DNA of 40,974 nucleotides, from positions 1-40,974 of the forward strand of contig CAMBEO010000016.1 in the NCBI GenBank assembly GCA_945865725.1, in the 5' to 3' direction. Both the position numbers and the translations under genes were made by a program. Numbering within the stretch: position 1 is the first letter of the stretch; each line of letters starts with the position of its first letter. Below, piece by piece: positions 1 to 40,974 of this stretch. The DNA comes from Thermoflexus hugenholtzii JAD2. GTDB taxonomy: Bacteria > Chloroflexota > UBA11872 > UBA12225. Below the pieces are notes generated by a model. It was given only the letters and a program-made list of their open reading frames with translations, did not search any database and had not been told where the DNA came from.

Positions 1-173
1 GTCGCCATCGCGTAGCCGTCGGCAATGTTGATGAGGCTCTTCTCGGTGCGAGCGATGATCGGCCGGATGCCCGCGATGGCGGCAGCCTCGATGAGGGCGT
101 GCATCGGGTACCCGAAGAGGTACTCCACCCCCTCCTCGCGCAACGAGTGGGCAACGTAGTCGAGCGCCTTCAT
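1..173 (-). CDS. Thiamine-diphosphate-dependent enzyme (acetolactate synthase-like), N-terminal fragment
   Basis: Reading leftwards from an ATG at 173, the frame is open to the window edge and encodes 57 residues beginning MKALDYVAHSLREEGVEYLF. It continues with a GYPMHALIEAAA stretch, a conserved-looking RTEKS and a DGYAMA segment. This is the N-terminal pyrimidine-binding half of ThDP enzymes of the acetolactate synthase / oxalyl-CoA decarboxylase class: the strand-helix around the FGYP loop, then R-x-E, where the glutamate activates the cofactor, then ADGYA. An AAGGAC sequence lies just upstream of the start. The rest of the gene, with the diphosphate-binding GDG domain, is outside the window, so the substrate cannot be told. 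It is divergent from the ammonium transporter and shares a 252-base spacer with it. Confidence 0.8.
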   Translation of the reverse strand, partial: MKALDYVAHSLREEGVEYLFGYPMHALIEAAAIAGIRPIIARTEKSLINIADGYAMA

Positions 174-250
174 GCAAATGGTGTCCTTCCCCGGGGGCCA
201 GACTACCGCGACGCGCCCGGTCGCGCGACTGGGCTTCGGGTACCGGTTGG

Positions 251-394
251 CTGTGCGCACTGCACAACAAGAGCGGTCGAACGTCGTACAGTTCGCCCCC
301 ACTCGCGCTCTGGCGTCCTTCCTACGATATTTGCGTGCTCGGGAGGCACCCCCGGCGGCAGCGGCGGGGACGCGGCGTTGTGCAGTAGGCACAG
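251..394. promoter_or_regulatory. Pair of operator-like dyads in a divergent promoter region
   Basis: Two copies of the dyad TGTGC-N5-GCACA lie at 252-266 and 379-393. The wider 18-base arms (251-268 and 377-394) are inverted copies of each other with 16 of 18 matches. The first lies 86 bases upstream of the leftward ThDP-enzyme start and the second about 40 bases upstream of the amt start. The centres are 127 bases apart, close to a whole number of helical turns. Inference: binding sites of a dimeric regulator, possibly able to loop. No regulator gene is in the window. Confidence 0.4.
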
Positions 395-425
395 CCCGCC
401 AGTCATATCTGATCGGAGGAGACCG

Positions 426-1868
426 GTGGACGAGAAACTGGCAAGCGCCTTGGACTCGGCAACCCAACTGGCCGTAAATGTCCCGGCGACAATCTGGATG
501 CTCCTGGCGACCTTCCTCGTATTCATCATGGTGCCGTCGATCGGCCTGCTCGAGGCGGGCCTGACCCGGCGCAAGAACGTCGTCCATGCCCTCATGAAGA
601 GCCTCTCGGCGGTCGGCATCATGAGCGTCGCCTTCGTCCTGTTCGGCTTCTCCCTGGCGTTCAGCCCGAACAGCCTTGGGGGCCTCATCGGGTCGCCGCT
701 CGACTTCGGGTTCGGTGTGGGCCTTGACACCGCCTGGCCGGTCGCGTTCGACTCCAAGGGCGGCGCGGTCAACGGGGTCCCGACCTCGGTCTTCCTGCTG
801 TTCCAGTGCATGTTCGCGGCGGTCACCCTTGCGCTGGTCGGCGCGGGCGTGCCCGAGCGGATGAAGTTCGGCGCCTGGTGCGTGTACTCGATCCTGGTGT
901 CGGTCCTGATCTGGCCGATGATCGCCCACTGGGTGTGGAGCCCGAACGGCTTCCTCGCGACCCTTGGCACGACCACGGGATGGCTCCCGGGCCTTGGCGT
1001 GAAGGACTTTGCGGGCGGGACCGTCGTCCATATCCAGGCGGGCGTCGCCGGCCTCGGGATCACGATGGCGATCGGCGCCTCGGTGAAGCGCCGCCACACC
1101 CTCACGCTTCGCCTTCAGGCCGCGGAGGCCGGGAAGGGCGTAAAGCCGGTCAGCTCCCCGGTTGGCGTCGATACCTCGAAGGAAGCCGGCGAGAAGTACG
1201 GCTATAGCCTGCCGTTGGCCGTGGTCGGCACGGCGCTCCTGTGGCTCGGGTGGTTCGGGTTCAACCCGGGCAGCAGCCTTGACATCACGCGGCAGAGCGC
1301 GATGGCGGCTATCGCGACGAACACCGCCGCGGCCCTCGCCGGGATGGTGGCCCTCGTCATTGCCCGGTGGCTCGACGGAAAGTGGGATCCGGTCGCCGCG
1401 ATCTCCGGGATCCTCGGTGGCCTGGTCATGATCACGCCGAACGCCGGGTACGTCGACCCGATCGGCGCGACCGCCCTCGGGCTCCTCGCCGGGGTCGTGA
1501 CGATGATCGCGATCAAGGCGATGGACAAGTACCTCTATCACATCGATGACCCGGTCGGCGGGTTCCCGGTCCACGGAGTCAACGGCATCATCGGCACGGC
1601 GCTGGTCCCCTTGTTCGCCAACCCGGCCGTCAGCGGCATCGCCCAGCCGGGGTTCCTTTACGGCGGTGGCGCTGATGCCCTTACGTGGTTCGGCATTCAG
1701 TTCATCGGCGTGGTCATCGTCACCGCGGTCAGCTTCCTGAGCGGTTGGGGCTTCGTGAAGGTGGCCGAGCAGTTCATGCCGGTTCGCGCCACGATCGCCG
1801 AGGAAGTCGCTGGCCTAGACCTTTCAGACCATGGGGTCGAGGCGGAGGTCGAAGCAACGACCGCCTGA
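426..1868 (+). CDS. amt: Ammonium transporter (Amt/AmtB family)
   Basis: Inner-membrane ammonium channel/transporter of 480 aa, near the usual family length. The GTG at 426 is chosen because a GGAGGA ribosome site lies at 415-420 and the family N-terminus begins here; the frame is open further upstream but without signal. The conserved pore elements are visible: DFAGGTVVHIQAG with the first twin histidine (H202) and PVHGVNGIIGT with the second (H383), plus the GWFGFNPGS segment. Eleven or so hydrophobic segments are spread along the chain. An unusually long hydrophilic loop (about residues 221-260) follows the fifth core helix on the cytoplasmic side. No glnK/PII gene is adjacent, unlike many amt operons. 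A strong hairpin ends the unit. The function is certain at family level; the regulation is unknown apart from the dyads upstream. Confidence 0.96.
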   Translation: MDEKLASALDSATQLAVNVPATIWMLLATFLVFIMVPSIGLLEAGLTRRKNVVHALMKSLSAVGIMSVAFVLFGFSLAFSPNSLGGLIGSPLDFGFGVGLDTAWPVAFDSKGGAVNGVPTSVFLLFQCMFAAVTLALVGAGVPERMKFGAWCVYSILVSVLIWPMIAHWVWSPNGFLATLGTTTGWLPGLGVKDFAGGTVVHIQAGVAGLGITMAIGASVKRRHTLTLRLQAAEAGKGVKPVSSPVGVDTSKEAGEKYGYSLPLAVVGTALLWLGWFGFNPGSSLDITRQSAMAAIATNTAAALAGMVALVIARWLDGKWDPVAAISGILGGLVMITPNAGYVDPIGATALGLLAGVVTMIAIKAMDKYLYHIDDPVGGFPVHGVNGIIGTALVPLFANPAVSGIAQPGFLYGGGADALTWFGIQFIGVVIVTAVSFLSGWGFVKVAEQFMPVRATIAEEVAGLDLSDHGVEAEVEATTA

Positions 1869-1885
1869 TCACCCTGACCCGGTGG

Positions 1886-1927
1886 CACGGCTCCCCCCGT
1901 CTGCTTGTGTGGACGGGGGGAGCCGTG
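1886..1927 (+). terminator. Strong hairpin downstream of amt
   Basis: A perfect 16-bp stem (1886-1901 with 1912-1927) with a 10-base loop begins 17 bases after the amt stop codon. It has no clear T-tract, as is common in GC-rich genomes. It probably ends amt transcription before the kinase gene. Confidence 0.75.
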
Positions 1928-1961
1928 TGACGTGTTCCGGGCAACGATGCCCCTGGGCGCC

Positions 1962-2030
1962 CGCGCCGTCCTTCCCCCCTCTCCCTCCGTGAGAGTTTTC
2001 AGCAGGGGGCGCGTACGCGGATAACGATGG
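1962..2030. repeat. Dispersed intergenic repeat modules (two types)
   Basis: Bases 1962-2008 closely resemble 12261-12307: both begin CGCGCCGTCCTTCCCC and both contain GTGAGAG..TTCAGCAG. Bases 2011-2030 (core GCGGATAACGATGG) recur exactly at 32444-32463, and 14 bases of them recur in reverse at 9386-9399. They lie between amt and the kinase gene. The function is unknown; see the mosaic-repeat finding. Confidence 0.7.
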
Positions 2031-2136
2031 TCGTCTCGAGGGCAGCCCCCCTCCCTCGTCATCCCGGCGCGTGGCCGAGGGGCCGGACCCGGATCGCCGC
2101 GACATCGTTCGGCACCACGGTTTACGATGGGGCGTC

Positions 2137-3132
2137 ATGGTCTACGTGCCAGGTGACCGGGTCGGCGACTACTCCCTGGTGCGTCGGCTCGGGCAAGGCG
2201 GCATGGGGGTCGTCTTCGAGGCGCGCGGACCGGACGGGGCCCGCGTGGTCCTGAAGATCCCGCACTTCCAGCTACTCGAGGAGCCTGGGGCGCGCGATCG
2301 CTATCACCGCGAACTCGAGGTGACGCGCTTGCTCGACCACCCGAACGTCCAGCGAGTGGTCGCGACGGGCGTGGTGGCGCGCGGCGACATGCCGTACCTC
2401 GCCCTCGAGTGGATCGACGGTAGCCTCCTGCGCGACCACCTGTACGACGGGTCGCCGGTCGGGGTGGACGAGGCGGTGGGCATCGCCATCCAGGTGTGCG
2501 ACGCCTTGGACTACTGCCATACCCGAGGCGTGGTCCACCGTGACCTCAAACCCGACAATCTCATGGTCGGGCGCGACGGGCGCGTCCGCCTGATCGACTT
2601 CGGCGCGTCGCTCCTGGAAGGTGCGACGCGGATCACGACCAGTTCGAACTCGCCGGCCCTCGGCACGCCCGACTACATGTCCCCCGAACAGGTGCAAGGG
2701 CATCGCGGTGACGCGCGCAGCGACATTTACTCGCACGGCGCGATGGTCTACGAGATGCTCACGGGGCATCCGCCGTATCGGGGGGACACGGCGCTGGCGG
2801 TGATGGCGCAACACGTGCAGTCATCGCCGTCGCCGATGCGCGACAGGGTGCGGGGGATCCCCCGGGCACTCGAGGCGGTGACATTCAAGGCGATGCGTCG
2901 CGACCCGGCCACCCGCTACCAGACGATGTTGGCCTTCCGGACTGACCTACAGAACTTCAAGGTGCTCGACGCCGACGCGATCTGGCGCGAGGCACCTGGC
3001 GAAGGTCCGGGCCGGATGCCCGTCACGCTCGGCATGCGCCTTCCGGCGTTGCGATCGATGGCGCCGTGGATCGGTGTCGGCGTGGTCGCGGCGATCATCG
3101 GATTCGCCGTCGGTGCGATGGGCTTGCGGTAG
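2137..3132 (+). CDS. Ser/Thr protein kinase, Hanks type, with C-terminal membrane anchor
   Basis: Eukaryotic-like kinase of 331 aa. The ATG at 2137 is preferred because the domain starts right after it (MVYVPGDRVGDYSLVRRLGQ); an upstream GTG at 2071 lies in repeat-like DNA without a ribosome site. Visible motifs are the glycine loop GQGGMGVVFEA (19-29), the ATP lysine K40, the catalytic loop HRDLKPDN (134-141), DFG (154-156), the TPDYMSPEQ P+1 segment (177-185) and the DIYSHGAMVYEMLTG helix. All catalytic residues are present. After a linker of about 40 residues, one hydrophobic helix (about 309-329) ends the protein with almost nothing beyond it. It therefore has no extracellular sensor such as PASTA repeats and probably sits as a cytoplasmic kinase on the inner membrane. 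Its substrates are unknown. Confidence 0.93.
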   Translation: MVYVPGDRVGDYSLVRRLGQGGMGVVFEARGPDGARVVLKIPHFQLLEEPGARDRYHRELEVTRLLDHPNVQRVVATGVVARGDMPYLALEWIDGSLLRDHLYDGSPVGVDEAVGIAIQVCDALDYCHTRGVVHRDLKPDNLMVGRDGRVRLIDFGASLLEGATRITTSSNSPALGTPDYMSPEQVQGHRGDARSDIYSHGAMVYEMLTGHPPYRGDTALAVMAQHVQSSPSPMRDRVRGIPRALEAVTFKAMRRDPATRYQTMLAFRTDLQNFKVLDADAIWREAPGEGPGRMPVTLGMRLPALRSMAPWIGVGVVAAIIGFAVGAMGLR

Positions 3133-3151
3133 CCGGGATTGCCATCCTTCT

Positions 3152-3179
3152 CCCCTCTCCCGCCGCAGCGGGGGAGGGG
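3152..3179 (+). terminator. Hairpin after kinase gene, member of a recurring family
   Basis: A 12-bp stem with one G-U pair (3152-3163 with 3168-3179) and a CGCA loop starts 20 bases after the kinase stop. Nearly the same hairpin recurs at 32415-32440, and reverse-oriented relatives occur near 9405-9430 and 15132-15157. It is probably both a transcription terminator and a copy of a dispersed repeat. Confidence 0.6.
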
Positions 3180-3298
3180 CAGGGGGTGGGGGTCTCCCGC
3201 GAAGCGCATGGGCGCAAGCGGTGATCCGCACGGTCGTATAGTGGCCGCAGCGGCGCCGGAGGTGTCGGGCCGCGGCCCTCGACCGAGGAGAACTGCAC

Positions 3299-4669
3299 AT
3301 GTCTACCGACCAGGTACGGTTTACCCTTCCCGAAGAGGAGATCCCAAAGCACTGGTACAACATCGTCGCGGACCTGCCGTCCCCCCCGATGCCGGTGCTT
3401 CATCCGGGTACCAAGCAACCCGTCGGCCCGCAAGACCTTGCGCCCCTGTTCCCGATGGAAATCATCAAGCAGGAGGTCTCGAGCGAGCGCTGGATCGAGA
3501 TCCCCCGCCCCGTCCGCGACATCTACCGCCAGTACCGGCCGAGCCCGCTGGTACGGGCACGACGCCTCGAGAAGGCGCTCGATACCCCCGCGCACATCTA
3601 CTACAAGTATGAAGGCGGGAGCCCGTCCGGCTCCCACAAGATGAACACAGCCGTGGCGCAGGCCTTCTACAACAAGGAGGAAGGTGCCCGGCGCATCACG
3701 ACCGAGACTGGCGCTGGCCAGTGGGGCACGGCGCTATCGATCGCGTGCCAGATGTTCGGGCTCGAGTGCACCGTGTACATGGTGAAGGTGAGCTTCGAGC
3801 AGAAGCCCCACCGCCGGACCGTGATGGAGACTTTCGGCGCGACGGTCTTCGCCAGCCCGACGTCCCTGACCAACTCCGGGCGGTCAATCCTCGCGAACGA
3901 CCCGAACTCCCCGGGATCCCTGGGCATCGCCATCTCCGAGGCGGTCGAAGACGCGGCGACGCACGACGATACGAAGTACTCGCTCGGTTCCGTCCTCAAT
4001 CATGTCCTGATGCACCAGACCGTGATCGGGCTGGAGACGCTTCGCCAGTTCGAAATGGCGGGCGAGTACCCCGACGAGATTTACGGATGCGTTGGGGGTG
4101 GCAGCAACTTCGGGGGCCTGGCGTTCCCGTTCGTGCGGGAGAACCTCCTCGGCCACACCCGGACCAAGATCGTCGCGTGCGAACCAGCCGCGTGCCCGAC
4201 GTTGACCCGGGGCAGGTATGCCTACGACTACGGGGACACCGTCGGCATCACCCCGATCGTCAAGATGCATACCTTGGGCCACGGGTTCGTGCCCCCGGGC
4301 ATCCATGCGGGCGGCCTGCGCTACCACGGGGCGGCCCCCCTTTTGAGCCTGCTCGTGGATGGCGGGTACGTCCATCCGGTCGCGTACTCGCAGCTTGAGA
4401 CCTTTCAGTCGGCGCTCACGTTCGCGCGTGCCGAAGGGATCGTCCCGGCGCCGGAACCCGCGCACGCCCTCCGCGGCGCGATCACGGCCGCGCTCGAGGC
4501 CAAGGCATCCGGCGAGAAGAAGGTCATCCTGGTTGGCGTTTGCGGGCACGGGAACTTCGACATGCTCGCCTACGAGAAGTACATCGCCGGGGAACTCGAG
4601 GACTACGAGTATCCGGCGGAGAAGATCGCCGAGGCGATGACCCACCTGCCGGACGTCGCCGCCGGCTAG
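3299..4669 (+). CDS. trpB: Tryptophan synthase beta chain, TrpB2 type
   Basis: PLP-dependent beta-replacement enzyme of 456 aa that joins indole and L-serine to make tryptophan in the cytoplasm. The start is fixed by GAGGAG at 3285-3290, eight bases before the ATG. The Schiff-base lysine lies in SGSHKMN (K114), the glycine-rich phosphate cup is VGGGSNFGG, and the C-terminal part contains [10 protein letters not shown]. The extended N-terminus of about 60 residues before the core, and the [13 protein letters not shown] and [11 protein letters not shown] sequences, mark the TrpB2 group rather than the TrpA-partnered TrpB1 group. Consistent with that, no trpA or other trp gene is adjacent. TrpB2 enzymes are held to work alone or with unusual partners, for example salvaging free indole or phosphoserine-like substrates. 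It is convergent with the Ldh2 gene. Confidence 0.92.
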
Positions 4670-4697
4670 TTCGTTCGAACCGGCACGAGCGGTGCCA

Positions 4698-4745
4698 GGG
4701 GGACGTCCCCCACCCCCGACCTCAGCTACTCCCCCGCTTCGCGGG
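4698..4745. terminator. Hairpin-rich convergent spacer
   Basis: Between the convergent trpB and Ldh2 genes lie a perfect 14-base palindrome at 4698-4711 (GGGGGACGTCCCCC) and a short hairpin CCCGC-TTC-GCGGG at 4733-4745. It probably stops transcription from both sides. There is no T-tract, so this rests on position and symmetry. Confidence 0.45.
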
Positions 4746-4824
4746 AGATGGGAGCAGGACGCCGGGGGTGAGGGCGTCCCCCCCGGATTCCGCCGTGAGA
4801 CCACGGTCCGCGGGGCCACGCGCC

Positions 4825-5904
4825 TCAGGCCAGGATCGACAGGTCGAGCGGTACGCCGAGCAACGCGGCGACGCTGGCCAGGTTGGTGCGCGTGTCGCGA
4901 TCGAGGATCACGCCCTGTCGGCGACCCGCCTCTTCCGCCTCGAACTCGAGTTCGCCCGGCGCGAGGATGCGGTCCACGCCCTTCGCCCGGGGTGCCCGGT
5001 GCATCTCCTCGACCAGGCCGTCGACCCGGGACTTGAACCGCGCGACCTCCTCGAAGGCGCCGATGCGCATCGCCATCACGAAGTGACCGTCCGCGCCCGG
5101 ACGCGCCCCGTTCGCGATCGAACCCAGTTCCGTGCCGTATGCCGCCCCCGACAGCAGGCTTGACAGGACCCCCATCGCCATCGCGAGGGCGACACCCTTG
5201 TAGCCCCCGATCGGCAACAACAGGCCATCGATGGCGGCGACCGCGTCCGTGGTCGGGTTGCCGTCACGGTCCGTCGCCCATCCCTCCGGCAGGCGCGCGC
5301 CGCGCTGGGCATAGACGCGAACCTTCCCGTGTGCGACATGGCTGAACGACGCGTCATGGACGACGGGGCGGGCCTTGCCGGCCGGGATTGCGATCGCGAG
5401 CGGGTTGATCCCGAGCAGGCGCGACGTGCCGCCGAACGGGGGCATGGTCGGCAGGGCGTTGGTCGTCGCCAGACCGATCATGTCGTGGGGCAGCGCTTGC
5501 ATCGCGTACGCGGCCATCGCGCCGGCATGGTTGCTTCCGCGAACGGCGCACGCGCCGATGCCGACAACCTTTGCGCGGGTGATCGCTTGGGCCATCGCAA
5601 ACTGCAATCCGACCTGCCCCATCGAGTTGCCGCCATCCACGACGAGGCACGCGCCCTCGTCACGGGCGACGTGCGGGCGCCCACGCGGATCAACACCTCC
5701 AGTGGTGAGCTTGTCGACGTACTCCGGGACCCGCATGGTCCCGTGGGAGTGGACGCCACGGAGGTCGCTCACGACGAGTGACGACGCGACGACTTGGGCG
5801 TCGGGCGCGTCCATGCCTGCGCTCCCGAGGATCGCGGCAACGAGCGCTTCCAAGGCGCGATGATCGACGCGACGATCAGATTTTCCGGCGGGATAGGCGG
5901 TCAT
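4825..5904 (-). CDS. Ldh2/malate-sulfolactate-type NAD(P)-dependent dehydrogenase
   Basis: Protein of 359 aa in the malate/L-lactate dehydrogenase (Ldh2) family, structurally unrelated to ordinary Rossmann malate dehydrogenase. The family interconverts 2-oxo acids and 2-hydroxy acids (malate, sulfolactate, ureidoglycolate, 2,3-diketogulonate); the substrate here cannot be assigned. The start at 5904 (MTAYPAGKSDRRVDHRALEA) is chosen because a CGAGG lies just upstream and the preceding 40 codons are proline-rich and overlap the divergent gene's leader. Visible motifs are GVHSHGTMRVPEYV with the family's catalytic-type histidine, the RGSNHAGAMAAYAM cofactor segment, the LGINPLAIAIP strand and the GGYKGVALAMAMGVL helix. 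It is divergent from the Gfo/Idh/MocA gene with 119 bases between starts, so the two may be co-regulated. Confidence 0.88.
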   Translation of the reverse strand: MTAYPAGKSDRRVDHRALEALVAAILGSAGMDAPDAQVVASSLVVSDLRGVHSHGTMRVPEYVDKLTTGGVDPRGRPHVARDEGACLVVDGGNSMGQVGLQFAMAQAITRAKVVGIGACAVRGSNHAGAMAAYAMQALPHDMIGLATTNALPTMPPFGGTSRLLGINPLAIAIPAGKARPVVHDASFSHVAHGKVRVYAQRGARLPEGWATDRDGNPTTDAVAAIDGLLLPIGGYKGVALAMAMGVLSSLLSGAAYGTELGSIANGARPGADGHFVMAMRIGAFEEVARFKSRVDGLVEEMHRAPRAKGVDRILAPGELEFEAEEAGRRQGVILDRDTRTNLASVAALLGVPLDLSILA

Positions 5905-6023
5905 GGGGACCTCGCGAGGGTATGGATCGTGCGGGGGAGGATACGCCGCTCCCGGATGCGTGCGACCCGGGGATAATCGCGCGGCGTCGCCCGGGGGTGG
6001 CGCGCGGAAAGGGATTGGATCCA

Positions 6024-7145
6024 ATGAAGACGCCGCGGCGCATCGGGATCGTAGGCCTCGACCATTGGTACATCGGTCGGGAGGTGCCGGCCGTGGCGGC
6101 GCGCCGCGACGATGCGGTCGTCGTCGCCGTCGCCCATTCGCACGAGGGCAACCGCAAGGAACTCGCCGACCGGTGGTCGATCCCGTTCGAGACGAGCGAT
6201 CTGATGGCGGTCGCGACGAGTCCCGACGTCGACGTCGTGGTCACCGCCTGCACGACGGCCGAACACGTTGATCTCGCCCTTGCCGCCGCGCGTCACGGCA
6301 AGCACCTCGTGACCGTCAAGCCGTGTGCGATGTCCGTGCCCGAAGCAAGGCGCTTGCGCGACGGCGTGGCGGCCGCGGGAGTCCTTGCCGTGCCGTTCGA
6401 GGCGAACACGCGTTTCCAGGCGCACGGTCGGACCTTTGCGCGCGCGATCCGGGACGGCGCGATCGGCAACGTGCAAAGCGCGTCCCTCGTGGGTCGCTTC
6501 ACGATCGATGGTGCTCGACTCGACTGGCCCGGGCAACCGAACCCCAACGCCTGGTGGATGGACCCGGCAAAGGTGCCTGGTGGCGGGTGGATGGACCACG
6601 CCATCTACCTCGTCGACTGGCTGCGGTGGGCGTTCCAGGACGAGGTTGCAAGCGTCTCGGGCGTGGCGAAGACGCTCGTGCACCATGACCTGTCGCCGAA
6701 GCAGGACGACTTCGGCGTGGCGCTGCTCGAGTTCTCGCGAGGGGCCATCGCGACCGTTGAGGTGACCTGGTCGAGCCCGCGCGGCCACTACCAGATGGGT
6801 TGGCAGGTCACCGGCAGCGAGGGCGACCTGGCGTGGGACGGCACCATCAGTCCGGGCATGTCGATCCGCGCGCGACACGGCACGCCCGAGGCGGGCAAGT
6901 GGCACCCGTTGGCCGCCGATGGCAGCGAGGGGACGGCGACGTCCCCGAGCCGGTCGGGCGAGGACATCCCGGTCTCGCGTGTGCGCGGCACGCAACCAAC
7001 AGGCTGCCTGGACCACCTCCTCGATTGCCTTGCCGACGGCACGACGCCGATCGCGTCACTGGATGACAGCGTGCGGACCCTGGAAGCGTGCATGGCTTTT
7101 CACGACGCGGCGCGCGAGGGACGGCGGGTGGATTTGGCGCGCTAG
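6024..7145 (+). CDS. Gfo/Idh/MocA family oxidoreductase
   Basis: NAD(P)-dependent sugar or polyol dehydrogenase-like protein of 373 aa. The ATG at 6024 is chosen because GGAAAGGG lies about ten bases upstream and the Rossmann strand begins at once (MKTPRRIGIVGLDHWYIG). The nucleotide loop is an atypical GLDHWYIG rather than GxGxxG. The position of the usual EKP motif reads TVKPCAM, with the catalytic-type lysine K99 kept but the preceding glutamate replaced. The second domain has the family signature GGGWMDHAIYLVD (186-198), with D191 and H192 near the active site. It belongs to the sugar-acid island; its neighbours are Ldh2 (divergent) and an SDR downstream. The substrate is unknown. Confidence 0.88.
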   Translation: MKTPRRIGIVGLDHWYIGREVPAVAARRDDAVVVAVAHSHEGNRKELADRWSIPFETSDLMAVATSPDVDVVVTACTTAEHVDLALAAARHGKHLVTVKPCAMSVPEARRLRDGVAAAGVLAVPFEANTRFQAHGRTFARAIRDGAIGNVQSASLVGRFTIDGARLDWPGQPNPNAWWMDPAKVPGGGWMDHAIYLVDWLRWAFQDEVASVSGVAKTLVHHDLSPKQDDFGVALLEFSRGAIATVEVTWSSPRGHYQMGWQVTGSEGDLAWDGTISPGMSIRARHGTPEAGKWHPLAADGSEGTATSPSRSGEDIPVSRVRGTQPTGCLDHLLDCLADGTTPIASLDDSVRTLEACMAFHDAAREGRRVDLAR

Positions 7146-7231
7146 GGGCGTTCGCAGTAGGGACGTCCGGCGGTCGGGGAGGCATTGGGGCGGTGACGCC
7201 GGCGGCAAGACGACGGCCTCCCAGTAGGGAC

Positions 7232-7249
7232 CCTCGATCGCTCTCGAGG
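7232..7249. promoter_or_regulatory. Operator-like dyad upstream of the SDR gene
   Basis: A perfect inverted repeat CCTCGA-N6-TCGAGG lies in the 252-base spacer after the Gfo/Idh/MocA gene, about 150 bases before the SDR start. The rest of the spacer shows no gene and no clear promoter. Low confidence; it could be a chance palindrome in GC-rich DNA. Confidence 0.25.
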
Positions 7250-7397
7250 CGGTGATGTGACTGGCTGATGAAATCGCCGGTCGCGGGAGTGCGCCAGGTG
7301 ATCGGGGGCCGCCTCTCTCCAGTGGGGGGGGCATTGGTGGACGGAGCTGGAGGCTATGATGCGGCGCCCGTGCGGCGGGCCAATGGAGTGAGCGACG

Positions 7398-8120
7398 ATG
7401 GGCGGACTCGACGGCAAGGTAGTCCTGGTCACCGGGGGCGGGCGGGGGATCGGGCGAGGCATCGCCCGGGGGATGGCCCGTGAGGGTGCGCGCATCGCCA
7501 TCACCGGACGCAATGCGGAGACCCTTGCGGACGCCGTGACCGAGCTCGAGGGACTCGGCGCCGAAGTCCTCGCAGTGCCCGCTGATGTCACCGTGGAGGC
7601 CGAGGTCGTGCACGTGTTTGACGCGGTGATGTCCCGGTACCACCGGTTGGACGTGCTGGTGAACAATGCCGGCGCATTCGACGGCGGCCCGATCGACGAG
7701 CTGTCGCTCGCGGCGTGGGACCGCGTGATCGCGACGAACCTGACCGCGCCGTTCCTCTGTACGCGCGAGGCCTTCCGGATCATGAAGCCTCAGGGCGGTG
7801 GCCGGATCATCAATGTCGCGAGCATCTCGTCGCAACGCGTGCGCCCGCGGTCGGCGGCGTACTCCTCGAGCAAGCATGGCGTCTGGGGATTGACTCAGGT
7901 CACCGCCTTGGAAGGTCGCGACTTCGGGATCTCCGCAAGTTGCCTCAATCCCGGCAACACGGTGGTCGAGCGCCAGAGTGCGACGACCCAGGTGGAGGCG
8001 AACATGGCGGTCGATGACCTGGCCCAGTCCGCCGTCTGGATGGCCCTCCTTCCCGCGCACATCACGATGCTGGAAGCAACGGTGTTGCCGATCAAGCAAC
8101 CGTTTGTCGGTCGCGGCTAG
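7398..8120 (+). CDS. Short-chain dehydrogenase/reductase (SDR), classical
   Basis: NAD(P)-dependent oxidoreductase of 240 aa in the classical SDR family. A GGAG lies nine bases before the ATG. Motifs are TGGGRGIG (12-19) for cofactor binding, NNAG (89-92), the catalytic serine in NVASISS (about 142) and YSSSK with Y155 and K159, so the catalytic tetrad is complete. The C-terminus is shorter and less typical than in most SDRs (it ends LPIKQPFVGRG). It lies 55 bases before the rhamnonate-dehydratase-like gene on the same strand. In known L-rhamnose and L-fuconate pathways an SDR oxidises the 2-keto-3-deoxy acid made by the dehydratase, so that role is plausible here but inferred from position only. 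Confidence 0.9.
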   Translation: MGGLDGKVVLVTGGGRGIGRGIARGMAREGARIAITGRNAETLADAVTELEGLGAEVLAVPADVTVEAEVVHVFDAVMSRYHRLDVLVNNAGAFDGGPIDELSLAAWDRVIATNLTAPFLCTREAFRIMKPQGGGRIINVASISSQRVRPRSAAYSSSKHGVWGLTQVTALEGRDFGISASCLNPGNTVVERQSATTQVEANMAVDDLAQSAVWMALLPAHITMLEATVLPIKQPFVGRG

Positions 8121-8175
8121 CCGTCCCACCGCTGCCCCTAGACATCACCGCCAACCCTGCCGGAGATCACCCGCC

Positions 8176-9360
8176 ATGCGCATTCGCGACATCCGCGCCG
8201 CCACGGTTCGACTCGATCCACCCATGCGCACCGCGCCGCGCGTGCCCAAGCAGGCGACCCCGGGATTCGCCAGCCCGATGCTGCGTTACCCCGAGTACCC
8301 CCGGGCGAAGTGGAGCGCCTCTTGGTCTCGCGTCGCCGTCGTCGTCACCGCCGAGGACGGCACCACCGGGTTCGGCTTCACCAACCACGGCGCGCCGGTG
8401 CGCGAGATCGTCAACGGACACTTCGCCCCGCTCCTCGCGGGTGAGGACGTGATGGCGACGGAGAGGCATTGGGACGCGATGCGCCGCGCGTCGGCGCCGT
8501 ACGGGTCCGCGGGACTGGCGTCCTATGCGATGAGTGCCGTGGACATCGCCCTCTGGGATCTCAAGGGGAAGTTGCTCGGTCGCCCGGTCTACGAGTTGCT
8601 AGGCGGCCCCCAGAAGGCCTCGATCGAGTGTTACGCGAGCAATACCGACCTGCAATGGGGCACGCCAGAGAGCATCGCCTGGTTCCTCGAACTCGGGTTC
8701 CGCGCCGTCAAGGTCTTCCTGCGCGACGGACCTGAGGCGGGCATTTCAGGCGTCCGCCGTGCCGAGGAACTCGTCGCACGAACGCGCGAGCAAGTCGGCC
8801 CTGACGTCGAGTTGATGGTCGACGCGTGGATTTCGCTCAACGTCGAGCAAGCCGTGCGCATCGGCGAGGCGATCCGCCCGTACCGCGTGAAGTGGCTCGA
8901 GGACTACCTCCTCCCCGAGGACATGGTGGGCTACCGCCGGGTGCGCGAACGCCTGCCTGGCGCCGTCCTCGCCTCCGGCGAGCACTGGTACACGCTCCAA
9001 CCCTTCGCCGAGGCCGCGGCCGGGGGGCTCGTTGACATCCTGCAACCCGACCTGGCGTGGTGCGGGGGAATTACCGCCGGCCAGAAGGTCGCGCACCTCG
9101 CCGAGGCCCACGGCCTATCGATGATCGTCCATGGGGGAATGAACTACCCGTGGGGTCAGCACCTGTCGCTGGCGATGCCTGCGATCCCGATGGGCGAGCG
9201 ATCGGAGGGGGTTTCGCCGCCCGGGGTACCGCTCGAGGAGATGACCCTCCTGCCCGGGACACCAACAATCCAGAATGGCCGGGTGCGTCCGTCCGATGCG
9301 CCGGGCCTCGGCCTGGAGATCGATCGCGACTGGCTCGAGGCGCGCGCGACGGCGGGGTGA
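8176..9360 (+). CDS. Enolase-superfamily dehydratase, L-rhamnonate dehydratase-like
   Basis: Protein of 394 aa of the mandelate racemase/muconate lactonising branch of the enolase superfamily. The start at 8176 has GGAG ten bases upstream; the frame is open further into the SDR gene without signal. Metal ligands fit D216 (LMVDAW), E242 (KWLEDYL) and E269 (ASGEHW), followed by D292 (ILQPDLAWCGG) and a histidine base in IVHGG (H319). The order and wording of these motifs, and the C-terminal tail with NGRVRPSDAPGLGLEIDRDW, match L-rhamnonate dehydratase (RhmD) better than galactonate or gluconate dehydratases. RhmD removes water from L-rhamnonate and related acids to give a 2-keto-3-deoxy acid. 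The specificity is inferred from motif resemblance by memory; another acid sugar is possible. Confidence 0.85.
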   Translation: MRIRDIRAATVRLDPPMRTAPRVPKQATPGFASPMLRYPEYPRAKWSASWSRVAVVVTAEDGTTGFGFTNHGAPVREIVNGHFAPLLAGEDVMATERHWDAMRRASAPYGSAGLASYAMSAVDIALWDLKGKLLGRPVYELLGGPQKASIECYASNTDLQWGTPESIAWFLELGFRAVKVFLRDGPEAGISGVRRAEELVARTREQVGPDVELMVDAWISLNVEQAVRIGEAIRPYRVKWLEDYLLPEDMVGYRRVRERLPGAVLASGEHWYTLQPFAEAAAGGLVDILQPDLAWCGGITAGQKVAHLAEAHGLSMIVHGGMNYPWGQHLSLAMPAIPMGERSEGVSPPGVPLEEMTLLPGTPTIQNGRVRPSDAPGLGLEIDRDWLEARATAG

Positions 9361-9469
9361 CCCGGGGGGGACGGGGACGCCCCCTCCATCGTTATCCGCA
9401 TGCACGATCCCCCCCCCGCTGCGGCGGGAGAGGGAAGCACCACCACCCCTCCCCCGGGCGGGCAAGGAT
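9361..9469. repeat. Intergenic repeat mosaic left of the MITE-like element
   Basis: This spacer holds three recurring modules in order: a reversed CCATCGTTATCCGC (9386-9399), a reversed copy of the CTCTCCCGC/GCGGG hairpin family (about 9405-9432), and a GGGAGAGGGAAGCACC...GGGCAAGGAT stretch (9426-9469) matching the left part of the 56-base unit. The match to that unit stops exactly where the inserted element starts. Confidence 0.65.
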
Positions 9470-9765
9470 CATCTGTCCCAACTAATTCGGTTTCCCTGTG
9501 CAATTGAAGTGATCCGGGGTCTCTTTCGTCGGGCCGTGGCCGTGGCCGCGCCGCTTTCCTGGGGTGGGGTCTGGTCCGCGGGCATCCTTGCCCGCTCCGG
9601 GATGTTGGGTGACGTGCGGGCTTTGGTGGGCCGAGCGGGCGATGGGGCTGGGTGTCGCCATGATGTGTTACGTGCAAAACGATTACCGCGGAGCGGGCAC
9701 CCCCGGTTACCAAACCTTTCCTAACCGAATCGCCCGTGTAATTTCAGAATAAGTTGGGACAGATG
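9470..9765. mobile_element. MITE-like insertion element, 296 bp
   Basis: The ends are 19-base inverted repeats with one mismatch: CATCTGTCCCAACTAATTC at 9470-9488 and its inverse at 9747-9765. The element is flanked on both sides by the direct repeat GGGCAAGGAT (9460-9469 and 9766-9775). It has no coding capacity for a transposase. Its interior carries a reversed copy of the hairpin repeat (9577-9594) and a module (9593-9626) repeated next to the tRNA-Ser at 32471-32504. The element ends are AT-richer than the surroundings. The 19-base ends and ~10-base duplication would suit an IS4-like parent, but no parent was identified. Confidence 0.6.
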
Positions 9766-9966
9766 GGGCAAGGATGCCCGCGGACCAACGGGAGAGGGAA
9801 GCACCCCGACCCCACCCCGGCGGGCAAGGATGCCCGCGGACCAACGGGAGAGGGAAGCACCACCACCCCACCCCGGCGGGCAAGGATGCCCGCGGACCAA
9901 CGGGAGAGGGAAGCACCCCGACCCCACCCCAGCGGGCAAGGATGCCCGCGGACCAACGGGAGAGGG
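9766..9966. repeat. Tandem array of a 56-bp hairpin-bearing unit (about 3.6 copies)
   Basis: The phrase AAGGATGCCCGCGG recurs at 9770, 9826, 9882 and 9938, an exact 56-base period. The units are nearly identical, differing mainly at ACCACC/ACCCCG and one G/A. Each contains the hairpin GCGGGCA-AGGA-TGCCCGC (the first copy is cut by the element). There are no unique spacers, so it is not CRISPR. A single copy lies at 26113-26169. Long open frames crossing the array on both strands are repeat translations and are not annotated as genes. Confidence 0.9.
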
Positions 9967-9979
9967 CGGCACCGCCGCG

Positions 9980-10756
9980 CTACCCCCCGGTCGCGGTGTA
10001 GCCACCGTCAACCGGGATTTCCGCGCCAGTGACGTACGAGGCCTCGTCGGAGGCGAGGAAGAGCGCGACCTGCGCGATCTCCTCGGGTCGGGCCAGACGA
10101 CCAAGGGGGGTTGACCCCTCGAACGCCGCCCGCTTCGCGGGATCCGCGAGGTAAGGCGCCTGCATCGGCGTCTCGACGATGCCCGGGTGGATGATGTTTG
10201 CGCGGATCCCTTGGCGCGCGAACTGCACGGCCAGGGACTTCGTCAACGAGATCAAGGCACCCTTGCTCGCGGTGTAGGCATCTTGCGGCAAGGTGAAGCC
10301 GCGCAGTGCGGAGACCGACCCGACGACGACGATCGAACCACCACCCGCGGCGATCAAGTGCGGGATGCCGTACTTGCAGGTGAAGTAGACGCCCTTCAGG
10401 TTGATTGCCATCACGCGGTCCCACCACGTCTCGTCGGTTTCGATGACCGACCGGTCGCGATCCTTCCAGAGGACGCCCGCCTGCGGGTAGAGGATGTGCA
10501 GGGCACCAAATCGTTCGACCGCTTCGCCAACCATCCGGCGAACGTCCGCCTCGATACCGACGTCGCCCTGCACGGCCATCGCCTCGCCACCGGCGTCGGC
10601 GATAGCCTCCACGGTCGCGCGGGCCGCTTGGGAATCGAGGTCGGCCACGGCGATCCGGGCGCCGTGGGCGGCGAACAAGCGGGCAGCCGCGCTCCCTTGC
10701 CCCATCCCGGCCCCGGTAATGAACGCCACCTTCCCCTGCAATCGTGGCCCGAACAC
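9980..10756 (-). CDS. Short-chain dehydrogenase/reductase with atypical NNAG motif
   Basis: SDR of 258 aa. The GTG start at 10756 has GGGAGG about seven bases upstream. The cofactor loop reads TGAGMGQG (14-21) instead of TGxxxGIG, and the normally invariant NNAG reads PQAG (91-94), so the structural asparagine is absent. The catalytic residues S147, Y161 and K165 (YTASK) are present, as is the C-terminal TGAEIPVDGGYTATGG. The family oxidises or reduces alcohols, sugars or sugar acids with NAD(P). It lies 13 bases downstream of the glutamine-synthetase-like gene on the same strand, so the two form an operon. That pairing suggests work on a common substrate, which cannot be named. The C-terminal codons abut the tandem repeat array. 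Confidence 0.9.
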   Translation of the reverse strand: MFGPRLQGKVAFITGAGMGQGSAAARLFAAHGARIAVADLDSQAARATVEAIADAGGEAMAVQGDVGIEADVRRMVGEAVERFGALHILYPQAGVLWKDRDRSVIETDETWWDRVMAINLKGVYFTCKYGIPHLIAAGGGSIVVVGSVSALRGFTLPQDAYTASKGALISLTKSLAVQFARQGIRANIIHPGIVETPMQAPYLADPAKRAAFEGSTPLGRLARPEEIAQVALFLASDEASYVTGAEIPVDGGYTATGG

Positions 10757-10769
10757 GTGTCGCCTCCCG

Positions 10770-12143
10770 TCACCCTTGCTCGAAATACCGGGCCATCTCC
10801 CAGTCGGTCACTGCCCGGTCATACGCGTCAGCCTCGTGGCGCGCGGTCAGGGCGTAATGATCGAGAACCGCGTCGCCCAAGATCTCGCGCACGGCGGCAC
10901 TGCCCTCGAAGGCGTCGGCGGCCTCCCGCAGCGTCGCGGGGAGGCGGTTGCCGAGGGTCGCACCGTACGCATTGCCTTCGAAGGCCGGCGGCGGTTCAAT
11001 CTGACGTTCGATCCCGTGCAGGCCCGCGCCGATCAACGCGGCGAATGCGAGGTACGGGTTCGCGTCGGCGCCGGGCAGGCGGTTCTCGAGCCGGAACGAT
11101 CGCCCGCGACCGACGACCCGGAAGCCGCAGGTGCGGTTGTCGTGTCCCCACGTGATCGCCGTCGGCGCCCAGGATAACGACTGGTAGCGCTTGTACGAGT
11201 TCACCGTCGGCGCCCACATGAGGACCAGTTCCCGGGAGAGTGCGAGCAGGCCCCCGAGGAAGTGCCGGAAGGTCGCCGACGGCGATCCCGTAGACGAATC
11301 GCCGTGCCAGAAGATGCTCGCGTCACCCGCCAGGTCCCACGCGCTCGCGTGGACGTGGCAACTCGACCCGGCCTCGTCGGGCGCGACCTTCGCCATGAAC
11401 GTCAGGGACATCCCCTGTTGTTCGGCGATCTCCTTCGCGCCGTGCTTGAGGAGGACGTGCCGGTCCGCCATCTCGAGCGGTGGCGCGTGGGCGAGGTTCA
11501 GCTCGACCTGGCCTCGACCCCACTCGCCTTTCGTGCCTTCCATCGCCACGCCGGCGCGGCCCAACTCGTTGCGCACGCGGCGCAGCACCGGCTCCTCCCG
11601 CGTGCCCTGCATGACGTGGTAATCCTCGACGTACCGGCTTGCGCGCGACAGGCCCCGGTAGCCCTTCGCGCCGGCGGTCTCATACGTGTCCCGGAACAGG
11701 TACGCCTCGAGTTCGGAGGCCATGCGGAGCGAAATGCCAGACGCGGCCGCGCGTTCGACCTGGCGCCGGAGCACCTGTCGTGGCGCGACGCCGACGGGGT
11801 CACCGGCGCCGTCCTGAGGGTCCCCGAGGATGAGGGCGGTCCCAGGCAGCCAAGGGAGGAGGCGCGCCGTGCCCCAGTCCGGCACGACGATGAAGTCGCC
11901 GTACCCCCGGTCCCAGCTCGCCGACCGGTAGCCGGGCAGCGGCTCCATCGCCATGTCGACGGTCAGGAGGTAGTCGCACGCATGGACGCCCTCGTCCGCG
12001 ACGTGATCCATGAAGTGACGGCCAACCAGGCGCTTGCCCATGAGGCGACCCTGCTGGTCCGGGAAGGCAACGATGACGGTGTCAACCTCCCCGGAATCGA
12101 CCATCGCGCCGAGAGCGAGGCGGTCGAGGAGCGGCCCGGACAT
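10770..12143 (-). CDS. Glutamine synthetase-like ATP-dependent gamma-glutamyl ligase
   Basis: Protein of 457 aa in the glutamine synthetase superfamily. The ATG at 12143 follows GGGAGG by five bases; a longer frame upstream lacks signal. Recognisable parts are the N-terminal grasp domain with FPDQQGRLMGKRLVG, the metal-binding ASELEAYLF (E144/E146), GQVELNL, SSCHVHAS with the ATP/metal histidine, NSYKRYQSLSWAPTAITWG and RLENRLPGADANPYLAFAAL. This set is closer to GlnA-like/PuuA ligases that join glutamate to amines than to housekeeping GlnA, and no GlnA-type adenylylation tyrosine motif is seen. It is the first gene of a two-gene operon with an SDR, inside a sugar-acid island, where no polyamine genes occur. 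The real substrate is unknown. Confidence 0.88.
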   Translation of the reverse strand: MSGPLLDRLALGAMVDSGEVDTVIVAFPDQQGRLMGKRLVGRHFMDHVADEGVHACDYLLTVDMAMEPLPGYRSASWDRGYGDFIVVPDWGTARLLPWLPGTALILGDPQDGAGDPVGVAPRQVLRRQVERAAASGISLRMASELEAYLFRDTYETAGAKGYRGLSRASRYVEDYHVMQGTREEPVLRRVRNELGRAGVAMEGTKGEWGRGQVELNLAHAPPLEMADRHVLLKHGAKEIAEQQGMSLTFMAKVAPDEAGSSCHVHASAWDLAGDASIFWHGDSSTGSPSATFRHFLGGLLALSRELVLMWAPTVNSYKRYQSLSWAPTAITWGHDNRTCGFRVVGRGRSFRLENRLPGADANPYLAFAALIGAGLHGIERQIEPPPAFEGNAYGATLGNRLPATLREAADAFEGSAAVREILGDAVLDHYALTARHEADAYDRAVTDWEMARYFEQG

Positions 12144-12260
12144 GGCGACCTCCCGCGAAGTGAGGTGAGAACACGCGTCGGCAGCATTCCCGTGCCGTGT
12201 GGGCAGGATATCCCGAAGGATGGCAGGCACCCTAACTGAAGCCCCCTCGGTATCCGCGTC

Positions 12261-12307
12261 CGCGCCGTCCTTCCCCTCCCCCCCGTGAGAGCGTTCAGCA
12301 GCGGGTG
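12261..12307. repeat. Dispersed intergenic repeat, copy of 1962-2008
   Basis: It begins CGCGCCGTCCTTCCCC and contains GTGAGAG and TTCAGCAG like the copy after amt. It lies in the 207-base divergent spacer between the glutamine-synthetase-like gene and the 620-aa gene. No other element was recognised in this spacer. Confidence 0.65.
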
Positions 12308-12350
12308 AGGGCGCACCGTTAGACTTCGCGCCCGTAAGGAGAGACCGCCA

Positions 12351-14213
12351 ATGGCCCCAGCGATCACGCACGCCGGACGCCGCACCTTGCCGAGCCTGGT
12401 CATCGATGCGAACACCGCGATTGCGCCGCCGCGCTGGGCACTCCTCGAGCGGCGCCTGATCGATGTTCAGGCGGCGGCGATCGCCGAGTTCTCCGAACGC
12501 TACTTTGACGCGCGCGGGTTCCTCAAGTGCGTCCCGCGGTGGTCAGGCGACGACGGCCCGGACGATGCGCTCGAAAACGTCCTGAACTGGACGGTCCTGC
12601 ACGCCCTTGGTGGCGACGACACGATTCTCGCACTCTACAAGCGTGCCCTCGAAGGACACTTCCTGCAGTACACCGAGGCACGCACGACCGAGGTCGCGCT
12701 TGGCCGCGATGGCATGTACTACCAAGACTTCCACGCGTGCTTCGACTGGTTCCATCACGGGGAGGCATGGAGCCCGATCCTCCTGCAGGGCCTATCGGAC
12801 CCCGGGGATCGGATGTTGGCGGCCCGGATGCGCCGGTGGACCAACTGGTATGCCGGCGAGAACCCGCACGTCCCGAACTACGACAAGCGCCATCGCGTCA
12901 TCCGCAGCTTCTTCAACGGCAGCCGCGGGCCGCTGCTCCGGCAGGCCACCGCCCTTGACTGGGCAGGCGATCCCATCGATGTCGAGGGTCGCTTCGACGC
13001 TCTCCATGGCGAGCAGACGTACGACGAGATGCTCGACCATTTTCGTGACTACACTGACGTCATCGGCGACAACCACGTCAACCTCGGCGCGACGACCCTC
13101 GGCCTCGCCGCCTATGCCTTGACGGGCGAGGCTCGGTTCCGCGAATGGGTGCTGGAGTACCTCGACGCGTGGGTCGAGCGGACCGAGGCGAACGATGGCC
13201 TGGTCCCGTCAAGCGTGGGCCTCGACGGCAAGGTCGGGTCCGGATACGGGTGGTACGGGGGCGTCTACGGGTGGGGCTTTACCGTCCTGCGCGTCCCGAG
13301 GAACGGCGAGCTCGCCCACCGGGCGTACCACACCCGCACCCCGTACTCCTTTGCCAACGGCCTGCTCCTCGGGGGCAACCGCGAGTACGTGCATTTGATC
13401 AAGCGGATGGTCGACAAGGTCAACGCCAACGCGCGGACCGAGGACGGGACCACCACGTACCCGCACATGTACGGGCGCTTGGATCGCCTCGATCGCCTGC
13501 GGAGCGGGGAGACCTTGGTCGGACTGCCGTCGACCGGGCCAGAAGGGTGGTACGAGTTCCGGTCGCGCAAGTTCGCGCCGAGTGCTCTCGCCATGTGGTA
13601 CTGGACCCACGACCGCTCGTCCCTCGAACTCCTGGACGAGACGCCGCGATGGGTGCAGTTCCTCGACGGGAACGACCCGGCCTATGCCGAAGATGCCTTG
13701 GCTGGTGACCTCGATGCGGTACGGCGCAAGGTCGAGGGGTTCCGCGCCGACGGCAAGTCCACGGACACCACGATGTCCGACGACATGAACCACTTGAATC
13801 CGGCCACGATCGGGGCGCTCGTCCAGCTTACGACCGGTGGGCTCCCGACGGGGCGGGACGTGCACGCCCTGCACTGCCGGTTGCGCTACTTCGACCCGGA
13901 ACGGCGCCGGGCAGGCCTCCCCCAGGATGTCGCGGCGCTCGTCGAAGGGTTCTCCGAGGATGAGGTGACGGTCGCGCTGGTGAATACCTGCCCGATCGAG
14001 GCGCGCACCGTGATCGTCCAAGGCGGCGCATACAACGAGCACCTCCTGGGGGACGTGCGGGTCGCCGAGCTTGCTGGCGGCGCGCCCGGCGCCCCGGTTG
14101 CCACGGGCGGCGCGCCGTTCGCCGTCCGTCTCGCCCCGGGCGCCGGCGTGCGCCTCGTGATCGGTATGCAGCGGTTCACGAACGAGCCATCGTTCGCGTT
14201 CCCGTGGATCTAG
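12351..14213 (+). CDS. Uncharacterised 620-aa protein, probably an alpha/alpha-toroid
   Basis: I do not recognise a named family. The start is sure: AAGGAGAG at 12336-12343, seven bases before the ATG. There is no signal peptide or membrane helix, so it is cytoplasmic. The sequence is rich in Trp, Tyr and His and alternates helical repeats with aromatic loops: a YYQDFHACFDWFHHGEAW stretch (about 121-138), GDNHVNLGATTLGLAAYALTG, then YGWYGGVYGWGF and RAYHTRTPYSFANGLLLGG. This pattern, and the short beta-rich tail after about residue 540, is like alpha/alpha-barrel glycoside hydrolases or polysaccharide lyases. It is followed after 24 bases by a TIM-barrel sugar isomerase-like gene, supporting a carbohydrate role. 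Function by sequence: unknown. Confidence 0.85.
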   Translation: MAPAITHAGRRTLPSLVIDANTAIAPPRWALLERRLIDVQAAAIAEFSERYFDARGFLKCVPRWSGDDGPDDALENVLNWTVLHALGGDDTILALYKRALEGHFLQYTEARTTEVALGRDGMYYQDFHACFDWFHHGEAWSPILLQGLSDPGDRMLAARMRRWTNWYAGENPHVPNYDKRHRVIRSFFNGSRGPLLRQATALDWAGDPIDVEGRFDALHGEQTYDEMLDHFRDYTDVIGDNHVNLGATTLGLAAYALTGEARFREWVLEYLDAWVERTEANDGLVPSSVGLDGKVGSGYGWYGGVYGWGFTVLRVPRNGELAHRAYHTRTPYSFANGLLLGGNREYVHLIKRMVDKVNANARTEDGTTTYPHMYGRLDRLDRLRSGETLVGLPSTGPEGWYEFRSRKFAPSALAMWYWTHDRSSLELLDETPRWVQFLDGNDPAYAEDALAGDLDAVRRKVEGFRADGKSTDTTMSDDMNHLNPATIGALVQLTTGGLPTGRDVHALHCRLRYFDPERRRAGLPQDVAALVEGFSEDEVTVALVNTCPIEARTVIVQGGAYNEHLLGDVRVAELAGGAPGAPVATGGAPFAVRLAPGAGVRLVIGMQRFTNEPSFAFPWI

Positions 14214-14237
14214 GCAAGGACGGTGGCATCGACCGAG

Positions 14238-15038
14238 ATGAAACTAGGCCTCGTCACGTACGAACTGGGGCGCGATTGGGATGTCGCGACCCTGATTGAG
14301 CGCTTGCCTCGCCTCGGCTATGGGGGCGTCGAGTTGCGCACGACGCACGCACACGGGGTCGAGGAGTCCCTTGATCCTGGTTCACGCGCGGAGGTGCGGC
14401 GTCGCTTCGCCGACTCGCCCCTCGAGGTGGTCGGCCTCGGCACCACCTACGAGTTTCACTCCACCGACCCGGCCGTCGTGCGCGCAAATGTCGAGGGCAC
14501 GCGCCGCGCCTGCCAGCTGGCGCACGACATCGGCGCGGGCGGCGTGAAGGTCCGCCCAAACGGCGACCATGAGGCGGCCGGGATTCCGCGAGCGGCGACG
14601 CTTGACCAGATCGGACATGCCCTGCGCGAGTGCGGCGACGCCGCCGCCGTCAATGGCGTGACGATCAGACTGGAGATGCACGGTTCGGTCGGTGACGCCA
14701 TCGACATGCGCCACGTCATCGACGTCGCCGACCGCCCGAACGTCGTTCTGTGCTGGAACTCGAACACCCGGTTCGACGTCGGCCCGGACGGGTCCGTGTC
14801 CGACGACTACCGCCTCGTCGCCGACAAGGTTGGCCTCGTCCACCTGCACGACCTGTCGGATGGGAAGTACCCGTGGCCCGAGTTGCTTCACCTTCTGGAG
14901 GCTGATGGCTACTCCGGGTGGTGCCTCGCCGAGTGCGCGCCGGCAAGCTCCGACCCGGCCCGCGTCCTCGAGTACTTCGCGTCGCTTTTCAACGCGTATC
15001 GGGCGTTAGGGCGACTTGGCGCGACTCGCGTGGCGTGA
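14238..15038 (+). CDS. Xylose isomerase-like TIM-barrel protein (sugar phosphate isomerase/epimerase family)
   Basis: Protein of 266 aa in the AP-endonuclease-2-like TIM-barrel family of sugar isomerases and epimerases. The start at 14238 (MKLGLVTYELGRDWD) is where close relatives begin; a GTG at 14223 is an alternative, but AAGGA lies only two bases before it. Conserved features are GVELRTTHAHGVE near the N-terminus, GVKVRPNG, IRLEMHG (metal-type glutamate and histidine), VVLCWNSN and VGLVHLHDL, and a glutamate in CLAECAP. Relatives are common in planctomycetes and in sugar-degrading clusters, with uncertain substrates. It is probably translated with the 620-aa gene 24 bases upstream. A strong hairpin lies 40 bases downstream. 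Confidence 0.86.
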   Translation: MKLGLVTYELGRDWDVATLIERLPRLGYGGVELRTTHAHGVEESLDPGSRAEVRRRFADSPLEVVGLGTTYEFHSTDPAVVRANVEGTRRACQLAHDIGAGGVKVRPNGDHEAAGIPRAATLDQIGHALRECGDAAAVNGVTIRLEMHGSVGDAIDMRHVIDVADRPNVVLCWNSNTRFDVGPDGSVSDDYRLVADKVGLVHLHDLSDGKYPWPELLHLLEADGYSGWCLAECAPASSDPARVLEYFASLFNAYRALGRLGATRVA

Positions 15039-15078
15039 CGCGGTGTTGCGGATCGACTGAACCGGCCTAACCCCCCAA

Positions 15079-15103
15079 CCCCCTTCCCGGCGCGGGAAGG
15101 GGG
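15079..15103. terminator. Bidirectional hairpin between convergent genes
   Basis: A perfect 10-bp stem CCCCCTTCCC / GGGAAGGGGG with loop GGCGC lies between the converging isomerase-like gene and the RraA-like gene. Its position favours termination from both sides. Confidence 0.65.
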
Positions 15104-15131
15104 AGGCAAGGACCCCCACCCCACCCTCAAT

Positions 15132-15164
15132 CCCGCCCCCGCTGCGGTGGGAGAGGGAAGCACC
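15132..15164. repeat. Reversed copy of the intergenic hairpin family
   Basis: CCCGCCCCCGCTGCGG followed by TGGGAGAGGGAAGCACC matches the reverse of the hairpin at 3152-3179 and the start of the 56-base unit at 9766-9966. It occupies the convergent spacer downstream of the RraA-like gene. Confidence 0.6.
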
Positions 15165-15238
15165 ACCCCAGCCCCTTTCATTGGCCGCAACAAGCACCCC
15201 CCAAGCGCTCCGGCGGGAGAGGGGAGATATGCCCCCTG

Positions 15239-15922
15239 CTACTCCCCCGAGAGGTACTTGTCGATTGTCATCCCCGGGGATCGGAGGCGGGTGAAGAACG
15301 CCCCTTCGCCGGCGCGCACCGCGGCCGCCTCGTCAAGCACCCGATCCGCCACGTCCGGCGGGATCACCAAGGCCCCGTTCTCGTCCGCGTGGACCACGTC
15401 ACCGGTCCGGATCGTCACGCCGTCGATCACGACCGGGCTTCCGACGTCAAGCCACGTCATGATGCCGTGCATCGGCGAGAGGCCCGCACCCCAGCACGGC
15501 AGGGGCACGCTCCGTACGCCCTCGATGTCGCGGATCGAACCATTGGTGAGGAACCCGACCGCCCCCGCCAGCCGCATCACGGTACCCATGCCGTCGCCGA
15601 TCGTCACGGTGTAGCGGGGCCGCAACCCGACTGACTCCATCACCGCGAACACGGGGGTGTCCGGCCCATGGCGACGTGCGACCTCGACCATGAGGCGGAT
15701 CCAATCGTCGAACATCGACGGCGGGTTCTTGAATCCGGGAGAGGTCGTGTCCATGCGGGCCGTGACCGCGATCCCAACTCGCGGACCGGACTCGGGCATC
15801 AAGCAGCGGATGTCCGGGCCGGTATAGCCATAGGACGGGTCGCGCACGCCAAGACGCTCGAGACCGTTTGCGATGGTCGGGGTGTCGAACTCGACGAGGC
15901 GGCGAAGGCGGTCGATGTCCAT
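15239..15922 (-). CDS. RraA-like protein (HMG/CHA-type pyruvate aldolase family)
   Basis: Protein of 227 aa in the RraA / 4-hydroxy-4-methyl-2-oxoglutarate aldolase family. The ATG at 15922 follows AAAGGA by about five bases; an upstream extension is rejected. The family signature is seen as IGDGMGTVMRLAG (108-120), then FLTNGSIRD (124-132) with the R-D pair (R131, D132) that holds the metal and carboxylate, and a late DENGALVIP. Relatives are either class II pyruvate aldolases that split hydroxy-oxo acids, or regulators of RNase E. In a sugar-acid island without visible RNase E context, the aldolase role is favoured, cleaving a keto acid to pyruvate. This is inference from context; many RraA-like proteins have no known activity. 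Confidence 0.87.
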   Translation of the reverse strand: MDIDRLRRLVEFDTPTIANGLERLGVRDPSYGYTGPDIRCLMPESGPRVGIAVTARMDTTSPGFKNPPSMFDDWIRLMVEVARRHGPDTPVFAVMESVGLRPRYTVTIGDGMGTVMRLAGAVGFLTNGSIRDIEGVRSVPLPCWGAGLSPMHGIMTWLDVGSPVVIDGVTIRTGDVVHADENGALVIPPDVADRVLDEAAAVRAGEGAFFTRLRSPGMTIDKYLSGE

Positions 15923-16275
15923 TCCAATCCTTTCAATGAGTTGGACGCGGAAGCCACGGGTCCCGGTAGCGGGGTTCGCGGGGCAGAGGGACGTCGTGCG
16001 GTCGCCCACGACCACGCGAGGCGATGGCGTAGTCGTTCCCGGTACTCCGGCCGCCGATGGCCTTGTGGACGCCTATCAGGAGTACCATGCGTGACAGGCG
16101 ACGCGCGTGAGGGTGGAACGAGGATCGCACGGCGCGGTCTTGAGCGCCTCCTATCGGCCGAAAGGTCTTGGAACGTCGGCGATCCCTTGATTGACCGTCA
16201 TTTCCAAGCCTGGCAACTCGACCGACCGCTACTTGCCTGATCACCAGATGAACCCAGCCCAATGGGGAGGCCGTG
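15923..16275. other. 353-base divergent spacer without recognised content
   Basis: It lies between the leftward RraA-like start and the rightward 53-aa gene. It carries only the ribosome sites at its two ends (AAAGGA, GGGGAGG). The small open frames crossing it lack ribosome sites and resemble no family. It presumably holds divergent promoters, but no clear -35/-10 pair was seen. Confidence 0.5.
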
Positions 16276-16437
16276 ATGGACCTTGCAGGGATTGATTTCG
16301 CGTCGCTGATCGAGCACCCGATCATCCTCATGGGAGCGTTCATGGTGGCGTGGTTCGGGATTATCGGTCTCGCCGTACGGCTGCTTGTCCCGCACCCCCG
16401 GGCGACCCTAGAACACGTCCGCGCCCATACGAGTTGA
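16276..16437 (+). CDS. Small single-pass membrane protein, 53 aa
   Basis: The ATG at 16276 is preceded at five bases by GGGGAGG (16264-16270), one of the best ribosome sites in the window. The product starts MDLAGIDFASLIEHP and has one hydrophobic helix (about residues 16-38: IILMGAFMVAWFGIIGLAV), then a basic-polar tail ending VRAHTS. Prediction: an inner-membrane microprotein with a short cytoplasmic tail. It lies 127 bases upstream of the acyl-CoA synthetase gene on the same strand, possibly co-transcribed. I recognise no family; the evidence is the ribosome site plus the sensible hydrophobic pattern. Confidence 0.6.
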   Translation: MDLAGIDFASLIEHPIILMGAFMVAWFGIIGLAVRLLVPHPRATLEHVRAHTS

Positions 16438-16564
16438 GCGCCACCGTTCGTCGCGACCCGGCTCGACATTGGGGCTTAAACTCGCCTTCCCTCGAGGCCT
16501 GGACGATGCCGACCCGCTCGACTACGTCTTCACGCGTACCGGGCGCACCGGGAGGGGAAGGTGC

Positions 16565-18622
16565 ATGGGCGGATTCGGCCCTGTCACGTTGAGCGACCCC
16601 TCGGCGCCTGCATGGGTCCCCGCGGCGGCGCACTTCGAACGCAGTCGCTTGGCGCGCTTGGTCGCGCGGACCAGTGGGGGATCGCTCGAATCGTTCCGTG
16701 CCCGCGCGGTCGTCGAGCCCTCGTGGTTCTGGTCGTTAATGGTCGAGGAGGTCGGGCTTCGCTGGCGCGTTCCACCGGACGAGATCCTTGACATGTCGCG
16801 CGGCTTGCCGTTCGCCCGGTTCTTCCCCGGTGCCGGGCTGAACCTTGCCGTCGCGTCGATCGACAGGTGGGTCGAGGATGGCCGGGGCGGTTCCGTCGCC
16901 ATTGCGTGGGAGGGGGAGGACGGCACGAACGGGTCGCTCACGTACTCCGAACTCGCGTCAGCGGTCGGGCGCGCGGCCAACGCCATCGCCGCCGCCGGTA
17001 TCGGTCCGGGCGACCGTGTCGGCCTTTACATGCCGCTCATCCCTGAGTGCGCCGTCGCGATGTTCGCCTGCGCGCGCCTTGGTGCGACCTTTACCCCGAT
17101 CTTCTCGGGGTTCGGAGCCGGGTCGGTCGCCGCACGCCTCGACGACAGCGGCGCGAAACTCCTGATCACGGTTGATGGCGCGTGGCGTCGAGGTCGCGCC
17201 ATTCCAATGAAGTCGGTTGCTGACGAGGCCGTGGCCTTGTCACCGACCGTGACCCGGGTGATGGTCGTCCGTCGCCTCGGGGACCGCGCCGGGCCAGTCC
17301 CGTGGCGTGACGGTCGTGACACATGGTGGGACGACGACCTCGCGGCGGCGTCGCCCGACTGTCCGGCCGTCCCGACCGGCGCCAATGACCCGTACATGCT
17401 GATCTACACGTCGGGGACGACGGGGCGTCCGAAGGGCACCCGGCATGTCCACTCCGGTTTCCCGGTAAAGGCCGCGTCCGACCTTGCGATGCTCTTCGAC
17501 GTGCAACCGAGCGATCGCGTGCTCTGGTACTCGGACCCGGGCTGGATGATGGCGCCATGGCTCATCTTCGGCAACCTGCTCCTCGGCGCGACCGCATGCC
17601 TCTACGATGGCGCGCCTGACTGGCCAGGTCCGGGGCGCCTCTGGAGCCTCGTTGATCGCCTAGGCGTGACCGTCCTCGGCCTCGCGCCGACGGTCATCCG
17701 TGGGTTGATGCGGCACGGCGAGGGGTACCCACATGGCGCCTCGCTCGGCTCGCTGCGCGCCTTGGGGTCGAGCGGCGAACCCTGGACGCCGGAGGCATGG
17801 TGGTGGTACTTCCGGGAGGTCGGCCGGTCGCGGTGCCCGGTGATCAACTACACGGGTGGCACCGAGGTCGGGGGAGGGATCCTCGGATGCACGACCATCG
17901 AACCGCAGTTCCCATGCGCGTTCACCGGTCCCGTCCCAGGCATGGCAGCGGCGATCGCCGACGCGAACGGCCGTGACGTCGAGGGCGCGGTGGGCGAACT
18001 CGTCGTTCGCCAACCCTGGGTCGGCATGACCCAGGGCTTCTGGGGCGGACCGGAGCCGGGGCTTCCCGGACATGACGCCGCGCGCCAGGCCGAGGCCGAC
18101 GCGCGCTACTTGGAGACCTACTGGCGGCGGCCGGGCCTTGAGGGGGCGTGGGTGCACGGCGACTGGGCCAGGGCAGACCCCAATGGTGCGTGGTTCGTAC
18201 TCGGGCGTTCCGACGACACGATCAAGGCCGCCGGCAAGCGCCTGGGCCCGGCAGAGGTCGAGGGGGCAGCCCTCGCGCATCCTGGGGTCGCCGAAGCCGC
18301 GGCGTGCGGCGTTCCGGATCCAATCAAGGGCGAAGTGATCGCCGTGGTCGTCGTGCCGAGCGACCGTGCGATCGCCCTCGACGAGCGGTGCGCCCAGTTC
18401 GAGGCCGAGGTCGAGGCGACCGTCGTCGCTGGCCTTGGACGGGCCTTGCGCCCGGACATCCTGCTTGCGGTGCCTGACCTGCCGAAGACGCGGAACGGCA
18501 AGGTAATGCGTCGACTGGTCCGTGGGGTCCTCGCGGGGGATGCAGACCTTGGCGATCTGTCGGGACTCGACTCGCCCGGCGCGATCGACAGCCTTCGGGA
18601 GGCCTTGGCCCGCCGCACGTAG
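16565..18622 (+). CDS. AMP-forming acyl-CoA synthetase (acetyl/acetoacetyl-CoA synthetase-like)
   Basis: ANL-superfamily ligase of 685 aa that activates a carboxylic acid with ATP and CoA. The start at 16565 (MGGFGPVTLSDPSAPAWVPA) follows the purine-rich GGGAGGGGAAGG closely; a TTG at 16469 in frame has no ribosome site. Motifs are the P-loop YTSGTTGRPKG, the adenylate motif INYTGGTEVGGG, the hinge region HGDWARADPNGAWFVLGRS, DDTIKAAGKRLGP, and PKTRNGKVMRR with the acetylation-sensitive lysine. The N-terminal cap resembles acetyl-CoA synthetase. However, the WWxTE sequence that narrows the acetate pocket in true Acs reads NYTGGTE, as in acetoacetyl- or medium-chain enzymes, so the acid may be larger than acetate. 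It probably feeds carbon from the neighbouring catabolic genes into CoA metabolism. Confidence 0.93.
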   Translation: MGGFGPVTLSDPSAPAWVPAAAHFERSRLARLVARTSGGSLESFRARAVVEPSWFWSLMVEEVGLRWRVPPDEILDMSRGLPFARFFPGAGLNLAVASIDRWVEDGRGGSVAIAWEGEDGTNGSLTYSELASAVGRAANAIAAAGIGPGDRVGLYMPLIPECAVAMFACARLGATFTPIFSGFGAGSVAARLDDSGAKLLITVDGAWRRGRAIPMKSVADEAVALSPTVTRVMVVRRLGDRAGPVPWRDGRDTWWDDDLAAASPDCPAVPTGANDPYMLIYTSGTTGRPKGTRHVHSGFPVKAASDLAMLFDVQPSDRVLWYSDPGWMMAPWLIFGNLLLGATACLYDGAPDWPGPGRLWSLVDRLGVTVLGLAPTVIRGLMRHGEGYPHGASLGSLRALGSSGEPWTPEAWWWYFREVGRSRCPVINYTGGTEVGGGILGCTTIEPQFPCAFTGPVPGMAAAIADANGRDVEGAVGELVVRQPWVGMTQGFWGGPEPGLPGHDAARQAEADARYLETYWRRPGLEGAWVHGDWARADPNGAWFVLGRSDDTIKAAGKRLGPAEVEGAALAHPGVAEAAACGVPDPIKGEVIAVVVVPSDRAIALDERCAQFEAEVEATVVAGLGRALRPDILLAVPDLPKTRNGKVMRRLVRGVLAGDADLGDLSGLDSPGAIDSLREALARRT

Positions 18623-18729
18623 CGTCAGGCCGGGGTGGGGGGCACGGCGCCTCCCAAGAACCGAGCTGGGGCGCATGCGGCGGACGGAAGGGGACTGCAA
18701 GCCGGGTGAGGCCCGACTGCGAGAAGCGC

Positions 18730-19356
18730 CTATCCCTCGGCGTCCGTCGTCTCGCCAGGCCCGATCTCGACGGCCTGCACGTCGAGCGGTTCCCATGAAC
18801 GGCCAGTCACCTCGGCGGTCCAGTCCGCGAAGATCGCCATCCGCATCATGGAATGGAATGCAGGGCGCCAGTACTCGAACGCGTCGCCGTCGAGCGACTC
18901 CGCGGAGAGCGTGTATTGCACGTCCCGCTGGTACATGACGCGTAGCCATCGGCGCCACGTGACCGGTGGTGCCCCGTCCTCCGCCTCGTCGGCAAGGTAC
19001 GTGTGCTCGACCTCGAGATCGACGAGAGAGCCGACGGACTCGGCGTCGGACCTGACCACTTGCGCACCGCGGATCGAGCCAATGCCTCGCTCAAGTCCTT
19101 CCCTGAGGGTCTCAAGGTCGTCCGGCTCGACGGTGGTAGGCAGGCGCGAAGCCTCGACGGTCATCGTCGCCATGTGGGGGGCATCGGCAGGTGCGCGGAG
19201 GCGCAGGGGAGGGCCTTCTTCCTGCGACCACTCGCGCGGATACAGGATTGACACCTGGTGCGCGACGTCGCGCCACACGAGGAAGCCGGTGAATGACGGC
19301 CGGTCCTGGGGACGGGGCGAGGCCCACGTGCCGTGAGGGTCGATCAGGCGCTGCAT
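18730..19356 (-). CDS. Hypothetical protein, possible PsbP/Mog1-like fold
   Basis: Protein of 208 aa with no named family recognised. The ATG at 19356 is chosen because the longer frame begins at a TTG with no ribosome site; this ATG also lacks an obvious one. There is no signal peptide. The layout SILYPREWSQEEG, then MATMTVEASRLP, a helix LETLREGLERGIGS, and a C-terminal MYQRDVQYTLSAESLDGDAFEYWRPAFHSMM resembles DUF1795/PsbP/Mog1-like domains: a YP.W strand, a helix and a final helix after an aromatic patch. That fold guess is moderate. It is divergent from the ABC importer with about 217 bases between starts and convergent with the acyl-CoA synthetase. Confidence 0.72.
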   Translation of the reverse strand: MQRLIDPHGTWASPRPQDRPSFTGFLVWRDVAHQVSILYPREWSQEEGPPLRLRAPADAPHMATMTVEASRLPTTVEPDDLETLREGLERGIGSIRGAQVVRSDAESVGSLVDLEVEHTYLADEAEDGAPPVTWRRWLRVMYQRDVQYTLSAESLDGDAFEYWRPAFHSMMRMAIFADWTAEVTGRSWEPLDVQAVEIGPGETTDAEG

Positions 19357-19417
19357 TCGAAGAGTGTACGCCGGGAATGGCAATCATCGACCGGCTCCAG
19401 CCACCGCATCGGCGCTG

Positions 19418-19511
19418 ACGCACGGTGCGTGGTGTAGCGATTGTGAGTTGCAATCCAGTATCGTGAGACCGGAAGGGTGGCGCACTGCGCCGCCAGTGTG
19501 CCTTGAGCACT
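19418..19511. promoter_or_regulatory. Cluster of operator-like dyads upstream of the ABC importer
   Basis: Three dyads lie in 94 bases ahead of the importer: ACGCAC-G-GTGCGT (19418-19430, perfect), GATTG-N7-CAATC (19439-19455) and TGTGC-N5-GCACT (19497-19511). The third is close to the TGTGC-N5-GCACA pair near amt and lies 63 bases before the substrate-binding-protein start. Inference: sugar- or nutrient-responsive repressor sites. There is no bound regulator in the window. Confidence 0.35.
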
Positions 19512-19573
19512 GCCGCGAAGCTCGTGTGATCGGGAGGGATGCCTTCCCGTCCCGAGCGCTGCAGGAGGAAACG

Positions 19574-21625
19574 ATGCCCCAGAATCACGCGGGACTTGGC
19601 GAACTACCTGTCAAGGGACATGGTCGACGCGAGGCGCTCCGGCGCTTTGCGCTTGGCGCCGCCGCCCTCGCGGCTGGCGTGTCCGCCCCGGCGACCGCGC
19701 ACGCTGCACGCATCTCCGAACCGGCCGGACCGGCTGGCGCCGCGGGCAGTTTCCAGGGTGCCTTCAAGGAGGCGCCGATGCTCGCAGACCTGGTCAAGGC
19801 GGGCAAGCTTCCTCCGGTCGAGCAGCGACTGCCGGCCAGTCCGCGAGTGATCAAGCCGCTTGAGACGGTTGGCAAGTACGGCGGCACGTGGCGCCGCGCC
19901 TACCGCGGTCCGTCGGACCGTGTCGGGCCGACCAAGCTCGTCGAAGAGATGCTGATCGACTGGGAAGCACCCGACCCGAAGACGATCGGCCTCACGGCGA
20001 ACTTCGTCGAGCGGTGGGAGCAGAACGCCGACGCCTCCGTGTACACCTTCTACCTGCGCCCCGGGATCAAGTGGTCGGACGGGACCGAGGTCTCCACCGA
20101 CGACGTGATGTTCTGGTACGAGGACATCCAGCTCCACAAGGAAATCCGCGCCAACCCCGTCGACTTGATCCGGCAGCGCGTCGGCGGCGAGTTCAAGGTG
20201 GCGACGATCGTGGCCGTCGACAAGCTGACGTTCACGGTCACGTATGCGGCGCCGAACCCCCTGCTGCCGATCGCGATCGCGAAGACCGGCGGGTTCCCGA
20301 ACGCTCCCGCCTTCCTCTCGCCCGCGCACTACCTCAAGAAGTTCCATCCCAAGTACACGCCCGTCGAAGAACTGACGAAGTTGGCGACCGAGAAGAACTT
20401 GCCCGCGTGGACTGGCCTGTGGGGCGACGCCGGGAACATGGAGGGCGCGATCGCCTTCTGGTTCAAGAACCCCGAGGTGCCGGTCCTCACGCCATGGCGT
20501 GCCGTCGTTCCGGCACCTGCCGACCCGATGGTGATGGAGCGGAACCCGTACTACTGGCAGGTCGATACCGACGGCAACCAGCTGCCGTACATCGACAAGA
20601 TCGAGCACGCCTTCTTCGAGAGCAATGACGTCTTCAACCTCTGGATCGCCCAGGGGAAGATCGACATGCAGATGCGGCACGTCTCGGTCGGCTCGTACGT
20701 CTTCCTGAAGGAAAACGAGTCGAAGGGCAAGTATCGCGTCCTCAACTGGCGGGCAGCCAGCACTGGCGCGTACTTCCCGAACCAGAACTGCCCCGATCCA
20801 GTTCTCGCGAAGCTGTTCAGCACGCCCGAGTTCCGGCAGGCGCTCAACGTGTCGATCAACCGCGAAGAGATTCTCGAGATCGTCTACAACGGCCTCGGCA
20901 CCGCGCGTCAGGCCAGCCCCGTCAACGGTTCGCCCGAGTTCGACGCCGCCTTGGCCAAGAAGTGGGCCGAGTACGACCCGAAGCTCGCGAACGACCTGCT
21001 CGACAAGCTGGGCTTGGCGAAGGGGTCGGACGGGATCCGGAAGCGCCCCGATGGCAAGCCGCTCGAGTTCGTCGTCGAGCACACGGCACCGACCGGTTCG
21101 CCTGACAACGACCAGCACGAGCTGGTGAAGGGCTACTGGGAGGCGGTTGGCATCCGCGCCTCGATGAAGGCCGTGGAACGGTCGCTCTACGAGGAGCATT
21201 GCCGGACGAGCGAGATCGAGGTCGGGACCTGGAGCTTTGACCGGTGCTCGGTCGTCAAGGCCGACCCCGGCCGCTGGCTCGGGACGATCACGGACGGCCC
21301 GTGGGCACCGGCGTTCGGCAACTGGTACACGAAGGCGCCGTTCAAGCAGGAAGAGCCGCCGGCCGACCACCCCATCCGCAAGATCTGGGGCCTGTGGGAA
21401 CAGGTTCAGGTCGAGCCGGACGAGGCGCGCCGGAACGCCCTGTTCCAGGACCTGCTCGGGATCCACACCGCCGCTCCGATGGTCGTCGGGGTTGTCGGCG
21501 AGTTGACGGCGCCGATGGTGGCGTCGCAGGCATTCGGCAATGTCGCCGGGGGGTACATCAGCGATGACACCCTGCGTGACACGGGCCTGATCAACCCGCA
21601 GCAGTTCTACATCGGCCGGGCCTAA
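19574..21625 (+). CDS. ABC transporter substrate-binding protein, Opp/Dpp (SBP_bac_5) family, Tat-type signal
   Basis: Extracytoplasmic receptor of 683 aa, longer than typical DppA (about 535 aa). The start has a perfect AGGAGGAA at 19563-19570. The N-terminus HGRREALRRFALGAAALAAG followed by APATAHAA is a twin-arginine signal with a likely cleavage site near residue 44, so it is exported folded. The mature part shows the family layout: WSDGTEVSTDDVMFWYE, NPYYWQVDTDGNQLPYIDKI, PEFRQALNVSINREEIL and a C-terminal lobe. Members bind peptides, oligosaccharides or opines; long members of this type often bind plant oligosaccharides. It heads a complete five-gene importer. A strong hairpin follows the stop, consistent with higher expression of the receptor than of the membrane genes. 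Confidence 0.93.
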   Translation: MPQNHAGLGELPVKGHGRREALRRFALGAAALAAGVSAPATAHAARISEPAGPAGAAGSFQGAFKEAPMLADLVKAGKLPPVEQRLPASPRVIKPLETVGKYGGTWRRAYRGPSDRVGPTKLVEEMLIDWEAPDPKTIGLTANFVERWEQNADASVYTFYLRPGIKWSDGTEVSTDDVMFWYEDIQLHKEIRANPVDLIRQRVGGEFKVATIVAVDKLTFTVTYAAPNPLLPIAIAKTGGFPNAPAFLSPAHYLKKFHPKYTPVEELTKLATEKNLPAWTGLWGDAGNMEGAIAFWFKNPEVPVLTPWRAVVPAPADPMVMERNPYYWQVDTDGNQLPYIDKIEHAFFESNDVFNLWIAQGKIDMQMRHVSVGSYVFLKENESKGKYRVLNWRAASTGAYFPNQNCPDPVLAKLFSTPEFRQALNVSINREEILEIVYNGLGTARQASPVNGSPEFDAALAKKWAEYDPKLANDLLDKLGLAKGSDGIRKRPDGKPLEFVVEHTAPTGSPDNDQHELVKGYWEAVGIRASMKAVERSLYEEHCRTSEIEVGTWSFDRCSVVKADPGRWLGTITDGPWAPAFGNWYTKAPFKQEEPPADHPIRKIWGLWEQVQVEPDEARRNALFQDLLGIHTAAPMVVGVVGELTAPMVASQAFGNVAGGYISDDTLRDTGLINPQQFYIGRA

Positions 21626-21652
21626 TCCCCTCGCGACACCTTGTAGCGCAGC

Positions 21653-21678
21653 TGCGCCCCGGGTCACCCCGGGGCGCA
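21653..21678 (+). terminator. Intercistronic hairpin after the substrate-binding-protein gene
   Basis: A perfect 11-bp stem TGCGCCCCGGG / CCCGGGGCGCA with loop TCAC lies 28 bases after the stop and 56 before the first permease. There is no T-tract. It probably acts as a partial terminator or an mRNA 3'-end protector that raises the receptor:permease ratio. Confidence 0.6.
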
Positions 21679-21733
21679 GGTGCGTGTCCGGGCACCAGCG
21701 CCGAGGCGGTCCTCTTCCACGCGCGAGAGTCGG

Positions 21734-22723
21734 ATGATTGCGTACACGATCCAACGCCTCCTGCTGGCGATCCCCACCCTCTTCGTCATCTCCTTGCTCT
21801 CGTTCGTGCTGATCCAGTTGCCGCCCGGAGACTTCCTCTCCAGCTACGCGGCGACGCTCGCGGCACTAGGCGAGCAACTCAGCGGTGACACCCTCGCGCT
21901 CCTGCGCGAGTCGTACGGGCTCGACCAGCCGATCTACGTCCAGTACTACAAGTGGATCACCGGGATCGTGACCCGGGGCGACTTCGGGCTGAGCCTGGAG
22001 TGGAAGCAGCCGGTCAAGGCGCTCCTCTGGGAGCGCATGGGGCTGACCATTGCCCTGACCCTGAGCACGCTGCTCTTCACGTGGCTGCTGGCGATCCCGA
22101 TCGGCATCTACTCGGCGACGCACCAGTACAGCCCGCTCGACTACGTCTTCACGACGATCGGATTCATCGGCTTGGGCGTGCCCGGGTTCATGCTCGCCCT
22201 CGTCGTGATGTGGATCGCCTTCATTTACTTCGGTGCGGACGTGGGTGGGCTCTTCTCCGACCAGTACAAGAACGCGCCGTGGTCGCTCGGGCGGGTCTGG
22301 GACCTCCTGCAGCACCTCTGGGTGCCCATGCTGATCCTTGGCATGGAGGGTGCGGCCGGGTTGATCCGGACGATGCGCGCAAACCTGCTCGACGAGCTGC
22401 ATAAGCCGTACGTAACGGCGGCGCGGGCGCGCGGCCTCGATGAGACGGTGCTCACGTATGAGTACCCCGTTCAAGTCGCGCTGAACCCGTTTATCTCGAC
22501 CCTCGGCTGGGCGCTTCCCGGCCTGGTGAACGGCGGGACGATCATCAGCGTCACGCTGAGCTTGCCCACGGCCGGCCCCCTGCTCCTGCGTGCGCTGCAA
22601 TCGCAGGACATGTATCTCGCCGGCGCGTTCATCCTCCTGCTTGGCAGCCTGACGATCGTGGGGACCCTGATCTCGGACCTGCTTCTCGCCTGGATCGACC
22701 CGCGGATCCGGTTGACCCACTAG
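21734..22723 (+). CDS. ABC transporter permease (OppB/DppB type)
   Basis: Inner-membrane permease of 329 aa. The ATG at 21734 gives MIAYTIQRLLLAIPTLFVISL, the typical OppB opening; its ribosome site is weak (GAGAG). Six hydrophobic segments are visible. The EAA-type loop that contacts the ATPase reads PYVTAARARGLDETVLTYEYPVQ. The long first periplasmic loop after GDFLSSY and the GDFGLSLEWKQPV segment are as in the family. It forms the transmembrane channel with the downstream permease. It is translated from the importer operon with the two ATPase genes. Confidence 0.93.
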   Translation: MIAYTIQRLLLAIPTLFVISLLSFVLIQLPPGDFLSSYAATLAALGEQLSGDTLALLRESYGLDQPIYVQYYKWITGIVTRGDFGLSLEWKQPVKALLWERMGLTIALTLSTLLFTWLLAIPIGIYSATHQYSPLDYVFTTIGFIGLGVPGFMLALVVMWIAFIYFGADVGGLFSDQYKNAPWSLGRVWDLLQHLWVPMLILGMEGAAGLIRTMRANLLDELHKPYVTAARARGLDETVLTYEYPVQVALNPFISTLGWALPGLVNGGTIISVTLSLPTAGPLLLRALQSQDMYLAGAFILLLGSLTIVGTLISDLLLAWIDPRIRLTH

Positions 22724-22732
22724 GACATCGTC

Positions 22733-23935
22733 GTGACGGCATCTGCGACTGAACGCGACCCGAGCCAGGCCGGCGGAACGCCGCCGCTCCCAGATCGGCC
22801 AGAGCCCTTGACCGAACGGGGCGAGGCCTCGACATCGAGCAAGTTGGTTTCAGCCTCCCAGTGGAGGCTGATGTACTGGCGGTTCCGTCGGCACCGACTC
22901 GCCGTGGTGTGCACGTTTATCGTGGTCTTCTTTTACATCGTGGCATTATTCTCGGAGACGATCTCTCCGCTCGATCCGAACAAGGTGTCGAACCTCTACA
23001 AGTACGCGCCTCCGCAAGCTATTGAGTTCCTTGACAAGGACGGCAACTTCTCGTTCAGGCCATACGTGCTCGGTTTCAAGAGCAGCCGCAACCCCGAGAC
23101 GTTGCGGATCACGTATGTCCCGGACCCCACGAAGCGCTTCCCGGTCCGATTTTTCGTCCCCGGTGAGAAGTACATGTTCTGGGGACTGTGGCCTTCCGAC
23201 ATCCATGTCATCGGCCTCGGACCGGATGCGCCAGCGAACACGCCGTTCCACCTCCTCGGGACGGACCGCCTTGGGCGCGACATGCTCTCGCGGATCGTTT
23301 ATGGCGCCCGGATTTCGCTGTCGATCGGGCTCATCGGCGTGACGCTGAGTCTGGTCTTCGGCATCCTCCTGGGCGGGGTGTCCGGCTACTACGGTGGCTG
23401 GATCGACGCGGTCATCCAGCGCATCATCGAGTTCATCCGGTCGCTGCCGACGATTCCCGTCTGGATGGCGCTGGCCGCGGCGATGCCGCCGAAGTGGCCC
23501 CCGGATTACGTCTACCTCGGAATCACGATCATCCTCTCGCTCCTCGGATGGACCGGCCTCGCGCGTGTGGTGCGCGGTCGCTTTCTGGCCCTGCGCGAGG
23601 AGGACTTCGTGCTGGCCGCCCGCCTTTCGAACTGCTCGGAGCCCCGGATCATCTTCCGGCACATGGTGCCGAGCTTCGCAAGCCACATCATCGCGAGCAT
23701 CACGCTCGCGGTCCCGGGGATGATCCTTTCGGAGACCTCGCTGAGCTTCCTCGGCCTCGGCTTGCGCCCGCCGGTCATCAGTTGGGGCGTCCTCCTGCAG
23801 GAAGCCCAGAACATCCAGACAGTTGCGCTCTTCCCGTGGCTCCTGATCCCCGGCGCGGCGGTCATCCTGATCGTCCTGGCATTTAGCTTCGTCGGTGACG
23901 GCCTCCGTGACGCCGCCGACCCGTACGGACGGTGA
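22733..23935 (+). CDS. ABC transporter permease (OppC/DppC type) with enlarged periplasmic insert
   Basis: Second permease, 400 aa, longer than usual OppC (about 300). The GTG at 22733 follows AGGA by seven bases and starts ten bases after the previous stop. An N-terminal cytoplasmic stretch of about 45 residues leads to TM1 (VVCTFIVVFFYIVALF). A periplasmic segment of about 115 residues follows (with the FRPYVLGFK, PVRFFVPGEKY and PSDIHVIGLG parts) before the LLGTDRLGRDMLSRIVYGARIS core motif. The EAA loop contains DFVLAARLSNCSEPRIIFRHM. The enlarged insert occurs in a subset of Opp-type importers often linked to oligosaccharides rather than peptides, which supports, but does not prove, a sugar substrate. 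Confidence 0.93.
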   Translation: MTASATERDPSQAGGTPPLPDRPEPLTERGEASTSSKLVSASQWRLMYWRFRRHRLAVVCTFIVVFFYIVALFSETISPLDPNKVSNLYKYAPPQAIEFLDKDGNFSFRPYVLGFKSSRNPETLRITYVPDPTKRFPVRFFVPGEKYMFWGLWPSDIHVIGLGPDAPANTPFHLLGTDRLGRDMLSRIVYGARISLSIGLIGVTLSLVFGILLGGVSGYYGGWIDAVIQRIIEFIRSLPTIPVWMALAAAMPPKWPPDYVYLGITIILSLLGWTGLARVVRGRFLALREEDFVLAARLSNCSEPRIIFRHMVPSFASHIIASITLAVPGMILSETSLSFLGLGLRPPVISWGVLLQEAQNIQTVALFPWLLIPGAAVILIVLAFSFVGDGLRDAADPYGR

Positions 23936-23939
23936 CGCG

Positions 23940-24998
23940 ATGACGACCGAACTGATTGACCCGCCGGCACGCACCGGCAGCGCGGAGGCGCCCCGTCCCC
24001 TCGACACGCCCGTCGTGCTCGACGTGAAGGACTTGCGCACGCATTTCTTGATGCCTGGGGGGACGGTGCGGGCGGTGGACGGCGTGAGCTACACGCTTCA
24101 CCGGGGACGCACGCTCGGGATCGTCGGCGAGAGCGGCTGCGGGAAGTCGGTGACGGCGCAGTCCGTCCTCGGGATCGTCCCGCGTCCCGGACGCAACGTG
24201 GGCGGAACGGTCACGCTGACCCGTCGCGACGGGACGAACCTCGAGTTGACCAGCCTTGACCCGCGGGGAAAGGTGATCCGCAGCGTCCGGGGCAACGAGA
24301 TCGCGTACATCTTCCAGGAACCGATGTCCGCACTCAGCCCGATCCATACGATCGGGCACCAGATCACGGAGGTGATCCGCCTGCACACGGGTGCCAAGCG
24401 TGACGAGGCGCGGTTCCGGGCAGAGACGGTGATGCGCCAGGTCGGTTTGCCGCGACCTGACGCGGTTCTGGACCGCTACCCCCACCAGCTCTCCGGTGGC
24501 ATGCGCCAACGTGCGGTCATCGGGATCGCGCTCGCTTGCAACCCTGGGATCCTCATCGCGGACGAGCCGACGACGGCACTGGACGTGACGACGGAGGCCG
24601 TGATCCTCGACCTGGTGCGGAGCCTCCAAAAAGAGGGCGGCATGGCGATCCAGTTCATTACCCACAACCTCGGGGTCATCGCTGAGATTGCCGACGAGGT
24701 GGTCGTGATGTACATGGGGCGCCAGGTTGAACGCGCGCCCGTTTCCCAGCTCTTTCATGCACCGCAGCACCCGTACACCCAGGCACTGCTCCGGTCGATG
24801 CCCCGCCTTGGCCACCGGGCGCACGAGCGCCTTGAGGCCATCCAAGGCATGGTGCCGGACCCCTACGACGTGCCACCCGGGTGCGCGTTCCATACCCGCT
24901 GCCGGCACTACGTACCAGGCACTTGCGACAGTCCCGAGTACCTCGAGGTGTCGCCACGCCACTGGGTGCGGTGCAGCCGCGCCGGGGAGGTGGCGTGA
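23940..24998 (+). CDS. ABC transporter ATP-binding protein (OppD/DppD type)
   Basis: Cytoplasmic ATPase of 352 aa that powers the importer. The ATG at 23940 lies four bases after the permease stop. Motifs are Walker A GESGCGKS (63-70), Q-loop [13 protein letters not shown] signature LSGGMRQR, Walker B ILIADEP and the switch histidine in QFITHNL. The C-terminal oligopeptide/dipeptide extension contains the cysteine-rich segment [20 protein letters not shown], which in this family binds an iron-sulphur cluster. It pairs with the next ATPase as a heterodimer. Its stop codon overlaps the next start (TGATG). Confidence 0.95.
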
Positions 24999-26062
24999 TG
25001 GCCATGAATGCACCCGCGACCGGCGGCCCGAATCCGCCTGGCTCGTCTGAAGATGACCTCCTCGTCGCGCGGGACCTGAAAAAGTGGTTCCCCATCCGCA
25101 AGGGCTTCTGGTCGCGTGTCGTCGGCCATGTCAAGGCCGTCGACGGCGTCTCGTTCAACGTGCGCCGGGGCGAGACCCTTGGCCTGGTCGGCGAGTCTGG
25201 CTGCGGCAAGACGACGACGAGCCGTCTCGTGCTACGGGCCTACGACCCGACCGGCGGGACGATCCACTTCAAGGACCGCAAGCTCGGGTGGATCGACATC
25301 CCGACGGCACGGAGGTCGGAGCTGCGCGACATCCGGCGCAACGTCCAGATGATCTTCCAGGACCCGTACGGTTCGCTCAACCCGCGGATGACGTTGCGCG
25401 AGATCATCGGCGAACCGCTCCTCGTCAACGGCATCGCCTCGGGCTCGGCATTGCAGGACCGGGTGGCAGAGCTGCTCCGACTGGTCGGCCTGCACCCCGA
25501 GTACATGAGCCGTTACCCGCACGCGTTCTCGGGCGGACAGCGCCAACGGGTCGGCATCGCGCGTGCGCTCGCGCTTGAACCGCAGCTCGTCGTCTGCGAC
25601 GAGCCGGTGTCGGCCCTGGACGTCAGCATCCAGGCGCAGACGCTCAACCTACTCGAGGACCTCCAGGGCCGGCTCGGGCTCACGTACATTTTCGTTGCGC
25701 ATGACCTGTCGGTCGTTCAGCACGTGAGCACGCGCGTCGCAGTGATGTATGTCGGGCGAATCGTGGAACTGGCGCCAACGGCCGACCTGTTCTTCGCCCC
25801 GCGCCACCCCTATACCGAGGCGCTCCTCTCGGCGGTCCCGACGCCCGACCCTGATCATCGCGGCACGCGGATCTTCCTCGCAGGCGAGGTTCCGGATGCG
25901 TCAAACCCGCCCACGGGCTGCCACTTCCATCCCCGGTGCCGCTACGCGGTAGAGGCGTGCAGGACGACGGTGCCCCCGCTCGTCGAGCTGGCGCCTGGTC
26001 ACCAGGTAGCGTGCCACCGCGCGACGGAGTTGAGCCTCGCCGGGGTAGTGCCGGGCAGCTAG
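24998..26062 (+). CDS. ABC transporter ATP-binding protein (OppF/DppF type)
   Basis: Second ATPase, 354 aa, last gene of the importer operon. The start overlaps the upstream stop by one base and has GGGGAGG eight bases before it. Motifs are Walker A GESGCGKT (65-72), Q-loop [10 protein letters not shown], signature SGGQRQR, Walker B LVVCDEP and the switch histidine in FVAHDLS. It carries the C-terminal oligopeptide-transporter domain with the [14 protein letters not shown] cysteine segment. The long hydrophilic insert after Walker A ([22 protein letters not shown]) is usual for OppF. It is convergent with the GH4 gene across a hairpin-rich spacer. Confidence 0.95.
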
Positions 26063-26079
26063 ACCGGCACGCCGCCGCC

Positions 26080-26117
26080 CTCCCCCCGTCTCCCCTTTTC
26101 CCGGGAGGAGGGGGGAG
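26080..26117. terminator. Imperfect hairpin in a convergent spacer
   Basis: A 15-base stem with two mismatches (26080-26094 with 26103-26117) around a loop containing TTTT lies between the importer operon and the GH4 gene. Probable bidirectional terminator. Confidence 0.5.
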
Positions 26118-26169
26118 AGGGAAGCGCCACCGCCCCTCCCCCGGCGGGCAAGGATGCCCGCGGACCAAC
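26113..26169. repeat. Single uninterrupted copy of the 56-bp hairpin repeat
   Basis: It contains GGGAGAGGGAAGC, then the hairpin GCGGGCA-AGGA-TGCCCGC at 26144-26161, then GGACCAAC, as in the array at 9766-9966. It shows what the target looks like without the MITE-like insertion. Confidence 0.8.
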
Positions 26170-26177
26170 CCCACCTC

Positions 26178-27527
26178 CTACCGGAAGTGGGCGGCGGCCT
26201 CCTCGTGGCCCGGCATCTCGAGGAGCGCATTCATGACGCCCTCGGCCTGGTCGCGCGAGCGGGTGCGGCGGTCGGCCAGGAGGTCGAGCAGGACAAGGCG
26301 CCGGTCGCCGGACAGGAACGCCTCGAGCCCGCGCTCCATCTCGTCGATGCGCGGCGTGACCTCCTCGCGGAGGATGCGCGCGGGCAGGGGCCGGGCGGGG
26401 CGCATCGGGTGGACGCCTCCCCGGTCAATCCAGGCCTGCCCCTCGACCACGACGTCTGACGCGACGCCATCGAGGATGCCCGCCACGTTCGGGACGTTCA
26501 CCTGGAAGCATCCGGCGACGCCGTTCGCGAGTGCGTCGATGATCGGCACCTGCTGTTCGCGCGTGCGCTCACGACCGAAGACGGAGGTCACTTGCGCGCC
26601 TTCGTCCTTTAGGACGGCGTCCACCTGAGCGAGGCGTTCCGTCAGTTGCTGCACGTGGACCGGGCGGGCGGTCTCGGTGTCGGGCCCCCCCCACGGCGGC
26701 CCGAACCACCGGAGCTTCGTCTCGGCGTCGGAGTGGTACCACCATCCGACTTGGCGCGGGGTGTCGCCGATCGGCATTAGCCCGTACAAGTTGTACATGT
26801 CGATGACGCCCCGGCTCATCTGGATGTCGTGCGTGCGCGCCGCGACATGCGTGTCCCAGAACTTCGGGCCCTCCGTCTCGATCCACCGGTCGAGGATCGG
26901 GTAGGCGTCCTCGCCGTGGTGCCGGAACGTGGTCATCCAGATGGCGTGGTTGACGCCGGGCGCCTCCCACGTGACCCTGGCCGGGTCGAGGCCGAGTCGG
27001 CGTGCGATTTCTAGGTAGCCGTAATGGCCATGGCACAGGCCGATGACCTTCACCTTCGTCTGGCGCGTCATCAAGGTGGTGCCGTCGAAGACGGGATTGC
27101 CGCTCTGGATCAACCATGCATCCGGACAGATGCGGGTCATGTCGTTGGCGACGTCGAGCATGAGGCGAAAGTTGTAGTACTGGCCGATGACGCCGGCGCC
27201 GAAGTAGTAGTAGCCATGCGCGGTCGTGAGGTCGCGTACGCGCCGGGCGTGGTGGTGGCCCTTGACGTCCGCGGTGTTGATGACGAACTGGGCGCCGTCA
27301 AGGGAGGCCTGGCGGTCGGTCGTCGCGGTGAACCGGAGGTCGGAACCAAGTTCGCGCGCGTAGCGTTCCGCGAGGCGCGTGATGTTTGCAAGCCGACCGG
27401 CGTCGATGTCCATGAACGTGACGTGCGCGCCCTTCAAGTTCTCCGTGAGGCAGAGGTCCTTGACGAGGCCAAGCGAGAACGTGGCGCTTCCCGCGCCGAT
27501 GACGGTGATCGAGGTGGTGGGTGGCAT
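26178..27527 (-). CDS. Glycoside hydrolase family 4, CHG-motif type (alpha-galacturonidase-like)
   Basis: NAD- and metal-dependent glycosidase of 449 aa. The start has AAGGAGAG directly upstream. The Rossmann opening reads SITVIGAGSATFSLGLVKDL, followed by QSGNPV (N144) and the metal-binding CHG at C165-H166-G167 (LCHGHYGYLEIA), then GVNHAIWM with the second metal histidine (H194). GH4 enzymes cleave by an NAD-assisted oxidation-elimination mechanism. The residue after Cys-His marks specificity groups; to my knowledge CHG occurs in the LplD-type alpha-galacturonidases, whereas CHS, CHN and CHE mark other sugars. It is cytoplasmic, with no signal peptide. Beside an oligosaccharide-type importer it would act on imported fragments. 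The family is sure; the galacturonide specificity is probable only. Confidence 0.92.
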   Translation of the reverse strand: MPPTTSITVIGAGSATFSLGLVKDLCLTENLKGAHVTFMDIDAGRLANITRLAERYARELGSDLRFTATTDRQASLDGAQFVINTADVKGHHHARRVRDLTTAHGYYYFGAGVIGQYYNFRLMLDVANDMTRICPDAWLIQSGNPVFDGTTLMTRQTKVKVIGLCHGHYGYLEIARRLGLDPARVTWEAPGVNHAIWMTTFRHHGEDAYPILDRWIETEGPKFWDTHVAARTHDIQMSRGVIDMYNLYGLMPIGDTPRQVGWWYHSDAETKLRWFGPPWGGPDTETARPVHVQQLTERLAQVDAVLKDEGAQVTSVFGRERTREQQVPIIDALANGVAGCFQVNVPNVAGILDGVASDVVVEGQAWIDRGGVHPMRPARPLPARILREEVTPRIDEMERGLEAFLSGDRRLVLLDLLADRRTRSRDQAEGVMNALLEMPGHEEAAAHFR

Positions 27528-27638
27528 GGCTCTCCTTCCGTGCGACCAACATGCTACCTTCGTGGGTTCCCGGGAGACTAGCCCGGACGACGCGACGAGC
27601 CGGCCTTGGGGCGGGCGTCACTTATCGAAAGGCCCGGC

Positions 27639-28280
27639 ATGCTCGCATCCGTCTTGGAGTTCGTCCGCACCGTCATCCAGGAGACCATCCTCTCGATGGG
27701 GTACGTCGGCATCGCCCTCGTGATGTTTGCCGAGAACATCTTCCCGCCAATTCCGTCGGAGCTCGTGATGCCGTTCGCGGGATGGCTCGCACGGGACGGC
27801 AAGATGGACCTGGTGACGAGCATGGTCGCAGGCACGTCTGGATCCGTCGCGGGCGCGATCGTCCTCTACTACCTCGGCGCGTGGGCGAACGAACCGATCA
27901 TCCGGCGGTTCGTTCGCGCATACGGGCGGTACTGGCTGCTCACCGAGGAGGACGTTGACCGGACGATGGCGTTCTTCGCCCGGCACGGCGGGGCGGTCAC
28001 ATTCTTCGGCAGGATGATCCCCATCATCCGGAGCCTGATCTCGGTCCCCGCCGGCATGAACCGCATGCCGATGGTGCCGTTCCTGGTCTACACGACGGCC
28101 GGGAGCGCGATCTGGACGGCGGCGCTGACCATCGGCGGGTGGATCCTCGGCGAGAACTGGCCCCAGATCATCGGGATCGTCAACCAGTACGAGCGGGCGT
28201 TCCTGGTGGTGATGGTGATCGGGGCAGTGGCATGGTTCGGTCGCCGGCTGGTCCCACGCCTCCGCGCGGCGAGGGCGTAG
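27639..28280 (+). CDS. DedA-family membrane protein (VTT/SNARE-associated)
   Basis: Inner-membrane protein of 213 aa. The ATG at 27639 follows AAAGG by six bases and begins MLASVLEFVRTVIQ; an upstream in-frame GTG is rejected. Family marks are ENIFPPIPSELVMPFAGW, where the acidic residue and prolines lie in a re-entrant loop, then the FFGRMIPIIRSLISVPAGMNRM region with the conserved G-R and membrane-embedded arginines. Four to five hydrophobic segments are visible and the C-terminus is basic. DedA proteins maintain membrane lipid composition and proton-motive-force-dependent lipid carrier recycling (undecaprenyl phosphate flipping in some). It sits alone, divergent from the GH4 gene. Confidence 0.94.
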   Translation: MLASVLEFVRTVIQETILSMGYVGIALVMFAENIFPPIPSELVMPFAGWLARDGKMDLVTSMVAGTSGSVAGAIVLYYLGAWANEPIIRRFVRAYGRYWLLTEEDVDRTMAFFARHGGAVTFFGRMIPIIRSLISVPAGMNRMPMVPFLVYTTAGSAIWTAALTIGGWILGENWPQIIGIVNQYERAFLVVMVIGAVAWFGRRLVPRLRAARA

Positions 28281-28754
28281 CTGCTCGGCAATCGCTCCCG
28301 GAAGCACTAGCCGGGTCGTCGATCAGCATTTCATCCCGGCGCGGTGACCGGCTGATGGACCGGCGCGGTCCGTGCTCGCCAGGCGCGAAAACGTTCCAGC
28401 GGAAACGCTAGGGGGTGGCGGTCGGCGTCGGCGGGGCGGGGCGCGACTGGCCCGGCGAAGAGGGCCGGGACGGAGCCGACCCGCCGCACGACGGGACGAG
28501 CAGGGTCGCGGGCGCGACGGCCATCGCCGTACGAAGGATCGCGTTGGCGACCCGGCGCAGCGCGAGCCGCCGGGAAAGCGTGGTGTCCATCGGCGACATC
28601 GTACGCCGGTCACGGCCCGGTGCGGGAAGTTTTCAGGAGCAGGTCGGCGCGAAAGCCCCAAGGCGGCGGAGTGGCCGGGACGATCCTGCCTAACCTCCCG
28701 GCGCATGCGCAAAAGCTTCACGACCGGGCAGGGGGCGGGTCGAAGCGAAAGCCC
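28281..28754. other. 474-base spacer with repeat fragment and a possible small gene
   Basis: It lies between the DedA and E2 genes, which converge. The only gene-like content is the short minus-strand frame at 28408-28599. Bases 28658-28682 repeat a segment found inside the E2 gene (29652-29676) with 23 of 25 matches. No terminator hairpin with clear symmetry was found. Confidence 0.5.
28408..28599 (-). CDS. Possible small lipoprotein, 63 aa
   Basis: The frame starts MSPMDTTLSRRLALRRVANA, then has a hydrophobic segment ILRTAMAVAPATLLVPSC ending in a lipobox-like LVPSC (C38), then a proline-rich tail GGSAPSRPSSPGQSRPAPPTP. Arginine pairs before the hydrophobic core resemble a Tat or Sec lipoprotein signal. 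The tail has low complexity and the frame ends just after it, so it may be a minimal lipoprotein, a remnant of a longer one, or chance coding. No ribosome site was found. Confidence 0.3.
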   Translation of the reverse strand: MSPMDTTLSRRLALRRVANAILRTAMAVAPATLLVPSCGGSAPSRPSSPGQSRPAPPTPTATP

Positions 28755-30152
28755 CTAGGGTGGCGTCAGTCCGAAGCGAGCGGGGTCTTCCAGAACCGCG
28801 CGGACGGCACCGAGGAAGCGCATGGCGTCCTCGCCATCGAGTACCCGATGGTCGAAGGTGAAGGACAACCCCATGCAGTCGCGGGCCACCACTTGGCCGT
28901 CCCGCACGCGCGCCTGCGCTTCGATGCGCCCCGTGCCGAGGATTGCTACCTCCGGTCCGTTGACGATCGGCGTGGCGAACTGCGCCCCGCCGCCGACGCC
29001 GCCAAAGTTGGTAAGCGTGAAGGTGCTGCCGACGAGGTCGGCCGGGAGCAGCCTGCGTGCGCGGGCGCCCTCTGCAAGGCGAACGATCTCCGACTGCACT
29101 TCCAGCAGCGACCGGCGGTCGGCGTCGCGCAGGACAGGCACCAGAAGTCCGTCGGGACCGGCAGTGGCGATGCCCAAATGGATGCGGCGGTGGCGGGCGA
29201 TGGTGGCGGTGGACTCGTCGTAGGTGGCGTTCGCCAGCGGTACGGCGCGCAAGCCCGACACCACCGCGCCCACGAACCACGGCAAGTAGGTCAGGCGATG
29301 CCCGCCAGGGGCAGCCGCGGATCGGGCGCGCATCGCCACCAGCTCGGTCACGTCGGCGGTGTCGAACGCCGTTACCAGCGGCGCCTGCCGGGCGGTGCGC
29401 TCGAGGCGCTCGATCAAGCGCCGGCGCAGCGCGGTGACCGGCAGGTACTCGACGTCGGCAGACGAGACGACATGCACCGGCGCCGTTGCAGCCGCCTCCA
29501 CGTCGGCGACGCGGAGCCGCCCTTCCGGGCCGGTGCCGCGCACGTCCTCCAGGCGGATGCCGGCGTCGCGCGCCAGCCGCCGTGCCATCGGCGAAGCGCG
29601 CAGGGGACCGGATGCCGGCGGGGCGATGGCGCTACTAGTAGGGACGCAACGCCAAGGCGGCGGAGCGGGCGGGACGCCAGCGGTCCCGGGGGAGCCAAAG
29701 CGAGGCGGGGAAGCCGGCGGACCCAGTCCCCGTGCGCTGGGTGGCAATCCCACGATCCCCGTCCATTCGTCGTCGTCCGAGAAGTCTGAGGGCGTGGGGA
29801 GCGACGGTGTTTGGGACCCCGATGGCGGCCCGGCGGAGGCGGGGAGCGTGCGAGGCGCGTCAGCGTCAGTCGCCAGTTCGACAAGGACGTCGCCCACCAT
29901 CGCGGTCGCGCCGACCGGCACGCGGATGGCGCTCACGACACCGCCCACGGGCGTGGTGAGTTCGATCGACGCCTTGGCCGACTCCACCTGGCAGACGGGG
30001 TCGAACGGTTGCACGCGGTCGCCCACTTGGACGAACCACGTCTCGATCCGTCCCTCGTGCGCCCCCTCGCCCAGATCGGCAAGCCGGAACGCGAACGTGC
30101 CGCCCGCCGCCGCGGACGCCCCTCCCGGCGCCGAGCGGACCGACCCGGCCAC
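28755..30152 (-). CDS. pdhC: Dihydrolipoamide acyltransferase, E2 of the pyruvate dehydrogenase-type complex
   Basis: E2 subunit of 465 aa that moves the acyl group from E1 to CoA on a lipoyl arm. The GTG start at 30152 has GGAGG about eight bases upstream and lies three bases after the E1beta stop. Domains are a lipoyl domain (about 20-95) with K60 in VESAKAS, where family members usually read ETDKA; a long Pro/Ala-rich linker (96-183); a peripheral-subunit-binding domain (about 184-220, SPMARRLARDAGI..GTGPEGRL); and a catalytic domain ending in FTFDHRVLDGED with H435. Part of the linker is encoded by DNA resembling an intergenic repeat. The set with pdhA and pdhB favours pyruvate over branched-chain keto acids, though 2-oxoisovalerate is possible. 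E3 is not in the window. Confidence 0.92.
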   Translation of the reverse strand: MAGSVRSAPGGASAAAGGTFAFRLADLGEGAHEGRIETWFVQVGDRVQPFDPVCQVESAKASIELTTPVGGVVSAIRVPVGATAMVGDVLVELATDADAPRTLPASAGPPSGSQTPSLPTPSDFSDDDEWTGIVGLPPSARGLGPPASPPRFGSPGTAGVPPAPPPWRCVPTSSAIAPPASGPLRASPMARRLARDAGIRLEDVRGTGPEGRLRVADVEAAATAPVHVVSSADVEYLPVTALRRRLIERLERTARQAPLVTAFDTADVTELVAMRARSAAAPGGHRLTYLPWFVGAVVSGLRAVPLANATYDESTATIARHRRIHLGIATAGPDGLLVPVLRDADRRSLLEVQSEIVRLAEGARARRLLPADLVGSTFTLTNFGGVGGGAQFATPIVNGPEVAILGTGRIEAQARVRDGQVVARDCMGLSFTFDHRVLDGEDAMRFLGAVRAVLEDPARFGLTPP

Positions 30153-30155
30153 CGC

Positions 30156-31187
30156 TCAGTCCTCCATCACCGCACGGATGGCCTGGGCCACGCGCGGCGC
30201 GTCGGGCAGGTAGATGTCCTCCAGCAACTGGGGCGGATAGACCACGTCGCAGCCGGTCACCCGGCGCGGAGGGGCGCGCAACGCCCAGAAGCAGCGTTCC
30301 ACGAGATCAGCGACGACGTCGCCTCCCAGCCCGCCGGTGAGGGGCGCCTCGTGGACGACCACCAGACGCCCGGTCTTTTCGAGGGAAGCGCCGGTGGTCT
30401 CCGCGTCGAGGGGGGCCAGCGTGCGCAGGTCGATCACTTCCGCGTCGATGCCCATCGCCGCGGCCGTCTCGGCCCCGGCCAGGGCCACCGGCACCATCGC
30501 CCCCCACGCAATGACGGTGACATCAGATCCGGTCCGGCGCACGCGCGCGCTGCCAATCGGCACTGGAGGCGCGTCGTCCGCCACCAGTTCGCGGCCCGCG
30601 CGGTAGAGGCGGATTGGCTCCATCACGACCACCGGATCGGGGTCGTTGATCGCGGATCGAAGCAGGCCAGCGGCGTCGGCTGGCGTGCTGGGGCAGACCA
30701 CCTTCAAGCCCGGGGAATGGGCCAGAAGCACCTCGAGGCTGTCGGCGTGGTGCTCCGGCGTGCGTACCCCGCCGCCGTACGGGCAGCGCACCACGAGTGG
30801 CGCGTTCACCTGGCCCCAAGTCCGGGCGCGAACCTGCGCGGCTTGGGCAGCCAATTGGCCAATCGCCTTGTAGAGGAATCCCATGAACTGGATCTCGGCG
30901 ATCGGGCGCAAGCCCGTCAACGCCATGCCAAATGCCGCCCCGATGATGGCTGACTCGGCGAGGGGAGTGTCCAGCACCCGCGCGGCGCCGAACCGGGCAA
31001 GCAAGCCATCGGTGACGCGGAAGACGCCTCCCGCATGGCCGATGTCCTCGCCTACGAGGACCACCTTGGGGTCACTCGCCAATGCCTCGGCTAGGACGCG
31101 GTTCAGTGCCTGAGCCATGGTGATTGGAGAGGCCGACGCAGCGTCAGTGGCGCCATTGGGCGCGCGCGTGGCGGCGGGAGCGGTCAT
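30156..31187 (-). CDS. pdhB: Pyruvate dehydrogenase-type E1 component, beta subunit
   Basis: E1beta of 343 aa, partner of E1alpha in the ThDP-dependent decarboxylation step. The ATG at 31187 overlaps the E1alpha stop by four bases (ATGA), with GGGAGGAG upstream inside that gene, so translation is coupled. After an extra N-terminal tail of about 20 residues, the family sequence begins at ITMAQALNRVLAEAL. It then has LVGEDIGHAGGVFRVTDGL with the glutamate that activates ThDP, DTPLAESAIIGAAFGMA, RCPYGGGVRTPEHHADS and the C-terminal transketolase domain with IDLRTLAPLD and VVHEAPLTGGLGGDV. No internal break or missing motif is seen. Confidence 0.95.
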   Translation of the reverse strand: MTAPAATRAPNGATDAASASPITMAQALNRVLAEALASDPKVVLVGEDIGHAGGVFRVTDGLLARFGAARVLDTPLAESAIIGAAFGMALTGLRPIAEIQFMGFLYKAIGQLAAQAAQVRARTWGQVNAPLVVRCPYGGGVRTPEHHADSLEVLLAHSPGLKVVCPSTPADAAGLLRSAINDPDPVVVMEPIRLYRAGRELVADDAPPVPIGSARVRRTGSDVTVIAWGAMVPVALAGAETAAAMGIDAEVIDLRTLAPLDAETTGASLEKTGRLVVVHEAPLTGGLGGDVVADLVERCFWALRAPPRRVTGCDVVYPPQLLEDIYLPDAPRVAQAIRAVMED

Positions 31188-32302
31188 GGCGTCTCCTCCC
31201 GGTCGATGGCGTGTCGCGCGGCTTGATACGCGCGCAGGCGCGGGGGCGGGATCGCCCAGGTGGACTCGATGACCCGGTCAAAGGATGGAGTGGGGCGCGC
31301 CTCCGCGCGGGCGATGGCGCCGTCGATCTCCACCAGTACCTCGGCTTGGAGCACGGCCTCGCGACCGGCGTCCCACAGGCCGCGACGTTCCAGGAAGCGC
31401 CGAAATCGAATGATCGGGTCTCGCCCTCGCCACGCCGCGATCTCGTCCGGAGGCTGGTACCGGGTGGGGTCGTCGGCGGTGGTGTGGGCGCCAAGGCGGT
31501 AGGTCAGCGCCTCGACAATGATCGGGCCTTCGCCCGCCCGTGCCCGATCCAAGGCATGGCGAGCCACTTGGTAGACCGCGAGGGGGTCGTTGCCATCGAC
31601 GAGCAGCCCCGGGAGGCCAAACGCGAGTGCCTTCTGGGCGAGGGTTTGGCTGGCCGACTGGCGCGCGCGGGGGGTACTGATGGCCCAACCATTGTTCTGG
31701 ATGTAGATCAACGCTTGCGCACCGAAGACGCCCCCGAAGTTGATTGCCTCGTAGAAGTCACCTTGGGAGGTGGCGCCGTCACCCACGCTCGCGACCGCCA
31801 CGTGGGGCTGTCCCTGCAAGCGGAACCCCAGTCCGGCGCCGACGGCATGCAGTGTCTGGTCGGCAATGACGATCTGGATCGGCCAGGCACCGGTGTCGTA
31901 GGGGTTTGCTACCCAGTACAGGCCGCGGAAGTACTGGAGCAGGTCCTCGAGTGCAAGGCCGCGCATCAGGAGGAGCAGCGGTTCGCGGTAGGCCGTGAAG
32001 ACCCAGTCGCCGGATTCCATCGCTAGCCCCATGCCTGCCAGCGCGGCCTCCTGGCCGGTAGCGGGCGCCCAAACGGTGAGGCGCCCCTGGCGTTGGATCG
32101 CCAGCGCGCGACCGTCGAGGGCGCGCCCGAAGGCCATCCACCGGTAGAGCGCGAGCAGCGTGGCGTCGTCCAACTCGGGCAGGGGACCGACCACGTGCCC
32201 GTCCGGGTCGAGCACGCGAAACGGCTCCGGGTCGGCGCCCAACCGCACCGAGCAAGCGGCGAACTTTTCGGGCACCGGGTCAGGACCATGAGGTAATGGC
32301 AT
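31184..32302 (-). CDS. pdhA: Pyruvate dehydrogenase-type E1 component, alpha subunit
   Basis: E1alpha of 372 aa, first gene of the operon. The ATG at 32302 has GGGAGGG just before it. The ThDP-binding motif runs from G174-D-G to N203-N204 (GDGATSQGDFYEAINFGG, then YIQNNGWAIS). The R-Q-G-R-L-TVWAP segment, the GAWPIQIVIADQTLHAVGAGLGF region and the HTTADDPTRYQP phosphorylation-loop region match pyruvate dehydrogenase E1alpha of the Bacillus type. The enzyme decarboxylates pyruvate and reductively acetylates the lipoyl arm of E2. The tRNA-Ser gene is transcribed in the same direction from the far side of a repeat-rich spacer, so the operon promoter should lie in 32303-32517. Confidence 0.95.
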   Translation of the reverse strand: MPLPHGPDPVPEKFAACSVRLGADPEPFRVLDPDGHVVGPLPELDDATLLALYRWMAFGRALDGRALAIQRQGRLTVWAPATGQEAALAGMGLAMESGDWVFTAYREPLLLLMRGLALEDLLQYFRGLYWVANPYDTGAWPIQIVIADQTLHAVGAGLGFRLQGQPHVAVASVGDGATSQGDFYEAINFGGVFGAQALIYIQNNGWAISTPRARQSASQTLAQKALAFGLPGLLVDGNDPLAVYQVARHALDRARAGEGPIIVEALTYRLGAHTTADDPTRYQPPDEIAAWRGRDPIIRFRRFLERRGLWDAGREAVLQAEVLVEIDGAIARAEARPTPSFDRVIESTWAIPPPRLRAYQAARHAIDREETP

Positions 32303-32410
32303 CAGTCCCTCCCACCTGCCGCAAGCGTCCCAGCAAGCGAGTCGTCTACTCGCGCACCGGCACGTCGGAGGGCCAGCGTATCGCGGCCCAAGCGAGAGCG
32401 GAAGGGGGGT

Positions 32411-32515
32411 GCTTCCCTCTCCCGCCGCAGCGGGGGAGGGACCGCGTACGCGGATAACGATGGTGGGGGCCGCTCCGGGATGTTGGGTGACGTGCGGGCT
32501 TTGGGAGGCGGAGCG
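32411..32515. repeat. Three intergenic repeat modules in a row
   Basis: In order: the hairpin CCCTCTCCCGC-CGCA-GCGGGGGAGGG (32415-32440; like 3153-3178), the GCGGATAACGATGG module (32444-32463; like 2011-2030), and a module 32471-32504 identical over about 34 bases to 9593-9626 inside the MITE-like element. It occupies the spacer between pdhA and the tRNA-Ser gene, close to the tRNA 3' end. Confidence 0.75.
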
Positions 32516-32517
32516 GG

Positions 32518-32600
32518 CGGAGGGAGAGGGATTCGAACCCCCGGTCCTTGCGGACTACCGTTTTCAAGACGGTTGCCATCGACCTCTCGGCCATCCCTCC
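32518..32600 (-). tRNA. tRNA-Ser (anticodon UGA)
   Basis: Read on the minus strand, a 7-bp acceptor stem GGAGGGA / TCCCTCC is followed by a D arm (GCCGAGAGGTCGATGGC) and an anticodon stem ACCGT/ACGGT with loop CTTGAAA, giving anticodon TGA. A long variable arm (GTCCGCAAGGAC) marks a class II tRNA. The T arm carries GGTTCGAATCC and the discriminator base is G, as expected for serine. CCA is not encoded. It decodes UCA and other UCN codons. Confidence 0.95.
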
Positions 32601-32659
32601 ACGGGTGCGCCACGGGCGCGAGGCGGCGCCGATGGTAGCACTGGTGGCTCCGCGGGGGA

Positions 32660-34174
32660 TCAGCCCTCGGTGCGCAGCGTCGGGAAGGCGATCACCTCGC
32701 GCAGGCTAGGCTGGTCAAGGAGGAACGCGCACAGGCGGTCGATCCCGATGCCGAGGCCGCCTGCGGGTGGCATCCCGTGCTGCAGTGCTTCCACGAAGTC
32801 CAGGTCGACGACGTGGGCTTCCTCGTCTCCGGCCGCCGCCGCCCGCGCCTGGTCGAGGAAGCGCTGGTACTGGTCGTCCGGGTCGTTCAACTCGGTGAAC
32901 GCGTTCCCAAGCTCGACGCCGGCCGCGAACGCCTCAAACCGCTCGACCACCCCGTCCTCTCCCGGCTTCCGCTTCGCGAACGGGCTCAACTCGACCGGGT
33001 AGTCGACAAGGAAGACCGGATCGACGATTTTTGGCTCGACGTATGTCGACAGCAACTGGTCGATCAGCTGGGCACGCGTCTTCTGCGGTTCGACCCGAAG
33101 GCCGGCGGCGCGGACCGCCGCGTCAAGCGACTCCAATGTCGGGTGCACCGCGTAGTCGATGCCGCTCTCGTCCAGGATTGCCTGGCGCAATGACCGGCGG
33201 GGCCATGGCGGCGTGAGGTCGACGGCCTTGCCACCCACCGTGATGACCATCGTGCCGAGGACGCGGTGCGCCACGATCGACACCATGTCCTCAACCATCC
33301 GCATCACGTCTCGGTAGTCGGCATAGGCTTCGTACGACTCGAGCATCGTGAACTCGGGGTTGTGCTTCCGGGAGATGCCCTCGTTCCGGAAGACGCGCCC
33401 GATCTCGTAGACCTTGTCGACGCCACCGATCAGGAGCCTCTTCAAGTAGAGCTCGAGCGCGATGCGAAGCGCGAGGTCACGTTCGAGGGCATTGTGGTGC
33501 GTCCGGAACGGCCGGGCGGTCGCGCCACCGTGTTGCGCCTGCAGGACGGGCGTCTCGACCTCGATGAACCCACGGTCGTCGAGGAAGCGCCGCACCTCGC
33601 GAACGATGGCGGCCCGCTTGCGCAACACGTCGCGTGCCTCGGCATTCGCGATGAGGTCGAGGTGCCGACGGCGGAAGCGCGCCTCGGAGTCGACCAGGCC
33701 ATGCCACTTCTCGGGCGGTGGGCGAAGCGCCTTCGAAAGCATCACCCACGACGACGCCTGCAGGGTCTTCTCACCGGTCCGGGTGGTGAAGAGCGTCCCG
33801 GTGAACCCGACCGTGTCGGCGAGGTCAACCGTGTCGACGAACAGGCGGTATGGCACCTCGCCGACCGAATCCACGCGCAGGTACGCCTGGAACCGGTCAT
33901 GGCCGTCCCGCACCTCGGCGAAGGTGGCCTTGCCCATGGTGCGCAGGAGCGAGACGCGCCCGGCGATGGTCACGACCGCGCCGGACGACGCCAGCGCGTC
34001 AAACGCCTCGCGGACCTCGGCGTTCGTGTGCGATCGCGCGAAGTGAGGCGGGAACGGATCGACGCCCGCATCCCGCAGGCGGGTGAGCTTGATGCGGCGC
34101 GCGACGACGTACTGGTCGTCTGCGATCAAGGTCGGCAACGGGCATGGGACCGGGTTCTCCGGGGAAGGGGTCAC
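32660..34174 (-). CDS. lysS: Lysyl-tRNA synthetase, class II
   Basis: Class II aminoacyl-tRNA synthetase of 504 aa that charges tRNA-Lys in the cytoplasm. An N-terminal OB-fold anticodon-binding domain (VTIAGRVSLLRTMGKATFAEVRD) precedes the catalytic domain with motif 1 (RRFLDDRGFIEVETPVL), motif 2 (GRVFRNEGISRKHNPEFTMLE) and motif 3 (GGLGIGIDRLCAFLLDQ). The GTG at 34174 keeps the usual N-terminal helix (YVVARRIKLTRLRDAGVDPF), but no ribosome site precedes it, so the start is uncertain and could be leaderless or slightly internal. It lies 42 bases after the greA-like gene on the same strand, a pairing also seen in other bacteria. Confidence 0.96.
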   Translation of the reverse strand: MTPSPENPVPCPLPTLIADDQYVVARRIKLTRLRDAGVDPFPPHFARSHTNAEVREAFDALASSGAVVTIAGRVSLLRTMGKATFAEVRDGHDRFQAYLRVDSVGEVPYRLFVDTVDLADTVGFTGTLFTTRTGEKTLQASSWVMLSKALRPPPEKWHGLVDSEARFRRRHLDLIANAEARDVLRKRAAIVREVRRFLDDRGFIEVETPVLQAQHGGATARPFRTHHNALERDLALRIALELYLKRLLIGGVDKVYEIGRVFRNEGISRKHNPEFTMLESYEAYADYRDVMRMVEDMVSIVAHRVLGTMVITVGGKAVDLTPPWPRRSLRQAILDESGIDYAVHPTLESLDAAVRAAGLRVEPQKTRAQLIDQLLSTYVEPKIVDPVFLVDYPVELSPFAKRKPGEDGVVERFEAFAAGVELGNAFTELNDPDDQYQRFLDQARAAAAGDEEAHVVDLDFVEALQHGMPPAGGLGIGIDRLCAFLLDQPSLREVIAFPTLRTEG

Positions 34175-34216
34175 TAGGCCGGACGGTACCAGACGTGGCG
34201 CTTGCGGACGGAGGCG

Positions 34217-34681
34217 CTACTCGATCGCGCGGACGGTGAACCGCACGACGCCATTCGGCGTGACGACCTCGGCAACCTCGCCAAGGCGCTTGCCCAGGAG
34301 CGCGCGCCCGACGGGGCTCTCATTCGAGATGCGCCCGCGCGCCGGATCCGCTTCAGGCGTTCCGACGATGGTGTAGGAATCACGCTCACCTTCGTCGTCT
34401 TCGACCTCGACGGTCGAACCGAGCCCGACGACCGTTAGGTCGTGTTCGACGGGGATCAACTGGGCGGTCCGGAGTTGAAGCTCGACCGTCTGGGTGCGCC
34501 CCTCGACGAATGCGAGGTCAACCCGGTCGGAATCAGGCTCGGACGCCTCGGCGAAGGAACCGACCTCGCGCTCCTCCTGGATGCGTTCGAGCAGCTCGCG
34601 GCGCCGCATGGCCAAGCGGTCAAGCTCGTCCTCGAGCATGCGCTTGCCTTCAGGCGTCAGGAAGACGGGTCGGGGGCTCAT
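34217..34681 (-). CDS. greA: GreA/GreB-family transcription factor with altered tip
   Basis: Protein of 154 aa with the Gre layout: an N-terminal antiparallel coiled coil (about 1-75) that enters the RNA polymerase secondary channel and a C-terminal FKBP-like domain (GSTVEVEDDEGERDSYTIVG..SPVGRALLGK..GEVAEV). Gre factors rescue backtracked polymerase by stimulating RNA cleavage with two acidic tip residues. Here the tip aligned to the GDLKENAEY stretch of E. coli reads GSFAEASEP: the position of D41 is a serine (S42), while E44 is kept (E45). Cleavage activity may therefore be reduced or changed. The ATG at 34681 is chosen over an upstream extension; its ribosome site is weak. It is probably co-transcribed with lysS. 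Confidence 0.93.
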   Translation of the reverse strand: MSPRPVFLTPEGKRMLEDELDRLAMRRRELLERIQEEREVGSFAEASEPDSDRVDLAFVEGRTQTVELQLRTAQLIPVEHDLTVVGLGSTVEVEDDEGERDSYTIVGTPEADPARGRISNESPVGRALLGKRLGEVAEVVTPNGVVRFTVRAIE

Positions 34682-34816
34682 CGTCGGTGGCTCACGGGAT
34701 GGATGTCGCAGCGTCGCGACATCGCGTTTCGCATGGGGACGCGCGCGTGCGCTGAAGTGGCGGGCCACACTATAGACGCGCGCCGTCGCCGGTTCAACGG
34801 GCCGGTCGGATGGCTG

Positions 34817-36286
34817 TCAACTGGACGTTGCTCGCGAAGCGCGTGCGACGGCGGCGACCACCGCGTCGTCCTCGCCGGGAAGCACGGTCCGGGGGTCGAT
34901 CAGGAGGTCGTCGTCCGCGATCCGCCCGACGACTGGGGGCACGGCGGCATCACCGCGACGCAGGCGGGCGGCGAGCGCTGCGGCCCTCGATCCGGCTCCG
35001 GCCGGGATCCGAACGACCGTGGTAGGCAACGACACGCCGGGCATGGACCCGCCCCCGATGGCCGAAACCTCCGGTGCGACGTGGCACGCGACCCCGGATG
35101 CGCGGAGGCTTGCCGCCCATGAACTGGCGCGGAAACTGAGGTCCGCCTCCGTCGCGCCGATCATTAGCCAGACTGGGACCTCGGTCGCGGCCGTGCCTCG
35201 CCGGTAGTGCGTGAGGGTCGCCGCAAGGGCCACGATGCCAAGCGATCCGAGACGCAACGCGCGCGCAAGCGGGTGGCGGCGAATGCGCTCGATGATCGGT
35301 CGGCGCCCGACGATGATCCCCGCTTGCGGTCCCCCGAGGAGCTTGTCCCCTGAAAAGGTGACGACGGACACCCCCGCCGCGAGGCTCTCGGACGGTCGCG
35401 GCTCCCGGAGGGCGCCGCCGATGTTGAACATTTCCGTGTCGAGGAGGCACCCGCTGCCCACGTCTTCCACGACGGGCACGCCTCGTTCGGCGCCGAGGGA
35501 CGCCAGGTCGGCGATGGCGACGCTCGCGCCAAAGCCGATGATCCGGAAGTTGCTTGGGTGGACGGCGAGGAGCGCTGCCGTGTCCGGGCCGATCGCGTTG
35601 GCGTAGTCCTCGAGGCGGGTGCGGTTCGTCGTGCCGACCTCGACGAGCCGGGCGCCGCCCTGACGCATGACGTCGGGGACGCGAAACCCGCCGCCGATCT
35701 CGACGAGGTGCCCGCGCGAGACCACGACCTCGCGCCCGCGGGCGAGCTCGGCGAGGACAAGGAGGATCGCTCCGGCGCAGTTGTTCACCACGAGGGCGTC
35801 AAGTCCCGAGGTGTCGAGGCCCGGGTGGGTCGCCTCGAGGGCGTCGAGGACCGGTCCGGCGAGATGCGCGTGCCTCGCCCCCCGCTCGCCCGTCCCAAGG
35901 TCGAACTCGAGGTTGGCATAGCCCGCGCTGACGGCCGCGACGGCGGCGGCGGCATGCGCTGAGAGCGGAGCGCGTCCGAGGTTGGTGTGCAAGACGACCC
36001 CGGAGGCATTGATGACGCGGCGAGGCCCCGGATTGGCGATGGCCGCCGCCTCGGCGAGGGTCGCGGTGACGGCCTCGCCGAGGAGGCGATCCCTGGGCAA
36101 TGGCTCGGCGAGGGCGCCATCGGAGATCGTGGCCTGCGCGCGGTCTCGAACGGACGCCAAGCCCCGGCGTGCGAGGCGCGTGACCGAGTCGCGGGAGAGG
36201 CTGCCGACGAGCGACGCGACGTCCGGGTGCCGCATGAGTGCGTCGACCGATGGTAGGTCGCGGCGTGGGTCGTGCGTGGGGTTCAT
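34817..36286 (-). CDS. selA: L-seryl-tRNA(Sec) selenium transferase
   Basis: PLP enzyme of 489 aa that turns seryl-tRNA(Sec) into selenocysteyl-tRNA(Sec) using selenophosphate. The ATG at 36286 (MNPTHDPRRDLPSVDALMRH) is the natural family start; its ribosome site is weak. The N-terminal helical tRNA-binding domain is followed by RRVINASGVVLHTNLGRAPLS, ANLEFDLGTGERG, VEDVGSGCLLDTE and the PLP lysine K315 in FSGDKLLGGPQAG. The length fits bacterial SelA. Its presence predicts that the organism makes selenoproteins, but selB, selC and selD are not in the window. The spacer on its 3' side (34682-34816) shows no gene. Confidence 0.95.
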   Translation of the reverse strand: MNPTHDPRRDLPSVDALMRHPDVASLVGSLSRDSVTRLARRGLASVRDRAQATISDGALAEPLPRDRLLGEAVTATLAEAAAIANPGPRRVINASGVVLHTNLGRAPLSAHAAAAVAAVSAGYANLEFDLGTGERGARHAHLAGPVLDALEATHPGLDTSGLDALVVNNCAGAILLVLAELARGREVVVSRGHLVEIGGGFRVPDVMRQGGARLVEVGTTNRTRLEDYANAIGPDTAALLAVHPSNFRIIGFGASVAIADLASLGAERGVPVVEDVGSGCLLDTEMFNIGGALREPRPSESLAAGVSVVTFSGDKLLGGPQAGIIVGRRPIIERIRRHPLARALRLGSLGIVALAATLTHYRRGTAATEVPVWLMIGATEADLSFRASSWAASLRASGVACHVAPEVSAIGGGSMPGVSLPTTVVRIPAGAGSRAAALAARLRRGDAAVPPVVGRIADDDLLIDPRTVLPGEDDAVVAAVARASRATSS

Positions 36287-36478
36287 GGCGGGATCATCGC
36301 CGCCGATAGGCCGGGGGCGCCACTCGTCGCGCGGTCCCGCGCAGTCTCTTCCACGAAATGTCTCGCGACGCGCGTCGAACACGGTCCGTCCAATGCTGCT
36401 CGGGAAGGATCCTCTCCCAACCATCCGCGAGAGGCTCCGTGCTGGCAACTTGCCACGAACTTGGGAAGACCAGTCCAA

Positions 36479-37483
36479 ATGCGACGCGATCACGCGGTTC
36501 GGTGCCAAGATGAGTACAACTGTCGGAACGGGGAGGTTGCGGTCATCGCAGGGATTGTCGACGCCTTCACGCTGCCCGACGTCATCGCCATCGCGGCGCT
36601 TGGCGTAATCGCACTCGGCGCGATGGGCGTCGGCGCCATTGCGGCGGTGACCGCCTGGCGGATCGTCCGGCCAGACCGGGACAGCCGCCCGAAAGCCTGG
36701 GTTCCCCGGCTCGAACCGTGGGACGTCGAACCGGTGACCTTTTGCGCGCCGGATGGTCCTGACCTCAGGGGATGGCTTCTCCCACCGTCCATCGAAGGCG
36801 CGCCAATCGTGGTCTGCCTTCACGGGTTCGGGATGAACCGCCACGAGTTCGAGGACGTGGTGCCTTGGTTGCGTGCGGCGGGGTACGGGTGCCTGCTGTT
36901 CGACTTTCGCGGGCACGGGGAGAGCGGGGGCACGTTCACGACCGTCGCAGCGTCGGGCGAGATCGAGGACGCACGGGCCGCGGTGCGCCTTGTCCGCGAC
37001 CGTTTCGGCCCGGACGTTCCGCTCGCCACGTATGGCATCTCGATGGGAGGCGCAATTGCGATCCTCGTTGCCGGGACCGATCCGGGAATCCGCGCCGTCG
37101 TGACCGATAGCGCGTTCGCCACGCTGGGGCGGGTCCTGGACCACGCGTTTTCAGCGTGGATGCACCTGCCCCCGTGGCTCTTTCGCGGGCCGGTCTCCCA
37201 GTTCGCACGCTTGTACACCGGCATCCGGGTGGCGGACGTGCGACCCGTCGACATGGCGCACTCGATCGCGCCCCGGCCGTTCCTCCTGATCCACGGCACG
37301 GACGACCGGTTCGTCGACCCCTCCGATGCGAACCTGATCGCTGCGGGCTACGGCCCGGGCGTCATTACGTGGCGACCTCCCGGTGACCACGTCTCGGCCC
37401 GCACCGCGAACCCCGGGGAGTACCGGGAGCGTGTCCTCGGGTTCCTCGCGGGAGTGTTCGCCTCCGAGGAACGGGCAGCCTAG
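36479..37483 (+). CDS. Membrane-anchored alpha/beta hydrolase
   Basis: Hydrolase of 334 aa. The frame is open from 36272, overlapping the selA start; the ATG at 36479 with GGAAG upstream is the best candidate because a nearby GGGGAGG (36530-36536) has no start codon in frame after it. One hydrophobic helix (about 34-58) anchors the N-terminus. The alpha/beta core follows: oxyanion HGFGMN (115-120), HG-type DFRGHGES, nucleophile elbow YGISMGG (S188), acid in HGTDDRF (D275) and H304 in PPGDHVS. The family covers esterases, lipases and peptidases; the closest flavour is the membrane-attached BAAT/serine aminopeptidase-like group. The substrate is unknown. It ends 79 bases from the convergent UxaA-type gene. 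Confidence 0.85.
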   Translation: MRRDHAVRCQDEYNCRNGEVAVIAGIVDAFTLPDVIAIAALGVIALGAMGVGAIAAVTAWRIVRPDRDSRPKAWVPRLEPWDVEPVTFCAPDGPDLRGWLLPPSIEGAPIVVCLHGFGMNRHEFEDVVPWLRAAGYGCLLFDFRGHGESGGTFTTVAASGEIEDARAAVRLVRDRFGPDVPLATYGISMGGAIAILVAGTDPGIRAVVTDSAFATLGRVLDHAFSAWMHLPPWLFRGPVSQFARLYTGIRVADVRPVDMAHSIAPRPFLLIHGTDDRFVDPSDANLIAAGYGPGVITWRPPGDHVSARTANPGEYRERVLGFLAGVFASEERAA

Positions 37484-37562
37484 GGCCTGCAGCGCCTTGC
37501 GAACCAGCGGCTTCTTTGCTGCGCGGGGCTGGGAGGGCGCCGCGCGTGTGGCGGAAGTAGCG

Positions 37563-38756
37563 CTAGACCGTCGGCGCCACGCGATGGATCGCAAAGTCCT
37601 GGTGGCCGATCAACTCGGCGACCGTCTCGTCGCCAAGGATCGTCGCGGCGAGGGCCTCCCGGATCGCGCTCGCGTCTGCGTTTCGATCGGTCCCGCCTAG
37701 GGCAACGTCGACGTTGTCGGCCATGCGGGCCGCCGTTCGCGCGTTTGCGGTGACCTTGATCACGGGCATGAGCGCACTCCCGACCGGCGTGCCCCGGCCC
37801 GTCGAGAACAGGCAGACTTGCGCTCCTCCCGCCGCCATCGCGGTCACCGAGACCACGTCGTGCGCGGGCGTGTCCATCAGGGCAAGCCCCCGGCGCGTCG
37901 GGCGTTGGGCGAAATCGAGGACCTCGCCGATCGGCGCCGTGCCGCCTTTCGCCACGCATCCGAGTGATCGCGCTCGCGCCGTCGTCCGCCCGTCGATGAC
38001 GTCGGGGTCACCTTCCGGCCCGATGACCATCGCGCCGATCGCCGCCGCCGCGCGCCGGTACCGTGCCACGACGGCGCCGATCCGGTCACCCGTCGCCGTG
38101 TCGCGCGCCCGCGCAGCCAAGTCCGATGCGATGCCCATCCATTCGGGCGTCTCGCCGAGGATGACCGTGCCTCCGGCCCGGACCACGTCATCAGCGACCA
38201 CGCCGATCGCCGGGTTCGCCACGTCGTCGGTCGACAGGTCGGTCTCGCCGCACTGGGTCGCGACGACAAGCTCCTCGAGGCGCACCGGCACCCGCGTGGC
38301 CCCGGAGATGGTGGCGAGGAGGTCCCGGGCCACCGCGACGCCGCGCCCGATCGACTTGACCGACCCGCCTGCCTCTTGGATCGAGAAGGACTCGACGACC
38401 TTGCCGGGTGCGAGGCGCCGCACCTGTGACGCGACGTCTCCCGACTGGCACGTCTCGCACCCGAGGCCGATGACCAGGACGGCGCCGACGTTCGGATTGG
38501 CCCCGGCGCCGGCAAGGATGAGTTCGGTCAGGAGGACGTCGTCACCGACCTGGGCGCAGCCGTGGGGGTGGGGGATCGCGACGGCCCCGGGCACTTGCGC
38601 GGCGACGCGTTCGGCGACGACGTTGGCGCAGATCACGCTTGGGATGACCGCAAGCAGGTTCCGCACCCCTACCCCGCCGTCCGCGCGGCGGAACCCCGGG
38701 AACGTGCCATCGGCGAAAAGGCGGTCGCCGAGGGTGGCGATGGTCGTTGCGGTCAC
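37563..38756 (-). CDS. UxaA-type dehydratase, large domain only (altronate/galactarate dehydratase family)
   Basis: Protein of 397 aa equal to the C-terminal large domain of altronate dehydratase UxaA, galactarate dehydratase GarD and the large subunit of (R)-sulfolactate sulfo-lyase SuyB. The GTG at 38756 follows GGGAGG by six bases. Visible are GFRRADGGVGVRN, PHPHGCAQ (C67), GLGCETC (C100, C103), ATQCGETD, STGRGTPVGS and PVIKVTANARTAARMADNVD. Such cysteines hold iron in this family, which removes water or sulphite from acid sugars or sulfolactate. The small SAF domain (about 90 aa), which is normally fused or encoded next door, was not found within 1 kb. It must work with a distant partner or without one. 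Confidence 0.88.
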   Translation of the reverse strand: MTATTIATLGDRLFADGTFPGFRRADGGVGVRNLLAVIPSVICANVVAERVAAQVPGAVAIPHPHGCAQVGDDVLLTELILAGAGANPNVGAVLVIGLGCETCQSGDVASQVRRLAPGKVVESFSIQEAGGSVKSIGRGVAVARDLLATISGATRVPVRLEELVVATQCGETDLSTDDVANPAIGVVADDVVRAGGTVILGETPEWMGIASDLAARARDTATGDRIGAVVARYRRAAAAIGAMVIGPEGDPDVIDGRTTARARSLGCVAKGGTAPIGEVLDFAQRPTRRGLALMDTPAHDVVSVTAMAAGGAQVCLFSTGRGTPVGSALMPVIKVTANARTAARMADNVDVALGGTDRNADASAIREALAATILGDETVAELIGHQDFAIHRVAPTV

Positions 38757-39042
38757 GTGGGTCCTCCCGCGGGTGCCGGGCGAGGCGCGATCGCTTCAAG
38801 TACCGACGATCGCGACGGTCGACACGATGGTACGGGCGCGCGCGCCATCGTGGGCGACCGGGCATGGGCTGGTGGCAAGCCGGCGCTACCGGTGGTGGGC
38901 GGGGCGCCTCTCCGCGAGGGACACCCGTGCGGGACCGTCACCAGTCGACCGGACGCGACCTGCGCTCGTACGATCGCGGTCGGCGACGCGACGCGGGTGC
39001 GTCACGGGCCTCGGCAGGACGGTGGCAAGGGAGGGACGGGCG

Positions 39043-39891
39043 ATGGATGATCGGGACCGCGTCGCGCAGTCGGCATTGTTTGATCACGTGCGAGACCTCC
39101 CGCTGTGGCCGGGCGGCGCGGTCGAGCGACGCCTCGAACTCCTGCGACCACGCCAGATCGTTGCACTACGCGACGAGTGCCCCCTCATCTACCTCCCTTT
39201 CGGCACGATCGAGTGGCACGAACGCCACATGCCCGTGGGCACCGATGGCTTCACGGCCCACGGGATCAGCCTCCGCGCCGCGGCGATCACGGGGGGCGTC
39301 GTCTACCCGCCCCTCTTCTGGGGCCTTGACGACTACGGCACGACCGCCTCGGGTGAGACCCGGTCCGGCATGGACATCGCCGCCGACATGCCCTTGCCTG
39401 GCAACGTTTATCGAGTGGGGCATGAGACGTACGGGCGCCTGCTCGCCGAGGCCGCGGGCGAGTGCTTTCGCGCGGGCTACCGGTCGCTTGCCCTTGTCAC
39501 GGGGCACGGTGCGCGCGGGCAGGTCCACGCGATCCACCGGGTTGCCCTCGCAGCGAACGAGGTGGCGGGCCACCGGTGCGCGATCACGTTTGAAGCGTAT
39601 GGACCTGCGATGCGCCAGCTACCGGATGGCGGCGGGCACGCGGGCCGGGCGGAGACGGCACTCCTGATGGGACTTCACCCGGAGCTCATCGACTTCCAGG
39701 AGCTGCCGCCAGACGGGACGCCGGTCCTGGGCGCGTCGGACCCGCGCCCCCATCCCGTCCACGGCGCGATTACGGCCGCTGATGGCGCCCGTCTCGTGCA
39801 GGCGTCCGTCGACGGACTTGTCGCGCGCGTCCGCCACTTGCTTGATGGGCTACCGATCGGCGGTGTCGCGCTTCGTCGCATCCCGTCATAG
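39043..39891 (+). CDS. Creatininase-family amidohydrolase
   Basis: Metal-dependent cyclic amide hydrolase family protein of 282 aa. The ATG at 39043 has AAGGGAGGG (39028-39036) upstream; the much longer open frame before it is only antisense shadow of the UxaA-type gene. The signature LPFGTIEWHERHMPVGTD gives E57, H62 and D68 as metal ligands, followed by LVTGHGARGQ and GGHAGRAETALLMGL with the late glutamate. Relatives include creatinine amidohydrolase, formylaminopyrimidine deformylase (FAPy) and mycofactocin peptidase MftE; nothing in the context picks one. It is divergent from the UxaA-type gene with 286 bases between starts, in which no clear element is seen. Confidence 0.9.
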   Translation: MDDRDRVAQSALFDHVRDLPLWPGGAVERRLELLRPRQIVALRDECPLIYLPFGTIEWHERHMPVGTDGFTAHGISLRAAAITGGVVYPPLFWGLDDYGTTASGETRSGMDIAADMPLPGNVYRVGHETYGRLLAEAAGECFRAGYRSLALVTGHGARGQVHAIHRVALAANEVAGHRCAITFEAYGPAMRQLPDGGGHAGRAETALLMGLHPELIDFQELPPDGTPVLGASDPRPHPVHGAITAADGARLVQASVDGLVARVRHLLDGLPIGGVALRRIPS

Positions 39892-39981
39892 TGGATGAGG
39901 CCGTCGACACGGGTCGTCCGCCGGGTGGTCGGAGACGTGGTGATGACGGGCGGGCGAGCGCAAGCGCGTACCATTCGGCGG

Positions 39982-40974
39982 ATGCGCAGGCCAACATTTC
40001 ACCTCGGGGGCACCGCCGTCGCCGTCGTCGTCGCGATCATCGGACTACTGGGAACCAACTCCCCGACGGGAGCGCAACCGGTCGTGATCGCGCCGTCGGC
40101 GACCGTCATCCCGGGCACCGCCACGTCGCCGCCAACCGCACTCGCCGCATCGACCGTGTCGGCCGTCGCCTCTACTTCGACGCCCTCGACACCTGCTACC
40201 CCGGCGGCCGTCGCTAGCCCGGCTCCGTCGATGACCGCGGCGGTCCCGTCGTTCGCCCCGACCGTGTCGCATGTTCCGTCGTTCGCCCCGACTGCCTCGC
40301 CGGAGCGAACCGTCTCCCCCGGCACGACCCCTCCTCGTGTGCCGTCCGCGACGGGCACTCTCAACTCGACGATGGGTACGCCTAGCGCGACTGCCGTCGC
40401 CGGCGTGACGGCTAGTCCTCTTGGCACGTCGGCCGCGTCAAGGGTCGTGGGCCGGTCCCAGGTCCGCCCGCGCGAGGCCGTCGACGACACGTTCTTGGTG
40501 ATCGCTGGAGGCACTCTCCACACGTGTGGCACGACCGCGGTCGGGATCGCGTTCTGCTGGGGCCAGAACGCGACCGGGCAACTTGGCGTCGGGGGGACCA
40601 CCCCTTCGGCGGTTCCCATGATGCTGCCCCGGTACGAGTGGTCCTTGATCGCGACCGGAACCGGCCACTCGTGCGCGGTCTCGACGGGCGGGGAGATCGA
40701 GTGCTGGGGCGAAAACGCCGGGGGGCAACTCGGGTCGGCAGCGAACCCGAGCCTGGTGAATGTGGCCGGAGCCACGTGGGCGAAGGTCGCGGCGGGGGCG
40801 ACCCACAGTTGCGCGCTGACGACCGAGGGTGCGGCGTACTGTTGGGGGCGGAGCGACAACGGCCAGGTCGGTGACGGCGCCTCCACCTGGAACGCTATCC
40901 GTGCCACGCCCGTCGCGGTCTCTGGCGGGCGAACGTGGACCCAGGTCGTCGCCCGCGGGTACGCCACGTGTGCG
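39982..40974 (+). CDS. Secreted RCC1-repeat beta-propeller protein, N-terminal part
   Basis: The frame is open from the ATG at 39982 to the window edge (331 codons, no stop), so the gene is cut. The first 32 residues (MRRPTFHLGGTAVAVVVAIIGLLG..TGAQ) form a Sec signal peptide. A Thr/Ser/Ala/Pro-rich low-complexity stretch of about 120 residues follows, with a repeated VPSFAPT. Then come RCC1-like blades: LHTCG..FCWGQNATGQLGVG, HSCAVSTGGEIECWGENAGGQLG, HSCALTTEGAAYCWGRSDNGQVGDG and a cut fourth. Paired cysteines in each blade suggest disulphides and life outside the membrane. Such proteins are common surface proteins with unknown ligands. The ribosome site is weak (GGCGG). Confidence 0.85.
   Translation, partial: MRRPTFHLGGTAVAVVVAIIGLLGTNSPTGAQPVVIAPSATVIPGTATSPPTALAASTVSAVASTSTPSTPATPAAVASPAPSMTAAVPSFAPTVSHVPSFAPTASPERTVSPGTTPPRVPSATGTLNSTMGTPSATAVAGVTASPLGTSAASRVVGRSQVRPREAVDDTFLVIAGGTLHTCGTTAVGIAFCWGQNATGQLGVGGTTPSAVPMMLPRYEWSLIATGTGHSCAVSTGGEIECWGENAGGQLGSAANPSLVNVAGATWAKVAAGATHSCALTTEGAAYCWGRSDNGQVGDGASTWNAIRATPVAVSGGRTWTQVVARGYATCA

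Follow-up and report, generated by a model that had tools for sequence, protein, structure and literature searches.

The window, the 40,974-nucleotide stretch of DNA analyzed here, corresponds to contig C16; the draft genome to which it belongs spans 2.30 Mb, is 85% complete, and was queried by searches including BLAST. It contains a MITE-like element set into a tandem array of hairpin repeats, with a duplicated 10-mer at either border (Table 1). A sequence-only reading of the window had described inverted ends with a single mismatch, an exact 10-bp border duplication, and the lack of a transposase inside. Each of these features was recovered: the 19-bp ends pair at 18 of 19 positions, GGGCAAGGAT is present on both sides, and the two chance open reading frames that run into the 296-bp element match no protein family. 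The terminal inverted repeat (TIR) is not a chance pair, since a search of the 2.3-Mb genome gave 11 occurrences of its 13-bp core, CATCTGTCCCRAC, and none of the reversed control. The duplicated 10-mer itself occurs seven times in the window (0.05 expected from shuffling); besides the borders and the array, it is found inside the element on the minus strand at 9584 to 9593. Rfam returned nothing for window positions 9300 to 10100.

Table 1. Coordinates of the element, its borders, and the hairpin array in the window
Feature	Position	Strand	Remarks
MITE-like nonautonomous element, no transposase gene	9470..9765	+	296 bp
Left terminal inverted repeat CATCTGTCCCAACTAATTC	9470..9488	+	18/19 identical to N-side end of the G008 IS
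Right terminal inverted repeat CATCTGTCCCAACTTATTC	9747..9765	-	
Target-site duplication, left copy GGGCAAGGAT	9460..9469	+	
Target-site duplication, right copy GGGCAAGGAT; then rest of target hairpin (GCCCGC)	9766..9775	+	
Internal copy of target hairpin, AGCGGGCAAGGATGCCCGCGGACCA on minus strand	9572..9596	-	Within element
Left part of interrupted 56-bp array unit	9425..9469	+	
Rest of 56-bp tandem hairpin array, unit starts 9766, 9822, 9878, 9934	9766..9986	+	
Intact hairpin unit elsewhere in window, model of empty site	26113..26169	+	

The repeat had also been reported to break off and resume exactly at the element borders. Consistent with this, excising the element together with one 10-mer in silico restored a 56-bp array unit that is in phase with the units following it, and the hairpin in the copy put forward as the empty site is indeed uninterrupted. 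Because the element interrupts an array unit, the array is older than the element in this lineage. An empty site was also sought in relatives: in genomes G001 and G006, the orthologous convergent gene pair (sugar-acid dehydratase-like and SDR) lies approximately 10 to 70 bp apart, with both the hairpin array and the element absent between the two genes. Within the element, positions 58 to 153 (window 9527 to 9622) form a module of approximately 96 bp that includes a hairpin. The same module is found in tandem outside the element at contigs C17 and C44, which suggests that the element interior contains a captured host repeat.

To the suggestion that further copies should be searched for in the genome, the answer was positive: element ends were detected at nine loci, three of which are complete (C16, C19, and C7). 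The copy at C19:5414-5710 is full length and 89% identical to that of C16, whereas C7:2521-2840 has both ends with a diverged interior. Left ends with no detected right end are present at C44, C24 (two, C24a and C24b), C35, and C13, and a right end with no left end is present at C37. Several copies are truncated or chimeric; the truncated ones likely resulted from recombination or deletion. A broad BLAST list of 70 matches was dominated by the hairpin module and was not counted as element copies, since the module also occurs outside the element. Duplication length varies among the copies between 9 and 10 bp: exact over 10 bp at C16, exact over 9 bp at C19 (ATCCTGCCC; locus L002, 1492-1500 and 1798-1806), and 10 bp with two mismatches at C7. 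Outside this genome, plasmid and phage collections yielded no match to the element, and a class-wide search with both element ends matched its own genome only. An exact end-pattern scan of GTDB genomes gave 83 hits, compared to a chance expectation that we estimate at approximately 120, and none of these hits had a convincing inverted partner. A second MITE-like element with ends CCTGTCCGATA and CCTGTCCGACA was also noted (L003 1482-1689 on C59; L011 from 1485 on C35). It incorporates fragments of the first element along with that element's hairpin module.

These insertions target a hairpin repeat, GCGGGCA(A)GGATGCCCGC, whose exact core was counted at least 145 times genome-wide. DNA folding predicts a 7-bp stem with a 3- to 4-nucleotide loop, extending to 12 bp where the flanking GGTCC also pairs. 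To compare insertion positions, every end was oriented and its flank was read outward. A GGGCA(A)GGAT-like sequence precedes the left ends of C16, C19, C44, and C7, and the complementary ATCC(T)TGCCC-like flank adjoins the left ends of C24b and C35 and the right ends of C16, C19, and C7; most copies are thus inserted at the same register, in both orientations relative to the hairpin. C24a lies within a hairpin but 1 nucleotide short, and the exceptions C13 and C37 are without hairpin flanks. In all, six of nine loci have a flank that fits GGGCA(N)GGAT or the complementary sequence when one mismatch is allowed, versus 8e-4 of window positions (binomial approximately 3e-17 by our own arithmetic, for 6/9 at 8.3e-4). 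Apart from a short hairpin context common to C19 and C24b, the outer flanks are mostly unrelated, so the copies arose by separate insertions rather than by duplication of a single segment.

The sequence-only reading had named recombination between repeat copies as its main alternative. On this explanation, recombination or replication slippage between hairpins generated the locus, the 10-bp borders are merely repeat sequence, and nothing was transposed. The abundance of the repeat to which the duplicated 10-mer belongs would favor such an origin, as would the hairpin copy inside the element and the truncated or chimeric copies. However, the element has matching inverted ends of its own, which recur at nine loci, and recombination between repeats would yield no insert bounded by inverted repeats. 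Moreover, whichever way the element is oriented, the junction always falls on one and the same base of the hairpin, and the outer flanks are unrelated; this combination marks target-site insertion rather than recombination. The perfect 9-bp duplication at C19 and the behavior of insertion sequences (IS) with the same ends in other genomes, including 10-bp duplications at nonhairpin sites (see below), already largely refute the recombination explanation, which we regard as highly unlikely.

To identify an autonomous partner, same-family genomes were searched, and each transposase locus was tested for end pairs. An IS4-family IS of approximately 1.45 kb was detected in the same-genus genome G001 and in the same-family genomes G003, G007, and G008. 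The G001 copy (contig C343) is 1,449 bp long, with TIRs matching at 16 of 16 positions (CATGAGTCCCAACTAA), a left flank of AGGCACGAAT, and a 454-amino-acid transposase; the contig breaks at the far end of the IS, making the duplication unreadable there. The transposase carries D-72-D-101-E spacing and the Y(2)R(3)E(6)K signature (YARRWDIEMAFDLLK), matches Pfam DDE_Tnp_1, and scores 113 bits against the NCBIfam IS4 model NF033592 (cutoff, 115). Related transposase copies in G003, G007, and G008 are located mostly at contig ends, a placement expected of multicopy IS in draft assemblies. Their IS ends read CATGTGTCCCAACTAAATC or CATGTGTCCCAACTAATTC, the latter being the G008 end that is nearly identical to the left end of the window element (Table 1). 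The CAT ends of the IS fit the IS231/ISH8 subgroups, as judged by ends alone.

Like the element, these IS adjoin the hairpin: 7 of the 16 IS ends examined do so at the same register. The IS also makes 10-bp duplications at nonhairpin sites, as seen in G007 (GCCTTGGAAC, joining contigs C35 and C210) and, with one mismatch, in G008 (ACTCGATA(C/G)C; ACTCGATAC/GC). Hairpin preference is therefore strong but below 100%, at 6 to 7 of 9 MITE loci and 7 of 16 IS ends. The search for an IS with matching ends, recommended in the earlier reading, thus succeeded in the same genus and family, whereas the element's own genome, an 85% complete draft, contains no detectable transposase of this type. The 1.45-kb IS is likely the type of the autonomous partner. 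Because no such transposase was found in the genome of the window, the pairing of transposase and MITE is indirect; both this pairing and active transposition of the MITE are inferred from sequence.

In its own genome, the element matches the IS only over the terminal 19 bp or so, and a simple origin by internal deletion of the IS was considered and dropped. Such an origin may hold in G001, because one MITE there matches the G008 IS end at 27 of 28 bp. MITE-like copies in G001 (L054 and L178 870-1172) adjoin hairpin-like flanks. At L178 870-1182 (G001:C343), the MITE and the IS are adjacent, with one 10-bp hairpin-like segment between them, as if the site had been used twice.

A further possibility is that a different transposase moved the MITE, for example, the IS4-type protein encoded on contig C47 of the same genome. 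This was the sole PF01609 transposase detected in a PF01609 survey of that genome. However, its surroundings have no CATCTGTCCC-like ends (ends that would fit read CATSTGTCCCAAC); its apparent ends, judged together with the homologue at G001:C461, are CTGTCCAGA. In addition, the arithmetic of the C16 and C19 duplications sets the MITE ends at CAT, not CTG. C47 was therefore rejected as the partner, and movement of the MITE by a transposase other than the partner type appears quite unlikely. The C47 and C461 loci (L065 and L185) represent a different IS4-type transposase, and in the C47 copy, a long tandem expansion of GACGGT encodes (DG)n.

Taken together, the additional copies, their own duplications, the relatives lacking the insert, and the IS4-family IS support the earlier proposal of a MITE with an IS4-like target duplication. 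We consider it very probable that the segment is a MITE of the IS4-family kind, inserted preferentially into a dispersed REP-like hairpin by an IS4-type DDE transposase supplied in trans. The element is short and noncoding, and its end signals are those of an IS4-type insertion sequence with CAT ends. According to this model, the trans-supplied transposase would bind the MITE TIRs and most likely excised and inserted the element, making a staggered cut of approximately 10 bp in the REP-like hairpin (GCGGGCAAGGATGCCCGC) at a fixed register and thereby duplicating GGGCAAGGAT. The partner IS would have been lost from the genome of the window or be missing from its draft.

The duplicated segment spans GGGC to GGAT, which is 10 bp in a 14-nucleotide hairpin core and 9 bp in a 13-nucleotide core. 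At C19, the target hairpin is a variant one base shorter, and the duplication therefore keeps the same structural limits relative to the hairpin (one example). This raises the idea that the transposase reads the hairpin, as a cruciform, instead of plain sequence. Every transposition would then also distribute new landing sites, given the hairpin copy within the MITE, and MITE and repeat would amplify one another. We view this extension of the model as speculative and on balance improbable.

Several known systems resemble parts of this one. MIC231-type elements are nonautonomous derivatives of IS231. Like them, the window element uses IS4-family ends; unlike them, as far as their description goes, it is only 296 bp long, has no passenger gene, and has another end sequence. 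REPINs, or RAYT-mobilized REP doublets, are likewise dispersed palindromic repeats in intergenic DNA; however, there the repeat itself is moved, by Y1 transposases and without duplications, whereas in the present case a DDE element uses the repeat as its target. The IS4 family is characterized by D(60~110)D(100~150)E and Y(2)R(3)E(6)K motifs and by duplications near one helix turn, with duplications of 8 to 12 bp in the IS231, ISH8, and IS4Sa subgroups (De Palmenaer et al. 2008, PMC2266710). The partner IS shares with these subgroups its CA(T)-starting ends, DDE and YREK motifs, and duplications of approximately 10 bp, but its transposase lies far from the curated models (113 of 115 bits) and at most approximately 31% identical to IS4-type proteins found on plasmids. 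ISRm22, an IS4-family IS of Sinorhizobium meliloti, was inserted in REP sequences in 10 of 10 cases (Tobes and Pareja 2006, PMC1525189). That IS is also of the IS4 type and occupies one set position in a REP-like palindrome, frequently within repeat clusters; it differs in its repeat and in its duplications, reported as 6 bp (9 to 10 bp here), and the present case involves a MITE with a partial preference. REP targeting by an IS4-family element is thus already known, and the unusual trait here is that the target hairpin is carried inside the element.

These results add a nonautonomous IS4-type element that lands preferentially in a REP-like repeat, a habit for which ISRm22 is the earlier IS4-family example, and identify likely autonomous relatives of the MITE. 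The MITE accounts for some of the enlarged intergenic space of this lineage, and the system could be used to test whether hairpin structure is recognized by an IS4-type transposase.
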